DNA of 64,000 nt from contig NZ_WCHR01000012.1 of NCBI RefSeq assembly GCF_008973825.1, positions 62,001-126,000 on the forward strand, written 5' to 3'. This document shows, piece by piece, positions 1 to 64,000 of this stretch. The DNA is from Gemmobacter serpentinus. GTDB taxonomy: Bacteria > Pseudomonadota > Alphaproteobacteria > Rhodobacterales > Rhodobacteraceae. The notes beneath the pieces are model-generated. The model was not told where the DNA came from, searched no databases, and worked only from the letters and a program-made list of their open reading frames with translations. The position numbers were made by a program, and so were the translations under genes. Within the stretch, counting starts at the first letter, position 1. Each line of letters starts with the position of its first letter.

Positions 1-174
1 GACATTGCCCCAGATCACATCCTCGACCGCGTGGCCCGACAGCCCGTTGCGCGAGCGGATGGCATCCAGCATCTGCGCCGACAGCGCGACCGAAGTCACC
101 TCATGCAGCGCGCCGTCCGGGCGGCCCTTGCCGCGCGGGCTGCGGATCGCATCATAGATGAAGGCATCAGTCAT
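1..174 (-). CDS. Acetyl-CoA acyltransferase (thiolase), N-terminal 58 residues, truncated by window edge
   Basis: Only the N-terminus is present; the gene runs off the left edge. The visible protein starts MTDAFIYDAIRSPRGKGR and continues with a region ending HAVEDVIWGNV, which is the N-terminal signature of the FadA/PhaA thiolase family (condensation of two acyl-CoA or thiolytic cleavage of 3-ketoacyl-CoA). The catalytic Cys and the C-terminal His/Cys are outside the window. The start at 174 is preferred over the ATG at 180 because GGAG lies 6 bases upstream of 174 but abuts the codon at 180. Family assignment is strong. Whether it serves beta-oxidation, PHB synthesis or the ethylmalonyl-CoA pathway cannot be told. 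Confidence 0.85.
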   Translation of the reverse strand, partial: MTDAFIYDAIRSPRGKGRPDGALHEVTSVALSAQMLDAIRSRNGLSGHAVEDVIWGNV

Positions 175-313
175 GGTCATCTCCTCCGGTCGTGTCTTGG
201 CGGGCGTCCTGTGGGCGGCAGCCTTCGGGCAGCCGTCTTTTGGGCGTTCCTCTTGCCGCCAGACTAGCAGGCGCTTTGCCCCAATGTGCAAATGCCGTGG
301 CGTCGTGAAAAGA

Positions 314-339
314 GTGACGTGGCAATCACGTCACGTCAC
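314..339. promoter_or_regulatory. Inverted repeat GTGACGTG-N5-CACGTCAC upstream of the thiolase gene
   Basis: Perfect 8-bp arms at 314-321 and 327-334 with spacer GCAAT, followed by a further GTCAC. It lies about 140 bases upstream of the thiolase start and just outside the stop of the upstream GST gene, so it is placed as a thiolase operator candidate. The binding protein is unknown. Confidence 0.35.
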
Positions 340-369
340 TTTGTCATCGCAGCGGGAAGGGGGCAGGCG

Positions 370-1044
370 TCAGACGCCTGCGCGGTCTGACGGGTTGCCA
401 GGCATCAGGTCATAGGGATGCGCCCAGCCGGGCAGGGCGGCGATCCGGTCAAGCCAGCGGGCGATATGGGGCCAGTCGGCGCGATCAAACCCGAAGGGTT
501 CGGGATAGTAGAGGTAAGAACACAGCGAGAGGTCGGCGATGGTCGGGCCGTCACCCGCCACCCAGTCGCGGGCAGCAAGGTGGTCATTCAACGTGGCATA
601 GGCCGCTTTCAAGCGGGCCTGAACAAAACCGATCACCTCGCCTGGGCGTTTTTCCGGCGGCAGGAAATTCATCAGGAAGCGGCAGGTGCCGATCTGGGCA
701 GAAAACTTGTGATTGTCCCACAGCATCCAGCGCAGCACCTCGGCCTCGGCCGCCGTATTGTCGCCACCGAACCGCCCGGTGCGGCGGGAAAGATCGAACA
801 GGATCACGCCCGATTGCGTCAGCACGCGGTCGCCCTCGGGGGTGGCCTCGACCAGAACCGGGCATTCGCCCATCGGGTTCAGGGCGCGGAACTCCGGGCT
901 GCGGGCGGCACCGCCAAAGAAATCGACAAAGCGTGGCTGCCAGTCCAGCCCGCAAAGCCGCAGCATGAGCGCCACCTTGTAACTATGGCCGCTTTCGCCA
1001 AAGCAATGCAGGGTCAGGGGACCAAAGGTTTGGGTGTCGGGCAT
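370..1044 (-). CDS. Glutathione S-transferase family protein
   Basis: A 224-residue protein with the two-domain GST layout. The N-terminal thioredoxin-like domain (about residues 10-90) has a candidate Ser/Tyr glutathione-activating segment SGHSYKVALML, the cis-Pro segment GECPVLVE, and TQSGVIL at the position of the family's glutathione-binding ESxAIL motif. The C-terminal half is all-helical, with DWVAGDGPTIADLSLCSYL matching the GST_C N-capping region. Start 1044 (MPDTQ) is chosen because GGAG sits 6 bases before it; an in-frame ATG at 1056 would add four residues. Substrate is unknown; the cytosolic soluble class is expected. Confidence 0.85.
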   Translation of the reverse strand: MPDTQTFGPLTLHCFGESGHSYKVALMLRLCGLDWQPRFVDFFGGAARSPEFRALNPMGECPVLVEATPEGDRVLTQSGVILFDLSRRTGRFGGDNTAAEAEVLRWMLWDNHKFSAQIGTCRFLMNFLPPEKRPGEVIGFVQARLKAAYATLNDHLAARDWVAGDGPTIADLSLCSYLYYPEPFGFDRADWPHIARWLDRIAALPGWAHPYDLMPGNPSDRAGV

Positions 1045-1079
1045 CACAGGCTCCATGATAGCAAACCGGGGAAAGCAAA

Positions 1080-1100
1080 CCGGGGGCGCAAGGCCCCCGG
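1080..1100 (-). terminator. Hairpin terminator of the lytic transglycosylase gene
   Basis: CCGGGGGC and GCCCCCGG form an 8-bp GC stem around a 5-base loop, followed on the minus strand by a short T-containing stretch (TTTGCTTTCC). It lies just 3' of the transglycosylase stop, upstream of the GST start. Confidence 0.6.
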
Positions 1101-1112
1101 ATCATCCTGATA

Positions 1113-2375
1113 TCAGCGGCGCAGCGCGTCCAGCAGATCGCGGTCGGGATAGCCATCGGGCACCAGCCCGCGCGCGGTCTGGAAGGATTTGATCGCGGCA
1201 TAGGTCTTGGGGCCGACATTGCCATCGGTGCCGCCGGTGTCAAAGCCAAGCGCGGTCAGACGTTCCTGCACCTCGATCCGCTCCGACAGGCGCAGGGTCG
1301 CATCGCCCGCAGGCCAGGGCGTGACCAGTGCCCCGCCGCCCTTCAGGCGGTCGGACAGATGGCCCACCCCGATCACATAGCTGTCGGCCTGATTATACCG
1401 CTCGATCGCGTGGAAGTTGCGATAGATCAGGAAGGCTGCGCCCTTGACGCCTGAGGGCAGCAGCAGCGCCGCCTGTCCGTCGGGCACCTGCCCACCCGCC
1501 GCGCGGGTGATGCCCATGGCGCGCCAATCGGCACCCGACCGCTTGGCGGTCTTGCCCGAAATCCCGGAATAGCCCGCAGGCAGCTTGACCTCGACCCCCC
1601 AGGGCTGGCCGCGCTGCCAGCCGGATTTCGCGAGATATGCAGCGGTTGAGGCCAGCGCATCGGTCGGATCACCCGACCAGATGTCGCGCTTGCCATCGCC
1701 GGTGAAATCGACCGCGAAGGCAAGGTAGGATGTCGGGATGAACTGGGTATGGCCCATGGCCCCGGCCCAGCTGCCGATCATGTGGCGCGCATCGGTATCG
1801 CCCGCCTGCAGGATCTTCAGCGCCGCGATCAGCTGTTGCTGGAAGAACTCTTGCCGCCGCCCGTCAAAGGACAGCGTCGCCAGTGATTCAATCAGCGGCA
1901 GGTCGCCGCGTTTCTCGCCATAGCTCGATTCCATGCCCCAGACCGCCACGACGACCTCTTTGTCGACGCCATAAGTGGCCTCGATCTGGGCGAGCTGCCC
2001 GGCATAGCGCGCCAGCATGGCGCGGCCATTGGCCACGCGTTTGTCGGACACCGCCGTCTCCAGATATTCCCAGAGCGATTTGGTGAATTCCGCCTGGTTC
2101 TGCGAACGCTGGATGACGGTCGGGTTATAGACCACGTCGCGGAAGGCCGCGTCATAGGTGGCGGTGCTGACGCCCGCGGCCAGTGCGCGGGGGCGGAAGG
2201 CTTCGATCCAGGCGTTGAGGCCCGCGACCTTGGCCGGGTCGGGGTTCTGGTCACGACCATATTTGATCACGGTGGGGCTTGATCCTGACTGGGAGACAGC
2301 GCCGCCGCCGCCGATACAGGCGGAGAGGGCGGCGACCAAGGCGAGGGAAAGGAAATTCTTGGAAATACGCATCAT
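1113..2375 (-). CDS. MltB-family lytic murein transglycosylase, lipoprotein, with peptidoglycan-binding domain
   Basis: A 420-residue protein. The N-terminus MMRISKNFLSLALVAALSAC is a lipoprotein signal whose lipobox ends at the Cys before IGGGG, so it should be anchored in a membrane facing the periplasm. The SLT_2 (MltB-like) catalytic domain includes WGMESSYGEKRG, with the catalytic Glu in MES, and SWAGAMGHTQFIPTSY. The C-terminal 55 residues (RLTALGFDTGGTDGNVGP to DLLDALRR) are a PG_binding_1 domain. It cleaves the MurNAc-GlcNAc glycan bond with 1,6-anhydro formation. Start 2375 has AAGGG 5-6 bases upstream; an alternative ATG at 2393 would lengthen the signal by six residues. Confidence 0.9.
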   Translation of the reverse strand: MMRISKNFLSLALVAALSACIGGGGAVSQSGSSPTVIKYGRDQNPDPAKVAGLNAWIEAFRPRALAAGVSTATYDAAFRDVVYNPTVIQRSQNQAEFTKSLWEYLETAVSDKRVANGRAMLARYAGQLAQIEATYGVDKEVVVAVWGMESSYGEKRGDLPLIESLATLSFDGRRQEFFQQQLIAALKILQAGDTDARHMIGSWAGAMGHTQFIPTSYLAFAVDFTGDGKRDIWSGDPTDALASTAAYLAKSGWQRGQPWGVEVKLPAGYSGISGKTAKRSGADWRAMGITRAAGGQVPDGQAALLLPSGVKGAAFLIYRNFHAIERYNQADSYVIGVGHLSDRLKGGGALVTPWPAGDATLRLSERIEVQERLTALGFDTGGTDGNVGPKTYAAIKSFQTARGLVPDGYPDRDLLDALRR

Positions 2376-2837
2376 TCTGCCCTTTGCGGTCATGTCTGGT
2401 TCTGCTCAACGGGCAGTCTAGCGGCAAGCGGCCAAGGGGGGAAGCAGTCTTGGCAGGGCCATGGCGCGGGCGGGCGGATCTGCGCCCCAAGGCGCGAAGA
2501 CCAGGGCACCGCAGCCAGAACATGGGCAGGGGCGCAGTATGGCGCGGGCAGGCGGCGGGCACCGTCAATGCACGCGGACAGGGGGGCAGGGTCAGCGAGG
2601 ACGGATCGCAGCCAACTGGGCGAGCACGGACTGTAGCACGGACTGTGTGCACGGATTGCGAACCAGGATTGCTGGCAGGCGCAGCCGTCGCAGACCGCAG
2701 ATGCGGACCGCAGGGCAGGACAAGGATATGGGCCGAGACTTGGGGCAGGGCCGCGCGCGGGAGCAGCACGGCGCGGGCCGCGCGCCTGTGTCGCAAAGGT
2801 GCTTTCGGGTGCCCCCCGCGCATGATAGGCAAGGGCC
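2376..2837. other. Divergent intergenic region between the transglycosylase and rnr genes
   Basis: This 462-base gap contains promoters for both divergent genes. It is GC-rich and low in complexity, with recurring GGGCAGG and ACGGATCGCAG-like words. Frames open through it on both strands but none resembles a protein, and they look like GC-driven chance frames. No RNA gene or strong hairpin was recognised. Confidence 0.5.
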
Positions 2838-5075
2838 ATGAACCAATTGCCCAGCCTTGACCAGATCCGCCAATGGATCACCGACAATCCGACCCTTGCC
2901 TCGAAACGCGATATCGCCAAGGCCTTTGGCATCAAGGGCGGGCCGGAGCGGATAGAGCTCAAGCGCATGTTGCGCGAACTGGAGGCCGAGGGCGGCATCC
3001 AGAAGCGCAAGCGCCAGTATCACGAGGCGGGCGCCCTGCCGCCGGTATCGATCCTGCGGGTGCTGGCCCCGGATGCGGCCGGCGATCTTTGGGCGGTGCC
3101 GAATGAATGGGTCGGCGAGGATGCACCGCGCATCCAGATCATCACCCGCAAGGGCGATGTCGCGCTTGGGGCGGGCGACCGCATTCTGGGGCGGCTGGAA
3201 AAGACCGCTGCCGGCTATGAAGGGCGGCTGATCCGCAAACTTGGCACATCGGCCATCCATGTGCTGGGGGTGTTCCGCAAAAGCCATGAGGGCGGGCGGA
3301 TCGTCGCGGTCGACAAGGGCAGCGACAAGGAATGGCGGGTGCTGTCCGGCCAGACCATGGATGCCGAGGATGGTGAACTGGTCGAGGGCGAACAGGCCGG
3401 GCCAAAGCGCATGGGCCTGCCCACCGCGCGCATCACCGCGCGCCTGGGGGATCCGTCCGGGCCCAAGGCCGTCAGCCTGATCGCGATCCATCAGCATGGC
3501 ATTCCCGACCAGTTCCCGGCCGAGGTGCTTGCGCAGGCAGACCGCGCCGAACCCGCGCCCTTGGGCGATCGCGAGGATCTGCGCCATCTCGATCTGGTCA
3601 CCATCGACCCGGTTGATGCGCGCGACCGTGATGATGCGGTGCTGGCGATCCCGGATGACGATCCAGGCAATCCGGGCGGCTTCATCCTCTGGGTCGCGAT
3701 TGCCGATGTGGCGCATTATGTGACGCCGGGATCGCCCCTGGACCGCGAGGCGCGCAAGCGTGGAAATTCGACCTATTTCCCCGACCGTGTTGTGCCGATG
3801 CTGCCGGACGTGCTGTCGGGCGATCTGTGTTCGCTGCATGAAAATGTGGATCGCGCCTGTATGGCGGTGCGCATCCAGATCGACGCGCAGGGGGCCAAGC
3901 GCGGCCATCGCTTCACGCGCGGCCTGATGCGCTCGCGCGCGTCGCTGCATTATGGTCAGGTGCAGGCCGCAATCGACGGCGCGGTGGAGCCGAAGCTGGA
4001 ACCGCTGCTGGATCCGGTGATCCGCCCGCTTTACGCCGCCTATGCCGCGCTGAAAAAGGCGCGCGCGCTGCGCCAGCCGCTGGATCTGGATCTGCCGGAA
4101 CGCAAGATCATCCTCAGCGATGAGGGCAAGGTGCTGTCGGTTGCCTTCCGCGAACGCTTTGACGCGCATAAGCTGATCGAAGAGGCGATGGTGCTGGCCA
4201 ATGTCTGCGCCGCCGAAGAACTGATCCGGCTGAAACGTCCGCTGCTGTTCCGAGTGCACGAGGAACCCAGCCCCGAAAAGCTGGAGGCGCTGCGCGAAGT
4301 GGCGCAGGCCTCGGGCTTTACGCTGGCCAAGGGGCAGGTGTTGAAGACCGAACACCTGAACCGGCTGCTGGCGCAGGCCGAGGGCACCGAACAGGACGAG
4401 CTGATCAATATCACCACGCTGCGCTCCATGACGCAGGCCTATTACAGCCCGCAGAACTTTGGCCATTTCGGGCTGGCCCTGCGCAATTACGCCCATTTCA
4501 CCTCGCCGATCCGGCGCTATTCCGACCTGATCGTGCATCGCGCGCTGATCGCGGGCCATGGCTGGGGCAAGGATGGCCTCAGCGCCTGGGATATCGAGAA
4601 TCTCGACGACACCGCCAAGCAGATCTCGGATACCGAGCGGCGCTCGATGGTGGCCGAACGTGATACCAATGACCGCTATCTTGCCGCCTATCTGTCGGAC
4701 CGGGTCGGGCAGACCTTCACCGGCCGGGTGTCGGGCGTGCAGAAGTTCGGGCTTTTCGTGAAGTTGGACGAGACCGGGGCGGATGGGCTGGTGCCGATCC
4801 GCGAGGTCGGGCGCGAGTATTTCTTCTATGATGGCGACAACCAGACCCTGACCGGGGCGGATACCGGGCTGACCATCGGCGCGGGCGCGCGGGTGACCGT
4901 GCGGCTGGCTGAGGCGGTGCCGGTGACCGGCGGGCTGACGCTGGAGCTGTTGGAGATCGAGGGCGGCGCGCTGCCCGGCCCGAAACCGGGCAAGGGCAAG
5001 GCCGGACGCTATGCACCGCGCAAGCCGGTGCAGGCCGCGATTGCCAAACGCAAGCTGGTGCGCAAGCGTCGGTAA
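2838..5075 (+). CDS. rnr: Ribonuclease R (3'-5' exoribonuclease, RNB family)
   Basis: A 745-residue protein of normal RNase R length. Order of domains: an N-terminal winged-helix-like RNA-binding region (ASKRDIAKAFGIKGG), OB/cold-shock domains, the RNB catalytic domain with the metal-binding cluster DPVDARDRDDAV around residues 253-265, HFTSPIRRYSDLIVHR near residues 555-571, then an S1 domain (GRVSGVQKFGLFVKL) and a basic Lys/Arg-rich tail ending KRKLVRKRR. It degrades structured RNA processively in the cytoplasm. A short AAGGG motif precedes the start. The stop codon lies inside the first copy of an octamer tandem repeat. Confidence 0.96.
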   Translation: MNQLPSLDQIRQWITDNPTLASKRDIAKAFGIKGGPERIELKRMLRELEAEGGIQKRKRQYHEAGALPPVSILRVLAPDAAGDLWAVPNEWVGEDAPRIQIITRKGDVALGAGDRILGRLEKTAAGYEGRLIRKLGTSAIHVLGVFRKSHEGGRIVAVDKGSDKEWRVLSGQTMDAEDGELVEGEQAGPKRMGLPTARITARLGDPSGPKAVSLIAIHQHGIPDQFPAEVLAQADRAEPAPLGDREDLRHLDLVTIDPVDARDRDDAVLAIPDDDPGNPGGFILWVAIADVAHYVTPGSPLDREARKRGNSTYFPDRVVPMLPDVLSGDLCSLHENVDRACMAVRIQIDAQGAKRGHRFTRGLMRSRASLHYGQVQAAIDGAVEPKLEPLLDPVIRPLYAAYAALKKARALRQPLDLDLPERKIILSDEGKVLSVAFRERFDAHKLIEEAMVLANVCAAEELIRLKRPLLFRVHEEPSPEKLEALREVAQASGFTLAKGQVLKTEHLNRLLAQAEGTEQDELINITTLRSMTQAYYSPQNFGHFGLALRNYAHFTSPIRRYSDLIVHRALIAGHGWGKDGLSAWDIENLDDTAKQISDTERRSMVAERDTNDRYLAAYLSDRVGQTFTGRVSGVQKFGLFVKLDETGADGLVPIREVGREYFFYDGDNQTLTGADTGLTIGAGARVTVRLAEAVPVTGGLTLELLEIEGGALPGPKPGKGKAGRYAPRKPVQAAIAKRKLVRKRR

Positions 5076-5126
5076 GGCGGTAAGGCGGTAAGGCGGTAAG
5101 GCGGTAAGGCGGTAAGGCGGTAAGGC
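5071..5126. repeat. Octamer tandem repeat, 7 perfect copies of GGTAAGGC
   Basis: Seven uninterrupted 8-bp units run from 5071 to 5126. The TAA in the first unit is the stop codon of rnr, so copy-number change does not extend the protein. Perfect octamer arrays expand and contract by slippage, so this is a probable VNTR. Confidence 0.9.
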
Positions 5127-5624
5127 GTGACGCTGTTAGGTGGGGCCTTGGTGTCGCCCAATCGTTTCTGAAGGGGTGACCGAAGCCATGACCGAGGTCA
5201 TGGGTGTCCTCATCCGCTGCGCCGCTCTGGCTCGCAGGGCACCGGCAAGCCGCCCGCCCCGCCATCGGCGGGCGCTGTCCTTTGTTCCAAACAGGCATGG
5301 GGTCTGGCCCGGACCAGACACGCGGGCGTGGAAACGCGATGCGTTTCCTGATCCGCCCGCGATTGGCTTAACAGCTTTGTCACCCCGGCGGGGGCGAAGC
5401 GCCCGCCGATGGCGGGGTGGGCACTGGCCGAGGCCTTTGTCGCCCCGGCTCTTCCGTTAGCCTCGTCTGCCCGTGCCCTCGGCAATGGCCAAGGTCAGAT
5501 GGCTGCGTTCCGGCCTACCTCCCGTCACCTTCCATCCTTTCATCCCTCCGTCACGCATTCTTTATGCGCCCCCGCTGGCCCCGCCGAACGGCAGCGGCTA
5601 TCGTGCCCACAATCAGGAGTGGCC
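5127..5624. other. Intergenic region with a long-range inverted repeat
   Basis: No protein is recognised in this 498-base gap. It contains a near-perfect 25-bp inverted repeat, arms 5252-5276 and 5398-5422 (one mismatch), separated by 121 bases; each arm includes GCCATCGGCGGGCGCT or its complement. The rest is GC-rich without recognisable signals until the Shine-Dalgarno of the next gene. Confidence 0.5.
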
Positions 5625-6170
5625 ATGGCCGACGAAACGCCCCTTGAAGAGACACCGCGCTGGTCCGCCAAGGGCCGGCGGATGCGTGGTTTCGAGGCGA
5701 CCTCGGGCCTGCTGAAAGACCGCATCCGCGCCGCAGGCGAAAGCCGGGGCTTTGCCGTCACCCGCCTGTTGACCCATTGGCCGGATGTGGTGGGCGCCGA
5801 TCTGGCCCGCGTCACAAGGCCGGTGAAGGTGGGCTATGCCAAGGGGGCCTTCGGCGCCACGCTGACGCTTCTGGTCAAGCCGACTGACGCGCCCATCGTC
5901 CAGATGCAACTGCCGCGCATCAAGGATCGGGTGAATGCCTGTTACGGCTATGCCGCCATCGGCCGCGTCACCCTGACCCAGACCGCGCCCATGGGCTTTG
6001 CCGAGGGTCAGGCCCAGTTCGGCCCCGCGCCGACCCCGCCCGAGAAACCAGCCCCTTCGCCAGAGATCGCAGCCCTTGCGCGCGAGACAGCCGGGGATGT
6101 CCATGACGAGGGGCTGCGCAAGGCGCTTGAAACCCTCGCGCAGAATATCTTAACTCGCCGCAGAACCTGA
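5625..6170 (+). CDS. DUF721 (DciA-like) protein
   Basis: A 181-residue protein with the DUF721 core: an N-terminal ARG-rich segment (SAKGRRMRGFEATSGLLKDR), then VTRLLTHWPDVVGADLARVTRPVKV, which is the conserved WxxVVG region of DciA relatives, and a beta-rich stretch ending in RIKDRVNACYGYAAIGRVTL. DciA-family proteins help load the replicative helicase DnaB in bacteria lacking DnaC; whether the alphaproteobacterial version does so is inference. The start at 5625 has AGGAG 5 bases upstream. It is 10 bases upstream of the DsbA-like gene and probably cotranscribed. Confidence 0.8.
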   Translation: MADETPLEETPRWSAKGRRMRGFEATSGLLKDRIRAAGESRGFAVTRLLTHWPDVVGADLARVTRPVKVGYAKGAFGATLTLLVKPTDAPIVQMQLPRIKDRVNACYGYAAIGRVTLTQTAPMGFAEGQAQFGPAPTPPEKPAPSPEIAALARETAGDVHDEGLRKALETLAQNILTRRRT

Positions 6171-6180
6171 GAGGCTGAAT

Positions 6181-6861
6181 ATGATCAAACTGACCCGTCG
6201 CGATGTGGTGACCCTCGCCGGGGGCGCAGCCTTCCTGGCGGCCATGGGCCTTCCGGCCTTTGCCGAGGGCGAAGCTGCCGCCACAACCGATGCGCCGGCT
6301 GCCGATGCCCCGGCCACCGCCGATGCCGCCCCCGTCGAGGTGCCGGACCTGGTGCTTGGCAACCCCGATGCCAAGGTGACGCTGACCGAATACGCCTCTT
6401 ATACCTGCCCGCATTGCGCCAATTTCCATGACGCGGTCTTCAAGCCGCTGAAGGCGGAATATATCGACACCGGCAAGGTGAAGTTCGTCTTCCGTGAGGT
6501 CTATTTTGACCGTTACGGCCTCTGGGCCTCGCTGGTGGCGCGCTGCGGCGGTGATATGCGCTATTTCGGCCTCAGCTCCATCCTGTTCGAGAAACAGCGC
6601 GAATGGGCGGCCTCGGAGGATCCGATGGTCGTGGTCGAGAATCTGAAGACCATCGGCCGCACCGCTGGCCTGTCGAACGAGCAGCTTGACGCCTGTATGC
6701 AGGATGAAAAGATGGTCGAGGCGATGATTGCCAAGTTCCAGAAGGATATGGAGGCCGACGAGGTGCAGGGCACGCCGACGCTTTTCCTCAATGGCACCAA
6801 GCATTCCAACATGGCTTATGCCGACCTCAAGGCGCTGATCGACGCGGAGCTTGCGAAGTAA
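6181..6861 (+). CDS. DsbA-family periplasmic thiol:disulfide oxidoreductase
   Basis: A 226-residue exported protein. Residues 1-28 form a signal peptide with TRRDVVTLAGGAAF, close to a twin-arginine or Sec signal, ending PAFA. Residues 29-51 are an Ala/Pro/Asp-rich linker. The thioredoxin fold carries the catalytic CPHC at residues 76-79 and the cis-Pro segment QGTPTLFLNG near residue 197. This matches the Com1/DsbA_4 type proteins that oxidise cysteines of secreted proteins. It follows the DUF721 gene by 10 bases and precedes the CoA-transferase start by one base, so the three are likely one transcript. Confidence 0.9.
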   Translation: MIKLTRRDVVTLAGGAAFLAAMGLPAFAEGEAAATTDAPAADAPATADAAPVEVPDLVLGNPDAKVTLTEYASYTCPHCANFHDAVFKPLKAEYIDTGKVKFVFREVYFDRYGLWASLVARCGGDMRYFGLSSILFEKQREWAASEDPMVVVENLKTIGRTAGLSNEQLDACMQDEKMVEAMIAKFQKDMEADEVQGTPTLFLNGTKHSNMAYADLKALIDAELAK

Positions 6862-6862
6862 C

Positions 6863-8008
6863 ATGACCGGCCAACTGCCCCGCCCGCTTGAGGGGATCCG
6901 CGTGATCGAACTGGCCCGCATCCTTGCCGGGCCTTGGGCGGGACAGACCCTGGCCGATCTTGGCGCCGATGTGATCAAGGTGGAGGCCCCCGAGGGCGAC
7001 GATACCCGTCGCTGGGGGCCGCCCTTCATCGACAATGGCGATGATCGCTCTGCCGCCTATTTCCACGCCACTAACCGGGGCAAGCGTGGTATCACCTGCG
7101 ATTTCCGCACGCCCGAGGGGCAGGAGACCGTCCGCCGTCTGATCGCCGATGCCGATGTGGTGATCGAGAATTTCAAGCTGGGCGGTCTTGCGAAATACGG
7201 GCTGGATTATGACAGCCTGCGCCAGCTGAACCCGCGGCTGATCTATTGCTCGATCACCGGCTTTGGCCAGACCGGGCCTTATGCGCATCGCGCCGGCTAT
7301 GATTTCATCATTCAGGGCATGGCCGGGCTGATGAGCGTGACTGGCGAGCCTGAAGGCCAGCCGCAAAAGGTGGGCGTGGCGGTGACCGATGTGTTCACCG
7401 GCGTCTATGCCGCGACCGCCATTCTGGCAGCGATCATCCAGCGTGGCCGCACTGGCATGGGCCAGCATATCGATATGGCGCTGATGGATGTGGCGACCGC
7501 CATCATGGCGAACCAGTCGATGAATTACCTCGCGACAGGCATCGCGCCGCAGAAGATGGGCAATGCCCATCCGAACCTTGCGCCCTATGCGGTGTTTGAT
7601 TGTGCCGATGGCTGGATCATCCTCGCGACCGGCAATGACAGCCAGTATCGCAAACTGTGTGGCGTTTTGGGCCTGCCCGATCTGGCCGAGGATCCGCGTT
7701 TCCTGACCAATGCCGACCGGGTGGCGAACCGGGTCGAGATGACCGCGCTGTTGACCGCTGCGACCAGACGATTCAGCAAGGCCGATCTGCTGGCGGCCTG
7801 CGAGGGGGCGGGCGTGCCAGCCGGGCCGATCAATGATATGGCAGGGGTTTTTGCCGATCCGCAGACGCAGGCGCGCGGGATGCAGATCGCGCCGGGCGGC
7901 ATTCCGGGGGTGCGGGCACCAATGACCTTCTCGGGGGCCGAACTGGCGCTGGACCAGCCCGCGCCGCGCTTGGGGCAGCATCAGGACGAAGTTCTGGGGA
8001 AAATCTGA
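6863..8008 (+). CDS. CaiB/BaiF (type III) CoA-transferase
   Basis: A 381-residue protein beginning with the class III CoA-transferase signature (LEGIRVIELARILAGPWAGQ, LADLGADVIKVE) followed by NRGKRGITCDF and IVYCS-like LIYCSITGFGQTGPYA. The catalytic Asp should be in GQHIDMALMDV. It moves CoA between carboxylic acids; the substrate is not predictable, and formyl-CoA, mesaconyl-CoA and succinyl-CoA-dependent members all exist. The start ATG is one base after the upstream stop, with GAAGT upstream, consistent with translational coupling. Confidence 0.88.
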   Translation: MTGQLPRPLEGIRVIELARILAGPWAGQTLADLGADVIKVEAPEGDDTRRWGPPFIDNGDDRSAAYFHATNRGKRGITCDFRTPEGQETVRRLIADADVVIENFKLGGLAKYGLDYDSLRQLNPRLIYCSITGFGQTGPYAHRAGYDFIIQGMAGLMSVTGEPEGQPQKVGVAVTDVFTGVYAATAILAAIIQRGRTGMGQHIDMALMDVATAIMANQSMNYLATGIAPQKMGNAHPNLAPYAVFDCADGWIILATGNDSQYRKLCGVLGLPDLAEDPRFLTNADRVANRVEMTALLTAATRRFSKADLLAACEGAGVPAGPINDMAGVFADPQTQARGMQIAPGGIPGVRAPMTFSGAELALDQPAPRLGQHQDEVLGKI

Positions 8009-8467
8009 GACTTTCCTGGAAACGGTCCTCGGGTGCAGATGCCGCAATCATGGCCGTGCCTGGAAAGGCCACCGACCAGCGTCGGGGCCGACAACGGATG
8101 GATCAGGAACAGAAAAGCTGTTCTCCATCCGCGTCATTGGATCGCAGCACGGCCCGACCTGCGGGCAATGGCTGCCCCGCGCAGGTGCCGATCGGGGGGG
8201 CACGATGAGGTGATGGGGCGCTTGTCGGCGCTGCCCCCGCGTGGGCGCTGGCCGCAGGCCTTTGGGCTGCGGCGGTCTTTGGGCTGCGGCGGTCTGGCGA
8301 CCCCTTCTGGGCCTGACCTGGGCCATGGCCTTCGGTCAGGACAAATCCGCCCCGTACCGCCCAAAGGCCGGGCAATGGCGGCTTTGCTTGCGGGCAGATT
8401 GCCGGGCACCGCTTTTCCTTTTCCCTGCCATCGGCTAGGGTCCGGCCAGACCGGATGGAGAGATCCC
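8009..8467. other. Intergenic region, no gene seen
   Basis: A 459-base gap without a recognisable protein or RNA. It contains a tandem duplication of a 17-mer (8261-8277 and 8278-8294, core TTTGGGCTGCGGCGGTC). The promoter of the lipid A/Kdo cluster should lie at its right end. Confidence 0.5.
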
Positions 8468-8713
8468 ATGACCCAACGCCTGCACCTCGTTTTTGGCGGC
8501 GAGCTTGTCAGCCCTGCAAAGAACGTGTTCAAGGATGTGAAGAACATCCATATCGTCGGGATGTTCCCCGATTATGCCAGCGCCTTCAGCGCCTGGAAGG
8601 CCGAGGCACAGCGCACCGTCGATGATGCGCATATGCGTTATTTCATCGCCCATATCCACCGCCTGCGCGATGAGGCCCAGCCCGGCTCCGCCACCGAGGA
8701 ACTTGGCGTCTAA
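8468..8713 (+). CDS. DUF4170 small protein
   Basis: An 81-residue protein, MTQRLHLVFGGELVSPAKNV, with FKDVKNIHIVGMFPDYASAF and a conserved RYFIAHIHRL segment, the hallmark of DUF4170. Function is unknown. Members are typically encoded beside Kdo transferase and lpxK in related genomes (from memory), as here, which suggests a link to envelope lipid synthesis. GGAGAGATCCC precedes the start. It is 24 bases upstream of the next gene, which starts the Kdo transferase. Confidence 0.8.
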   Translation: MTQRLHLVFGGELVSPAKNVFKDVKNIHIVGMFPDYASAFSAWKAEAQRTVDDAHMRYFIAHIHRLRDEAQPGSATEELGV

Positions 8714-8737
8714 GGTCTGGTGGCATCCGCATAGACC

Positions 8738-9922
8738 ATGACCCCGCTTGGCCTGTCTCTTTACCATTTCGCTCAGCGGCGCGGGGCCGGATCGGCCGAG
8801 ATATGGCCGGAACGTCCTTCCGGGCGGTTGATCTGGCTGCACGCGCAAGGGGCCGAGCAGGCCCTTGCCATGGCCGAACTGGCGCGCCATCTGCGGCAGG
8901 AAGACGGCCATATCGTGCTGCTGACCGCGCCGGAACGCCCGCCCGGGATTCCCGATGATGTGCTTTGGGCCCCCCCGCCTGCAGAGCGCCCAGAGGCAGT
9001 GCGCGCCGCGATGAACCATTGGCGACCCGACGCCCTGCTGTTTTCCGGCGGGGAACTGCGTCCTGCCCTTGTGCATGAGGCGGCGGCGCGTCATCTGCCT
9101 ATGGCGCTGGTCGAGGCGCGGGCCCCGCATCTGCCTTCGGGCCGCGAAGGCTGGTATCCCGGCCTGCTGAAATCCACGCTGGCGCAGATGCAGGCGGTCT
9201 TTGCCGTTGATGATGCGGCCCTGAAGGCGCTGCGCAAGGCGGCGGCCCCGGGCCTAGTGCTTACGGGGCGGATGGAACGTCCCTCGCAGGTTCTGCCCGG
9301 CAATGAGGCAGAGCGTGAGGCATTGGCCGCCCTGATGAATACGCGCCCGATCTGGCTGGCGGCTTCTGTGCCCGCCAGCGAGGAGGCGGCGATCATCGAG
9401 GCGCATCGCGCGGGCCTCAGGCTTGCGCATCGTCTGTTGCTGATCCTGATGCCGGATGATCCGGCGCGCATCCCGGATCTGGCGGCGCGGCTGGCCGAAC
9501 GGGAAGGCTGGCAGGTGGCGCAGCGCCCCGCAGATGAGGAACCGGACGCGGAAACCGAGGTGTTCCTGGTCGATAGCAGCGAGATCGGTCTGTGGTATCG
9601 GTTGTCGCCGATCACCTTTCTGGGCGGATCACTGGCAGGCGAGGGCTGCCTGCGCGACCCGATGGAGGCAGCAGCCCTTGGGTCTTCGCTGATCCATGGG
9701 CCAAGGCCGGGGGCATTCGGCTCGGTGATGGGGCGGCTTGGCGCGGCGCGCGCCGCGCGCTCGGTCGGATCCCCCGTCGATCTGGCTGACGCCCTGGCAG
9801 AGCTGCTGTCACCCGACCGCGCCGCGAAACTGGCGCAGGCCGCCTGGGCTATCGCATCGGACGGGGTGGAGGCGACAGTGCGGGTTCATCAGTTGATCCG
9901 CAAGATGTTGGGGGAAGACTGA
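8738..9922 (+). CDS. waaA: 3-deoxy-D-manno-octulosonic acid (Kdo) transferase
   Basis: A 394-residue GT30-type glycosyltransferase that should add Kdo from CMP-Kdo to lipid A precursor at the inner membrane. N-terminal domain: [11 protein letters not shown], comparable to the family's HxVSVGE segment with the catalytic Glu kept but spacing shorter. C-terminal domain: [31 protein letters not shown], matching the family's FxGGSL...EPAALG motif. The protein is somewhat shorter than the usual 420-430 residues and lacks an obvious N-terminal membrane anchor. Its stop overlaps the lpxK start (TGATG), which supports the assignment. Confidence 0.85.
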
Positions 9923-10884
9923 TGCAGGCGCCCGATTTCTGGTATCGTGACCAGCGCACGCCAATCGCCCGCCTGCTGTCCCCCCTTGGCTGGGCCTATG
10001 GCCGTGCGACGGCAAAGCGGGTGGCGCAGCCGGGCTATCGCGCCGGGGTGCCGGTGATCTGCGTGGGCAATCTGTCGGTCGGTGGCACCGGCAAGACCCC
10101 CACCGCGATTGCGCTGATCGAACAGTTGCCGGGCGTTCATATCGTGACGCGCGGCCATGGCGGCAGTCTGGCCGGGCCGGTGCAGGTCGCGCCGCGCCAT
10201 CTGGCGGCGGAGGTCGGTGACGAGCCGTTGCTGCTTGCGGCCTTTGCCCCGACATGGGTCGCGAAAGATCGCGCCGCAGGCGTGCGCGCGGCAGAAGCGG
10301 CCGGCGCACGGGTGATCTTGCTTGATGATGGGTTCCAGAATCCGGCGGTGGTCAAGGATCTGTCCATCGTGGTGGTCGATGCCGCGCGCGGCTTCGGCAA
10401 CGGGCTGTGCCTGCCCGCAGGACCCTTGCGCGAGCCGGTGGCCGAGGGGATGAAACGCGCCGATCTGCTGCTGTCGATCGGTTCGGATGCGGCGCAGGAT
10501 GCCTTTGCCGCGCAATATGCCAGCCCGGTGCCGCATCTGCGCGGCCGGCTGGAGCCGCTGGCCATGGGCATGGATTGGACGGGTGAACGGGTTCTGGCCT
10601 TTGCCGGTATCGGCAACCCCGAGAAATTCTTCACCACCCTGCGCGAACAGGGGGCCGAGGTGGTGCGCGGCGTGGCGTTGGATGACCATCAGCCGCTGGC
10701 CCCCGCGTTGCTGACCCGGCTGGAGGCCGAGGCGATGGCGCTTGGTGCCCAGCTTGTCACCACCGAAAAGGATGCAGTGCGTTTGCCTGCGGCCTTCCGT
10801 CCCCGGGTGCTGACCCTGCCGGTGCGCTTGCGGCTGCTGGACCGGGCCCCGCTGGACGATGCGCTGGCGGGCCTCGGTCTCTGA
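9922..10884 (+). CDS. lpxK: Tetraacyldisaccharide 4'-kinase (lipid A biosynthesis)
   Basis: A 320-residue protein that phosphorylates the 4' position of the lipid A disaccharide. The P-loop [12 protein letters not shown] lies at residues 49-60, with [19 protein letters not shown] near residue 134, and [16 protein letters not shown] and [12 protein letters not shown] in the C-terminal half, all characteristic of LpxK. The N-terminus [23 protein letters not shown] is also typical. It overlaps the preceding gene by one base, so the two are translationally coupled. Confidence 0.95.
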
Positions 10885-10979
10885 TACCGCCCGCCCGCAA
10901 AGGCCGTCCCCCTGCACAGGCCGCTTGCCCGCAATGCCCGTTCCAGCATAGGAGAGGCGGGCATAGCGTGGAGACGATC

Positions 10980-11378
10980 ATGGCCAGCGACGAGACCCAG
11001 CCCGATACCGGCCCGGAGAATGGCCCTGAGACCGTGATGGACGGCGGAACAGAACCCGCAAAGCCCAAACGTCGCCAGCAGGTCTATACGCTTGTGGTCG
11101 AGGTTGGCCGCAAGGCGGGTGACGGCCTGCCGGACAAGGCCACGGGTGCTGCCCTGATGATCTATGCCAGCGGCGTCGACGAGGCCGAGGCGGTGCGCGA
11201 GACCGTGGCGATTTTGAAACAGGCCGATCTGGCACCGCTTGATGTATCGGGCTATGGCGCGTTGGAAGAACGTGAGGCGGCGGGCGATGAGATCGACACC
11301 GAGGAACGCGCCCTGATGCAGCGTGCGCTGGATGAGAACTCGGTCATCGTGGCGCAGATGACGCCGTTCTTCGATTGA
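10980..11378 (+). CDS. Conserved hypothetical acidic protein downstream of lpxK
   Basis: A 132-residue soluble, acidic protein with a low-complexity N-terminal 35 residues (DETQPDTGPENGPETVMD), a basic KPKRRQQ patch, then an alpha/beta core (VYTLVVEVGRKAG, ALMIYASGVDEAEAVRETV, ending NSVIVAQMTPFFD). No family was recognised. The ATG at 10980 has GGAG 6 bases upstream; an in-frame GTG at 10968 is less well placed. It follows lpxK by 95 bases and may share its transcript. Confidence 0.75.
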   Translation: MASDETQPDTGPENGPETVMDGGTEPAKPKRRQQVYTLVVEVGRKAGDGLPDKATGAALMIYASGVDEAEAVRETVAILKQADLAPLDVSGYGALEEREAAGDEIDTEERALMQRALDENSVIVAQMTPFFD

Positions 11379-11396
11379 TCGCTTCAGCCAGTTGTT

Positions 11397-12491
11397 TCAT
11401 TCCTGCCGGTTGCCGCTGACCCGACCGAGCATCAGCAAAAGCGGCATCGTCTCGTAGCGGGCCAGAACGGGGCGCGTGGCGGGGGCTGCGCGATCATCAT
11501 GCACGGCGGTCAGGAAGGCGATGCCCTCGCCTGCGATCAGGTTCGCGCCGCCGATATCAAGTGAAACGGTCTGCGTCAGCAAGCGGCGGCTGTCGAAATG
11601 CGCGGCGCGCCCGTCGGCCATGTCGCGGGCGCGGGCCAACACTTCCTCATGGTCGAACAGATGCTCGATCTCCGCACCATCCAGCAGGATCTGCTGATCA
11701 GCGCTGACCAGCATGTCGCGCTGATCGCCAAAATAGGGTGCGCGCAGCAGGACCGGCGCGTGGCTGCCCCGGCTCGGCAGATCCAGATGCCGGACCGAAA
11801 GCAGCGGAACTGCGCGCCCGTCATGCGTCATCACCATCTCGCCGCGCTGCAACAGTCCGGCGGCGCGCAAGCCGGTGGGCGTGACGATGGGCGTGCGTGG
11901 CCCGATCCAGGGCGCGTGGCGGGGCAGAGCGTCGTGATGGGTGACCCCGAACCACAACAGACCCGGATGCCGCAACGTCTGGGGGCCATTGTGGCAGAGC
12001 GCCTCCAGATCATGCAGCCGCAGCGGCAGCGCGCCGCGGCCTTCCACCTGCGCCGTGCCGGGCTCGCCGGGGCGTTCATAACGCAGTGACCACAGATCCG
12101 CGCGGCAATTCCAGTGAAAGGTGATGCGCGCCACGCCGACACCCGCGGCCAAGGGGCCGGGAAGCCGCGCGCGCAAGACCCGTTCCCCGTCGCGCATCAG
12201 CAGGCCTATTCCGCTGCCGCCGTCGAAAAACAGCGAGAAGATGCGCGATCCCTCGCAATGATCCAGCACGATGCCGCCCTGTTGCAGCGGCAGCGGCAAT
12301 TCGCAGATCAGCGCCCCGCGCGCCAGGGCTTGCGTCTCGCCGGGGCGGCGGCCCGCAATCTCGGTCGGTTGATCGGACAGCACGATCCAGCCGCTGCCCG
12401 ATGGCTGCGCTAGGGGATGCTCTGCCCTAAGGCGATGCTGGCTCTGGCCTGCCGCCAATTGCCCCAACCTTCTTTTTCGCCGGTTTTGCAC
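11397..12491 (-). CDS. Hint-domain (Hedgehog/intein-type) protein
   Basis: A protein of up to 364 residues. Residues about 195-335 contain a Hint_2-like domain (RTPIVTPTGLRAAGLLQRGE, VMTHDGRAVPLLSVRHLDL, LLRAPYFGDQRDMLVSADQQ, LFDHEEVLARARDM), as in many Rhodobacterales proteins whose Hint unit usually follows a Cys-Phe-x-x-Gly-Thr nucleophile motif. Here no Cys occurs at that place (WIGPRTPIVT), so autocatalytic cleavage is doubtful. The N-terminal half has beta-rich segments. The 12491 start is a GTG with little ribosome-site support, so the true start may be further downstream. It is divergent from dapE. Confidence 0.7.
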   Translation of the reverse strand: MQNRRKRRLGQLAAGQSQHRLRAEHPLAQPSGSGWIVLSDQPTEIAGRRPGETQALARGALICELPLPLQQGGIVLDHCEGSRIFSLFFDGGSGIGLLMRDGERVLRARLPGPLAAGVGVARITFHWNCRADLWSLRYERPGEPGTAQVEGRGALPLRLHDLEALCHNGPQTLRHPGLLWFGVTHHDALPRHAPWIGPRTPIVTPTGLRAAGLLQRGEMVMTHDGRAVPLLSVRHLDLPSRGSHAPVLLRAPYFGDQRDMLVSADQQILLDGAEIEHLFDHEEVLARARDMADGRAAHFDSRRLLTQTVSLDIGGANLIAGEGIAFLTAVHDDRAAPATRPVLARYETMPLLLMLGRVSGNRQE

Positions 12492-12644
12492 AGGCTTGCC
12501 CGATGCTCATCACAAAATGTCGACGCAAGGCAAGTCTTTCGGTTATCGATTGCGCGGGTTCCGGGCCAGTGCGGCGCATTTGCCCCGGCTTGCGCCCAAA
12601 GGGGGCAACCTTTATCCCGGTGACACATGCCTGAGGAGCCCGCC

Positions 12645-13802
12645 ATGACCCTGTCCCACCCGCCCGTCGATCCGGTTCAGCTGACCGCCGATCTGATCCG
12701 ATGCGCCTCGGTCACGCCGGTGGAGGGCGGGGCGCTGCAACTGCTGGAGGGGCTGCTGTCCGGCGCGGGCTTCACCTGCACGCGCGTGGATCGTGGCGGG
12801 GTGGCCAATCTTTACGCCCGCTGGGGCGCGCGGGGCGCGAACCGCAGCTTTGGCTTCAACGGCCATACCGATGTGGTGCCGGTGGGGGATGCCAGCGCCT
12901 GGACGCATGACCCCTTTGGCGGCGAGATCATCGACGGCGTGCTGTGGGGGCGCGGTGCCACCGATATGAAATCGGGTGTTGCGGCCTTTGCGGCGGCGGC
13001 GGTGGATTTCGTCCGCGAGACCCCGCCCGATGGCGCGGTGATCCTGGCGATCACCGGTGATGAGGAGGGCGACGCCGAGCACGGCACTGTGGCGCTGCTG
13101 GACTGGATGGCTGCACAGGGCGAGCGGATGACCGATTGCCTTGTCGGCGAGCCGACCTGCCCGAACGAGATGGGCGAGATGATGAAGATCGGGCGGCGCG
13201 GCTCGATGACCTGCTGGTTCACCGCACATGGTGTGCAGGGTCACAGCGCCTATCCGCACCGGGCGAAGAACCCGATGAGCGCGCTGGTGCGGCTGATGAC
13301 GCGGCTGGAGGCCGCGCCGCTGGATGCAGGAACCGAACATTTTGATGCCTCGACCTTGGCAATCACCACCATCGATTGTGGAAATCCTGCCAATAACGTC
13401 ATTCCGGCGCGCGGCACGGCCACGGTGAACATTCGCTTCAACGATGCCCATTCCGGCGAAAGCCTGACCGCATGGCTGACCGGCCATGCGCAGGCGGTGG
13501 AGGCCGAGACCGGCGTGCGGATCGAGATGCGGGTGCAGATTTCGGGTGAAAGTTTCCTGACGCCGCCGGGGGATCTGTCGGGGCTGATCGCCGATGCGGT
13601 CGAGGCCGAGCTTGGTCGGCGACCGGAATATTCAACCTCGGGCGGCACATCGGATGCACGTTTCGTGAAGAACCATTGCCCGGTCGTCGAATTCGGTCTT
13701 GTCGGCAAGACCATGCATCAGGTGGATGAGCGGGTGGAGGTGGCGCAGATCGTGCAGCTGAAATCGATCTATAGCCGCATCCTGCGCGATTACTTCGCAT
13801 GA
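12645..13802 (+). CDS. dapE: Succinyl-diaminopimelate desuccinylase
   Basis: A 385-residue M20 metallopeptidase-type enzyme of lysine and peptidoglycan biosynthesis, hydrolysing N-succinyl-L,L-diaminopimelate. Metal ligands and catalytic residues are seen in [24 protein letters not shown], and [11 protein letters not shown]; the C-terminal [20 protein letters not shown] and [13 protein letters not shown] segments are DapE-specific. Start 12645 (MTLSHP) is chosen because GAGGAG sits 6-7 bases upstream; the ATG at 12627 is upstream of that site. It shares an ATGA overlap with the GNAT gene. Confidence 0.93.
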
Positions 13803-14221
13803 TCTGGCAGATCGCGGAAACCGCCGATATCGCCGCCTGTGTCGCGCTGCGCCGCGCGGTGTTCATCGAGGAACAGGGGATCAGCGAAGCGGATGAACTG
13901 GATGATCTGGACGGGCAGGCGGTGCATCTGCTGGCGGTGATGAGCGGCGAGAGCGTCGGCACTGCACGGCTGCTGCAAAAGGGGACGACTGGCAAGATCG
14001 GCCGGGTCTGTGTGCTGCCGCAGGCGCGCGGCACCGGACTGGGGGCGGCACTGATCCGGGCCGGGATCGCCCATTTCGAGGCCCGACCGGGCTTTGCGCG
14101 CGTCTATCTCAGCGCGCAGACCCATGCGCTCGGGTTTTATGAAAAGCTCGGCTTCGTGGCGGAAGGCGAGGCTTATGATGACGCGGGCATCCCACACCGG
14201 GACATGTTTCGGCCCTTGTGA
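13799..14221 (+). CDS. GNAT-family N-acetyltransferase
   Basis: A 140-residue acetyl-CoA-dependent acyltransferase. The acetyl-CoA-binding motif A is present as [20 protein letters not shown], followed by [20 protein letters not shown] and the terminal [14 protein letters not shown], a pattern close to the ElaA/YjcF-type GNATs that modify small molecules. Substrate unknown. ATGA overlap with dapE indicates cotranscription. Confidence 0.85.
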
Positions 14222-14360
14222 CGGAGGGCGGCGCTTTCCTCTGCCCAGAGGTCCCCAAGACGGGAGCCTGCGGCCCCAGATCCCCGCACAGACCAGGGGC
14301 TTGATCTGCCAAGTTCATGCTTTGCCTGGCGGCCTTCTGTCCCCGGCCTGCCGTTTGGAC

Positions 14361-14410
14361 GGGGGGCTTTCCGCCCCCCGGACCCCCCGAGGATATTTGT
14401 GAACAGATGA
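14361..14410 (-). repeat. Dispersed element with AAATATCCTCGGGGGG motif and GC hairpin, copy A
   Basis: Read on the minus strand it runs TCATCTGTTC, AAATATCCTCGGGGGG, then a GC hairpin (GGGGGGC/GCCCCCC arms at 14361-14367 and 14373-14379). Copies B (16101-16162) and C (55096-55145) share the same core. Probably a Rhodobacterales-type intergenic repeat that may also end transcription. Confidence 0.6.
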
Positions 14411-14487
14411 GAGGGGGGTGCTTGCCAGCGGCATGGCATGTCGGGGGCGGGACAGCGGGCCACAGGCATCCGGCCTAGGAATTGCGG

Positions 14488-15426
14488 ATGACCGCGCTCG
14501 GCTCGCCCGCACAGACCACTCTGATCGGCATCCTTTGTGCCGTGGCGGGGCCTGTGATCCTGTCGGTCAATGATGTGGCGATCAAATCGTTGTCGGGCTC
14601 ATACGCGCTGCATCAGGTGGTCCTGACCCGCTCGTTGATCTCGATCCTGTTTCTTCTGGGCTTCATGGGGCTGGCGGGCGGATATCGCCAGATCCTGACC
14701 AGGCGGCCGCTGGCGCATCTGCTGCGGGTCAGTTTCGTCATGCTGTCGAACATCACCTATTTTCTGGGTCTTGCGGCGCTGCCGCTGGCCGATGCGGTGG
14801 CGATTGCCTTTGTCAGCCCGCTGGTGGTTACCCTGCTGTCGGTATTGGTGCTGGGCGAGACGGTCGGGCCGCGCCGCTGGGCGGCGGTCATTGTCGGCAT
14901 GATCGGCGTCATGGTGATGATGCGGCCGGGAAGTGGTGCATTGCAGCCAGCGGCGATCCTCGTCTTCGTGTCGGCCTTCACCTATGCCTCGACCCATATG
15001 ATGACGCGTCGGTTGCGCGATACCGAAAGCGCGGCCACGCTGAGTTTCTATGTGCAATGCGGCTTCATTCTGGTCTGCACCGGCATGGGGCTGACAGTGG
15101 GCGACGGCCATCTGGCGGGGTCCGAAAACCCGTTGCTGGCCTTTCTGTTTCGCGGCTGGGTCTGGCCTGCCATGGCGGATTGGCCGGCCTTTCTGGCCAC
15201 CGGACTATCGGTCGCGATTGGTGGGCTGCTGGTCAGTCAGGCTTACCGGCTCTGTGAGGCGGCGGTGGTCGCGCCCTTTGAATATTCTGCGATGCCGCTC
15301 GCGATATTGTGGGGCGTGGTGTTTTTCGGGCAAAGCCCGGACCGGACCGCATGGATCGGGATTGCGCTGATCTGCGGTGCGGGCCTTTATGTACTCTGGC
15401 GGGAAACCCGATTGGGGAGAAGGTGA
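14488..15426 (+). CDS. DMT-family (EamA) transporter
   Basis: A 312-residue integral membrane protein with about ten predicted helices in two EamA repeats. Visible segments include LIGILCAVAGPVILSVNDVAI, VSPLVVTLLSVLVLGETVG, WAAVIVGMIGVMVMMRPG in the first repeat, and VAPFEYSAMPLAILWGVVFF, WIGIALICGAGLYVLWRE in the second. Likely an inner-membrane metabolite exporter or permease; substrate unknown. The ATG at 14488 has AGGA 7 bases upstream; the in-frame TTG at 14482 is less likely. Its stop overlaps the next start (TGATG). Confidence 0.88.
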   Translation: MTALGSPAQTTLIGILCAVAGPVILSVNDVAIKSLSGSYALHQVVLTRSLISILFLLGFMGLAGGYRQILTRRPLAHLLRVSFVMLSNITYFLGLAALPLADAVAIAFVSPLVVTLLSVLVLGETVGPRRWAAVIVGMIGVMVMMRPGSGALQPAAILVFVSAFTYASTHMMTRRLRDTESAATLSFYVQCGFILVCTGMGLTVGDGHLAGSENPLLAFLFRGWVWPAMADWPAFLATGLSVAIGGLLVSQAYRLCEAAVVAPFEYSAMPLAILWGVVFFGQSPDRTAWIGIALICGAGLYVLWRETRLGRR

Positions 15427-16049
15427 TGACGGTTGCGGCGGTGGTCTTCGACATCGGCAATGTGTTGATCGAATGGAACCCGGAGCGGTTCTATGATTGG
15501 CAGATCGGGCGCGCCAATCGCGAGGCGATGTTTGCCGAGGTCGACCTGCATCGCATGAACGACCTGATCGATGGCGGCGCGCTGTTCAAGGAAACCATCT
15601 ATGAATGGGCCGATATCTATCCCGACTGGTCGGACGAGATCCGCATGTGGTTCGACAACTGGATCGACATGGCCTCCCCCCGGATCGAGGGCTCCATCGC
15701 GCTCATGCGGGCCCTGCGGGCCAAGGGGGTGCCGGTCTTCGCGCTGACGAATTTCGGCACCCATTCCTACGATTATGCCCGCACGCAATATGAGTTTCTG
15801 ACGGAATTTGACCGTGAATATGTCTCGGGCCGGATGGGGGTGACCAAGCCCGATCCGCGTATCTTTGCGCTGGTCGAGGCCGATTGCGGCGTTGCACCCG
15901 AACGCCTGCTCTTTGTCGATGATCGCCCGGATAATATCGCCGCCGCCGAGGCGCGCGGCTGGCAATGCCACCGCTTCGAGACTTGGCAGGGCTGGGCGCG
16001 GCGTCTGGTGGCAGAGGGCCTGCTGACCGAGGCCGAGGCGGGTCTTTGA
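15426..16049 (+). CDS. HAD-superfamily phosphatase (YihX-like)
   Basis: A 207-residue HAD-IA hydrolase. Motif I is FDIGNVLIEWNP (nucleophile Asp, with Asn at the second motif position as in YihX-type glucose-1-phosphatases), motif II is FALTNFG, motif III VTKPDPRIF, motif IV LLFVDDRPDNIAAAEARGW. It probably dephosphorylates a small sugar phosphate or nucleotide. Start overlaps the permease stop by one base, so the pair is coupled. Confidence 0.88.
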   Translation: MTVAAVVFDIGNVLIEWNPERFYDWQIGRANREAMFAEVDLHRMNDLIDGGALFKETIYEWADIYPDWSDEIRMWFDNWIDMASPRIEGSIALMRALRAKGVPVFALTNFGTHSYDYARTQYEFLTEFDREYVSGRMGVTKPDPRIFALVEADCGVAPERLLFVDDRPDNIAAAEARGWQCHRFETWQGWARRLVAEGLLTEAEAGL

Positions 16050-16100
16050 CGGAGCTGTCGGGCGGATCATCATCCGATCCCACGCCGGACAACCGCAATT

Positions 16101-16162
16101 TTCTGTCTAAAAAATATCCTCAGGGGGGAGGGCTGAAGGCCTGAGGGGGCGCGAGCGCCCCC
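16101..16162 (+). repeat. Dispersed AAATATCCTC element with GC hairpin, copy B
   Basis: Core AAAAATATCCTCAGGGGGG is followed by a hairpin with 8-bp arms GGGGGCGC (16145-16152) and GCGCCCCC (16155-16162). Lies between convergent HAD and YaiI genes and could terminate either. Confidence 0.55.
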
Positions 16163-16168
16163 GACAGC

Positions 16169-16636
16169 TCAGCCCTCAATCGCCCGGCCCGCCGCGCGCA
16201 CCGCGCGTTCCAGTGCCTCCAGAAAGCGCGAGCGGTCGGCTTTGCCGAACGGTTTGCCGCCGCCCTGCCGGAAGGGATCGGCGCTGCGCAGATCCTGCAT
16301 CAGATCGCGCGTGGCCAAGGCCATGCCGATATTGGCCGTCGTCAGCGCCTCGCCATTATGTTTGACGACCAGCGCGCCCGCAGCCACGCATTTCGCGGCC
16401 AGCGGGATATCCCCGGTCACCACCACATCGCCCGTCTTCGCGTGATCGGCGATCCATTTATCGGCCTCATCCGGGCCTTCGCTGACAAAGACGCTTTCGA
16501 CCAGCGGATTGGCGGAAGGCCGGATGCCGCCATTGGAGACCAGCACCATGCGCAGACGGTGGCGGGTGGCCACCGTCTCGGCCTCGGCCTTTACCGGGCA
16601 GGCATCGGCATCGATATAGATCGCGCGCCCTGTCAT
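16169..16636 (-). CDS. YaiI/YqxD family protein (UPF0178, DUF188)
   Basis: A 155-residue protein with the family opening [20 protein letters not shown], the PIN/NYN-like core [20 protein letters not shown], and C-terminal [20 protein letters not shown]. Function is not established; the fold resembles nucleases. It overlaps the upstream S-formylglutathione hydrolase gene by 4 bases (ATGA), so they are cotranscribed. Confidence 0.93.
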
Positions 16637-17466
16637 CGGTCGTAAAGCGCCGCGGCATGGAAGCCGATATGGTCTTCGATGAAGGTCGAGACGAAGAAAT
16701 AGCTGTGGTCATAGCCCTTCTGCATCCGGAAGATGCCGCCCTGACGGCGTGCCGCCATGGCCTCTGCCAAGGCCTCGGGCTTGAGCAGATCAAGGAACTG
16801 GTCGGATGCGCCCTGATCGATCAGGATCGGACCGTCAAAGCCGCGCTTCTTCATCAGAAGGGTCGCGTCATGGGGTGCCCATTTCGTCTCATCCGCGCCG
16901 AGATAGGCGGTGAACTGCTTGCGGCCCCAGTCGCTGGCCGAAGGGTTGGCGATGGGCGAAAAGGCCGAGACCGAGCGGAAGCGGCCCGGAAAGCTCATCG
17001 CGATGGTCAGCGCGCCATGCCCGCCCATGGAATGGCCGGTGATCGCCTGCCGCCCCTCGGCCAGCGGGAAGGCCTTGAAGACCAGATCGGGCAGCTCTTC
17101 GGTCACATAATCCCACATGCGGAAATGTTGTGCCCAGGGGGCTTCGGTCGCATTGACATAGAAGCCCGCGCCCTGGCCCAGATCATAGGCATCATCATTG
17201 GCGACCCCCTCGCCGCGCGGGCTGGTATCGGGGAAGATCAGGCCGATCCCGGCCTCGGCCGCCCATTTCTGGGCACCTGCCTTCACCATGGCATTCTCAT
17301 GCGTGCAGGTCAGGCCCGACAGATACCACAGGACCGGCACTGGGCCACTTTCGGCCTCTTCCGGCAGGAACAGGCCGAAGGTCATGTCGACGCCGCAGGC
17401 ATCAGAAGCATGGCTGTAGACGCCCTGGACGCCCCCGAAACAACGGTTCTCGGAAATGGTCTTCAT
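16633..17466 (-). CDS. fghA: S-formylglutathione hydrolase
   Basis: A 277-residue esterase-D family alpha/beta hydrolase that converts S-formylglutathione to formate and glutathione, the second step of glutathione-dependent formaldehyde oxidation. The nucleophile Ser is in [26 protein letters not shown] and [20 protein letters not shown] are typical of the family; the Asp and His of the triad are in [11 protein letters not shown] and [16 protein letters not shown]. The alcohol dehydrogenase partner is not in the window. Located 10 bases downstream of the AEC permease stop. Confidence 0.94.
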
Positions 17467-17476
17467 CGGTTCTCCC

Positions 17477-18403
17477 TCAGCCCGTGATCCAGGCGATGAT
17501 GGTCGTGACGGTCAGGATGCTGAACGCCGTGGAAATCAGAATGGCGGTGGAAACGCGCTGTGGTGCCACGCCGTAATGCTGAGCCAGAATATAGACATTC
17601 CCGGCAACCGGAAGGCTGGCCGCAGCGACCATGACGCCCGCGGCCCCCGGCTCTACCGGGAAGATCCAGAAGGCGGCAATGGCGACAAGGGCCGGGTGCA
17701 GCACAAGCTTCGCGAAGCTGAGCCATGCGGCATCCGCCAGCCGCGTGACGCCCCGCCCGGCAAGGGACGCCCCGATGGCAAACAGCGCGCCGGGCGTGGC
17801 CGCCGCCCCCAGTAGCGCCAGATAGTCATTGACCGGCCCCGGAACCGGCAAATGCAGCCCCGACCAGATCAGCCCCAGCACGATCGAGACGACCATCGGG
17901 TTCTTCACCCAGCCAAGGGCCAGCGTCTTCACCGTGGCAAGGCCGGGGCTGCCGCCGCGCGCGCCCGCGATGATCAGCGTGATCAGCGAGGAAAACACCA
18001 CCATGTCGACTGTCAGCACCATCAAGACCGGCCCGGCTGCCTGCGGCCCCAGCAGCACGACCAGCATCGGCACGCCCAGAAAGCCGGTATTGCCGGATTG
18101 GGCGCATTGCGCCTCCATCGCGGCCACTTCGATGCTGCGCCCCCGCATCCGCGATACCGCCATGACGCCCGCATAAAGCAGGCTGGAGGCCGCCAGATAG
18201 GCAAGAACGAAGGGAAGATCGAAGATCTCGCCAAGGCTCAGATTGGCGGCAAAGCGAAACAGCATCGCCGAAAGCGCGAAGAAAAAGACGAATTTCGTGA
18301 TCCATGCCACGCCCTCGGGCGGGATCATGCGGATGCGTCCGGCCAGATATCCGGTGCCGATCAGGGCGAAGAATGGCAAGGTTTTCAGGAGGATCGGCAG
18401 CAT
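17477..18403 (-). CDS. AEC-family (auxin efflux carrier-like) transporter
   Basis: A 308-residue membrane protein, ten predicted helices. It begins MLPILLKTLPFFALIGTGYL and contains NTGFLGVPMLVVLLG, the conserved region of bacterial AEC permeases, plus VAAASLPVAGNVYILAQHYG near the C-terminus. Such proteins export organic acids or similar solutes. The start at 18403 is placed by homology; the Shine-Dalgarno is poor. It precedes the S-formylglutathione hydrolase gene by 10 bases. Confidence 0.88.
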   Translation of the reverse strand: MLPILLKTLPFFALIGTGYLAGRIRMIPPEGVAWITKFVFFFALSAMLFRFAANLSLGEIFDLPFVLAYLAASSLLYAGVMAVSRMRGRSIEVAAMEAQCAQSGNTGFLGVPMLVVLLGPQAAGPVLMVLTVDMVVFSSLITLIIAGARGGSPGLATVKTLALGWVKNPMVVSIVLGLIWSGLHLPVPGPVNDYLALLGAAATPGALFAIGASLAGRGVTRLADAAWLSFAKLVLHPALVAIAAFWIFPVEPGAAGVMVAAASLPVAGNVYILAQHYGVAPQRVSTAILISTAFSILTVTTIIAWITG

Positions 18404-18682
18404 GTCCAGCGTTGCGAAGCGAGGGGGCGGGCAGGTTGGCGGTCGCAGAGTTCCACGCAGGCCCCCGGGATGCAACCGCTTTGACGACAAAAGACCTGCG
18501 CTGCGTGGCCTGTGCCAAGCGCGACCAGGCCTGGGCCAGCCTGGCGCTGCACCCCATTGTCGCATCAGGCGGCAAACGAGGCGGGGCGTGGTGGTCCCGT
18601 CTCCGCCCGCGCAACGCCCCATGCGCGATCGTCAGGCCAAATGCTCGGGCCAGAAAGAACAGACCCGGATCCGGCCAAAGCC

Positions 18683-19474
18683 TCAGGCGCTATGCGCGCC
18701 AGAGGCCAGATCGGCGACGCGGGCCAGAATCTCGGCCAGCGGTTTGCCTGCGCCGATTTCCTTCACGATGGCAGACCCTACCACGCAGCCATCTGCGATG
18801 CTGGCAATGTCGCGGGCGTTTTCAGCGGTGTTGATGCCAAAGCCCACGATGACCGGCAGATCGGTCGATTGCTTGATGCGTGCCACTTCCGGGCCGACAG
18901 CAGCGGCTTGCGCCGCGGCGGCCCCGGTGATGCCGGTGACCGAGACGTAATAGACAAAGCCCGATGTGTTCTTCAGAACGGCCGGCAGGCGTTTTGCGTC
19001 CGTCGTCGGCGTGGCCAGCCGGATGAAGTTGATGCCCGCAGCCTGGGCTGGCAGGCACAGCTCGCTGTCTTCCTCGGGCGGCAGGTCGACCACGATCAGC
19101 CCGTCAATCCCGGCCTCTCTGGCCTCGGCCAGAAAACGATCCACGCCGCGCGCATAGATCGGGTTGTAATAGCCCATCAGCACGATCGGGGTTTCAGAGT
19201 CGCCCGTCCTGAAGGCGCGGACCATATCCAGAACCTTGTCCATGGTCATGCCGCCATCCAGCGCCCGCTGGCCCGCAAGCTGGATCGTCGGTCCATCGGC
19301 CATCGGATCGGTGAAGGGCATACCCAGTTCGATCACGTCGACGCCCGCCCCCGGCAGGCCCTTCATCACCGCAAGCGACGTGTCCAGGTCCGGGTCGCCC
19401 CCCATGATATAGGCGACAAAGGCCTTTTTGCCTTCGGCCTTGAGCTTGGCGAATTTGGCGTCGATCCGGGTCAT
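18683..19474 (-). CDS. trpA: Tryptophan synthase alpha subunit
   Basis: A 263-residue TIM-barrel enzyme that cleaves indole-3-glycerol phosphate to indole and glyceraldehyde-3-phosphate for the beta subunit. Catalytic Glu and Asp lie in [20 protein letters not shown]; the phosphate-binding loops are [10 protein letters not shown] and [15 protein letters not shown] precedes the start by 7 bases. trpB is not in the window, and the neighbours are unrelated, so trpA is separated from trpB. Confidence 0.97.
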
Positions 19475-19599
19475 CGGGCGTCCTCTTGTCTGATCCGTCC
19501 GATGTGCAGAAAAGCGCCAGGAAAGGCAAGGGAAACAAGGCAGGGGGCGTTGGGCGAGGCGAACAGCGGGGGAAGCGGGGCGCGAGGGGCCCTGAACCT

Positions 19600-20010
19600 T
19601 CAGTCCGCGCGTGGCGTGGCGGCGATCATCCAATGCGTGCCGAAACGGTCTTTCAGCATCCCATAGCCATTGGACCAGAAGGTCTGGCCGAAGGGCAGCA
19701 TGATCTCGGCCCCGTCGGATAGGGCCGCGAAGATGCGGGCCGCATCGTCGATATCGGCAGCGAAGTGGCTGATTGACACGGCTTTTTGCGGATCTGGCAC
19801 CATGCCGGGCGGGAAATCCCCGGCCATCATGATACGCCCGCCAACCGCAAGCGTGCTGTGCATCACCAGATCCGACCCCGCATATTCGGGCGGCGCATCG
19901 GGCATATCGGCGTAGCGCATCATTTGCAGGTCTCCCCCGAAGACAGATTGATAAAACGCCATCGCCTGCGCGCAGGTGCCGGGGAAGTGGATATAGGGAT
20001 CGAAGGACAT
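19600..20010 (-). CDS. VOC-family protein (PhnB-like)
   Basis: A 136-residue protein with one glyoxalase/bleomycin-resistance fold. It opens [20 protein letters not shown] and includes the [12 protein letters not shown] and [20 protein letters not shown] segments, the latter typical of PhnB-like members. Catalytic function is unknown. The gene is divergent from ychF. Confidence 0.88.
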
Positions 20011-20138
20011 GGGCGCGCTCCGGCAGGGGTGTGGGGGGCCCAGATTGCCACGCGGGCCCCCGGTTTTCAAAGGCCTGCTTGCGATTTTGCGCCCGCGCCC
20101 CTAGAAGCCGGGGCGCAGATTGCCAAAGGGGATGGGCC

Positions 20139-21236
20139 ATGGGCTTCAAGATGGGTATCGTCGGGTTGCCGAATGTCGGCAAGTCCACGCTCTTCAACGC
20201 GCTGACGCGCACGGCGGCGGCGCAGGCCGCGAACTTCCCCTTCTGCACCATCGAGCCGAATGTCGGCGAGGTGGCGGTGCCCGATCCGCGTCTGGACAGG
20301 CTGGCCGAGATCGCCGGATCGAAACAGATCATCCCGACCCGGATGACCTTCGTCGATATTGCGGGCCTTGTGCGCGGCGCTTCCAAGGGCGAGGGGCTTG
20401 GCAACCAGTTTCTGGCCAATATCCGCGAATGCGATGCCATCGCGCATGTGCTGCGTTGTTTTGAAGATGGCGACATCACCCATGTTGAAGGCCGGATCGA
20501 CCCGGTCGCCGATGCCGAAACCATCGAGACCGAGCTGATGCTGGCCGATCTGGAATCGGTGGAGCGCCGTCTGGCCAGCCTTGCGAAAAAGCTGCGTGGC
20601 GGCGATCAGGAAGTGCTGGATCAGGATCGCTTGCTGCGCCTGGCGCTGGCCGCGCTGAACGAGGGCAAGCCTGCCCGCACCGTGACTGTGGCGGAAGACG
20701 ATCAGAAGCAATGGCGGATGCTGCAATTGCTGACCGCCAAGCCGGTGCTTTATGTCTGCAATGTCGAGGAATCGAAAGCCGCCGAAGGCAACAGCCAATC
20801 CGCCCGCGTGGCCGAGATGGCCGCGAAGCAGGGCGCGGCCTCGGTCGTGATCTCTGCCAAGATCGAAGAAGAGATCAGCCAGCTGGCCGATGACGAAGCG
20901 GCGATGTTCCTTGAGGAAATGGGCCTGACCGAGGCCGGTCTCGACCGGCTGATCCGCGCGGGTTACCAGTTGCTGGGTCTGCGCACCTACTTCACCGTCG
21001 GCCCGAAAGAGGCCCGCGCCTGGACCATCACCAAGGGGATGCTGGCACCGCAGGCGGCCGGTGTCATCCATGGCGATTTCGAAAAGGGCTTCATCCGCGC
21101 CGAGACCGTGGCCTATGATGATTACATCGCCGGCAAGGGCGAGGCGGGTGCCAAGGAGGCTGGCAAGTTCCGCGTCGAGGGCAAGACCTATGAGGTCAAG
21201 GACGGCGACGTGCTGCATTTCCTGTTCAACGGCTGA
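20139..21236 (+). CDS. ychF: Ribosome-binding ATPase/GTPase YchF (Obg family)
   Basis: A 365-residue protein. P-loop [15 protein letters not shown] at residues 8-22, switch region [20 protein letters not shown], and the G4 motif changed to CNVEE, the known reason YchF prefers ATP. A coiled-coil insertion follows ([17 protein letters not shown]), and the C-terminal TGS domain contains [14 protein letters not shown] and ends [11 protein letters not shown]. Acts on ribosomes and stress adaptation. A strong terminator follows. Confidence 0.96.
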
Positions 21237-21255
21237 CCGGCTGTTGAAAGGATTG

Positions 21256-21284
21256 AAAAGGGCCGCCCGAAAGGCGGCCTTTTG
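21256..21284 (+). terminator. Rho-independent terminator of ychF
   Basis: GGCCGCC (21261-21267) and GGCGGCC (21273-21279) form a stem around CGAAA, flanked by A-run and followed by TTTTGC. Confidence 0.8.
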
Positions 21285-21418
21285 CATTTCCGCGCGGCCT
21301 GTGGTGCGGGCGGCCCTGCGAGGAAGGGGTGCGCTTTCGGACGTTTGAATGGGATCGCGTGCCCCAATCGTGCGCGATCCTTTGGCGACGGATCGCAATC
21401 CGTGCGAAACGGCCGGGT

Positions 21419-21432
21419 TTGACGCATATCAA
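21419..21432. promoter_or_regulatory. FNR-type box TTGACGCATATCAA
   Basis: One mismatch from TTGAT-N4-ATCAA; TTGAC half-sites are common in FnrL/DNR sites of this group (from memory). It lies 66 bases before the start of the small membrane protein at 21498, an appropriate distance for an oxygen-responsive promoter. Confidence 0.5.
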
Positions 21433-21497
21433 GGTGCGCGTTGGCGTTCCGGGGCAGGGTGCAAATGCAACGCGCCCCCACGACCCGGAAACCCGCC

Positions 21498-21674
21498 ATG
21501 ACACGCCTGACGCTGCTGCTGTTCTCCATCATTTCCACCGCGCTCATGGGGGCGTTGATCATAGCGGCTCTGGTCAGTGGGCATGACACCTTGCAGCCGA
21601 TCCTGATCGCGGCTGCCATCGGCTTTGTCGCGGCGGGTCCGGTCAGTTGGCTGGTGGCACGCCAGATCTTTTGA
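21498..21674 (+). CDS. Small membrane protein, 58 aa
   Basis: Sequence opens MTRLTLLLFSIISTALMGAL and ends AGPVSWLVARQIF, with two hydrophobic helices (about residues 4-26 and 34-54). Very similar short proteins occur in Rhodobacterales, sometimes misannotated as CTP synthetase. Function unknown. An FNR-type box upstream suggests expression at low oxygen. It is convergent with the esterase gene, with stops 7 bases apart. Confidence 0.75.
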   Translation: MTRLTLLLFSIISTALMGALIIAALVSGHDTLQPILIAAAIGFVAAGPVSWLVARQIF

Positions 21675-21681
21675 TCGCGGC

Positions 21682-22458
21682 TCAGGCGTCGAAAAACACC
21701 TTCAGCGTATCCTCAAATTCGCGCGGCTTGTCGGCGTGAAGCCAATGCCCGGCCCCGGCCAGCTTGGCGAAATGGGCATTGGGGAAATGCGCCCGGATGG
21801 TGGGGCGGTTCTCTGGCCGCACATAGCCGCTCTCGGCGCCGGTCAGAAACAGGGTCGGGCCGTCAAATTGCCCCTCGGGGTCGTGCCAGCCGACGATCTT
21901 GGGCATTTCGCGTTCCAGCGCGTCGAAATTCAGCCGCCAGCGCGGCCCGCCCTCGGCCTTGAGGTCCAGCGATTGCAGAAAGAAGGCGCGCAAGGGGGCT
22001 TCAGGCACGGTCTGGGCCAGACGGCGATCGGCCTCGGCCCGGGTGGTCAGATCGCGCAGGTCCATGCCGCGCATCGCGTGGATATATTGCGTCTGGTCAT
22101 GCGGATAGGCGACCGGCGCGATATCGGCGACCACCAGCCGCCGCACCAGCGGAGGATACGCAAGGGCCAGCGTCATCGAGGCCTTGCCGCCCATGGAATG
22201 GCCCAGAAGATCGACCTGTCCGCCATTGGCGCGGATCACCTCGGCCAGATCTTCGGCCAGTTCGGGGTAGCTGTGGCCGGGGAAATGCGGGCTGAAACCA
22301 TGGTTGCGCATATCCACCGCCATGACATCGCGGCGTTCCGACAGGCGCTTGGCGATGACATTCCAGTTGCGGGCCGACCCATAGAGGCCATGCGCGATCA
22401 GGATCGGCGGCAGGTCAGTGGAAGGGGTTTGGGCGGGATGGCGCAGGATGTTCAGCAT
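21682..22458 (-). CDS. Alpha/beta-fold hydrolase (YbfF-like esterase)
   Basis: A 258-residue esterase. The oxyanion segment IAHGLYGSARNWN, nucleophile elbow DLLGHSMGGKASM, catalytic Asp region TLFLTGAESGYV, and His in GAGHWLHADKPREF are all visible. Resembles YbfF, which hydrolyses acyl-CoA and esters. Physiological substrate unknown. The protein starts MLNILRHPAQTPS. Confidence 0.9.
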   Translation of the reverse strand: MLNILRHPAQTPSTDLPPILIAHGLYGSARNWNVIAKRLSERRDVMAVDMRNHGFSPHFPGHSYPELAEDLAEVIRANGGQVDLLGHSMGGKASMTLALAYPPLVRRLVVADIAPVAYPHDQTQYIHAMRGMDLRDLTTRAEADRRLAQTVPEAPLRAFFLQSLDLKAEGGPRWRLNFDALEREMPKIVGWHDPEGQFDGPTLFLTGAESGYVRPENRPTIRAHFPNAHFAKLAGAGHWLHADKPREFEDTLKVFFDA

Positions 22459-22584
22459 GAGGCCAATCTAGCGCCGCGTCGCGCGGCTTGCCAGAGCCGT
22501 TGCGACCACCCTGCCAGAGCCGTTGCGCAATCAAGGGTTGCCCCGTAAGGTGGCGCAAACATTGGCACAACCAAGAGCAGGGCT

Positions 22585-22956
22585 ATGGGCGCAATCACCA
22601 TCCAGCAGATGGCGGATCGGGTGGCGGGTCTGATGGAAGACCGGCTGCGCGCCCGTGGCGACGGGCTGACCGCCAAGCTGCGCAGCGCCGGGCGGCGTCT
22701 GCCGCGCCGGGTGCGCAAGGCGGCCGAGGAACTGGCCGAAGCCGCGCATCTGTCGCAAAACCCCAAGCTGCTGCTACAGATCGATGAGGGCCGTGTGGCC
22801 GAGGCCTATGACATCTGTGTGCGCCATCTGGCCCCCATGGGGGCCGGCGCGCGCCGCAAGGGCCTACTTGGCTCCGTCATGGCACAGGTGGCTTTCGGGC
22901 TGATCGTGGTCGCGGTGCTGGCCTATGTGCTGGTACGGGCACGGGGATCGATGTGA
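22585..22956 (+). CDS. Conserved hypothetical protein with C-terminal membrane anchor
   Basis: A 123-residue protein: basic, helical N-terminal part (ADRVAGLMEDRLRARGDGLT, RSAGRRLPRRVRKAAEEL) and a single C-terminal helix (SVMAQVAFGLIVVAVLAYVLV) followed by RARGSM. This is a tail-anchored topology with a cytoplasmic body. No family was recognised; similar proteins exist in Rhodobacterales. It is followed after 46 bases by the cysteine hydrolase gene. Confidence 0.7.
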   Translation: MGAITIQQMADRVAGLMEDRLRARGDGLTAKLRSAGRRLPRRVRKAAEELAEAAHLSQNPKLLLQIDEGRVAEAYDICVRHLAPMGAGARRKGLLGSVMAQVAFGLIVVAVLAYVLVRARGSM

Positions 22957-23002
22957 CTTGCGGCCCGTGAAGGGCTTAAGGAACGCACGGTAGGTGAAGA
23001 AT

Positions 23003-23542
23003 ATGGGACAGGCCTTGCTGATCATCGACATGCAGCAAGAGATGCAGCGCCGCATCGATGCGGGCTATGATCTGGTGAATCCAGAGGCCCCGGCACAGAT
23101 CGCAGCGCTTGCCGCTCGGTTTCGGGCGCAGGGCAGGGCGGTTGTGCATGTGCGCCACCGCGCGCAAGATCCCGCAGCCCCCTTCCATGTCGATGCGCCG
23201 GGCTATGCGCCCATGCCCTGCGCCGAGGCGGAGCCGGGCGAGGCGGTTTTTGTCAAACAGACCTCATCCGCCTTCGCCTCCACTGATTTGGCGGCACATC
23301 TGCGCGGGCAGGGGATCACCGATCTGGTGGTGACGGGGGCCGTGGCCGGGTTTTGCGTCAATTCGACGGTGCGGGCGGGGGCCGATCTCGGCTTTCGCAT
23401 GATCGTGGTGCGCGATGCCGTGCTGGGCTTCGGTCTGCCACAGGACGGGCTGTCGGCGCGGGCGATTTTCGACGTGACGATGGGTCTTCTGGCGGCCGAT
23501 TTCGCGGAAATGACGGAAAGCGCCGCGATCCTGTCGGCCTGA
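23003..23542 (+). CDS. Isochorismatase-like cysteine hydrolase
   Basis: A 179-residue protein with the Asp-Lys-Cys triad of the family: Asp in ALLIIDMQQE, Lys in FVKQTSSAF, Cys in AVAGFCVNSTVRAG. Such enzymes hydrolyse amides, e.g. nicotinamide, carbamates or biuret; substrate not inferable. Start 23003 (MGQALL) is preferred, with AGGTGA 6 bases upstream; the GTG at 22994 is inside that site. A terminator shared with convergent glyA follows. Confidence 0.87.
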   Translation: MGQALLIIDMQQEMQRRIDAGYDLVNPEAPAQIAALAARFRAQGRAVVHVRHRAQDPAAPFHVDAPGYAPMPCAEAEPGEAVFVKQTSSAFASTDLAAHLRGQGITDLVVTGAVAGFCVNSTVRAGADLGFRMIVVRDAVLGFGLPQDGLSARAIFDVTMGLLAADFAEMTESAAILSA

Positions 23543-23592
23543 ACGGGCAGCACCAAGAAGGACAATCGCCCAAGACCTGCGCTGTCAAAGCA

Positions 23593-23618
23593 AAAGGCCC
23601 CGGTTTCCCGGGGCCTTT
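23593..23618. terminator. Bidirectional terminator between the cysteine hydrolase and glyA genes
   Basis: Perfect 11-bp arms AAAGGCCCCGG and CCGGGGCCTTT around TTTC. A and T flanks make it suitable for both strands, ending transcripts of two convergent genes. Confidence 0.8.
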
Positions 23619-23641
23619 GCATATCCATATCCTGACGCGGA

Positions 23642-24934
<1,293 letters not shown>

Positions 24935-25150
24935 GTGGCGTCTCCTGTCATGCGGGGCCTTTGCGCGACCTTTAGACCATGGGGTGGCCTCGTGTGAAGG
25001 GAAGAAAACGACATGGGGCAATTCCGCCGCGCCGCTTGCGGTGCTGCCCCGCTGTTGCGCCCGCGCCCCTTGCCTTCGCCGTCTACCCGGCCCAAGACTG
25101 GCGGCGGGGTGTCGCAAGGCGTCGCCCGAGACGAGGGGGAGGCCCGTTCG

Positions 25151-25906
25151 ATGCGCATCAGCTTTCGCGCCAGCACCAGCCCGGCGGCGCTTGCGGCCTA
25201 TACGGCGCTATCGACCCGCTATGGCGATGCGCCGGTGAAAACGGCTGATATCATCGTGGCGCTTGGTGGTGACGGCTTCATGCTGCAGACCCTGCACGAG
25301 ACGCAGAGCCTTGATCTGCCGGTCTATGGCATGAATTGCGGCACCATCGGTTTCCTGATGAACGCCTATGCCGAGGATGCGCTGGAGGCGCGGCTGCGCG
25401 CGGCTGAGGAAACCGTGATCAACCCGCTGGCCATGCACGCGATTTCGGCCAATGGCCGCGACCATCACGCGCTGGCGATCAATGAGGTCAGCCTGTTGCG
25501 CGCAGGCCCGCAGGCCGCGAAGCTGCGCATCAGCGTCGATGGGCGTGAACGGATGCCGGAACTGGTCTGTGACGGGGCGCTGCTCTGCACCCCCGCCGGA
25601 TCCACCGCCTATAATTATTCGGCGCATGGTCCGATCCTGCCGATGGGGTCGGATGTGCTGGCGCTGACGGCGATGGCCGCTTTCCGCCCGCGGCGTTGGC
25701 GTGGCGCGTTGCTGCCCAAGACTGCGCTGGTGCGCTTTGATGTGCTGGAGGCGGCGAAACGTCCGGTGATGGCCGATGCGGATGGAAGGTCGTTCCGTGA
25801 CGTGATCAGCGTGGAGATCCGTTCAGAACCCAGCATCCGCCACCGCATCCTGTTCGATCCGGGTCACGGTCTGGAAGAACGCCTGACGCATGAGCAGTTC
25901 ATGTGA
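25151..25906 (+). CDS. nadK: NAD kinase
   Basis: A 251-residue ATP-dependent NAD kinase, the source of NADP. The catalytic GGDG motif is in [17 protein letters not shown], and the second conserved loop is [20 protein letters not shown]. The length fits the short alphaproteobacterial form. The start at 25151 matches the family's N-terminus (MRISFRAS); the upstream in-frame open stretch is not part of it. The ATG lacks a strong Shine-Dalgarno. Confidence 0.93.
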
Positions 25907-25947
25907 CAGGGTGGGGGCCTGAACGGCGTTGAGTTCATGGCCGCCGG

Positions 25948-26393
25948 TCATCCCTTGCCTTTCAACTGTGCCAGAGCGATCACTATTGGCCCGCGCAGAT
26001 CAGCGCCGTTTCCGGCGTCACAAATGCAGGTGCAGATCACGCCATTCGGAAGAAGGGTGATGGCCCCGACCAGCCCCGCCACCAGCGCATGGCCATCAGC
26101 CCGTGGCGCGCCCGCGGAAACAGGGGGGCAACGCCATGCCCCAGGCCATGCAGAGAATGGCGCGGGCCCGGTTCACCCCATGGCCAGCGCATAGCCTATA
26201 GCCGGAAATCCGGGCAGCGCCGTGTCTTTCAGGAAACCTGCATTCCTGCCCGGAACTGCCATCGTGTTGGCCACAAGCGCCAGATACACCGGGATTGGAG
26301 CACCGCAGTCGATGCGCGCGCGCATCAGCCCGTGCCCAGCCCCAGGCAGGCGACAGCGAACGCCCCGCCAAAGAAGGATCCTGCGGATGTCAC
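25948..26393 (-). pseudogene. Possible decayed small membrane protein gene
   Basis: Directly downstream of the DUF1398 gene, segments in two frames look like one membrane protein. Frame one starts at a GTG at 26393 and reads VTSAGSFFGGAFAVACLGLG to a stop at 26325. A frame shift later continues APIPVYLALVANTMAV and FLKDTALPGFPAIGYALAMG to a stop at 26173, and the same frame resumes with GHALVAGLVGAITLLPNGVI until 25948. The pattern suggests a gene of about 140 codons broken by one frameshift and one nonsense change. No family could be named; it could also be chance in GC-rich DNA. Confidence 0.3.
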
Positions 26394-26399
26394 GTCGGC

Positions 26400-26801
26400 T
26401 CAGCGCGTGAAATGCTCGACATGGGTCTCCGCCGTCCGTCCGAAATAGACCACGCGCCGGCCAAGGAACGAGACGAAATACCCCGCGCAACCGGCCGCCC
26501 GGGCCTTTTCGCTGAAGACGGCATAGCTGTAATCGGCAGGATTGGCCTGCGCCCAGCGGACAAGGCGTTCGATCTCGCCCGCGTCGAACTTGGCCCCAAC
26601 GGACCCCGCCGCCTGCGGTATGTCGCAGACCAGGCTTTCGCCGTCAGGCAGATAGAAAGTCTGGGTGTTGCGGCGATAATCGACCGAATAGCCCTCGAAG
26701 TCGGCAGCGATCAGCTTGCCCACGATCTCGGGAAAGCTGAGGCTGCCGTCATGGGCGGCCTGCAAGCAGATTTCGGCGATAGAAGTCCGTTCCGCGTCCA
26801 T
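26400..26801 (-). CDS. DUF1398 family protein
   Basis: A 133-residue protein (MDAERTSIAEICLQAAHDGS) with the DUF1398 features LSFPEIVGKLIAADFEGYSVDY, QTFYLPDGESLVCD, and the C-terminal AAGCAGYFVSFLGRRVVYFG. Function unknown; it shares relatives in enterobacteria. Start ATG at 26801 has AAGGAAC upstream. Located just after the marR gene on the same strand, with 45 bases between, so regulation by the MarR protein is possible. Confidence 0.85.
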   Translation of the reverse strand: MDAERTSIAEICLQAAHDGSLSFPEIVGKLIAADFEGYSVDYRRNTQTFYLPDGESLVCDIPQAAGSVGAKFDAGEIERLVRWAQANPADYSYAVFSEKARAAGCAGYFVSFLGRRVVYFGRTAETHVEHFTR

Positions 26802-26846
26802 GGCGGTTCCTTTCGTGGTTGCAGATATCAGGTTAGGCCCAGCGGA

Positions 26847-27290
26847 TCAGTCTAACGGGGTCTCGGTCAGCCCCCGCCGCTCGACGAGGGTCCGCAGAAT
26901 CCGGCTCAGAGCCTCACGGTCGTCGCCAGACAATACGCTGAAATATTCGGCATCATTCAGGTCGGCCATCGCCGCCAATGCAGGAACCTTCGCCCGGCCC
27001 TCAAGCGTCAGCGACAGAATCTGCCCTCGTCCGCCGGTCTCGGCACGGGCGACCAGCCTCTTGGCCACCAGCCGATCGGCCAGTTTGCTGATTGCACCGC
27101 GGGTCATCCCCATCCGGCTGGCCAGCAAGGTGGGCGCAGTGCCATCCTCATCGAACAGCACCCGCATGAAGGACCATTCAGCGACCGTTACATCTTCCGC
27201 GGCGACCTTGCGGGCGAAATCCTGCGATACGGCGTTCGACACCATGCGCAGCCAGTATCCGGTGTGATCGGTCAGGTCGGAGATGGGCAT
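26847..27290 (-). CDS. MarR-family transcriptional regulator
   Basis: A 147-residue winged-helix protein. The DNA-binding segment is APTLLASRMGMTRGAISKLADR, the wing RAETGGRGQILSLTLEGR, and the dimer helices flank it. It starts at ATG 27290 (MPISDLTDHTGYW); a TTG at 27308 is an alternative that would lie inside the adjacent inverted repeat. Its upstream region carries a perfect 25-bp inverted repeat, probably its own operator. DUF1398 is 45 bases downstream. Confidence 0.9.
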   Translation of the reverse strand: MPISDLTDHTGYWLRMVSNAVSQDFARKVAAEDVTVAEWSFMRVLFDEDGTAPTLLASRMGMTRGAISKLADRLVAKRLVARAETGGRGQILSLTLEGRAKVPALAAMADLNDAEYFSVLSGDDREALSRILRTLVERRGLTETPLD

Positions 27291-27298
27291 GACGGCTC

Positions 27299-27360
27299 GC
27301 TTGCTCAATGTTGACTAGGAAACTACGCGAGATTTGTTTCCTAGTCAACATTGAGCAAGC
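27299..27360. promoter_or_regulatory. Perfect 25-bp inverted repeat upstream of marR
   Basis: Arms 27299-27323 and 27336-27360 are exact reverse complements with a 12-base spacer. Each arm contains TTGACTAGGAAAC or its complement. The left arm begins 9 bases upstream of the marR ATG, so a bound MarR would block transcription or the RNA would fold over the leader. Length is far above that of a usual terminator. Confidence 0.75.
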
Positions 27361-27417
27361 CGATTATTTGCACGGCCGCTCCGTCCCGTAAAACCGACGA
27401 AATGTATCTAATCCGAT

Positions 27418-27441
27418 ACCCCGCCGGTTTCCCGGCGGGGT
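27418..27441 (-). terminator. Hairpin downstream of prpE
   Basis: ACCCCGCCGG and CCGGCGGGGT pair perfectly around TTTC. It lies 40 bases beyond the prpE stop on the minus strand; the T tract is weak. Confidence 0.6.
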
Positions 27442-27480
27442 GCCTGATCTGACTGGGACAGATCAGGCTTGTTGCGGCGA

Positions 27481-29373
27481 TTAGGCTTTGGCCAGGCCAA
27501 TGCCTTGCAGCGCCGCCTTGATCTCGTCCAGAATCGCCGGATCGTCGATGGTGGCGGGCATCTTGTAGGCCTCGGCATCGGCGATTTTCACCATGGTGGC
27601 GCGCAGGATCTTGCCAGATCGGGTCTTGGGCAGGCGGTCCACCACCAGCGCGCGCTTAAAATCGGCAACGGGGCCGATCTTTTCGCGCATCAGCCTCACA
27701 CAATCGGCCACCACCTCATCATGGCTGCGGGCTGCACCGCGCTTGAGGCACAGGAAGCCAAGGGGCGACTGGCCCTTCAACTGATCCGCAACCCCGATCA
27801 CCGCGCATTCGGCGACATCCGGGTGCGAGGCCAGAACCTCTTCCATTGCGCCGGTGGACAGGCGATGGCCCGCGACGTTGATCACATCATCGGTGCGCGC
27901 CATGATGTAAAGATAGCCGTCCTCGTCGATATAGCCCGCATCGCCCGTCTCGTAATAGCCGGGGAACTGCGTGAGGTAGGATTTGCGGAAACGGTCTTCT
28001 GCATTCCACAGCGTGGGCAGGGTGCCGGGCGGCAGCGGCAGCTTCACCGCAATAGCGCCCAGCGTGCCGGGCGAGACGGGATGGCCGCCCTCATCCAGCA
28101 CCTGCACATCATAGCCCGGCATCGGCACCGAGGGGCTGCCCAGTTTCACCGGCAATTCCTCGATCCCGAGCGGGTTCGCGGCAATGGCCCAGCCGGTTTC
28201 GGTCTGCCACCAATGGTCGATGACCGGGATGTTCAGGTGCTTTTGCGCCCATTGGATCGTATCCGGGTCGGCGCGTTCACCGGCCAGATAGAGGGCCTTC
28301 AGGTGCTTGAGGTTGTATTCCTTGATGAACTCGCCCTCTGGGTCGTCGCGGCGGATGGCGCGCAGCGCGGTCGGTGCGGTGAAGAAGCTGTTCACCTTGT
28401 TCTCGGCGATCACGCGCCAGAACGTTCCCGCATCCGGGGTGCCGACCGGCTTGCCCTCGAAGACCACGGTGGTGCAACCGGCGATCAGCGGGCCATAGGT
28501 GATGTAGCTATGCCCAACGACCCAGCCCACATCCGAGGCCGCCCAGAACACGTCTCCGACGCCCACATTATAGATCGCCCGCATCGACCAGTTCAGCGCC
28601 ACCAGATGGCCCGCAGTTGCCCGCACCACACCCTTGGGCGCGCCGGTCGTGCCCGACGTATAGAGGATATAGGCCGGATGATCGCCCGAAACCGGCACGC
28701 ATTCGGCGGGCTCCACCCCATATTGAAAGGTGTGCCAGGCGACATCGCGGCCTTCGATCAGCTTGGCAACCTCTTGTTCGCGCTGAAAGATCACGCAGAA
28801 ATTGGGCTTGTGCGCGGCCAGATCAATCGCGCCATCCAGGAGCGGCTTGTAATGCACGATGCGGTTCGGCTCGATCCCGCAGGAGGCGGCGATGATCGCG
28901 CGGGGCTTGCAATCGTCGATCCGCACGGCCAGTTCATTGGCCGCAAATCCGCCGAACACCACCGAATGCACCGCGCCAAGGCGGGCGCAGGCCAGCATGG
29001 CCTCCAGCGCCTCGGGGATCATCGGCATATAGATGATGACACGGTCGCCCTTTTCCACGCCCTTGGCGCGCAATGCACCGGCAAGGCTGGCGACACGGGC
29101 TTGCAATTCCTTATAGGTGATGCCCTTGCGCAGATGGGTCACCGGGCTGTCATGGATGATCGCCAGCTGATTGCCGCGCCCGGCCTGGACATGGCGGTCC
29201 ACGGCGTTCCAGCAGGCATTCACCTCGGCATCGGTGAACCATTCGTAAAGGGGGGCACGGTCCGCATTGAGGGCTTTGCTTGGCGGTTTGACCCAGTCGA
29301 TCGCACCCGCCGCCTTCATCCAGAAGCCCTCCGGGTCAGCTTTCCAGCTGTCATAGATCTCTTTGTATGCCAT
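27481..29373 (-). CDS. prpE: Propionyl-CoA synthetase (ACS family)
   Basis: A 630-residue AMP-forming acyl-CoA synthetase; N-terminus MAYKEIYDSWKADPEGFWM and total length match PrpE better than acetyl-CoA synthetase. ATP motifs: YILYTSGTTGAPKGVV, VIDHWWQTETGW, and YYETGDAGYIDEDGYLY; the catalytic Lys is in TRSGKILRATM. It activates propionate for the ethylmalonyl-CoA or methylmalonyl route. ATG 29373 has GGAGG 8 bases upstream; a GTG at 29382 overlaps that site. Upstream are repeated TTTGCAAA-like boxes. Confidence 0.92.
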   Translation of the reverse strand: MAYKEIYDSWKADPEGFWMKAAGAIDWVKPPSKALNADRAPLYEWFTDAEVNACWNAVDRHVQAGRGNQLAIIHDSPVTHLRKGITYKELQARVASLAGALRAKGVEKGDRVIIYMPMIPEALEAMLACARLGAVHSVVFGGFAANELAVRIDDCKPRAIIAASCGIEPNRIVHYKPLLDGAIDLAAHKPNFCVIFQREQEVAKLIEGRDVAWHTFQYGVEPAECVPVSGDHPAYILYTSGTTGAPKGVVRATAGHLVALNWSMRAIYNVGVGDVFWAASDVGWVVGHSYITYGPLIAGCTTVVFEGKPVGTPDAGTFWRVIAENKVNSFFTAPTALRAIRRDDPEGEFIKEYNLKHLKALYLAGERADPDTIQWAQKHLNIPVIDHWWQTETGWAIAANPLGIEELPVKLGSPSVPMPGYDVQVLDEGGHPVSPGTLGAIAVKLPLPPGTLPTLWNAEDRFRKSYLTQFPGYYETGDAGYIDEDGYLYIMARTDDVINVAGHRLSTGAMEEVLASHPDVAECAVIGVADQLKGQSPLGFLCLKRGAARSHDEVVADCVRLMREKIGPVADFKRALVVDRLPKTRSGKILRATMVKIADAEAYKMPATIDDPAILDEIKAALQGIGLAKA

Positions 29374-29469
29374 CGTATGCACCTCCCACGGTTTGGGTAT
29401 TTTGTTACGCGACCGCCCGGTCAGCGCGCAACGCTGTTACCGATCACGCGGAGCTCCTCCATCAAAAAA

Positions 29470-29582
29470 TTTGCAGAATATTGCTGAGAAGGATCGCAAA
29501 TTTTTGCAAAGTCATTTGATCTGCCAAGTTCCACAAGACGCGGCGAAAAATTTGCAAAGTTTTCCAGAATCGCAGTTTGCGA
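29470..29582. promoter_or_regulatory. Repeated TTTGCAAA-type boxes upstream of prpE
   Basis: Perfect TTTGCAAA at 29503-29510 and 29551-29558; near matches at 29470-29477 (TTTGCAGA), 29493-29500 (ATCGCAAA) and 29575-29582 (GTTTGCGA). Three adjacent pairs are spaced with 2-base gaps. The half-site equals that known for short-chain fatty acyl-CoA regulators such as PccR, whose published spacing is 4 (from memory). Confidence 0.55.
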
Positions 29583-29601
29583 CCGCTGTGAAGTGAGTCG
29601 G

Positions 29602-30345
29602 CTAAAGCTGGATATGGATGTGATCGTCATGCCGGGCGGCGCGGCAGCCCTGAAAGCGCAGACGCGGGTCGGAAAGGCCAAGGTGCGTGGCCAAAGCAGG
29701 CTCGATGAACATCCGGCCCAAGCGGGGATCGGTCAGCAGCGCCCGCGCCAGGGCCGTGGTGCGGGCTGGCTCCATCGGGCGGACGGGATAGAGGTGTTGC
29801 AACCAGCGCAGATCCCATCGCAGCGTCGGAAAGGAGGGCGGGCAGGTGTTGTGCGCCAAGGCTTCAAAGGCGAAGTAGCCCAAGGGCGCGCGGGTCTGGC
29901 CGGGAAGATATGTGCCCGTCGGGGACTGGTAGTAGAAGGCAAGATCCAGCTTGTCGCCATCATCATGCGACAGATGCGGCAAAAGCGGCATTCCCTTCAG
30001 GAAGGGAAAGCCGCCATCCAGCGCCAGCGTGACCGTGCCGGGATAATCATCCGCCACCCGCTGCGCCGCATCCCGCGCCAGATCGGCCAAGTCTGGTGCG
30101 ACGAAGTTGCGCATGGCCACGCAATAGAAGGCAGATTGCATGTGCAACACATCGCCCTGACAGGGCAGGGGCTCACGACCCAATAGCGGGGCCGCAACCT
30201 GCGCCACGCCCCAAAACAGCAGATAGATCAGCAGAAACACCCGCCAGCGCCAGCGGGTGACAAGGGCAAGTGCCCATGCCAGCCCGCCAAGCTGGGTCAG
30301 CAGCGTCAGCGCCAGAATGACCAGCGCATGGAGCGCCAGTTTCAT
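29602..30345 (-). CDS. Membrane-anchored LAS-type (MepA-like) metallopeptidase-like protein
   Basis: A 247-residue protein with two N-terminal hydrophobic stretches (residues 3-30 and 35-53), then a periplasmic part. Near residue 125 it has HLSHDDGDKLDLAFYY, matching the HxxxxxxD zinc motif of the Lysostaphin/D-Ala-D-Ala/Shh (LAS) fold, and at the C-terminus ARHDDHIHIQL, closely resembling the MepA segment with HxH. This suggests a peptidoglycan endopeptidase or amidase-like enzyme. It is unlike MepA in having membrane anchors and no signal-cleavable form. Sits 4 bases downstream of maeB stop on the same strand. Confidence 0.6.
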   Translation of the reverse strand: MKLALHALVILALTLLTQLGGLAWALALVTRWRWRVFLLIYLLFWGVAQVAAPLLGREPLPCQGDVLHMQSAFYCVAMRNFVAPDLADLARDAAQRVADDYPGTVTLALDGGFPFLKGMPLLPHLSHDDGDKLDLAFYYQSPTGTYLPGQTRAPLGYFAFEALAHNTCPPSFPTLRWDLRWLQHLYPVRPMEPARTTALARALLTDPRLGRMFIEPALATHLGLSDPRLRFQGCRAARHDDHIHIQL

Positions 30346-30349
30346 CGCC

Positions 30350-32638
30350 TTAGCTGGAATGGGCGTAATGTGCGACCGGGGTGCCTGCGATGGCCGAGAC
30401 GTTCAGCAAGCCGCGCGCGGTAATCGAGGGTGTCACGATATGCGCCTTGTTGCCCATGCCCATCAGGATCGGCCCGACCTCCAGCCCGCCTGCCTTCATC
30501 CGCAGGATGTTGCGTGCGGCGTTGGCGGCATCGGAATAGGCAAAGACCAGAATATTCGCGGCCTTTTCCAGCCGTGAAGACGGCAGCATCCGCGCCCGCA
30601 GCTCCGGGTCGAGGGCGGCATCAAGGCTCATTTCGCCTTCATAAAGGAAGCTGCGCGTCTCGCTATCAAGGATCTCCAGCGCCGCGCGCATCCGCCGTCC
30701 GCTATCGGTATCCAGGTTGCCGAAGTTGGAATGGCTGCACAAAGCCACTTTCGGCGTCACGCCAAAGCGCTTGGCATGGCGCACCGCCCCCAGCACGGTT
30801 TGGGCGATCTGTTCCGGGGTCGGCACCGGGTTCACCTGCGTATCGGCGATGAACAGTGGCCCGTCCTCCATGATCATCAAGGACAGCGCGCCATGGGCCG
30901 ACAGGCCGCAGCGCCCCAGCACCTCGGTCACATATTTCAGGTGCCACAGATATTGCCCGAAGGTGCCGCAGATCAGGCTTTCCGCATCGCCGCGATGCAC
31001 GGCAATCGCGCCGATGGCGGTGGAATTGGTGCGCATGATGGCGCGCGCCAGATCCGGGGTGACGCCCTGGCGCGCCATCAGCTCGTGATAGCTTTGCCAG
31101 TAGTCGCGGTAGCGGGCATCGCTTTCGGGGTTCACGATCTCGAAATCGCGATCTGGCCGGATCGACAGGCCCGCCCGTTCGGCGCGGCGCGCGATGACCT
31201 CGGGGCGGCCGATCAGGATCGGCTTGTCGGTCATCTCTTCCAGCATGGCGTTGGCCGCGCGCAAGACGCGCTCATCCTCGCCTTCGGCAAAGATGATACG
31301 GCGTTCGGCCTGCCGCGCGGCTTCAAAAACCGGGCGCATGATCAGGGCGGATTTGAAGACCGAGCCGTTCAGCTTGTCGCGGTAAGCATCCAGATCGGCG
31401 ATCGGGCGGGTAGCGACCCCCGTGTCCATCGCGGCCTTGGCGACCGCACTGGCCACCACGCCGATCAGACGCGGATCGAACGGTTTGGGGATCAGGTAAT
31501 CCGGGCCGAAGCTCAGCTTTTCGCCCTGATAGGCGGCGGCGGCCTCGGCGCTGGTGGTGGCGCGGGCAAGCGCCGCGATGCCCTCGATACAGGCCAGTTG
31601 CATCGCATCATTGATCTGGGTCGCGCCCACATCAAGTGCGCCCCGGAAGATGAAGGGGAAGCACAGCACGTTATTGACCTGATTGGGAAAATCAGACCGG
31701 CCGGTGGCGATGATCGCCCCCGGTGCCACGGCGCGGACCGCATCGGGCAGGATTTCGGGCGTGGGGTTGGCCAGGGCGAAGATGATCGGGTTCGGCGCCA
31801 TGCGCGCGACCATTTCAGGTTTCAGCACACCCGGCCCGGACAGGCCAAGGAACAGATCCGCGCCTTCGATCACCTCATCCAGCGTCCGCTTGTCGGAGGC
31901 CTGCGCATAGGCCGCTTTCTGCGGGTTCATGTCGATCTCGCGGCCCTCATGGACCAGACCGTGAATGTCGCAAAGCCAGACATTCTCGCGCTTCACGCCC
32001 AGCTTCAGCAGCATGTTCAGGCAGGCAATGCCCGCAGCCCCGCCGCCGGTCGAGACGATCTTGATCTGGTCAAAGGCCTTGCCTGCCACATGCAGCGCAT
32101 TGGTCGCGGCAGCCCCTACCACGATGGCCGTGCCATGCTGGTCGTCATGGAAGACCGGGATGTTCATCTTCTCACGGCAGAGCTTTTCGACGATGAAGCA
32201 ATCGGGGGCCTTGATGTCTTCAAGGTTGATTGCGCCAAAGGTCGGCTCCAGCGCGCAGACGATTTCCGCCAGCTTCACCGGGTCTGGCTCATTTAGTTCA
32301 ATGTCAAAACAATCGATATTGGCGAATTTCTTGAAGAGGACCGCCTTGCCCTCCATCACCGGCTTTGAGGCCAGCGCACCAATATTGCCAAGACCCAGCA
32401 CGGCGGTGCCATTGGTGACCACGGCAACCAGATTTCCCCTTGCGGTGTAGCGGCTGGCGGTTGCGGGATCGGCCTTGATCTCCAGGCAGGCTTCGGCCAC
32501 GCCGGGGCTATAGGCGCGGCTCAGGTCGCGGCCATTGGCCAGCGGCTTGGTCGCACGGATCTCCAGCTTTCCGGGTTTGGGAAACTCGTGATAATCCAGT
32601 GCCGCCTGGCGGATCGCGTCGTGCCGTGCCTCGTCCAT
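30350..32638 (-). CDS. maeB: NADP-dependent malic enzyme with phosphotransacetylase-like tail
   Basis: A 762-residue protein of the MaeB type: N-terminal malic domain ([36 protein letters not shown]), NAD(P) domain ([20 protein letters not shown]), and residues about 430-762 resembling phosphate acetyltransferase ([19 protein letters not shown]). It oxidatively decarboxylates malate to pyruvate with NADPH gain; the tail is regulatory rather than catalytic in studied members. GGAGGG precedes the start. The LAS-like gene follows in 4 bases. Confidence 0.95.
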
Positions 32639-32732
32639 GATACCCTCCCGAAATTTGGTTTGGCCTTAAACCATCCGGTTTGCGATGCAAGCCGGAAGGC
32701 ACGCTGGGCCGCTCCTCCGCGCGCAGTGTGGC

Positions 32733-32764
32733 GGTTTTCCACCGATCCGCAATGGTGGAAAACC
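32733..32764. promoter_or_regulatory. Inverted repeat GGTTTTCCACC-N10-GGTGGAAAACC
   Basis: Perfect 11-bp arms at 32733-32743 and 32754-32764 in the divergent maeB/cdd gap. Could be an operator or a leader hairpin. Confidence 0.4.
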
Positions 32765-32848
32765 ACAGGTCTGTTTCAGTTTTTTGGCAAGGGCCGGGGC
32801 GCGCACGCTGGCACCGCTTGCCACCGCCGGGGCGGCAGCGCACAATCG

Positions 32849-32862
32849 TGACCAATTGGTCA
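32849..32862. promoter_or_regulatory. 14-bp palindrome TGACCAATTGGTCA before cdd
   Basis: Perfect palindrome ending 16 bases before the cdd ATG. Suitable as an operator for the salvage operon; FadR/GntR-type regulators favour GGT-N-ACC-like half sites, but the protein is unknown. Confidence 0.5.
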
Positions 32863-32878
32863 AACCCCGGAGAGCCAG

Positions 32879-33283
32879 ATGTCGCTGTTGCAGGCCGCCA
32901 CTGATGTGCGCGAAAATGCCTATGTGCCCTATTCCCGCTTCAAGGTGGGGGCGGCGTTGCGCACGGCGGGTGGCGCGGTGCATGTCGGCTGCAATGTGGA
33001 AAACGTGGCTTACCCAGAAGGCACCTGCGCCGAGGCGGGCGCAATTGCCGCCATGTGCGCGGCAGGTGATCGCGAGATTGTCGAGATGCTGGTGATCGCC
33101 GACAGCCCCTCGCCGGTGCCGCCCTGTGGCGGCTGCCGCCAGAAGATTGCGGAATTTGCGGGGCAGGACGTTGTCGTCACGCTCTGCACCACCGATGGCC
33201 AGTCGCGCCAGATGACGGTGGCTGAATTGCTGCCCGGGCAGTTCACCCAGGCCCATATGGCGAAAACCGCCGAGGCAGAATGA
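32879..33283 (+). CDS. cdd: Cytidine deaminase
   Basis: A 134-residue homotetrameric-type enzyme converting cytidine and deoxycytidine to uridines. Substrate loop YSRFKVGAALRT, zinc and catalytic residues in TCAEAGAIAAM (Cys and Glu) and PPCGGCRQKIAEF (two Cys). GGAGAGCC precedes the ATG. Its stop overlaps deoA by ATGA. First gene of a five-gene nucleoside salvage operon. Confidence 0.96.
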   Translation: MSLLQAATDVRENAYVPYSRFKVGAALRTAGGAVHVGCNVENVAYPEGTCAEAGAIAAMCAAGDREIVEMLVIADSPSPVPPCGGCRQKIAEFAGQDVVVTLCTTDGQSRQMTVAELLPGQFTQAHMAKTAEAE

Positions 33284-34590
33284 CCGAGGCGCGCCGCATC
33301 ATCGCGCAGATCCGGGATGGGCTTGTGCCGTCTGTGGAGGATTTGAGATGGTTCTCGCAAGGCCTTGCTTCGGGCGCGGTGACCGATGCGCAGGCCGGGG
33401 CCTTTGCCATGGCGGTGCTGCTGAAGGGCTTGGGCGAGGCTGGATGCGTCGCGCTGACCCGCGCCATGCGCGACAGTGGCGATGTGCTGCATTGGGATCT
33501 GCCCGGCCCGGTGATCGACAAGCATTCGACCGGCGGCATTGGCGACAGTGTCTCGCTGCTGCTGGCACCGGCGCTTGCGGTTTGCGGGGCCTTCGTGCCA
33601 ATGGTGTCTGGCCGGGGCCTTGGCCATACCGGCGGCACACTGGACAAGCTGGAGGCGATCCCCGGTTTTCGCACCGCGCTGCCTGAGGATGCGCTGCGCC
33701 GCCAGATCGCGGATCTGCGCTGCGCTATCGTGGCGGCCAGCGCGCAGATCGCCCCGGCGGATCGCCGTCTTTACGCCGTGCGCGATGTGACCGCGACCGT
33801 GGAAAGCGTTGATCTGATCACCGCCTCCATCCTGTCGAAGAAACTCGCCGCCGGGTTGGAGGCGCTGGTTCTGGATGTGAAGATGGGCTCTGGCGCCTTC
33901 ATGCCTGACATGGACCGGGCCGAGGCCTTGGCGCAGGCGCTGGTGCGCACCGCCAATGGTGCGGGCTGCAAGACCGCGGCGCTGATCACCGATATGTCCC
34001 AGCCGCTGGCGTCCACCGCCGGGAACGCGTTGGAGGTGATCGAGGTGATGGAGACCTTGACCGGCGGCGCGGTGAATGCGCGGCTTTGGGATCTGACCTG
34101 CGCCCTTGGCGGCGAGGCGCTGGCGCTGGCGGGCATGGTGACCGATGCCGAAGAGGGCGAGGGGATGATTGCCGAGGCGCTGGACAGCGGTGCCGCTGCC
34201 GAACGGTTCGGTCAGATGGTGGCGGCGCAGGGCGGACCGCATGATTTCGTGGATTGCTATGCCGACCGCCTGCCGGGCGCGCCGGTGCTTCGCGAGGTGC
34301 CGTGCCCCGATGCGGGGGTGGTGGTGGCGATTGACGGCTTTGCTCTGGGCCAAGTGGTGGTCGGGCTGGGCGGCGGGCGGCTGCGCGAGGGCGACCGGAT
34401 CAACCCGACCGTCGGTCTGTCGGATATGGTCGGGCTTGGCGCGGTGATGCATCGCGGCGTGCCGCTGGCCCGCATCCATGCCGCAACCGATGCGGATGCG
34501 GATCGCGCGGTGGCGCAGGTGCTTGCGGCCTATCAATTGGGTGAGGCGGCCCCTTTGCCGCCTTTGGTGTTCAAAAGGGTGGGGCCATGA
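33280..34590 (+). CDS. deoA: Thymidine phosphorylase
   Basis: A 436-residue enzyme of the class II pyrimidine nucleoside phosphorylase family. The phosphate motif is KHSTGGIGDSVSLLLAP, with SGRGLGHTGGTLDKLEAI and SKKLAAGLEALVLDVKMGSG further on. It cleaves thymidine to thymine and deoxyribose-1-phosphate. Overlaps cdd and deoB each by 4 bases (ATGA). Confidence 0.96.
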   Translation: MTEARRIIAQIRDGLVPSVEDLRWFSQGLASGAVTDAQAGAFAMAVLLKGLGEAGCVALTRAMRDSGDVLHWDLPGPVIDKHSTGGIGDSVSLLLAPALAVCGAFVPMVSGRGLGHTGGTLDKLEAIPGFRTALPEDALRRQIADLRCAIVAASAQIAPADRRLYAVRDVTATVESVDLITASILSKKLAAGLEALVLDVKMGSGAFMPDMDRAEALAQALVRTANGAGCKTAALITDMSQPLASTAGNALEVIEVMETLTGGAVNARLWDLTCALGGEALALAGMVTDAEEGEGMIAEALDSGAAAERFGQMVAAQGGPHDFVDCYADRLPGAPVLREVPCPDAGVVVAIDGFALGQVVVGLGGGRLREGDRINPTVGLSDMVGLGAVMHRGVPLARIHAATDADADRAVAQVLAAYQLGEAAPLPPLVFKRVGP

Positions 34591-35798
34591 GCCGGGCATT
34601 TCTGATCGTGCTGGATTCCGTGGGCATTGGCGGCGCGCCGGATGCTGCCGATTTTGCCTCGGGCGGGGTGCCCGATACCGGGGCGAACACCCTTGGCCAT
34701 ATTGCCCGCGAATGCGCGGCGGGCCGGGCCGAGGATGGGCGTTCCGGCCCGTTGCGCCTGCCGGTGCTGGATGGTCTGGGGCTTGGGGCCGCGCTGCGGC
34801 TGGCCTCCGGCGCGCCGTCACCGGGCCTTGAGGCCACGCCCATCGGGCTTTGGGGGGCGGCGACCGAGGTGTCGAAGGGCAAGGACACGCCTTCGGGGCA
34901 TTGGGAACTGGCCGGGGTGCCGGTGCCGTGGGACTGGACCTATTTCCCTGACGCGCAGCCCGCCTTTCCGGCGGATGTGGTGGCAGAGGTCTGCCGTCTG
35001 GCGGGCGTCGAGGGCATCCTTGGCAATTGCCATGACAGCGGCACCGCCATCATCGACCGTCTTGGGGCAGAGCATCTGACGACCGGCTGGCCGATCTGCT
35101 ATACTTCCGCCGATAGCGTGTTCCAGATCGCCGCGCATGAAGAGGTCTTCGGGCTGGAGCGTCTGGTGAACCTGTGTCGCGATCTGTCGCCCCTGTTGCA
35201 TGGGCGTCGGGTGGGACGTGTGATCGCGCGGCCTTTCCTTGGTGCGCCGGGGGCGTTTGCCCGCACACCGAACCGGCGCGATTTCGCCATTGCGCCGCCC
35301 GCGCCGACGCTGCTGGATTGGGCCTCCGGGGCCGGACGGCAGACCCATGCCATCGGCAAGATCGGCGATATCTTCTCGCATCGCGGCATCGGCAAGCTGC
35401 ATAAGGGCAAGGATGACGCTGCACTTTTCGATCATCTGGACCGCCTTGCAAGCGATGCTGAGCCAGGCAGTTTTACATTTGCGAACTTTGTGGAGTTTGA
35501 CAGCAATTTCGGCCATCGCCGTGACGTGTCGGGCTATGCCCGCGCGCTGGAATGGTTCGATGCGCGTGTGGGGCACTTCCTGACGCTGCTGCAACCCGGT
35601 GACATGGCCGTCTTCACCGCCGATCACGGCAATGATCCGACATGGTTCGGCACCGAACACACCCGTGAAAGGGTGCCGGTTCTGGTGGCAGGTAAGGGTC
35701 CGGGCACGCTTGACCTTTGCGCCTTTGCCGATGTGGCGGCCAGCATCGCACATCACCTGCAGATCCCGGCGCAAGGGCCGGGGCGGAGCTTTCTATGA
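34587..35798 (+). CDS. deoB: Phosphopentomutase
   Basis: A 403-residue alkaline-phosphatase-superfamily enzyme that moves phosphate between C1 and C5 of (deoxy)ribose. Metal residues: FLIVLDSVGIGGAPDA, GKDTPSGHWELAGV, FNLVDFD-like FVEFDSNFGHRRD, and TADHGNDPTWFGTEHTRE. Length is normal. ATGA junctions with deoA and add. Confidence 0.97.
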   Translation: MSRAFLIVLDSVGIGGAPDAADFASGGVPDTGANTLGHIARECAAGRAEDGRSGPLRLPVLDGLGLGAALRLASGAPSPGLEATPIGLWGAATEVSKGKDTPSGHWELAGVPVPWDWTYFPDAQPAFPADVVAEVCRLAGVEGILGNCHDSGTAIIDRLGAEHLTTGWPICYTSADSVFQIAAHEEVFGLERLVNLCRDLSPLLHGRRVGRVIARPFLGAPGAFARTPNRRDFAIAPPAPTLLDWASGAGRQTHAIGKIGDIFSHRGIGKLHKGKDDAALFDHLDRLASDAEPGSFTFANFVEFDSNFGHRRDVSGYARALEWFDARVGHFLTLLQPGDMAVFTADHGNDPTWFGTEHTRERVPVLVAGKGPGTLDLCAFADVAASIAHHLQIPAQGPGRSFL

Positions 35799-36784
35799 GT
35801 TTGACATCACAGCCGAAACTGGAACTGCACCTGCATCTGGAAGGGGCGGCACCGCCCGCCTTCATTCGCGGATTGGCGGCAGAAAAGCACGAGGATATCT
35901 CGGGCATCTTCAACGAGACGGGGGGCTATGCCTATCGCGATTTCTGGCATTTCCTGAAGGTTTATGAGGCCGCGACCTCGGTCCTGACCAGCCCGGAGGA
36001 TTACCGCCGCCTGACCCTTGCGGTGCTTGAGGAAAGTGCCGCAAGTGGCGTGATCTACAGTGAAACCTTCATCTCGCCCGATTTCTGTGGCGGGCGCGAT
36101 CTGGTCGCCTGGCGCGAATATCTGGCGGCCATCGAGGAGGCCGCCGCCGAGGCCGAGGCGAAGATGGGCGTAACGCTGCGCGCCATCATCACACCGATCC
36201 GCCATTTCGGCCCCGACAAGGCGCGCGAGGTCGCGATCTGCGCGGCCGAGACGGCCGGTCGTTTCGTAACCGGATTTGGCATTGGCGGCGACGAGAAATC
36301 GGGCGAGCCTGCCGATTTTCTCTGGGCGTTCGATTGCGCGCGCGAGGCCGGGCTCGGCATCACCGCCCATGCCGGGGAATGGCGCGGGCCCGACCATATC
36401 CGCGATACGTTGCGGGCGCTGAACCCGTCGCGCATCGGTCATGGCGTCCGCGCCATCGAGGATCTGGCGCTGGTCGATGAGCTGGCCGAACGTGGCACCG
36501 TGCTGGAGGTCTGCCCGGGGTCGAATATCGCGCTCGGGATCTATCCGGACTGGCGCAAGCATCCCATCGGCCAGCTCTATGACCGGGGTGTAAAGGTCAC
36601 CGTCTCCACCGATGATCCGCCGTTTTTCCACACCACCATGGCCCGCGAATGGGATCGGCTGGCAGATGCCCTTGACTGGGATCAGGGCGTGTTCGACACG
36701 CTGAACCGGACAGCCCTTGACGCCGCCTTCTGCGACGCCGACACCAAAGCCAAGATCGCCAAGCAACTGGAGCCCCGCGCATGA
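35795..36784 (+). CDS. add: Adenosine deaminase
   Basis: A 329-residue metal-dependent deaminase. Zinc ligands and active site appear as [31 protein letters not shown] and [10 protein letters not shown]. It makes inosine from adenosine; adenine deaminases of the same family carry different residues here, so the adenosine substrate is likely but not proven. Shares ATGA overlaps with deoB and upp. Confidence 0.9.
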
Positions 36785-37413
36785 CCGAACATCTGACCGT
36801 CGTGAACCACCCGCTGGTTCAGCACAAGCTGACCATCATGCGCGACAAGGAGACCTCGACGGCCGGCTTTCGGCGTCTGCTGAAAGAGATCAGCCTGCTG
36901 CTGGCCTATGAGGTCACGCGCGAGCTGGACATGACCACGACGCGGATCGAAACCCCGATGCAGCCGATGGATGCGCCGACGTTGGACGGCAAGAAGCTGG
37001 CGCTGATTTCCATCCTGCGGGCGGGCAACGGATTGCTCGACGGCATTCTGGAACTGATCCCGGCGGCGCGTGTGGGTTTTGTCGGATTGTATCGCGACCC
37101 GGAAACGCTGAAACCCGTTCAATACTATTGCAAAGTTCCCGATCATCTGGATGAGCGCATCTGCATCGTCGTCGATCCGATGCTTGCCACCGGCAATTCT
37201 TCGGTGGCGGCGATCGATCTTCTGAAACAATCGGGCGCGAAAAATCTGCGCTTCCTGTGCCTTCTGGCGGCACCGGAAGGGGTGGCGCGCATGAAAGAGG
37301 CCCATCCTGACGTGCCGATTGTCACGGCATCGTTGGACAGCCACCTCAATGACCATGGATATATTGTTCCGGGGCTAGGGGATGCGGGCGACAGGATGTT
37401 TGGCACAAAATAA
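36781..37413 (+). CDS. upp: Uracil phosphoribosyltransferase
   Basis: A 210-residue enzyme forming UMP from uracil and PRPP. PRPP-binding segment [20 protein letters not shown]; other signatures [33 protein letters not shown], and C-terminal [17 protein letters not shown], typical of Upp. Last gene of the operon. The operon has no deoC or purine nucleoside phosphorylase. Confidence 0.97.
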
Positions 37414-37479
37414 GGGATAACCCCTTTACTCGGCAACAATCCTGAGCCAGAATCACCCCCACGCTACATGGGGGTAGTC

Positions 37480-38877
37480 ATGCTTCGCAAGTTTATGACG
37501 GCTGCGGTTCTCGCGGCCGTATCAGGGATTACTGTTTCTAACGCCCAGACGGTTGGCCAGATCGGCGGACCGAAAGAGCTGCCCCCTGCCGGGTTCAAAG
37601 GCCAGATGTATGTCGATAGCCGCGGCTGCGTGTTTCTGCGCGCCGGTCTGAACGGCAGCACCAACTGGGTGCCGCGTGTCAGCCGGAACCGCAAGGCGCT
37701 GTGTGGCTATCCGCCGACGCTGGCCGCCATGGCCGCGCCGGTCGAGATTGCGACACCTGCCGAGATGGCCGCCGCTGTGGCAAGCGCCGCACCGACACCG
37801 GCACCCGCGCCGCGCGCCACCGGCAAGCCGCTGAACACCGTGGCCACGCTGACCACGCCCCCTGCCATTCGCGCAACCGGCACGCAGCGCCCGGTCGATC
37901 CGGCGCTGGCACGCGCGCTGCCCGCCCCGATCATGCCGCCCGCTGCCGTGATGATGGCGCAGGCCCCCGTCGCCTCGCGGATTGCACCGCCGGTCGCACA
38001 GGTCGCGCCGCCCTCGCAGGGTGTGGAATATCGTCAGGCCGGCCCCGGGCCGGGCCAGATCGGCTGTTATGCCTCCGCGCCGGTGCCAAAGGTGGTGGCG
38101 CTGTCCAATGGTGGCTCGGCTGTGCTTTGCACCAAGGGGGATGGCACGCTGAACGGCTTGCGCGCGCCGATCTATGGCAAGGTCGCCATGGGCGAGGGGC
38201 AGCGTGTCGGGGCAGGGCTTTACCCGCCTGCCGGGCAGAAAGTGGCCCGCGGCAATGTCAGCGCCGATCAGGCTGGCGTGTCGGGCCGGGCGACAGTCGT
38301 GTCGCGTGGCACAAATGTCGTGACCTATGTCGAGCCCCGCGTGGTGGTGGCCCAGGATGTCGTCGTGGTGCCGCAGGGCTACAAGCGCGCCTGGACCGAT
38401 GACCGGCTGAACCCCTATCGCGGGCTTGGCACGGCGCAGGGCCAATATGACCAGGATCAGGTCTGGACCCGCGATGTTCCGGCCCAGCTGGTGCCGCAGG
38501 GCCAGCCGCGTGTCGTGGTCTCGACCAAAGGCCAGCCCACTGGTCGTGTGCGCGTCTCCTCGGGGGGCAGCAACCTGCATGTCTCGTCGAAATCAGAGCC
38601 GCGCGTGCAGCTTGCCCCGGCACCGCAAGTGCAGGTCCAGGTCGCGCCGCGCGGTGGCTATTATGTTCAGGTCGGCACCTTTGGCGTTCCTGCCAATGCC
38701 GAGGGGGCCAAAGCCCGTCTGCGGGCCGCCGGGCTGCCCGTCGGCTCCGCCAAGGCGGTGAAGGGCGGCAAGGCGCTGCAAATGGTCATGGCCGGTCCCT
38801 TCGCGGATGCGGGTTCGGCGCAATCGGCACTGTCCATGGCGCGTTCTGCCGGGTTCGGCGACGCCTATATCCGCTGA
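37480..38877 (+). CDS. Exported SPOR-domain protein
   Basis: A 465-residue secreted protein. Signal peptide about residues 1-23 (MLRKFMTAAVLAAVSGITVS). The middle 300 residues are Ala/Pro/Val-rich, low-complexity, with a conserved N-terminal YVDSRGCVFLRAGLNGSTNW. The C-terminal 80 residues (YYVQVGTFGVPANAEGAKAR to FGDAYIR) are a SPOR domain that binds denuded septal glycan, so a division-site role is likely. GGGGG lies 5 bases before the 37480 ATG; the ATG at 37468 overlaps it. Confidence 0.88.
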   Translation: MLRKFMTAAVLAAVSGITVSNAQTVGQIGGPKELPPAGFKGQMYVDSRGCVFLRAGLNGSTNWVPRVSRNRKALCGYPPTLAAMAAPVEIATPAEMAAAVASAAPTPAPAPRATGKPLNTVATLTTPPAIRATGTQRPVDPALARALPAPIMPPAAVMMAQAPVASRIAPPVAQVAPPSQGVEYRQAGPGPGQIGCYASAPVPKVVALSNGGSAVLCTKGDGTLNGLRAPIYGKVAMGEGQRVGAGLYPPAGQKVARGNVSADQAGVSGRATVVSRGTNVVTYVEPRVVVAQDVVVVPQGYKRAWTDDRLNPYRGLGTAQGQYDQDQVWTRDVPAQLVPQGQPRVVVSTKGQPTGRVRVSSGGSNLHVSSKSEPRVQLAPAPQVQVQVAPRGGYYVQVGTFGVPANAEGAKARLRAAGLPVGSAKAVKGGKALQMVMAGPFADAGSAQSALSMARSAGFGDAYIR

Positions 38878-38897
38878 TTTCCGAGAATATCTTTCGT

Positions 38898-38930
38898 AAG
38901 GGCCCCTGCATCCGCTGCGGGGGCCTTTTG
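38898..38930 (+). terminator. Rho-independent terminator after the SPOR protein gene
   Basis: GGGCCCCTGCA and TGCGGGGGCC arms around TCCGC, with 5' A pair and TTTTGTG after; GC stem plus T tract. Confidence 0.8.
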
Positions 38931-38958
38931 TGTTAGGGCGTTTGCGTTGGGGAAGGGG

Positions 38959-39984
38959 TCAGTCGGCGCAGATCGCTTGCAGGCCCAGCCATTCGGCATC
39001 GGGCATCAAGGGCAGCACCTCACGACGCGCCATCGGGTCGCCCTCGATCAGCGGCAGGGTGGTTTCTCCGCTGGCATCCAGCGCCCGTGCATAGGGCGTG
39101 GAGGGGAGTTGCGCCGCGCCAAAGCGCCGCAGAACCGCGTCATTGGCAACCGGGGCAGGGCTGGCCAGCAGCAGCACCTGCCCATAGCCATCCAGCGCCT
39201 CGGGTGCGAGCTTGCCACTGGTCAACAGTTTCAGGGTGGCAAAGAACCCGGCATGGCGCAGCAGCGGCAGCATCGGGTCATCGGCCTCGTTGCGCAGGCT
39301 TTCGACCAAGGCAAAACCCGCCGCCACATCGGGGCCTGCCGCCGTCTCGATCAGGCTGCGGTTCAAGGTGATGATATTGCCGGGCAGGTGCAGCGCCTTG
39401 GCCTGCCCGTCGCGCAGCACCAGAAGCTGCGGGGCTGTCGCCCCGAAAAGGCGCGCCGACAGCCGGTCCAGCACAGCCTGGCCCGTCGGATCGCTGCAAG
39501 GTGCCCCCGCAACGCGTGACAGATCGGCCAGCGCCATGCGCCCGATCTCCAGCCGCGTCGCGGGCGGCAGGACCGAGGCCGTATGCTTGACCAGTGCACC
39601 GGGCAGCAGCGCCCCCATGGTCAGTGCGATCGCGCTGCTGATCACCAGAACGATGGTGCCGCGCAGTCGACCGGGGCGGGGCCGGCTGTCATCCAGCGCA
39701 TGGCGCACCTTTTCCAGCGCCTCGATCATCAGATTGTCGTCGATTTCCAAGGTTTCCAGCGCATCGACGCCAGGGGCATAAAGCGCCGGATGCTCGCCGG
39801 GGTTGAGGCGCTCCACCGCAGGCAGCGACCAATGCGACAGCGCGCTTTCATTGCGCGGGTCCGAGATCGTCAGGCTGCTTTCGCCAAAGGCCACGATGAC
39901 TTCGCGCCGTTGCAATTCGGGCGCTTCCCGCCAAAGGCCGGTGGCTTCTAGTTTGGAGAATTGCTTTAGCGCCGTGCTGCGCAT
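38959..39984 (-). CDS. Conserved hypothetical membrane protein with degenerate M48-like region
   Basis: A 341-residue protein. Cytoplasmic N-terminal part to about residue 105, one helix RGTIVLVISSAIALTMGALL near residue 110-130, then an exported region. In that region LHLPGNIITLNRSLIETAAG recalls M48 peptidases such as BepA/HtpX, but the HExxH zinc motif is missing, so it is not a functional zinc protease. Function unknown. Convergent with the SPOR gene. Confidence 0.65.
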   Translation of the reverse strand: MRSTALKQFSKLEATGLWREAPELQRREVIVAFGESSLTISDPRNESALSHWSLPAVERLNPGEHPALYAPGVDALETLEIDDNLMIEALEKVRHALDDSRPRPGRLRGTIVLVISSAIALTMGALLPGALVKHTASVLPPATRLEIGRMALADLSRVAGAPCSDPTGQAVLDRLSARLFGATAPQLLVLRDGQAKALHLPGNIITLNRSLIETAAGPDVAAGFALVESLRNEADDPMLPLLRHAGFFATLKLLTSGKLAPEALDGYGQVLLLASPAPVANDAVLRRFGAAQLPSTPYARALDASGETTLPLIEGDPMARREVLPLMPDAEWLGLQAICAD

Positions 39985-40072
39985 CGCTGGCCTTTTTTGC
40001 CCCTTTTGAACAGCTTACAGGGTGGACAGCACCGGCACAACTGTATCGGCGGGAAGCCGCCTGCGGTGCCCA

Positions 40073-40564
40073 TCATGCCATGCCGAAGGCCGGGTGAAAG
40101 CCAACGTCGCCCGGCGGATCGGTGGTCAGCACATGCGACAGGACATAGTCCTGCGGCACGCCTGCGATACGTCGCCTGCCATCGGCGACAAAGCCGAAGC
40201 GGCGGTAGTAATCCGGGTCACCAAGGATGACGCCGCCGCCTGTGCCAAGGGCTTGCAGCCGGGCCATGGCAGCGGTCATCAACGCAGACCCCACGCCACG
40301 CCGCTGCGCCGCAGGCGCGACGGAGACCGGCGCGATGCAGGCCCAGCCCGGCTCTCCGCCCACCGTGACGGCAGAGGCCGCGATATGACCGAGCAATGCC
40401 CCCGTATCCTCGGCCAGCAGCGACAGCAGCAAGCCATTGCCGGCCCGCAGGTCTGCGACAATCGCCGCCTCATTGCCGTCGGAATGTTCCGCATCCGTGA
40501 AAGCCGCCGTCACCAGCGCCGCAATGGCATCGACATCGGCGGCAGTTTCATCGCGCAGGATCAT
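40073..40564 (-). CDS. GNAT-family N-acetyltransferase
   Basis: A 163-residue protein starting MILRDETAADVDAIAALVTA. Acetyl-CoA motif PVSVAPAAQRRGVGSALMTA, followed by VILGDPDYYRRFGFVADG and TTDPPGDVGFHPAFGMA; close to YhbS-type GNATs. Substrate unknown. ATGA overlap with the acyl-CoA ligase upstream on the same strand. Confidence 0.88.
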   Translation of the reverse strand: MILRDETAADVDAIAALVTAAFTDAEHSDGNEAAIVADLRAGNGLLLSLLAEDTGALLGHIAASAVTVGGEPGWACIAPVSVAPAAQRRGVGSALMTAAMARLQALGTGGGVILGDPDYYRRFGFVADGRRRIAGVPQDYVLSHVLTTDPPGDVGFHPAFGMA

Positions 40565-42198
40565 TGTGGCTCTGCCATCAGCTTGGCCACCGCGCGCAGC
40601 TCGAATTTCTGGATCTTGCCGGTCGACGTCTTGGGCAATTCGCAGAACACCACCGCCTTGGGCGTGGCAAAGCCTGCCAGCCGGGCGCGGCAATGCGCGA
40701 TCAGCTCGGCCTCTGTCACCTCATGTCCGGGTTTCAGCTCCACAAAGGCGCAGGGCACCTCGCCCCATTTCTCATCGGGTTTGGCGACCACGGCGCAGAG
40801 GCTGACGGCAGGGTGGTGCATCAAGGCCCCCTCGACCTCGACGGATGAGACATTCTCGCCGCCCGAGATGATGATATCCTTGGCGCGGTCGGTGATCTTA
40901 AGATAGCCGTCCGGCGTCTGGTAGGCGATATCGCCGGATCGGAACCAGCCGCCCTTGAAGGCCTCGGCCGTGGCCTGCGGGTTCTTGTAATAGCCCTTCA
41001 TCACCATATTGCCGCGCAGGGCGATCTCGCCCAGATGGGCGGCATCGCGCGCCACGGGCTGGCCCTTGGTGTCATGCACCTCGGCCGCCTCCATCATCGC
41101 CATGGCGACGCCGGTGCGGGCCTTGATGGCGGCGCGGTCCTCGCCGGTCTTGTCCGCCCATTCCGGTTTCCACAGGCATTCGGTGGCAGGGCCATAGGTC
41201 TCGGTCAACCCGTAGACCTGCGTCACGTTGAAGCCCAGCGGCTCGATCGCGGCCAGGGTCGCGGCGGGCGGTGGGGCACCTGCGGTGAACACCTCGACCA
41301 CATGATCGAATGGGCGGCGGTCCTCGGGTTTCGCATTGATCAGGGTGTTCAAGACGATGGGGGCCCCGCCGAAATGGGTGACGCCTTCATCGGCGATGGC
41401 ATCAAAGATCGCCTTTGCGGTGACATCGCGGCAGCAGACCAGCGTGCCGCCCATCATTGGCAAAAGCCAGGGCTGCACCCAGGCGTTGCAATGGAACAGT
41501 GGCACGATGGTCAGCACTTTCGGGAACAGCTGCATCCGCCAGGCAATCACATTGGCCATGGTCGCAAGATAGGCGCCGCGATGGTGATAGACCACACCCT
41601 TGGGCCGCCCGGTGGTGCCGGACGTATAGTTGATGGCAAGGCTTTCCCATTCATCTTCGGGAAGCGCCCATGCGAAATCCGGATCGCCCTCGGCCAGCAG
41701 ATCCTCATATTCCAGATAATGCCCGCCGGGGGTAAAGCCCGCCGCGCGGTCGCAGACCTCGATGATCTGCGGGGCGGGGCCTTGCATTTTTTTGATGGCG
41801 CTTTCTGCCAGTGGCAGCAGAGCGGTGTCGACAAGTGCAATCTTCGCCCCGGCATGGCCGAAGATATAGCCGATGGTATCGGCATCAAGCCTTGTGTTGA
41901 TCGTGTTGATCACCGCGCCACAGGCGGGGATGCCGAAATGCGCCTCGGCCTGTTGCGGAATATTGGGCAGCAGGGTTGCAACCACATCGCCGGGCTGCAC
42001 ACCGCGCCCGCGCAGGGCTGATCCCATCTGGCTGACCCGCCGCGCGTAATCGGCATAGCTGGTGCGGGTGGTCTTCCAGACCAGCGCGATTCGGTCGGCA
42101 TGGATATCTGCGGCACGCTTGAGATGTGAAAGCGGTGTCAGTGGCACATAGTTGGCTGCGGTTTTTTCAAGCCCACGTTCATCGGCAAGCCATCCCAT
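40561..42198 (-). CDS. AMP-forming fatty/branched acyl-CoA ligase (DmdB-like)
   Basis: A 545-residue protein. P-loop motif INYTSGTTGRPKGVVYHHRG, then VYGLTETYGPATECLWKPEW, GWFRSGDIAYQTPDGYLKITD, and the catalytic Lys segment TSTGKIQKFELR. Resembles medium- to long-chain acyl-CoA synthetases and the 3-methylmercaptopropionyl-CoA ligase DmdB; substrate uncertain. GGAGGGG precedes the ATG at 42198. Confidence 0.88.
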   Translation of the reverse strand: MGWLADERGLEKTAANYVPLTPLSHLKRAADIHADRIALVWKTTRTSYADYARRVSQMGSALRGRGVQPGDVVATLLPNIPQQAEAHFGIPACGAVINTINTRLDADTIGYIFGHAGAKIALVDTALLPLAESAIKKMQGPAPQIIEVCDRAAGFTPGGHYLEYEDLLAEGDPDFAWALPEDEWESLAINYTSGTTGRPKGVVYHHRGAYLATMANVIAWRMQLFPKVLTIVPLFHCNAWVQPWLLPMMGGTLVCCRDVTAKAIFDAIADEGVTHFGGAPIVLNTLINAKPEDRRPFDHVVEVFTAGAPPPAATLAAIEPLGFNVTQVYGLTETYGPATECLWKPEWADKTGEDRAAIKARTGVAMAMMEAAEVHDTKGQPVARDAAHLGEIALRGNMVMKGYYKNPQATAEAFKGGWFRSGDIAYQTPDGYLKITDRAKDIIISGGENVSSVEVEGALMHHPAVSLCAVVAKPDEKWGEVPCAFVELKPGHEVTEAELIAHCRARLAGFATPKAVVFCELPKTSTGKIQKFELRAVAKLMAEPQ

Positions 42199-42298
42199 GG
42201 CAGTCCCCTCCCTCATATGGCAGAAAGTGTCGCTTTTCGACGCGCAGAATGAGCAGGTCTTGCGGCAATGAAAAGGGCAGACGAAAGGAAATTGCGCT

Positions 42299-43231
42299 AT
42301 GTCATCCGCTAACATGCCAATCGCTGCGCCGGACCGCCCGATGGCTGCGGCAGGTCTGGTGCTGATCTATGCCATGGTGATCGGCTTCACCGACAATTAT
42401 GTCCAGGTGATCGCGGCAGAGGCGGGGCTGTGGCAGTTCCATGCGACGCGCGGCGCCTTTGCCTGGGCGATCTTGCTGGCGCTTGCGGTGCCGCTGGGCC
42501 TGAAGCTGCGACCGCGCAACATGAAGGCGGTGGTGGCGCGGTCGATGATCCATGCCGGGGCGATGCTGATCTATTTCGGCGCGCTGGCCTTTCTGCCGGT
42601 CGCATTGGTGGCGGCAGGGCTTTTCACTGCACCGATCTTCGTGTTGCTGATTTCGCGGCTGGCCTATGGCCATCATATCGGCCCGGTGCGGATCGTGGCG
42701 GTGGCGGTGGGCTTTGCCGGGGTGCTGCTGGTGCTTGGCCCCGAGGCGCGGGGCGAGGCGAGCCTTGCCGCGCTGTTGCCGGTCTTGGCGGGGGCGCTTT
42801 ACGCGCTCGGCAATATCGCGACACGGGAATGGTGTGGCGGCGAAACCGCCGAGACGCTGCTGGGCGGGTTCTTTGCGGCCCTGGGCGTCGCGGGTTGCCT
42901 TGGCATGATCGTGCTGGGCATCTGGCCACTGAACCCGGCCCCCGGGGCGGAGGGTTTTGTCGCGCGCGGCGCGGTCTGGCCCAGCAATACCTTCCTGTTC
43001 TGGACCAGCATTCAGGCGGCGGGGTCTTTGCTGGGGGTCGGCATGATGATCAAGGCCTATCAGCTGGCCGATGCCAGCCGGGTTTCGGTCATCGAATATC
43101 TCATCCTGCCCGCCGCCGCCCTGTGGGGCTGGCTGCTTTGGGGACAGACCCTGGGCATGACCGCGATCCTTGGCATGGGCCTGATCGTGGCGGCGGGCAT
43201 GATGATTGCACTGCGCCGGCCGCAGGTCTGA
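42299..43231 (+). CDS. DMT-family (EamA) transporter
   Basis: A 310-residue permease with ten predicted helices and two EamA repeats. Segments: GLVLIYAMVIGFTDNYVQVI, IYFGALAFLPVALVAAGLFT, VAVGFAGVLLVLGPEARG, VSVIEYLILPAAALWGWLLW. Substrate unknown. Distinct from the other DMT gene at 14488. Divergent from the acyl-CoA ligase. Confidence 0.88.
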   Translation: MSSANMPIAAPDRPMAAAGLVLIYAMVIGFTDNYVQVIAAEAGLWQFHATRGAFAWAILLALAVPLGLKLRPRNMKAVVARSMIHAGAMLIYFGALAFLPVALVAAGLFTAPIFVLLISRLAYGHHIGPVRIVAVAVGFAGVLLVLGPEARGEASLAALLPVLAGALYALGNIATREWCGGETAETLLGGFFAALGVAGCLGMIVLGIWPLNPAPGAEGFVARGAVWPSNTFLFWTSIQAAGSLLGVGMMIKAYQLADASRVSVIEYLILPAAALWGWLLWGQTLGMTAILGMGLIVAAGMMIALRRPQV

Positions 43232-43467
43232 CGGGGGGGATCTGCCCTGCCGCTTGACAACCGGGGCGATTGCGCCCATCTGCTGTCGATCCGTCGCCCG
43301 GCCGCGTGAGCCTTCTTCGGCCCGGATATTTCAGGTTCCCACCTTCACGCAGGGGTGCCGCGGATCGACGGCCTTCGGGGATGCGCCCTGATGGCGAGGC
43401 GACGCCGCCCCTTATTGTGGTGCCGATCCGGCACCCGAACGGCCATTGTGCCGTGAAGGATGAACAT

Positions 43468-44847
43468 ATGACGACCTTTGCCGAACTCGGCCTCTCCCCC
43501 AAATTGCTGGCAGCCCTTCCGGCTGCGGGCTTTACTGAACCGACCCCCATTCAGGCCCAAGCCATTCCGCATGTGGTGCGCGGGCGCGACCTGATGGGGC
43601 TGGCGCAGACCGGCACCGGCAAGACCGCGGCCTTTGGCCTGCCGCTGCTGACCCGCCTGCTGGACGTGACCCATCCCGCCGGGCCGCGCAATGTGCGCTC
43701 GCTGATCCTTGCCCCCACGCGCGAGCTGGTGCAGCAGATCTATGAACACCTTTATGCCTTCACCCGGGGCACCCCGGTGAAGCTGACCATGGTGGTTGGC
43801 GGTGCCTCGATCAACCGGCAGTCGGATCGGCTGGCCAAGGGCACCGATTGTCTGATCGCCACGCCGGGCCGTCTGATCGATCTGTTGGAACGCGGTGATG
43901 TCAGCCTTGAGCGCTGCTCTTACCTCGTGCTGGACGAGGCCGATCACATGCTGGATATGGGCTTCATCCATGCGCTGCGCACCATCGCGCGCCACCTGCC
44001 GCACAAGCGCCAGACCCTGCTGTTCAGCGCGACCATGCCCAAGGATATCGAGGAAATCGCCGCGACCTATCTGCGCGAGCCGGTCCGCGTGCAGGTGAAC
44101 CCGCCGGGCAAACCTGCTGAAAAGATCATTCAGGGCGTCCATTTCACCCCACAGGGGGATAAGGGGCGGCTGCTGGAAAGCTATCTGCAAAAGCATCCGG
44201 GCGAGGCGGCGATTGTCTTTTCGCGCACCAAACACGGGGCTGACAAGATTGCGAAATTCCTTGTTGGCTGGGGCTTCAACGCGATCGCCATCCACGGAAA
44301 TCGCAGCCAGAACCAACGCGAGCGCGCCCTGGCCGATTTCCGGGCAGGGCAGGTCGATGTGCTGGTCGCCACTGATGTGGCGGCGCGCGGCATCGACATT
44401 CCGCTGGTGCGCCATGTTTATAATTACGACATGCCGAATGTGCCGGAAAACTACGTCCACCGCATTGGCCGCACGGCGCGGGCCGGGGCCGATGGCGCGG
44501 CGGTCAGCTTCTGCGCCCCCGCCGAGATGGAAGAGCTGCGCGCCGTTGAAAAGGTGCTGAACAAGCCGGTGCCGGTGATCGGTGGCGCGCCTTGGGCGAT
44601 GGAGGCGGTGGCTGCCGCCCCGAAACCCGGCCAGAACCGTGGCCAGCGTCCGCCGCGTGGCGGCCGCCCGCAAGGCGGCAAGCCGCAGGGGGCCAAACCG
44701 CAAGGCGCGAAACCGGCCGGTGCCAAGCCCGCAGGCGCGGCACGTCCCAAAGCCGCGCGGCCCGAAGGGGGCGCACAGGCCCCGCGCCGTGCGGTTGGGG
44801 CCAAGCCTGCACCCACCTCGCAGGGGCGCAGCGGCCCGCGCCGCTGA
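43468..44847 (+). CDS. DEAD-box RNA helicase (RhlE-like)
   Basis: A 459-residue helicase. Q motif FAELGLSPKLLAALPAAGF; motif I AQTGTGKTAAFGLPLL; Ia PTRELVQQI; II VLDEADHMLDMGF; III FSATMPKDIEEIA; V ATDVAARGIDIPLVRHV; VI HRIGRTARAG. The C-terminal 70 residues are a Gly/Lys/Pro-rich basic tail with QGAKP-type repeats, typical for RNA-binding RhlE proteins. It unwinds structured RNA in the cytoplasm. Start 43468 has AAGGA 7 bases upstream. Confidence 0.94.
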   Translation: MTTFAELGLSPKLLAALPAAGFTEPTPIQAQAIPHVVRGRDLMGLAQTGTGKTAAFGLPLLTRLLDVTHPAGPRNVRSLILAPTRELVQQIYEHLYAFTRGTPVKLTMVVGGASINRQSDRLAKGTDCLIATPGRLIDLLERGDVSLERCSYLVLDEADHMLDMGFIHALRTIARHLPHKRQTLLFSATMPKDIEEIAATYLREPVRVQVNPPGKPAEKIIQGVHFTPQGDKGRLLESYLQKHPGEAAIVFSRTKHGADKIAKFLVGWGFNAIAIHGNRSQNQRERALADFRAGQVDVLVATDVAARGIDIPLVRHVYNYDMPNVPENYVHRIGRTARAGADGAAVSFCAPAEMEELRAVEKVLNKPVPVIGGAPWAMEAVAAAPKPGQNRGQRPPRGGRPQGGKPQGAKPQGAKPAGAKPAGAARPKAARPEGGAQAPRRAVGAKPAPTSQGRSGPRR

Positions 44848-44863
44848 TCTGCGCAGCATCAAG

Positions 44864-44901
44864 ACGACAAACGCCGCCGGATGTCCGGCGGCGTTTGTCG
44901 T
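44864..44901. terminator. Long perfect hairpin after the helicase gene
   Basis: 18-bp arms ACGACAAACGCCGCCGGA and its complement with a 2-base apex (effective loop larger). It sits between convergent genes and may act on both strands, though T tracts are short. Confidence 0.7.
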
Positions 44902-44952
44902 TCATGGGGCCGGACCAGCAACGCAGGCCATAAGCCCGGTCGGGCAGGGGGA

Positions 44953-45417
44953 TCAGTTCCCCGCCTCTTCCTCAAGGCTCAGCTTCATTTCCAGCAGCAC
45001 CTGCTGGATCGCCAGCGTCTCGCGCAGCAGGCGCTTGGCCTCATTGATCGAGATCTTGCCATCGCTGATCGCCTGATTGTATTCGCCCATCAGCATTCCG
45101 AAACGCTGCGCCAGCGCCACCACATCGGAATTGATCCCGCCGGACTGCGCATTGCGGCGCTCGGCGTCATAGCTCAGCGTGATGCCGCGCAGATCGGCCA
45201 AGGCCGAGGTCACATGCGGAAAGCGCGCGGCCCCCTCAAGCTGGGCCACCACATCAATCGGCATGAAGCGGTCGCCATGTTCATCCTGATCCGAATAGTA
45301 GCGCCCGATGGTCGCCTTGGACTTGCCGGTCAGCTCACAGGCGGCCTCGATCCCCACATCCTTCACCAAGGCTTCGGTGTGTTTCTTGAGATAGGAGGCA
45401 ATCGACATACTTTTCAT
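44953..45417 (-). CDS. Hypothetical HTH-containing regulator-like protein
   Basis: A protein of about 154 residues. Region AACELTGKSKATIGRYYSDQ looks like a helix-turn-helix, as in phage CII-type regulators. The C-terminal half is helical and coiled-coil-like: VALAQRFGMLMGEYNQAISD, KISINEAKRLLRETLAIQQV, and EEEAGN at the end. Two ATG starts, 45417 and 45408, are close and neither has a clear Shine-Dalgarno. DNA target unknown. Confidence 0.6.
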   Translation of the reverse strand: MKSMSIASYLKKHTEALVKDVGIEAACELTGKSKATIGRYYSDQDEHGDRFMPIDVVAQLEGAARFPHVTSALADLRGITLSYDAERRNAQSGGINSDVVALAQRFGMLMGEYNQAISDGKISINEAKRLLRETLAIQQVLLEMKLSLEEEAGN

Positions 45418-45752
45418 CCCGCAATCGAAACTCTCCCCGCCAGATGCATCCGGGGGAAAAGCCATTTTGTTTTCCCATTAAGCGGATGGCAGGGATTTGT
45501 CATGCAGATTCAGGCTTCGGACCGTCCGGAGCGGTAGCGAGTGACCGACGTCCCCAGCGTCGGTATGCGTGGGGAGGCAGTCGCACGCACCTTGATGGGC
45601 ATCGCCCGAAAAGGGATGGCCGGACGTGCCGGGCATCGTGCGGCCACTCTTCGGGCTGCGGCCCATAGGCAAACCTGCGCCGGCCATATGCAAGCCAGTG
45701 CCGGGGGGACACGGGCTTGGCCCCGAACAGGATTTGCGCTAGGCGGGCGCGC
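45418..45752. other. Intergenic region, no gene seen
   Basis: This 335-base gap between the HTH-like protein and tdk shows no gene-like ORF or recognised RNA. It includes an AT-rich stretch TTTTGTTTTCCCATTAAG (45467-45484) that could hold the HTH gene promoter. Confidence 0.5.
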
Positions 45753-46331
45753 ATGGCCAAGCTCTATTTCCATTACTCCACGATGAATGCGGGCAAATCG
45801 ACCGCGTTGCTGCAAGCCTCGCACAATTACCGCGAGGGGGGGATGCAGACCTATCTGCTGACCGCGCGGCTGGATGATCGCGCCGGCAAGGGCCGCATCG
45901 CCAGCCGCATCGGCATCGGCGAGGAGGCGGACACCTTCGCGCCCGGCACCGATATGTTCGCGCGGCTTGCGACGCGCTTTGCGGAGGGGCCGGTGGCCTG
46001 CGTGTTCATCGACGAGGCGCAGTTCCTGACACAAGATCAGGTCTGGCAACTGGCGCGGGCGGTCGATGATCTGGGTGTGCCGGTGATGTGCTATGGCTTG
46101 CGGGTCGATTTCCAGGGCCATCTGTTCCCCGGCTCGGCCGCACTGCTGGCCTGGGCCGACGAAATGCGCGAGGTGCGCACCATCTGCCATTGCGGCAAGA
46201 AGGCCACGATGGTGATCCGGCGCGGCCCGGATGGCAAAGCCTTGAAAGAGGGCGAGCAAGTCCAGATCGGCGGCAACGAGACCTATGTCAGCCTCTGCCG
46301 CCGCCACTGGCGCGAGGCGGTCGGCGACTGA
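45753..46331 (+). CDS. tdk: Thymidine kinase
   Basis: A 192-residue type II thymidine kinase. P-loop STMNAGKSTALLQ, CVFIDEAQFL, the lid VICYGLRVDFQGHLF, and zinc Cys residues in TICHCGKKATM and LCRRHW. Phosphorylates thymidine, complementing the nucleoside operon at 32.9-37.4 kb. AGGCGG precedes the start. Confidence 0.95.
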   Translation: MAKLYFHYSTMNAGKSTALLQASHNYREGGMQTYLLTARLDDRAGKGRIASRIGIGEEADTFAPGTDMFARLATRFAEGPVACVFIDEAQFLTQDQVWQLARAVDDLGVPVMCYGLRVDFQGHLFPGSAALLAWADEMREVRTICHCGKKATMVIRRGPDGKALKEGEQVQIGGNETYVSLCRRHWREAVGD

Positions 46332-46533
46332 AAGAGCGGCGCGCGCTGCTTCCGCTCCACTCAGGGTGTCGCGCCCGAAGATCCCTGGAAAGACGATGCA
46401 GGGACCTGCTTCTGCGACCAAATGTCTTCGGGGAAAGGGCGCGCTTTGTGCGTCCTGTGCGGGCGGGCTGCCCCCGAAGCCCGGCCTGCCACGGGCGTTC
46501 CGTTTTCGGCGCGACTGCGCTAGAAGGCGCGGC

Positions 46534-47211
46534 ATGAGCCGCTTCATCTCGCCCTATCATGCCCCTGATTTCATCCCTGACGCGCTGACGCGCGGCCAGC
46601 ACCGCGCCATCATCGGGGGCCGGTGGGAGGAAACTGGCTGGCAGCAGATGCGCCTTCTGATGGCCGAGGGGCTGCGCCCGAAACACAGCCTCCTCGATAT
46701 CGGGGCAGGGCCCCTGCGCACCGGCTGTCGCGCGGTGCCCTATCTCAATCCGGGCAATTACTGGGCTACCGATATTTCCGGCGATCTGATGCGGCAGGGC
46801 TATGCACGCGAACTGACCGAGGGCGACCGTTTCCGCCTGCCGCGCGACCAGTTGATCGAGGATGGCGCTTTTGATCTGCCGGGTATCCCGCGCGAGATCG
46901 ATTTTATCCTGTGCTTTGCCGTGTTCACCCATCTGCCGATGAACCATCTGCGGCGGGGGCTGCTGCGGGTGGCAAGCCATGTGACACGGTTCGAGAAATT
47001 CCTGTTCACGGTGTTTCTGGCCCCCGATGCGGCTGCAAGCCTGGTCCCGGTGCGCCAGCCCGACGGGGTGGTGACGCATGATATCCGCCCGCCCTATCAC
47101 CTGTTGGCGACGGACGTGCAGGCCTTTGCCGCGCAGGCCGGGCTGCGGCTGGAGATCCGGCCAGACCGGCTGCCGCGGGGTCAGGTGCTTTGCGTCGCGA
47201 CTCAGGCCTGA
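46534..47211 (+). CDS. SAM-dependent methyltransferase
   Basis: A 225-residue class I methyltransferase. The SAM loop is LLDIGAGPLRTGCRAVPYL, with acidic loop YWATDISGDLMRQG, and IDFILCFAVFTHLP as motif post I. Substrate unknown. The gene is followed by a palindromic region and sucC; it probably is a separate transcript. Confidence 0.85.
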   Translation: MSRFISPYHAPDFIPDALTRGQHRAIIGGRWEETGWQQMRLLMAEGLRPKHSLLDIGAGPLRTGCRAVPYLNPGNYWATDISGDLMRQGYARELTEGDRFRLPRDQLIEDGAFDLPGIPREIDFILCFAVFTHLPMNHLRRGLLRVASHVTRFEKFLFTVFLAPDAAASLVPVRQPDGVVTHDIRPPYHLLATDVQAFAAQAGLRLEIRPDRLPRGQVLCVATQA

Positions 47212-47271
47212 GACGGGTGGCAAGACCTGCCCATTCCATGCGGCAATGCAGCGTTTGCGGAAACAGCAGAG

Positions 47272-47310
47272 GCTTTGTGATCACACGATTTCAAGGTGTG
47301 ATCACAAAGC
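47272..47310. promoter_or_regulatory. Twin palindromes TGTGATCACA upstream of sucC, 15-bp inverted repeat
   Basis: Arms 47272-47286 and 47296-47310 are exact complements with a 9-base spacer. Each includes the palindrome TGTGATCACA; centres are 21 bp apart, two helical turns. It lies 104 bases before the sucC ATG. It may be an operator pair or a terminator of the methyltransferase transcript (CGATTTTT follows). Confidence 0.6.
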
Positions 47311-47413
47311 CGATTTTTATGCGCCAAAAGCCGCCTGTCGCCGAAATGTCGTTTTGAAACCGCCTGTTTCTGTGGCATCACCCGCCCAAATCAGCAGAGA
47401 TGGGACATGATCC

Positions 47414-48607
47414 ATGAACATCCATGAATATCAGGCCAAGGCGCTTCTGCGCAGCTATGGCGCCCCGGTTTCGGACGGTCGCGTCGTTCTGAAGGCGGAT
47501 GAAGCCAAAACGGCCGCGAGCGAAATGGAAGGCCCGCTCTGGGTCGTGAAGGCGCAGATCCATGCCGGCGGTCGCGGCAAGGGCAAGTTCGTTGAAGCCG
47601 AAGCTGGCGAAAAGGGCGGTGTCCGTCTGGCCAAATCGGTAGAAGAAGCCGAGGCGATGGCCAAGCAGATGCTGGGCCGCACCCTTGTGACCCACCAGAC
47701 CGGCCCGGCCGGCAAGCAGGTGAACCGCATCTATATCGAAGCGGGTTCGGACATCGCGCGCGAGCTGTATCTTGCGCTGCTGGTCGATCGTCAGACCTCG
47801 CGCATCTCCTTCGTCGTCTCGACCGAAGGCGGCATGGATATCGAGGAAGTTGCAGCCTCGACCCCCGAAAAGATCCTGTCCTTCTCGGTGGATCCGGCCT
47901 CCGGCCTGTCCGATTTCCATGGCCGTCGTCTGGCTTTCAGCCTCGGGCTGGAAGGCGCGCAGGTCAAGCAGATGGTCGCGCTCGCCAAGGTGCTCTATAA
48001 GGCCTTCGTCGAGAAGGACATGGAGATGCTGGAGATCAACCCGCTGATCGTGACCCCCGAGGGCCAGATCAAGGTGCTGGATGCCAAAGTGTCCTTCGAC
48101 GGCAATGCGATCTATCGCCACGCCGATATCGCCGCCCTGCGCGACGAGACCGAAGAAGACCCGAAAGAACTGGCGGCGTCGAAGTTCGACTTGAACTACA
48201 TCGCGCTGGATGGCGAGATCGGCTGCATGGTGAACGGCGCGGGCCTTGCCATGGCCACGATGGACATCATCAAGCTGTATGGTGCCGAACCCGCCAACTT
48301 CCTTGACGTGGGCGGTGGCGCCACCAAGGAAAAGGTGACCGAGGCCTTCAAGATCATCACCTCTGACCCGAACGTCAAAGGCATTCTGGTCAATATCTTC
48401 GGCGGCATCATGCGCTGCGATGTGATCGCGGAAGGCGTGCTGGCTGCGGTGAAAGAGGTCGGTCTGCAGGTTCCGCTGGTCGTCCGTCTGGAAGGCACCA
48501 ATGTGGAACTCGGCAAAGAGATCATCCGCAATTCCGGTCTGAACGTCATCGCAGGCGACAATCTGTCGGATGCAGCACAGAAAATCGTGAAAGCGGTGAA
48601 AGGCTAA
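47414..48607 (+). CDS. sucC: Succinyl-CoA synthetase beta subunit
   Basis: A 397-residue ATP-grasp enzyme; starts [20 protein letters not shown] and contains [26 protein letters not shown], and the C-terminal [20 protein letters not shown]. It forms the nucleotide-binding subunit of the TCA enzyme making succinate and ATP/GTP. First gene of the suc cluster, sucD 4 bases downstream. No strong Shine-Dalgarno is seen. Confidence 0.98.
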
Positions 48608-48611
48608 GAAA

Positions 48612-49496
48612 ATGGCAGTCCTCGTCAACGAAAATACCAAAGTCATCTGCCAGGGCTTCACCGGCTCGCAGGGCACGTTCCACTCGGAACAGGCGATTGC
48701 CTATGGCACCAAGATGGTTGGCGGCGTGACCCCCGGCAAGGGCGGCACCACGCATCTCGACCTGCCGGTGTTCAACTCGGTGCATGAGGCGCGCGAGCGC
48801 ACTGGCGCCAATGCGACCGCGATCTATGTGCCGCCGCCCTTCGCGGCCGACTCGATCCTCGAGGCGATCGACGCCGAGATGGAGCTGATCGTCTGCATCA
48901 CCGAAGGCATCCCGGTGCTGGACATGATGAAGGTCAAGCGCGCGCTGGAAGGCTCCAAATCGCGCCTCATCGGGCCGAACTGCCCGGGCGTCATCACCCC
49001 CGGCGCCTGCAAGATCGGCATCATGCCGGGCCATATCCACCAGCGCGGTTCTGTCGGTGTGGTGTCGCGTTCGGGCACGCTGACCTATGAAGCGGTGAAG
49101 CAGACCTCCGATCTGGGCCTTGGCCAATCCTCGGCCGTGGGCATCGGCGGCGACCCGATCAAGGGCACCGAGCATATCGACGTGCTGGAAATGTTCCTGG
49201 CAGACCCGGAAACCACCTCGATCATCATGATCGGTGAAATCGGTGGGTCGGCCGAGGAAGAAGCCGCACAATTCCTGGCCGACGAGAAGAAGCGTGGCCG
49301 CTGGAAGCCGACCGCCGGTTTCATCGCGGGCCGCACCGCGCCGAAAGGCCGTCGCATGGGCCATGCAGGTGCCATCGTGGCCGGTGGCAAGGGTGATGCG
49401 GAATCGAAGATCGAGGCGATGAAAGCCGCCGGGATCGTTGTGGCTGACAGCCCGGCCCAACTGGGCGAAGCCGTGATGAAGGCGATCAGGGGCTGA
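48612..49496 (+). CDS. sucD: Succinyl-CoA synthetase alpha subunit
   Basis: A 294-residue subunit. CoA-binding fold [39 protein letters not shown], and the phospho-His segment [20 protein letters not shown]. Partner of sucC. Very short intergenic (4 bases) indicates coupling. It is followed by a lipoprotein gene after 84 bases. Confidence 0.98.
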
Positions 49497-49580
49497 TGTG
49501 ACAGTTTGCTTCCCCGGGGCGCGCGCATGTTGTGCCTCGGGGAGGGTTTTCCAGTGCAACAGATTTTCAGGGTGAACAGG

Positions 49581-50021
49581 ATGAAACGACCGACACTCGC
49601 AATTCTGGCTGTTCTCGCGGTTGCTGGCTGTGTCCAGTCCGCGCATTCCATCCCATTTAGTGCCCTGAAACCTGACCCATCCACTGGTCTGAAGATTGCG
49701 CGGGATACGAAAGGTCCGGAACCACTTGTGCCGAGCTTTGGTGTGACATCCGACAATCCGAAGATGGTCTTGGAAACGATCGCCGGATTGCAGCCGTCTG
49801 ACGTCGCGCCTATCTTTGCTCGGGTTGCCGCACACCGAAAAGCTTCGCCTCCTGGCTCCGTGACTGAACTACCCCTTCTCGCTGGAGTGGCCGAAGATAT
49901 GCAGACGGTGCGAAAGGCATCGCGTATCATTTGCCAATCTTTCGGTGCCGATCTGTTGGAGGTGGTGGAGGTCTCATCAAAGCCCGGTAGCTTTCATAGA
50001 CTCCTTCTTCGCTGCAACTGA
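49581..50021 (+). CDS. Small predicted lipoprotein between sucD and sucA
   Basis: A 146-residue protein with lipoprotein signal MKRPTLAILAVLAVAGC and a periplasmic part of unknown family (IPFSALKPDPSTGLKIARDT, TIAGLQPSDVAPIFARVAAH, ASRIICQSFGADLLEVVEV). AACAGG precedes the ATG. Codon use is less GC-biased than in sucD and sucA. A lipoprotein in this position is unusual for suc operons, so acquisition is possible. Confidence 0.75.
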   Translation: MKRPTLAILAVLAVAGCVQSAHSIPFSALKPDPSTGLKIARDTKGPEPLVPSFGVTSDNPKMVLETIAGLQPSDVAPIFARVAAHRKASPPGSVTELPLLAGVAEDMQTVRKASRIICQSFGADLLEVVEVSSKPGSFHRLLLRCN

Positions 50022-50057
50022 TCTCCGTTCGCCCCTACGTCTCCATGAGGCAATGAC

Positions 50058-53024
50058 ATGACTGACCAATCCCCCAACGCCGCATTCCATGCCCAATCCT
50101 ATCTGGACGGGGCGAATGCCGATTACATCGACCAGCTTCAGGCGCGCTATGCCGCCGACCCCGCCTCGGTGGATGCGGGTTGGGCCGCGTTTTTCGCAGC
50201 CCTTGGCGAAAGCGAGCTTGAGGCCAAGCGCGCTGCGGCTGGCCCGTCCTGGGCCCGGGCCGACTGGCCGCCGACCGCGGCCGACGATCTGACCGCCGCC
50301 CTGACGGGCGAATGGCCGATCGCGCCGAAAGAGGCCAAGGGGGCGGGTGCCAAGATCGCCGCCAAAGCCGCCGAGACCGGCGTGGCGCTGAGCCAGGACC
50401 AGATCCAGCGCGCCGTGCTCGACAGCATCCGCGCCATCATGATCATCCGCGCCTACCGGATCCGGGGGCATCTGGCCGCCGATATCGATCCGCTCGGGAT
50501 GCGCGACAAGAACTCGCATCCCGAGCTGGATCCGAAATCCTATGGCTTCACCGAAGCCGACATGGATCGCCCGATCTTCATCGATAATGTGCTGGGCCTG
50601 ACCCATGCCTCGATGCGCCAGATCCTGGACATCGTGAAGCGCACCTATTGCGGCACCTTCGCGCTGCAATACATGCATATCTCCGATCCCGAACAGTCGA
50701 GCTGGCTGAAAGAGCGGATCGAGGGCTATGGCAAGGAAATCCAGTTCACCCGTGAAGGCCGCAAGGCCATCCTGAACAAGCTGGTCGAGGCAGAAGGCTT
50801 CGAGAAGTTCCTGCATGTCAAATACATGGGCACCAAACGCTTCGGTCTGGACGGGGGCGAGGCCCTGATCCCGGCGATGGAGCAGATCATCAAGCGTGGC
50901 GGCAATCTTGGCGTGAAAGAGATCGTCATCGGGATGCCGCACCGTGGCCGCCTGTCGGTGCTGGCCAATGTGATGGGCAAGCCCTATCGCGCCATCTTCA
51001 ACGAATTCCAGGGCGGCAGCTTCAAACCGGAAGACGTCGACGGCTCGGGCGATGTGAAATATCACCTTGGTGCCTCCAGCGACCGCACCTTTGACGGCAA
51101 TACCGTTCACCTGTCTCTGACCGCCAACCCCTCGCACCTTGAGGCGGTGAACCCGGTCGTGCTGGGCAAGGTCCGCGCCAAGCAGGACCAATTGAACGAT
51201 ATCGAGACCCGCAACGCGGTGCTGCCGATCCTGTTGCACGGTGACGCGGCCTTTGCCGGTCAGGGTGTCGTGGCCGAATGCCTGCAATTGTCGGGCATCA
51301 AGGGCCATCGCACTGGGGGCTGCATCCATATCGTGGTGAACAACCAGATCGGTTTCACCACCGCGCCGCATTTCTCGCGCACCTCGCCCTATCCGACCGA
51401 TATCGCCCTGATGGTGGAAGCGCCGATCTTCCACGTCAATGGCGACGACCCGGAGGCCGTGGTGCACGCCGCACGCGTCGCCACCGAATATCGTCAGAAG
51501 TTCGGCAAGGACGTCGTGCTGGATATCTTCTGCTATCGCCGCTTTGGTCACAACGAAGGCGATGAGCCGATGTTCACCAACCCGGCGATGTATAACCAGA
51601 TCAAGAAGCACAAGACGACGCTGCAGCTTTACACCGAGCGTCTGGTGCAGGACGGCCTGATCCCGGAAGGCGAGATCGAGGATATGAAGGCGGCCTTCCA
51701 GGCCCGTCTGAATGAGGAATTCGAAGCCGGCCGCGAGTTCAAGCCGAACCGCGCCGACTGGCTCGATGGCCGCTGGAAGAACCTCTCGAAAGAGGGGCTG
51801 GAATATACTGCCGGCAATACCGCGATCAAACCCGAGACCTTGGCAGAGGTCGGTGCCGCGCTGACCCGCGCGCCGGAAGGGTTCGACCTGCACAAGACCG
51901 TGGCGCGCCAGCTGGAAGCCAAGAAGAAGATGTTCGAGACCGGCACCGGCTTCGACTGGGCCACGGCCGAGGCGCTGGCCTTTGGCTCGCTCCAGACCGA
52001 GGGGTTCCCGGTGCGTCTGTCGGGGCAGGATTGCACGCGCGGCACCTTCTCGCAGCGCCATTCGGCCTTTGTCGACCAGTCGACCGAAGAACGCTACTAC
52101 CCGCTGAACCACATCCGTGCCGGTCAGGCGCGTTATGAGGTGATCGACAGTATGCTGTCGGAATATGCGGTTCTGGGTTTTGAATACGGCTATTCGCTGT
52201 CGGAGCCCAATGCCCTGACGCTGTGGGAAGCGCAGTTCGGCGATTTCGCCAATGGCGCGCAGATCATGTTCGACCAGTTCATCAACTCGGGCGAAAGCAA
52301 GTGGCTGCGCATGTCGGGCCTGGTGATGCTGCTGCCGCATGGCTTTGAAGGGCAGGGGCCGGAACACTCTTCCGCCCGGCCGGAGCGGTTCTTGCAGAAC
52401 TCGGCCCAGGATAACTGGATCGTTGCCAACTGCTCGACGCCGGCGAACTACTTCCACATCCTGCGCCGCCAGATCCACCGCGACTTCCGCAAGCCGCTGG
52501 TGCTGATGACGCCGAAATCCCTGCTGCGTCACCCGCTTTGCGTGTCCAAGGCTGAGGAGTTTACTACCGGCTCGCAATTCCACCGCGTGCTGTGGGATGA
52601 TGCGCAACTGGGCGTGTCGAAGACCACGCTGAAGGGCGATGACAAGATCAAGCGCGTCGTGATGTGCACGGGCAAGGTCTATTATGACCTGCTGGCCGAA
52701 CGCGATGCCCGCGGGATCGACGACATCTATCTGCTGCGGGTCGAACAGCTCTATCCGTTCCCGGCGCAATCGCTGCGCGCCGAACTGGGCCGCTTCCCCA
52801 ATGCGGAGGTGATCTGGTGCCAGGAAGAGCCGAAGAACCAGGGCTATTGGACCCATATGGAACCCAGTATCGAATGGGTGTTGGATCAGGTCGGCGGGGC
52901 CTCCAAGCGCGCCCGCTATGTGGGCCGCACAGCCTCGGCCTCGCCTGCCACGGGTCTCGCCTCCAAACACAAAGCTGAACAAGAAGCGCTCGTGAACGAT
53001 GCGCTGACCGTTGAAGGGAAGTAA
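50058..53024 (+). CDS. sucA: 2-oxoglutarate dehydrogenase E1 component
   Basis: A 988-residue thiamine diphosphate enzyme. N-terminal [20 protein letters not shown]; central [20 protein letters not shown]; ThDP region [19 protein letters not shown]; later [20 protein letters not shown] and [19 protein letters not shown]. It decarboxylates 2-oxoglutarate and succinylates SucB's lipoyl group. 4 bases before sucB. Confidence 0.98.
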
Positions 53025-53028
53025 GCCA

Positions 53029-54249
53029 ATGACCGTTGAAGTCCGCGTCCCCGCCCTGGGCGAAAGCGTCACCGAGGCGACCATCGCCACCTGGTTCAAG
53101 AAGCCCGGCGACACCGTCGCTGTGGACGAGATCCTGTGCGAGCTTGAAACCGACAAGGTAAGCCTCGACGTGCCGTCGCCTGCCGCTGGCGTTCTGGGCG
53201 AGATCATCGCGCAGGAAGGTGAGACGGTCGGCGCTGCTGCCCTGCTTGCCACCATCACCGCAGGGGCGGGCGGCGCGGTTGCGCCTTCCGCCAAAGCGGC
53301 AGAGGTGCCTGCTGCGGCCCCGGCTGCAGCTTCGGTGGCTGCCACCCCGGCCCGTGATGTCGAAGATGCGCCCGCCGCCAAGAAGGCCATGGCCGAAGCC
53401 GGTCTGACCGCCGCACAGGTGCAAGGGTCCGGCCGCGATGGCCGCGTGATGAAGGAAGATGTGGCCCGTGCGGTCGCCGCCGGTGCTGCGGCCACGGCTG
53501 CCCCGGCACCCGCCGCGATCCCGCGCGCCCCGGTTCCCGCCGATGACGCCGCCCGCGAGGAACGCGTCAAGATGACCAAGCTGCGCCAGACCATCGCGCG
53601 CCGCCTGAAGGACAGCCAGAACACTGCCGCGATGCTGACCACCTATAACGAGGTGGACATGTCCGGCATCATGGCGCTGCGCAACGAATACAAGGACCAG
53701 TTCGAGAAGAAGCATGGCGTGAAGCTGGGCTTCATGTCCTTCTTCGTGAAGGCTTGCTGCCATGCGCTGAAAGAAGTCCCCGAGGTCAATGCCGAGATCG
53801 ACGGCACTGACATCGTCTACAAGAACTATGTCCATATGGGCGTGGCCGTCGGCACGCCGTCGGGCCTTGTGGTGCCGGTGGTGCGCGATGCCGATCAGAT
53901 GGGCTTTGCCGCGATCGAGAAGAAGATTGCCGAACTGGGCCTGCGTGCCCGTGACGGCAAACTGTCGATGGCCGAAATGGCGGGGGGCAGCTTCACCATC
54001 TCGAATGGTGGGGTCTATGGCTCGCTGATGTCCTCGCCGATCCTGAACCCGCCGCAATCGGGGATCCTCGGGATGCACAAGATCCAGGATCGCCCGGTGG
54101 TGGTGAATGGCCAGATCGTCATCCGTCCGATGATGTATCTTGCGCTCAGCTACGATCACCGCATCGTGGATGGCAAGGGTGCCGTGACCTTCCTCGTCCG
54201 CGTCAAGGAGGCGCTGGAGGATCCGCGCCGCCTGCTGATGGATCTGTGA
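53029..54249 (+). CDS. sucB: 2-oxoglutarate dehydrogenase E2 (dihydrolipoyl succinyltransferase)
   Basis: A 406-residue protein. Lipoyl domain residues 1-75 with lipoylated Lys in [14 protein letters not shown]; Ala/Pro-rich linkers; peripheral subunit-binding domain [20 protein letters not shown] and [15 protein letters not shown]; catalytic domain with C-terminal [20 protein letters not shown], where His is catalytic. ATG 53029 has GGGAAG upstream; TTG 53011 lies inside sucA. Confidence 0.98.
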
Positions 54250-54318
54250 TCCGCAACTGAACAGGGGCGGGCCGCCAAAGGCCCGTCCGACCTCGCGCGA
54301 CCGGGTAAAACAGTGAAA

Positions 54319-54690
54319 ATGTCACGCTCTGTTCTGACCACCACCCTTGCCTTTGCGGCAGTGCCTGCCGTGGCCGATACGCCGGCTCGGCTACAGCCCG
54401 GCGATCTGGTGATGAAGGTGCAAAGCTACGATCCCGACAGCGACAGCTTCATCGCGCCGCGCAAGGGCGAAGCGGATGCCTGTTTCCGCGTCACCGAACG
54501 TGCAGCCGACAGCGTGACGCTGGAGCTGGTCTCCGGCCCCTATCACCCGTGGTGGAGCGATGAGGCCTTCGCGCCGGGCTTTACCGATATCTGGTCCAAC
54601 AGCGAATTCTATACCGCGAACCGGCCGCAGGATCCGCCACTGGCGATGACGGCGCAGATGTTCCGTCAGGTTGAGGCTTGCCCGCAATGA
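54319..54690 (+). CDS. Hypothetical exported protein
   Basis: A 123-residue protein with signal peptide MSRSVLTTTLAFAAVPAVA. Mature part contains DLVMKVQSYDPDSDSFIAPR and PYHPWWSDEAFAPGFTDIWS; no family recognised. A GTG at 54313 is an alternative start. Overlaps the MAPEG gene by four bases (ATGA) within the suc-lpd cluster. Confidence 0.6.
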   Translation: MSRSVLTTTLAFAAVPAVADTPARLQPGDLVMKVQSYDPDSDSFIAPRKGEADACFRVTERAADSVTLELVSGPYHPWWSDEAFAPGFTDIWSNSEFYTANRPQDPPLAMTAQMFRQVEACPQ

Positions 54691-55091
54691 TGACCGCCAC
54701 GTTCTCTGCCGAACTCATCGCCCTGCTTTTTGCCGTGCTGGTCCAGATGCTGTCCATCGCCGCCGCAGGCGCACAGATGAACCGCGAGTTGGGGCCGCGC
54801 TACAATGCCGGCCCGCGCGATGCGCAGCCCGAGATGTCGCCGCGCCTTGGCCGGTTGCGCCGTGCGGTGAATAACGGCTTCGAGGGGCTTGCGATGTTCA
54901 CGCCCGTCGTGCTGGTCACCGTGCTGTCTGGCCAATCCAGCGCGGTCACCGCCTTTGCGGCTTGGATCTATGTCGCGGCCCGCCTGCTTTACATTCCTGC
55001 CTATGCCCTTGGTCTTGCGCCCTGGCGCTCGCTCATCTGGGGCATCGGCTTTCTTGCAATCCTGACGATGATCGGTGCCTGCCTGTTCTGA
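54687..55091 (+). CDS. MAPEG-family membrane protein
   Basis: A 134-residue protein with four helices. [40 protein letters not shown], and [20 protein letters not shown] are the MAPEG signature (Arg and Asn residues, WxxxR-like region). Relatives include glutathione-dependent membrane enzymes; activity here is unknown. Starts at ATG 54687 within the preceding stop. Confidence 0.87.
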
Positions 55092-55095
55092 GCCC

Positions 55096-55145
55096 TTCAT
55101 CTGTTCCTCAAATATCCTCGGGGGTCCGGGGGCAGACAGCCCCCG
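55096..55145 (+). repeat. Dispersed AAATATCCTC element with GC hairpin, copy C
   Basis: TCATCTGTTC, then AAATATCCTCGGGGG, then GGGGGC and GCCCCC arms. Nearly identical in layout to copy A at 14361-14410. Confidence 0.6.
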
Positions 55146-55171
55146 GCCTTCGGACGCCAAAGGAGACCACC

Positions 55172-56560
55172 ATGGCAGAATTCGATGTGATCGTGATCGG
55201 CGGCGGCCCGGGCGGCTATGTCTGCGCCATCCGCTGCGCGCAGCTGGGCCTGAAAACCGCCTGTGTCGAAGGGCGCGAGACGCTGGGTGGCACCTGCCTG
55301 AATGTGGGTTGCATCCCCTCGAAGGCGCTGCTGAACGCCACGCATCACCTGCATGAAGTTCATGAGAACTTTGAAAAGATGGGCCTGATGGGGGCCGCGC
55401 CCACCGTCGATTGGGCCAAAATGCAGGATTACAAACAGGATGTGGTGAACGGCAACACCAAGGGCATCGAATTCCTGTTCAAGAAGAACAAGATCACCTG
55501 GCTGAAGGGCTGGGGCTCGATCCCGGCCGCCGGTCAGGTCAAGGTCGGTGAAGAACTGCATTCCGCCAAGGCCATCGTGATCGCGACCGGGTCGGAACCG
55601 GCCGCGCTGCCCGGCGTCACCGTCGATGAGGAGGTCGTGGTGACCTCGACCGGCGCGCTGTCCCTGGGCAAGATCCCGAAATCCATGGTCGTGATCGGCG
55701 CGGGCGTGATCGGGCTGGAAATGGGCTCGGTCTATGCCCGTCTCGGCGCGCAGGTGACCGTGGTCGAATATCTCGACGCGATCACCCCCGGCATGGATGG
55801 TGAAGTCGCGAAATCCTTCCAGAAGCTGCTGGCCAAGCAGGGTCTGAAGTTTGTCCTGGGGGCCGCGGTGCAAGGCACCGAGCGCACCAAGACCGGCGCG
55901 AAGGTCAGCTACAAGCTGCGCAAGGATGACTCTGCCCACGAGATCGAGGCCGAGGCCGTGCTGCTGGCCACCGGGCGGCGCCCCTATACGGCGGGTCTGG
56001 GCCTCGAGGCTGCAGGCGTCGAGATGGAACCGCGCGGTCAGGTCAAGATCGACGGTCATTTCCAGACCAATGTGAAGGGCATCTACGCCATCGGCGACGC
56101 CGTGGTCGGGCCGATGCTGGCCCACAAGGCCGAGGATGAGGGCATGGCGGTGGCCGAGGTCATCGCGGGCAAGCATGGTCATGTGAACTATGACGTGATC
56201 CCCGGCGTGATCTACACCACGCCCGAGGTGGCCTCGGTCGGCAAGACCGAAGAGCAACTGAAGGCCGAGGGCCGCGCCTACAAGGTCGGCAAATTCCCCT
56301 TCATGGGCAATGCGCGCGCCAAGGCGGTCTTCCAGGCCGATGGCTTTGTGAAGCTGATCGCCGACAAGGAAACCGACCGTATCCTTGGCTGCCATATCAT
56401 CGGGCCGGGCGCGGGCGATCTGATCCATGAGGTCTGCGTTGCGATGGAATTTGGCGCATCTGCGCAGGATCTGGCGCTGACCTGCCACGCCCACCCGACC
56501 TATTCGGAAGCGGTGCGCGAGGCGGCGCTGGCCTGCGGCGACGGCGCGATCCACGCCTGA
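55172..56560 (+). CDS. lpd: Dihydrolipoyl dehydrogenase
   Basis: A 462-residue FAD flavoprotein (E3). FAD loop [20 protein letters not shown], redox disulfide [19 protein letters not shown] loop [20 protein letters not shown], and C-terminal His-Glu in [17 protein letters not shown]. Reoxidises lipoamide of 2-oxoglutarate dehydrogenase, fitting its place after sucB. AGGAG precedes the ATG by 6 bases. A terminator follows. Confidence 0.97.
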
Positions 56561-56603
56561 TCCGGTCAGGTTTGATCTGGCCCACCAAGGCCTCTGAGAC
56601 GGA

Positions 56604-56638
56604 AACACCCCGATCCTTGTGGATCGGGGTGTTGTCAT
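56604..56638 (+). terminator. Rho-independent terminator of lpd
   Basis: Perfect 13-bp arms AACACCCCGATCC and its complement around TTGT, followed by GTCATTTTT. Confidence 0.9.
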
Positions 56639-56689
56639 TTTTCGCCCCGTCCTGCCCTTGCGGGCAAGACAGGGCAGTGAGATGTTCAG

Positions 56690-56761
56690 CCCACAGGCCC
56701 ACAGGCCCACAGGCCCACAGGCCCACAGGCCCACAGGCCCACAGGCCCACAGGCCCACAGG
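56690..56761. repeat. Octamer tandem repeat, 9 perfect copies of CCCACAGG
   Basis: 72 bases of exact 8-bp units between the lpd terminator and the ecm stop, outside either coding region. Second octamer array in the window, with a different unit. Confidence 0.92.
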
Positions 56762-56836
56762 CCTGCGATCATTCAGGGTCTGCTGGTCAGAGGGGGCATT
56801 CGGGTCCGAAGGCGGGAAAGCCGTCAATGCCCGCGA

Positions 56837-58801
56837 TCACTCCGCCGCAACTGGCTCCGGGTCCACCAGCGCCACGATGTCGAGCATGATGCGGTTCAGC
56901 TCGAAATCCTTGGGCGTATAGACGGCGGCGACCCCCATGCCGCGCAGCCGGGCCGCGTCTTCCTCGGGGATAATGCCGCCGACCACGACCGGGATATGGT
57001 CCAGGCCTGCCGCGCGCATCCGCGCCATCGTGTCCTCCAACAGCGGCAGATGGCTGCCCGACAGGATCGACAGGCCCACCACATGCACATCCTGATCGGC
57101 GGCGGCGCTGACGATCTCGGCCGGGGTCAGGCGGATGCCTTCGTAATGGATCTCCATCCCGCAATCGCGGGCGCGGGCGGCGATCTGCTCGGCGCCGTTG
57201 GAATGACCATCCAGCCCCGGCTTGCCGACAAGGAAGCTAAGCTGCCGCCCAAGTTTCGAAGACACGGTCGAGACCGCCTCGCGGATCGGCTCCAGCCCCT
57301 CGGTGCGGTTGGAGGGGTTCTTGGAGACGCCCGTGGGACCGCGATACTGGCCAAACGCCGCGCGCACCGTGGCCCCCCATTCACCTGTCGTGGCCCCGGC
57401 CTTGGCGGCGGCGATGGAGGCAGGCATGACATTGGCGCCGCTGGCACAGGCCTGCCGCAATGCCTCCAGCGCGCGGGCGACCGCGCCGGCATCGCGACTG
57501 CTGCGCCAGGCGGTCAGGCGCGCGATCTGGTCAGCCTCGGCCTCGGGGTCGGACAGCATGATCGCGCCATCGCCCGCGGTCAGCGGCGAAGGTGCGGCCT
57601 CGGTCCAGCGGTTGACGCCGACCACGATGGTTTCCTTGCCCTCGATCCGCGCGATGCGGTCGGCATTGGCCTCTACCAACCGGCCTTTCATGTAATCGAT
57701 CGAGGCGACCGCGCCGCCCATGGCGTCGATCTGCGCCAGCTCATCGCGCGCGCCCTGTTTCAGCGCCTCGACCTTGCGATCAATCGCGGGGTTGCCGTCA
57801 AACAGGTCGTCATATTCCAGAAGATCGGTCTCATAGGCCAGGATCTGCTGCATCCGCAGCGACCATTGCTGATCCCAGGGGCGCGGCAGACCAAGCGCCT
57901 CGTTCCAGGCGGGCAGTTGCACCGCGCGGGCGCGGGCGCGTTTCGACAGCGTCACCGCCAGCATCTCGATCAGGATGCGGTAGACGTTGTTTTCCGGTTG
58001 CTGCTCGGTCAGGCCAAGGCTGTTGACCTGCACCCCATAGCGGAAGCGGCGGTATTTCGCATCCGTGATGCCATAACGATCCTGCAGGATCTCGTCCCAC
58101 AGGTCGACAAAGGCGCGCATCTTGCACATCTCGGTGATGAAGCGGATGCCCGCATTCACGAAAAAGCTGATCCGCCCGACCATATTGGGGAAGTCGGCCT
58201 CGGTGACCTTGCCGCGCAGGTCATCAAGCACCGCACATGCGGTGGCAAGGGCAAAGGCCAGCTCCTGCTCGGGCGTGGCCCCCGCCTCTTGCAGATGGTA
58301 GGAACACACGTTCATCGGGTTCCATTTCGGCAGGTGCTTCTGCGTATAGGCCGCCACATCGGTGATCATCCGCAGGCTGGGTTTGGGCGGGCAGATATAG
58401 GTCCCGCGCGAGAGATATTCCTTGATGATGTCGTTCTGCACCGTGCCTTGCAGCTTGGAGATATCGGCCCCCTGTTCTTCGGCCGCCGCGATATACAGCG
58501 ACAGCAGCCAGGGCGCGGTCGCGTTGATCGTCATCGAGGTATTCATCTGTTCCAGCGGGATCTGGTCGAACAGCGCCCGCATGTCGCCCAGATGGCTGAC
58601 CGGCACGCCCACCTTGCCGACCTCGCCCCGCGCCAGCTCATGATCGCTGTCATAGCCGGTCTGGGTCGGCAGATCGAAGGCCACCGAAAGCCCGGTCTGC
58701 CCTTTGGCCAGATTGGTGCGATACAGCGCATTGGAGGCGCTGGCCGTGGAATGGCCCGCATAGGTGCGGAACAGCCAGGGGGCATCTTTCATCTGGGTCA
58801 T
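56837..58801 (-). CDS. ecm: Ethylmalonyl-CoA mutase
   Basis: A 654-residue adenosylcobalamin mutase in one polypeptide. The catalytic part contains LFRTYAGHSTASASNALYRT, SVAFDLPTQTGYDSDHELAR, RISFFVNAGIRFITEMCKMR, and the C-terminal B12 domain has GKPGLDGHSNGAEQIAARAR (DxHxxG) and GLSILSGSHLPLLEDTM. Sequence and length match Ecm of the ethylmalonyl-CoA pathway rather than methylmalonyl-CoA mutase; it converts ethylmalonyl-CoA to methylsuccinyl-CoA. GAGG lies 5 bases before the ATG. Confidence 0.95.
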   Translation of the reverse strand: MTQMKDAPWLFRTYAGHSTASASNALYRTNLAKGQTGLSVAFDLPTQTGYDSDHELARGEVGKVGVPVSHLGDMRALFDQIPLEQMNTSMTINATAPWLLSLYIAAAEEQGADISKLQGTVQNDIIKEYLSRGTYICPPKPSLRMITDVAAYTQKHLPKWNPMNVCSYHLQEAGATPEQELAFALATACAVLDDLRGKVTEADFPNMVGRISFFVNAGIRFITEMCKMRAFVDLWDEILQDRYGITDAKYRRFRYGVQVNSLGLTEQQPENNVYRILIEMLAVTLSKRARARAVQLPAWNEALGLPRPWDQQWSLRMQQILAYETDLLEYDDLFDGNPAIDRKVEALKQGARDELAQIDAMGGAVASIDYMKGRLVEANADRIARIEGKETIVVGVNRWTEAAPSPLTAGDGAIMLSDPEAEADQIARLTAWRSSRDAGAVARALEALRQACASGANVMPASIAAAKAGATTGEWGATVRAAFGQYRGPTGVSKNPSNRTEGLEPIREAVSTVSSKLGRQLSFLVGKPGLDGHSNGAEQIAARARDCGMEIHYEGIRLTPAEIVSAAADQDVHVVGLSILSGSHLPLLEDTMARMRAAGLDHIPVVVGGIIPEEDAARLRGMGVAAVYTPKDFELNRIMLDIVALVDPEPVAAE

Positions 58802-58935
58802 GGCAGCCTCGTGAATCGTGTCGGCAATATTATTGCGTGTCTTTAGCCATGACAGAAAGAATGTGCCTCTGTCAATTCGCCGCGTTGCGGCATGACCGGA
58901 TTGTTGCGGCTGCGGCAATTGCCTAAGGTCAGGGC

Positions 58936-60417
58936 ATGACGTCTGTAGTCGAACTTCCCCTCTGGCTGGTGGTGCTGGCCCTGATCCTTGCCGCCATTGC
59001 CGCGCTGGAGCGCGTGCTGATGCCTTCGGCGCGCTGGTTCCTGCGGCGGCGGGCGGAACGGCTGATTGGTCGCCTGAACACCCATCTGTCGCGGCCGATC
59101 CGGCCCTTTCGCTTGATGGCGCGGGCGGATCGCATCGTGCAGTTGACCTATGATCCGCAGGTGGTGCAGGCCGCCATCGACCATGCGCGGGCAACCGGCA
59201 CGCCGGAGCCCGTGGTGTTCGAGGCGGTGCGCAAGGCCGCACGCGAGATCGTGCCGGGCTTTTCCGCCATCATCTATTTCTCCATCGCCTCGCGCCTGGC
59301 CCGTTGGCTCAGCCGGGCGCTTTACGATGTGCGGGTGGGGCGCGTCGATGCGGCGCTGAGCCAGATCGACGACGAGGCGACGGTGGTCTTTGTGATGAAC
59401 CATCGCAGCAATATGGATTATGTGCTGGTGACTTGGCTGGTCGCCAACCGCTCGGCGCTGAGCTACGCGGTGGGCGAATGGGCGCAGGTCTGGCCGCTGT
59501 CTGCCATGATCCGGGGCATGGGGGCCTTCTTCGTGCGGCGCAATTCGCGCGATGCGCTCTATCGCAAGGTGCTGGCGCGTTATGTGCAACTGATCACCGC
59601 CGAAGGGGTCACGCAGGCGGTCTTCCCGGAAGGTGGCCTCAGCCTTGATGGCAGGGTTGGCCCGGCCAAGATGGGTCTGCTCAGCTATATCCTGCAAGGC
59701 CATGGGCCGGGGCATCGCGATGTGGTCTTTGTGCCGGTCGGCATCAGCTATGACCGGGTGCTGGAGGACCGTGTGCTGGTCGAGGCCGCCGCGCGGGGCG
59801 AGCGCAGGTTCCGCGGCTCGATCTGGAGCGGCTTGGGCTTTGTCGCCCGGATGATCCGGCACAAGCTGCGCGGCAGCTATCAGGGGTTCGGGGCGGCGGC
59901 GGTCAGTTTCGGGACGCCGCTGTCACTGGCGGAATGGCTGCTGCAGCACCCGGCAGAGCCAGAGGCGCTTGGCACCGATCTGATGGCGCGGGTGGCCGCC
60001 GTGGTGCCCGCCCTGCCGGTGCCGCTGGTTGCGGCCGCATTGCTGGCCGGGGCGCGGGATCGGCCTGCGGTGAAAACAGCAGTGACGGACCTGACCGCGC
60101 AGCTTGCCGCGCGCTCGGTCCCGCTGGAGCTGCCCGAGGCCGCCAGCCCGGGGGCTGCGATTGCCGCGGCGGTGGATCAGGGGCTTGCCGCGCTGATCGC
60201 GCGCGGCATCGTGCTGGAGCAGGAAGGGGCGACAGAGGCCGGACTTGCGGATGCTGGCCCCGAGCAACTTGGGCCTGCGCAAGTTGGGCCCGCGCAAGTT
60301 GGGTCTGAACAGGTCGGGCCAAAGCGCGCTGTCCTGCGTATCGCCCCTGACAAGGCCGCGCTTTGCGCATTTCAGGCCGCCTCTGTCACCCAGCATTTGG
60401 GGCAATTCCCTGCCTGA
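58936..60417 (+). CDS. PlsB-like glycerol-3-phosphate/1-acylglycerol acyltransferase
   Basis: A 493-residue membrane-associated acyltransferase. One N-terminal helix (PLWLVVLALILAAIAALERV); motif I VVFVMNHRSNMDYVLV (HX4D), motif II GAFFVRRNSRDALYRKVLA, motif III FPEGGLSLDGRVGPAKMGLL, and the VFVPVGISYDRVLEDR block typical of PlsB-type enzymes. Shorter than classical PlsB (about 800). The C-terminal region has a 15-bp direct repeat coding GPAQV-type units (about 60260-60319). Probably makes lysophosphatidic acid. Confidence 0.85.
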   Translation: MTSVVELPLWLVVLALILAAIAALERVLMPSARWFLRRRAERLIGRLNTHLSRPIRPFRLMARADRIVQLTYDPQVVQAAIDHARATGTPEPVVFEAVRKAAREIVPGFSAIIYFSIASRLARWLSRALYDVRVGRVDAALSQIDDEATVVFVMNHRSNMDYVLVTWLVANRSALSYAVGEWAQVWPLSAMIRGMGAFFVRRNSRDALYRKVLARYVQLITAEGVTQAVFPEGGLSLDGRVGPAKMGLLSYILQGHGPGHRDVVFVPVGISYDRVLEDRVLVEAAARGERRFRGSIWSGLGFVARMIRHKLRGSYQGFGAAAVSFGTPLSLAEWLLQHPAEPEALGTDLMARVAAVVPALPVPLVAAALLAGARDRPAVKTAVTDLTAQLAARSVPLELPEAASPGAAIAAAVDQGLAALIARGIVLEQEGATEAGLADAGPEQLGPAQVGPAQVGSEQVGPKRAVLRIAPDKAALCAFQAASVTQHLGQFPA

Positions 60418-60513
60418 AACCTGATCCCGATCGCCTGTCGCAGCATCATTGCTGTCCTGTCTGCCCGAATCGCGTTATGCTGCGGTGCAGAAAATGCCTG
60501 CGGAGGGCGATGG

Positions 60514-61146
60514 ATGGGCAAGGTCATGACCAAGGTCATCACGGTGGCGCAGCAAAAGGGCGGCTCGGGCAAGACCACGCTTGCCGTTACCCTTGCCGGG
60601 GTCTTTGCGCAACGCGGGCTGAAGGTCGCGCTGATCGACAGCGATCCGCAGGGCACGCTTGGTCGTTGGTTCATGACACGGGTGGATCGTCTGGGGGCCC
60701 CGGATATGGAGTTCTCCACCGCCTCCGCCTGGGGCGTGACCTATGAGATCCGCAAGCTGCGTGACCGCGCCGATATCGTGATCCTTGACACGCCACCCAA
60801 GGCGGATGCCGATCTGCGCCCGGCGCTGCGCGAGGCGGATCTGGTATTGGTGCCGGTGGCCGCCAGCCATGTCGATCTTTGGGCGACCGAAGGTGTGCTG
60901 GATCTGGTGGCGCGCGAAAGCGGGCGGGCGATGATCGTGCTGAACCGCATCAATCGCGGCACCCGTCTGTCGGAGGACGTCGCGATCAATGCCGAAGGCA
61001 TTGCGCGCGTCGCGAAGGCGCGGCTTGGTGCGCGCGTGGCCTTTGCCGAAACGCTGGGCGAGGGGGCCTCTGCCACAGAGGCGCGTGGCCCGGCAGCAGC
61101 AGAGGCAAAGGCATTGGCCGACGAGGTTCTGGCCGCGCTGGAGTGA
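60514..61146 (+). CDS. ParA/MinD-family ATPase
   Basis: A 210-residue deviant Walker A ATPase. Walker A VAQQKGGSGKTTLAVTLAG at residues 12-30 carries the signature Lys; Walker B region ALIDSDPQGTLGRWF; DIVILDTPPKADADL. No ParB gene or N-terminal HTH is visible, so it is an orphan ParA of unknown cargo. GGAGG precedes ATG 60514 by 7 bases. Confidence 0.87.
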   Translation: MGKVMTKVITVAQQKGGSGKTTLAVTLAGVFAQRGLKVALIDSDPQGTLGRWFMTRVDRLGAPDMEFSTASAWGVTYEIRKLRDRADIVILDTPPKADADLRPALREADLVLVPVAASHVDLWATEGVLDLVARESGRAMIVLNRINRGTRLSEDVAINAEGIARVAKARLGARVAFAETLGEGASATEARGPAAAEAKALADEVLAALE

Positions 61147-61692
61147 TGGCCGGGAAGCAGATGGTCCGACGATCATGGCCGTCTGCACTCGTCAGAGCCT
61201 GAAGGCGCATCTGCCTTGGGGGCCGATCTTATCATGCCGACCCTATCGTGCCTTTCTGCATCAACAGGGCCCGCATCAACAACGCGCGACATCGAAGTCG
61301 AAAAGGTGGGGCACCGACAAGACGGGGCCTCACCCGTTGCGCATCACGGTGCTGTCTCAGAACACGTCGAAGAAGTAAAGCAGGATGATGATCGGGATCG
61401 GAATGCCGAGCAGCCAGGCAAAGATGCCTTTCATGGGATGGTCCTCCTGATTGTGCAACAGAGAAACATCCGGGATGGGTTTCGGTTCCACCCGCTGTGT
61501 CGGAGTTTGACCTCGGCTTCGTCAGATTGGCCGATGCTTTGGCCGCCGGGTGACGATCCGCAGATAACAGGACGTTTTGCCTGCCTGTGAAATCAGGCGC
61601 GCGAAAATCGTGCCCAAGAAAAGCTGGCGCAAGAAAAGATGGCCCTGGGAAAACTTGCCCATAAAGCTGGCCCTAGAAAAGCTGGCGCATGA
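61147..61692. other. Gap between parA-like and ettA genes with imperfect 15-bp repeats
   Basis: Apart from the 25-residue peptide gene at 61357-61434, the gap holds a run at about 61611-61696 of imperfect 15-bp units (GCCCAAGAAAAGCTG, GCGCAAGAAAAGATG and degenerate others), readable as AQEKL-type peptides on plus and a pentapeptide-like pattern on minus. No gene was accepted there. Confidence 0.5.
61357..61434 (-). CDS. 25-residue conserved membrane peptide
   Basis: A very small gene encoding MKGIFAWLLGIPIPIIILLY followed by FFDVF and TGA. AGGAGG lies 9 bases upstream of its ATG. The single hydrophobic helix with two prolines (IPIPIII) and the motif itself are similar to short proteins I recall in other Proteobacteria. 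Function unknown. It lies in the 61147-61692 gap between parA-like and ettA. Confidence 0.7.
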   Translation of the reverse strand: MKGIFAWLLGIPIPIIILLYFFDVF

Positions 61693-61717
61693 AAAAGGGG
61701 GCCGTTGGCCCCCTTTT
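61693..61717. terminator. Terminator of ettA
   Basis: 11-bp arms AAAAGGGGGCC and GGCCCCCTTTT around GTT. A/T ends allow it to act on both strands; it lies 23 bases beyond the ettA stop. Confidence 0.85.
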
Positions 61718-61739
61718 GGCGCGGTCGCAAAGCTGCGGT

Positions 61740-63395
61740 TCAACGGGCGAAGCGCTTGTATTTCACGCGCTTGGGGTTCACCGAATCCGGCCCCAGACGG
61801 CGGATCTTGTCCTGCTCATAGGCTTCGAAGTTGCCCTCGAACCATTCGACATGGGCGTCGCCTTCAAATGCCAGGATATGGGTGCAGAGACGGTCCAGGA
61901 AGAAACGGTCGTGGCTGATGATGATCGCGCAGCCCGCGAAATCCTCGATCGCGGCTTCCAGCGCCTGCAGGGTTTCGACGTCCAGATCGTTGGTCGGTTC
62001 GTCAAGCAGCAGCACGTTGCCGCCCGATTTCAGCAGCTTGGCCATGTGGACGCGGTTGCGTTCACCACCCGAAAGCAGGCCCACCTTCTTCTGCTGGTCG
62101 GTGCCCTTGAAGTTGAAGGCGCCGGTATAGACGCGGCTGTTCATCTGCATGTCGCCCAGATGGATCACCTCGGCCCCGCCAGACACCTCTTCCCACACCG
62201 TCTTGTCGGGGTCGAGCGCGTCGCGCGACTGGTCGACATAGGCCAGCTGCACGGTGGAGCCCAGGGTGATCGTGCCCTCATCCGGGGTTTCCTGGCCGGT
62301 AATCATGCGGAACAGTGTCGATTTCCCGGCACCGTTCGGTCCGATCACGCCGACAATGGCACCCGGCGGGATGGTGAAGGACAGATCCTCGATCAGCAGG
62401 CGGTCGCCCATGGCCTTTTTCAGACCCTCGACCTCGATCACCTTATTGCCCAGACGTTCGCCGTTCGGGATGATGATCTGCGCGCTGGTCGCACGCTCCA
62501 TGACGGTCTGACTGGCCATCTCGTTATAGCGGGCGAGACGGGCCTTGCCCTTGGACTGGCGGGCCTTTGCGCCGGAGCGGATCCACTCCAATTCCTTCTC
62601 AAGCGCTTTCTGCTTGGATTTGTCCTCGCGGGCTTCCTGCGCCATGCGCTTGGCCTTCTGGTCCAGCCAAGCGGAATAGTTGCCCTCATAGGGGATGCCG
62701 CGACCACGGTCGAGTTCAAGGATCCAGCCGGTGATATCATCCAAGAAGTAGCGGTCATGGGTCACGATCAGGATCGTGCCCTTGTAATCGATCAGGTGCT
62801 TTTGCAGCCAGGCGATGGATTCCGCGTCCAGGTGGTTGGTCGGTTCGTCCAGAAGCAGCATGTCGGGCTTCTCGAGCAGCAGCTTGCACAGCGCGACCCG
62901 GCGACGTTCCCCGCCCGACAGCGTGGTCACATCGGAATCATCCGGCGGGCAGCGCAGCGCATCCATGGCGACGCCCACCGTCGCCTCCAGTTCCCACAGG
63001 TTGCCGGCGTCGATCTGGTCCTGCAACGCCGCCATCTCGTCGGCGGTCTCGTCGGAATAGTTCATCGCCAGTTCGTTGTAGCGATCAAGGATCGCCTGCT
63101 GTTCGGCCACGCCCAACATGACGTTTTCCTTGGCGGTCAGCGCGGGGTCCAGATAGGGCTCCTGCGCCAGATAGCCGACCTTGGCACCCTTGGCGGCCCA
63201 GGCCTCGCCCTTGAAGTCCTTGTCCATGCCCGCCATGATTTTCAACAGCGTGGACTTACCGGCACCGTTGACGCCGACCACACCGATCTTCACGCCGGGC
63301 AGGAAGTTCAGGTGGATGTTTTCAAAGCAGGTCTTGCCACCGGGATAGGTCTTGGAGACGCCTTCCATGTGATAGACGTATTGATACGAGGCCAT
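61740..63395 (-). CDS. ettA: Energy-dependent translational throttle protein EttA (ABC-F)
   Basis: A 551-residue soluble tandem ABC ATPase. First Walker A GVVGVNGAGKSTLLKIM, signature TLSGGERRRVALCKLL, Walker B MLLLDEPTNHLD; second Walker A GVIGPNGAGKSTLFRMI, signature LLSGGERNRVHMAKLL, Walker B VLLLDEPTNDLD. The EttA-specific linker (RMAQEAREDKSKQKALEKEL, SKGKARLARYNEM) is present. It binds the ribosomal E site and controls early elongation by ATP/ADP ratio. A reverse transcriptase gene lies 80 bases upstream on the same strand. Confidence 0.96.
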   Translation of the reverse strand: MASYQYVYHMEGVSKTYPGGKTCFENIHLNFLPGVKIGVVGVNGAGKSTLLKIMAGMDKDFKGEAWAAKGAKVGYLAQEPYLDPALTAKENVMLGVAEQQAILDRYNELAMNYSDETADEMAALQDQIDAGNLWELEATVGVAMDALRCPPDDSDVTTLSGGERRRVALCKLLLEKPDMLLLDEPTNHLDAESIAWLQKHLIDYKGTILIVTHDRYFLDDITGWILELDRGRGIPYEGNYSAWLDQKAKRMAQEAREDKSKQKALEKELEWIRSGAKARQSKGKARLARYNEMASQTVMERATSAQIIIPNGERLGNKVIEVEGLKKAMGDRLLIEDLSFTIPPGAIVGVIGPNGAGKSTLFRMITGQETPDEGTITLGSTVQLAYVDQSRDALDPDKTVWEEVSGGAEVIHLGDMQMNSRVYTGAFNFKGTDQQKKVGLLSGGERNRVHMAKLLKSGGNVLLLDEPTNDLDVETLQALEAAIEDFAGCAIIISHDRFFLDRLCTHILAFEGDAHVEWFEGNFEAYEQDKIRRLGPDSVNPKRVKYKRFAR

Positions 63396-63475
63396 GCGGG
63401 ATCTCCGGTGTCGAGCGGTTGTGCCTAGGATTGGCGCGTATGTAGCGGATCAGCAGGGAAAGGGCAACGCGCGGG

Positions 63476-64000
63476 TCACCGGGCAGGGGGGACGGTTCTG
63501 GCGGAGGCCGAAACCAGTTGCAAGCTTTGCGAGAGGCGGGCTGCGCGGTGAGGGTTCAGCTGGGCCAACCAGGCGATGCGCCCGGACAGGTGGCCCAGAA
63601 AGGCCATATCTTGGCGGCGTGGATCGTCAGGCTGCTGCAGGCGGTGCAGGATGGCCTTCAGCCGATCATATTCGACGCGGGGAAGATTGGTGTGATGGTT
63701 CACCAAGATCCCGGTGACTTTCTGTTGCTGATGGGATGGCATCACCCTGGTCTTGCGGTGATTGGGGCGAAACCCCTCCTCTGCGCAGATCTCGGGCACT
63801 GCGCGCAAAAGGATCGGTGCGATCCGTGCGTCGCCGGAAAAGCTCAGATCATCGGCATAGCGGCTGTATTGCGCATCAAGGCTGCGGGCGAGTGCGGCCA
63901 GCCTGCAATCCAGCCGGAAGGCCAGCAGATTGGCCAAGGCGGGCGAGGTTGGCGCGCCCTGCGGCAGATGGCGGGCGTGCAGTCTGCCGGTCAAGGTGGG
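63476..64000 (-). CDS. Retron-type reverse transcriptase, C-terminal half, truncated by window edge
   Basis: The last 174 residues of a reverse transcriptase, running off the right edge without a start. RT block 4 LPQGAPTSPALANLLAF at visible residues 12-28, the catalytic block 5 SRYADDLSFSGD with YADD at 48-51 (bases 63848-63859), GFRPNHRKTRVM (block 6), and QKVTGILVNHHTNLPR with the VTG triplet at 95-97, which is the retron hallmark; the tail includes HLSGRIAWLAQLNP. Priming RNA (msr/msd) would lie 5' of the gene, beyond the window. A group II-intron maturase is unlikely given the VTG segment and missing maturase X domain. Confidence 0.85.
   Translation of the reverse strand, partial: PTLTGRLHARHLPQGAPTSPALANLLAFRLDCRLAALARSLDAQYSRYADDLSFSGDARIAPILLRAVPEICAEEGFRPNHRKTRVMPSHQQQKVTGILVNHHTNLPRVEYDRLKAILHRLQQPDDPRRQDMAFLGHLSGRIAWLAQLNPHRAARLSQSLQLVSASARTVPPAR

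What the first reader, a model, noticed from the sequence alone, without database searches (positions are those of the whole stretch)
63476..64000. Truncated retron-type reverse transcriptase beside ettA
A YADD polymerase motif, LPQGAPTSP and the VTG triplet identify a retron-lineage RT in otherwise core chromosome. Retrons are anti-phage systems with a reverse-transcribed RNA and an effector; the msr/msd and any effector would be to the right of base 64000, and no toxin-like partner is present downstream (ettA starts 80 bases after). It may be a solitary RT or the start of an undescribed retron type.
Basis: partly seen in the sequence, partly recalled or inferred. Interest (0 to 1): 0.75.

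Follow-up and report, generated by a model that had tools for sequence, protein, structure and literature searches.

The report
Solitary retron between nadD and ettA
The cut-off gene at the window's edge is the end of what looks like a complete retron, a reverse transcriptase with its own folded template RNA, sitting among housekeeping genes with no detectable toxin partner, so it could show what a retron does without a nearby toxin.

Summary
Window 63476-64000 (minus) is the C-terminal 174 aa of a reverse transcriptase whose full length, read from the same genome, is 445 aa. Directly 5' of it, beyond base 64000, lies a 143-nt RNA with inverted a1/a2 ends, stem-loops and a long msd-like hairpin. 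A covariance model of this RNA hit 17 of 394 family genomes: the 15 that carry a full-length RT of this clade, one where the contig ends inside the RT, and one remnant beside nadD without RT. In 19 aligned RNAs, 19 of 25 pairs show changes on both sides. By sequence it is a retron. PADLOC's best models are RT_other/RT_outgroup, not a numbered type. No partner gene recurs. Ten of 17 homologues sit beside nadD, eight of them with ettA downstream, and form one clade; eleven relatives have empty sites. The RT has a ~107-aa N-terminal domain without database match. Best reading: an old, chromosomal, effector-less retron lineage. Whether msDNA is made, and what it does, was not testable. Known kind, new variant.

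The parts
63476..64000 (-). C-terminal 174 aa of the retron reverse transcriptase (gene continues to window-equivalent 64813 = G000:C3:126813; 445 aa in all). The msr-msd-like RNA (143 nt) lies outside the window at window-equivalent 64810-64952 = G000:C3:126810-126952, same strand; its a2 end overlaps the RT's TTG.
   Evidence: RNA:
63396..63475 (-). 80-base gap between the RT stop and the ettA start; too short for an effector gene

Best explanation
It is a solitary (effector-less) retron of the PADLOC RT_other/RT_outgroup clade, kept mainly by descent beside nadD and ettA in a few members of the family. Shown by sequence: a ~143-nt RNA begins about 35 bases after a TTGAC element, its ends pair (a1/a2), it carries stem-loops and a long hairpin, and the RT gene starts at its 3' end. 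Inferred: the RT binds this RNA, primes at a guanosine just after a1 (CAAG context), copies the msd hairpin into a short single-stranded DNA of perhaps 60-75 nt that stays linked to the RNA, and forms an RT-msDNA particle. Also inferred: because no partner gene recurs, the particle works without a neighbouring toxin, through the RT's own ~107-aa N-terminal domain or on a host factor encoded elsewhere, most likely as a phage or stress sensor as in other retrons. ettA and nadD are most likely only the address.
For: RT (17 rows): YADD in 16 and YVDD in 1; region X A-x-x-H invariant; VTG in 15. RNA: the MFE folds of 17 loci each show the a1/a2 stem, the GGGG-N3-CCCC loop and the msd hairpin; 19 of 25 pairs with both-side changes, 96.6% of cells paired against 78.6% shuffled and 31-50% slid; cognate a1:a2 duplex mean -25.6 against -12.4 kcal/mol non-cognate, cognate best for 16 of 17. 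The model built from 8 RNAs finds the RNA at loci not used to build it and co-occurs with the RT in 394 genomes. TTGAC 30-50 bases before a1 in 10 of 17 loci, 0.23 expected in mononucleotide shuffles. One site, one clade: SH-aLRT 98 for ten RTs; remnant in G218 beside nadD; RT distance follows nadD distance, Mantel r 0.61, p 0.002, 8 loci. dN/dS 0.26-0.33 for three pairs. No shared partner.
Against: No msDNA, RNA or protein has been seen; all is in silico. Presence is very patchy (15 of 394 family genomes; 2 of 11 and 1 of 15 within two genera), so descent needs many losses, or exchange between genera through the flanks. G129 has an RNA of the ettA-site sort (130.5 bits) but no nadD in the 4.1 kb upstream that its contig holds, so the site is not wholly fixed; in G434 no ettA was found near, and in G218 none within the 6.6 kb after the remnant. 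RT distance follows ettA only weakly (r 0.29, p 0.08). With windows fixed beforehand the cognate a2 was best for only 10 of 17, though the means still differ (-35.0 against -23.8). A strict sigma-70 consensus scan found no promoter in L003 1380-3060. A trans-encoded or fast-changing effector would escape the neighbour search.
Confidence: 0.63

Rival explanations
1. A degenerate toxin-linked retron: it once had an effector beside the RT, lost it, and the RT-RNA pair is a slowly decaying leftover.
For: Retrons typically have a toxic effector (PMC12548924, abstract start and one passage seen). The element is being lost: empty sites and one RNA remnant; the G928 copy has a stop just after YADD.
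Against: The RT frame and both catalytic aspartates are kept in 17 of 17 loci of A3, dN/dS 0.26-0.33, and RNA pairing is kept through changes on both sides. Relatives in Burkholderia pyrrocinia and Tsukamurella also stand without an evident effector, so the solitary state looks old.
Confidence: 0.13
2. A defence retron whose effector is encoded elsewhere, or is the GNAT acetyltransferase near the RT at this locus (some GNAT proteins are toxins, recalled).
For: A GNAT gene lies next to or within about 0.65 kb of the RT in 5 of 10 ettA-site loci (L003, L051, L038, L037, L041), and another GNAT beside L045.
Against: A related GNAT stands between nadD and ettA in four congeners without the RT (L143, L144, L145, L149) and was not detected in the other five ettA-site loci, so it belongs to the locus. 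No unlinked partner was searched for genome-wide.
Confidence: 0.18
3. Not a retron but a related solitary RT with another job (group II-like, DGR-like or Drt-like).
For: The RT is solitary, and the asparagine of NAXXH is A, G or S in all 17 rows.
Against: Retron models score far above group II and Drt models; msr-msd-like RNA with a1/a2 ends directly upstream; a review notes two validated retron RTs that also lack that asparagine (PMC6868368, passages).
Confidence: 0.04

Closest known systems
PADLOC-DB models RT_other (PDLC02949) and RT_outgroup (PDLC03740)
   Same: The RT matches both over nearly its whole length, N-terminal domain included (3e-128 and 5e-121); so do RTs from G637, Burkholderia pyrrocinia and Tsukamurella tyrosinosolvens.
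   Different: They are sequence groups; I found no described effector or function for them in what I could read. The paper behind the types (Mestre 2020) is not held.
Myxobacterial retrons Mxa1 (Mx162), Mxa2 (Mx65), Sau1 (Sa163), Nex2 (Ne144)
   Same: RT with an extended N-terminus of unknown function; several thought to be inherited by descent (PMC6868368, passages).
   Different: Mx162 makes a 241-nt transcript and a 162-nt msd; here the RNA is 141-159 nt. Homology of the N-terminal regions was not tested: no myxobacterial sequence was reached.
Retron type XIII (PADLOC RT_XIII)
   Same: Next best model (8.8e-95).
   Different: RTs with RT_XIII as best match in the same family (L033-L035) and L059 form another clade, and R1 gave no hit with E below 1 at L033-L036 or L059.
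Retron-Bth1 (PMC12548924, one passage)
   Same: A retron reported without an obvious effector and with an unclassified RT.
   Different: On a mobile element and interrupted by a group II intron, by that passage; no sequence comparison was made.

Membership tests
Retron | RT of the retron lineage with YADD, region X and VTG | tested here: met
   in region X the N of NAXXH is replaced, A and H are kept
Retron | Structured msr-msd RNA upstream of the RT, with inverted a1/a2 ends | tested here: met
Retron | Priming guanosine at the end of or just after a1 (AGC or similar) | tested here: inconclusive
   AAGC follows a1 in the window's own RNA; the bases after a1 vary between loci and MFE stems end at different points
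Retron | msDNA with a 2'-5' branch made in the cell | not testable with these tools
   needs nucleic acid from cells
Tripartite defence retron (numbered types) | Linked or fused known effector | tested here: not met
   Beyond genes of the nadD-ettA neighbourhood only Crp-like regulators (L037, L045), histidine kinases (L045, L047) and ABC ATPases recur; RT shows only RVT_1 in Pfam; N-terminal domain without match
Retron type XIII | RT best matched by RT_XIII | tested here: not met
   RT_other 427 bits, RT_XIII 316 bits; separate clade
Myxobacterial (Mx162-like) retrons | Homologous N-terminal extension and msDNA layout | not tested
   no myxobacterial sequence reached
Group II intron or DGR RT | RT best matched by those models | tested here: not met
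   group II 2.1e-11 against retron St85 7.9e-52; no DGR model appeared in the listings

The most novel reading that the evidence does not exclude
A domesticated retron lineage that does not use a linked toxin: the msDNA particle, with the orphan N-terminal domain of the RT, is itself the working part, doing a cellular (perhaps non-abortive) job that selection keeps in chromosomes of Alpha- and Betaproteobacteria and, by the RT, Actinomycetota.
Probability: 0.3. Interest if true: 0.8.

Novelty: new variant of a known kind. Interest (0 to 1): 0.52.

Why it matters
Retrons are now mostly read as toxin-guarding anti-phage systems, yet some lack a clear association with a nearby effector (PMC8867640, passage). 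Here is a compact set with an RT, an RNA defined by covariation, empty sister sites and a remnant: a clean comparison to ask what a retron does without a linked toxin. It also gives a covariance model for an RNA that no Rfam family matched at E up to 1 in the five loci searched.

Tried and rejected
GNAT acetyltransferase as effector: rejected, since a related GNAT also stands between nadD and ettA in four congeners without the RT. MarR-GNAT (L037, L038, L041): judged a locus gene too, as L145 has both parts without RT. Mobile origin: tblastn of the RT gave 8 plasmid records and 6 phage records, and the search for related loci 80 viral loci (the best 80 of 195); none of these matches reaches the first 70 query residues. 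That does not make the plasmid-record RTs strangers: PADLOC shows the N-terminal domain in the two scanned (L198, L199). But three of the eight records are Burkholderia replicons of 0.88-1.26 Mb and the Tsukamurella record holds polA and rpsA, so they are no evidence for small mobile carriers. Of the viral loci one RT was typed (L060, best RT_XIII).

MAFFT alignments A1, A2, A4 and A5 align a1/a2 poorly; RNAalifold on A4 gave only SL2 and msd, on A5 SL1, SL2 and msd. a1/a2 was therefore counted on single folds, which leans towards pairing because I chose the ends by complementarity; the fixed-window control is weaker (10 of 17). SL1 varies in size, and in the MFE folds of L045 and L048 pairs around SL1/SL2 differ. 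R1 missed the G637 RNA (L057, L195), although its fold shows the same layout, and did not hit Tsukamurella (L199), whose fold is similar but more divergent. Mestre 2020 and Rice and Lampson 1995 are not held; what I say of the numbered types is PADLOC names and recall. PADLOC has its own msr-msd covariance models (PMC9252829, passages) that I could not run, so I do not claim that this RNA is new to print. Literature searches on retron with Rhodobacteraceae, with Roseobacter/Paracoccus/Rhodobacter terms, and with vertical inheritance listed no paper whose title or shown abstract start describes this element; of those listed only PMC8867640 and, elsewhere, three others were opened, by passages. 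Neighbour genes were picked from mechanical ORFs and some picks are antisense.

Full report
WHAT IS THERE. The window is bases 62001-126000 of contig C3 of a 4.26-Mb genome. The frame at 63476-64000 (minus) is the last 174 aa of a gene that runs on to window-equivalent 64813; the full protein has 445 aa from a TTG. Pfam sees only RVT_1 at residues 161-369 (5.5e-20). PADLOC gives RT_other 427 bits over residues 17-439, RT_outgroup 403, RT_XIII 316, the other listed types lower. NCBIfam gives retron St85 7.9e-52 against group II 2.1e-11, all below NCBI's cut-offs. A profile of 17 homologues finds retron RTs first in the PDB, led by Ec86 (3.2e-50) and Ec67. It is the only RVT_1 match found in its genome.

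THE RNA. Directly 5' of the RT, same strand, lies a 143-nt stretch (G000:C3:126810-126952, window-equivalent 64810-64952). Its ends GCAAAGGCGG...CCGCCTTTGC pair; inside are a small stem-loop, a GGGG-N3-CCCC stem-loop and a long hairpin. Fifteen family genomes (own included), one more of the genus (G005) and Frigidibacter sp. SD6-1 give 17 loci. Folded one by one, each shows the a1/a2 stem, the GGGG-N3-CCCC loop and the msd hairpin; the first stem-loop varies. MFE z-scores against dinucleotide shuffles run from -2.8 to -7.5. On the model-based alignment of 19 RNAs, 19 of 25 pairs have a change on both sides and 96.6% of cells pair (shuffles 78.6%, slid partners 31-50%); 0 of 500 shuffles reach any of the five measures. 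That alignment is fitted to the structure and leans towards it. a1/a2 are not in that count; counted from the inner end of each MFE stem they form 12-19 pairs per locus, with three or more pair types at each of 14 positions. The cognate partner is best for 16 of 17, or for 10 of 17 with windows fixed beforehand. TTGAC stands 30-50 bases before a1 in 10 of 17 loci (0.23 expected from mononucleotide shuffles), at 33-37 bases in 9 of the 10 ettA-site loci; a strict sigma-70 scan of L003 1380-3060 finds no site. Rfam has no match to the RNA at E up to 1 in the five loci searched.

CO-OCCURRENCE. The RT search of 394 family genomes gave 19 matches at E <= 1e-40: 15 over nearly the full length, 4 over the core only; these four score best with RT_XIII. 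The RNA model R1, built from 8 RNAs, gave 17 of 394: the same 15 genomes, plus G129, where the RNA is followed by an RT N-terminus and the contig ends, and G218, where only the 5' half of the RNA is left, 66 bases from nadD, with no RT found by tblastn. Six of the 17 (own, G216, G269, G297, G333, G434) supplied rows to R1; the other 11 are independent of it. R1 also finds the RNA before the RT in G928, a genome of the same phylum but another class (E 1.2e-8), and in two Burkholderia records (3e-7 and 4e-6). It missed the AT-richer G637 RNA, whose fold has the same layout, and Tsukamurella. In the class search 3 of 385 genomes passed 1e-60 with the RT_outgroup model: own, G637, G682; G682 scores best with RT_XIII. 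In the phylum search 6 of 398 passed 1e-80 with the 17-row profile; two of them (G903, G951) match only from about position 97-103 on and were not classified.

SITE AND INHERITANCE. In 10 of the 17 loci nadD lies upstream of the RT on the other strand (10 of 10), and ettA lies downstream on the RT's strand in 8 of the 10; G434 (L040) shows no ettA within the 12.5 kb fetched, and G216 (L041) is a 6-kb contig. In six the RT-ettA gap is 30-80 bases; in L037 a MarR-GNAT gene and in L042 about 1.7 kb intervene. Eleven family genomes without the RT show nadD next to ettA directly (7) or with a GNAT between (4). In the RT tree the ten form one clade (SH-aLRT 98), and the 19 ncRNA-bearing RTs included form one clade (99); it is a quick tree without bootstrap, with weak deeper forks, and G928 enters as a piece. 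RT distances follow nadD (Mantel r 0.61, p 0.002, 8 loci) and ettA weakly (r 0.29, p 0.08); ettA and nadD do not follow each other significantly (p 0.17). dN/dS is 0.26-0.33 in three pairs, saturated in a fourth. The simplest account is one arrival at this site in an ancestor, then many losses, one caught half-way (G218). Against a strict version: G129 has an RNA of the ettA-site sort but no nadD in the 4.1 kb upstream that its contig holds, G218 has no ettA in the 6.6 kb after the remnant, and presence is sparse even within genera, 2 of 11 and 1 of 15. Exchange through flanking recombination is not excluded. The other seven members sit elsewhere, with differing neighbours, one of them (L048) beside an IS110-type transposase.

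NO PARTNER. Among the 17 neighbourhoods the genes that recur are nadD, ettA and their further neighbours, ABC ATPases, a MORN-protein region shared by two congeners, and, in two loci each, Crp-like regulators (gap 0.4 and 4.2 kb) and histidine kinases of different make-up (gap about 2 kb). Ten near neighbours from nine loci in Pfam: DCC1-like and a saccharopine-dehydrogenase-like protein (L044), GNAT (L045), an alcohol dehydrogenase (L047), a transposase (L048), nothing (L049), a saccharopine-dehydrogenase-like protein (L050), an ABC permease (L043), MarR-GNAT (L037), a Na/H exchanger (L040). In G637 the RT stands between a deaminase-like gene and dCTP-deaminase- and MurA-like genes, in G928 near fusA- and ribA-like genes (my reading). 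In Burkholderia pyrrocinia it stands between an SDR oxidoreductase and a D-alanyl-D-alanine carboxypeptidase, in Tsukamurella between an HTH protein and a HAD hydrolase (annotations). RNA and RT lie too close together for a gene between them.

THE RT'S EXTRA DOMAIN. About residues 10-110 form a conserved region (47% mean column identity over 17 rows; A, W, LP and several P invariant), without a Pfam match at E up to 5 in the four members tried and without a credible PDB match (best E 0.16). A review (PMC6868368, passages) says that myxobacterial retron RTs carry an extended N-terminus of unknown function and that several of those retrons were probably inherited by descent: the same two traits. 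Whether the domains are homologous was not tested.

MECHANISM. Shown by sequence: promoter-like element, RNA, RT, their coupling, selection on both. Inferred: priming at a G after a1, copying of the msd hairpin, an RT-msDNA particle. Inferred with less confidence: that the particle acts without a linked toxin, through the N-terminal domain or a trans factor, as a sensor of phage or stress. I see no evidence that ettA or nadD is regulated by it.

VERDICT. A retron by sequence, solitary, of a clade that a public defence database already models but assigns to no numbered type: a new variant of a known kind. Interest is moderate; the question of what toxin-free retrons do becomes testable here.

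Noticed in passing
L194 (G218:C68) 5276-5395: Half-deleted copy of the retron RNA (a1 side and both stem-loops, no msd hairpin) 66 bases from nadD, with no RT found: a remnant that records loss of the retron.
   Followed up: yes
L053 9005-9967, L054 6652-7617, L056 9423-10043: In three of four planctomycete loci a retron-like RT (best PADLOC match RT_XIII in these three) is followed, overlapping or about 410 bases on, by an FGE-sulfatase (formylglycine-generating-enzyme-like) gene without PADLOC match: a possible RT partner.
   Followed up: partly
window 61740-63395: The window's ettA is 91% identical to that of another genus (L037) but 80% to that of a congener (L051), while nadD near by is 83% identical within the genus: ettA may have been exchanged between genera.
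   Followed up: no
window 56689-56763: Perfect tandem array of an 8-base unit (GCCCACAG), 9.4 copies, just after the dihydrolipoyl-dehydrogenase-like gene.
   Followed up: no
L003 4468-6558 (beyond the window): Long MORN-repeat protein (696 aa, my reading of the repeats) near nadD, also in some congeners.
   Followed up: no
L003 14757-14862 (beyond the window): Glycine riboswitch aptamer, Rfam RF00504, 57.5 bits.
   Followed up: no
L003 about 9050-9160 (beyond the window): Three tandem in-frame copies of LVLHGVGGRGAH in a carboxylesterase-like gene (my reading).
   Followed up: no
L196 (G928) 5147-6151: Relative of the RT outside the class, with an intact-looking RNA but an internal stop shortly after the YADD motif: possibly a dying copy.
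   Followed up: no
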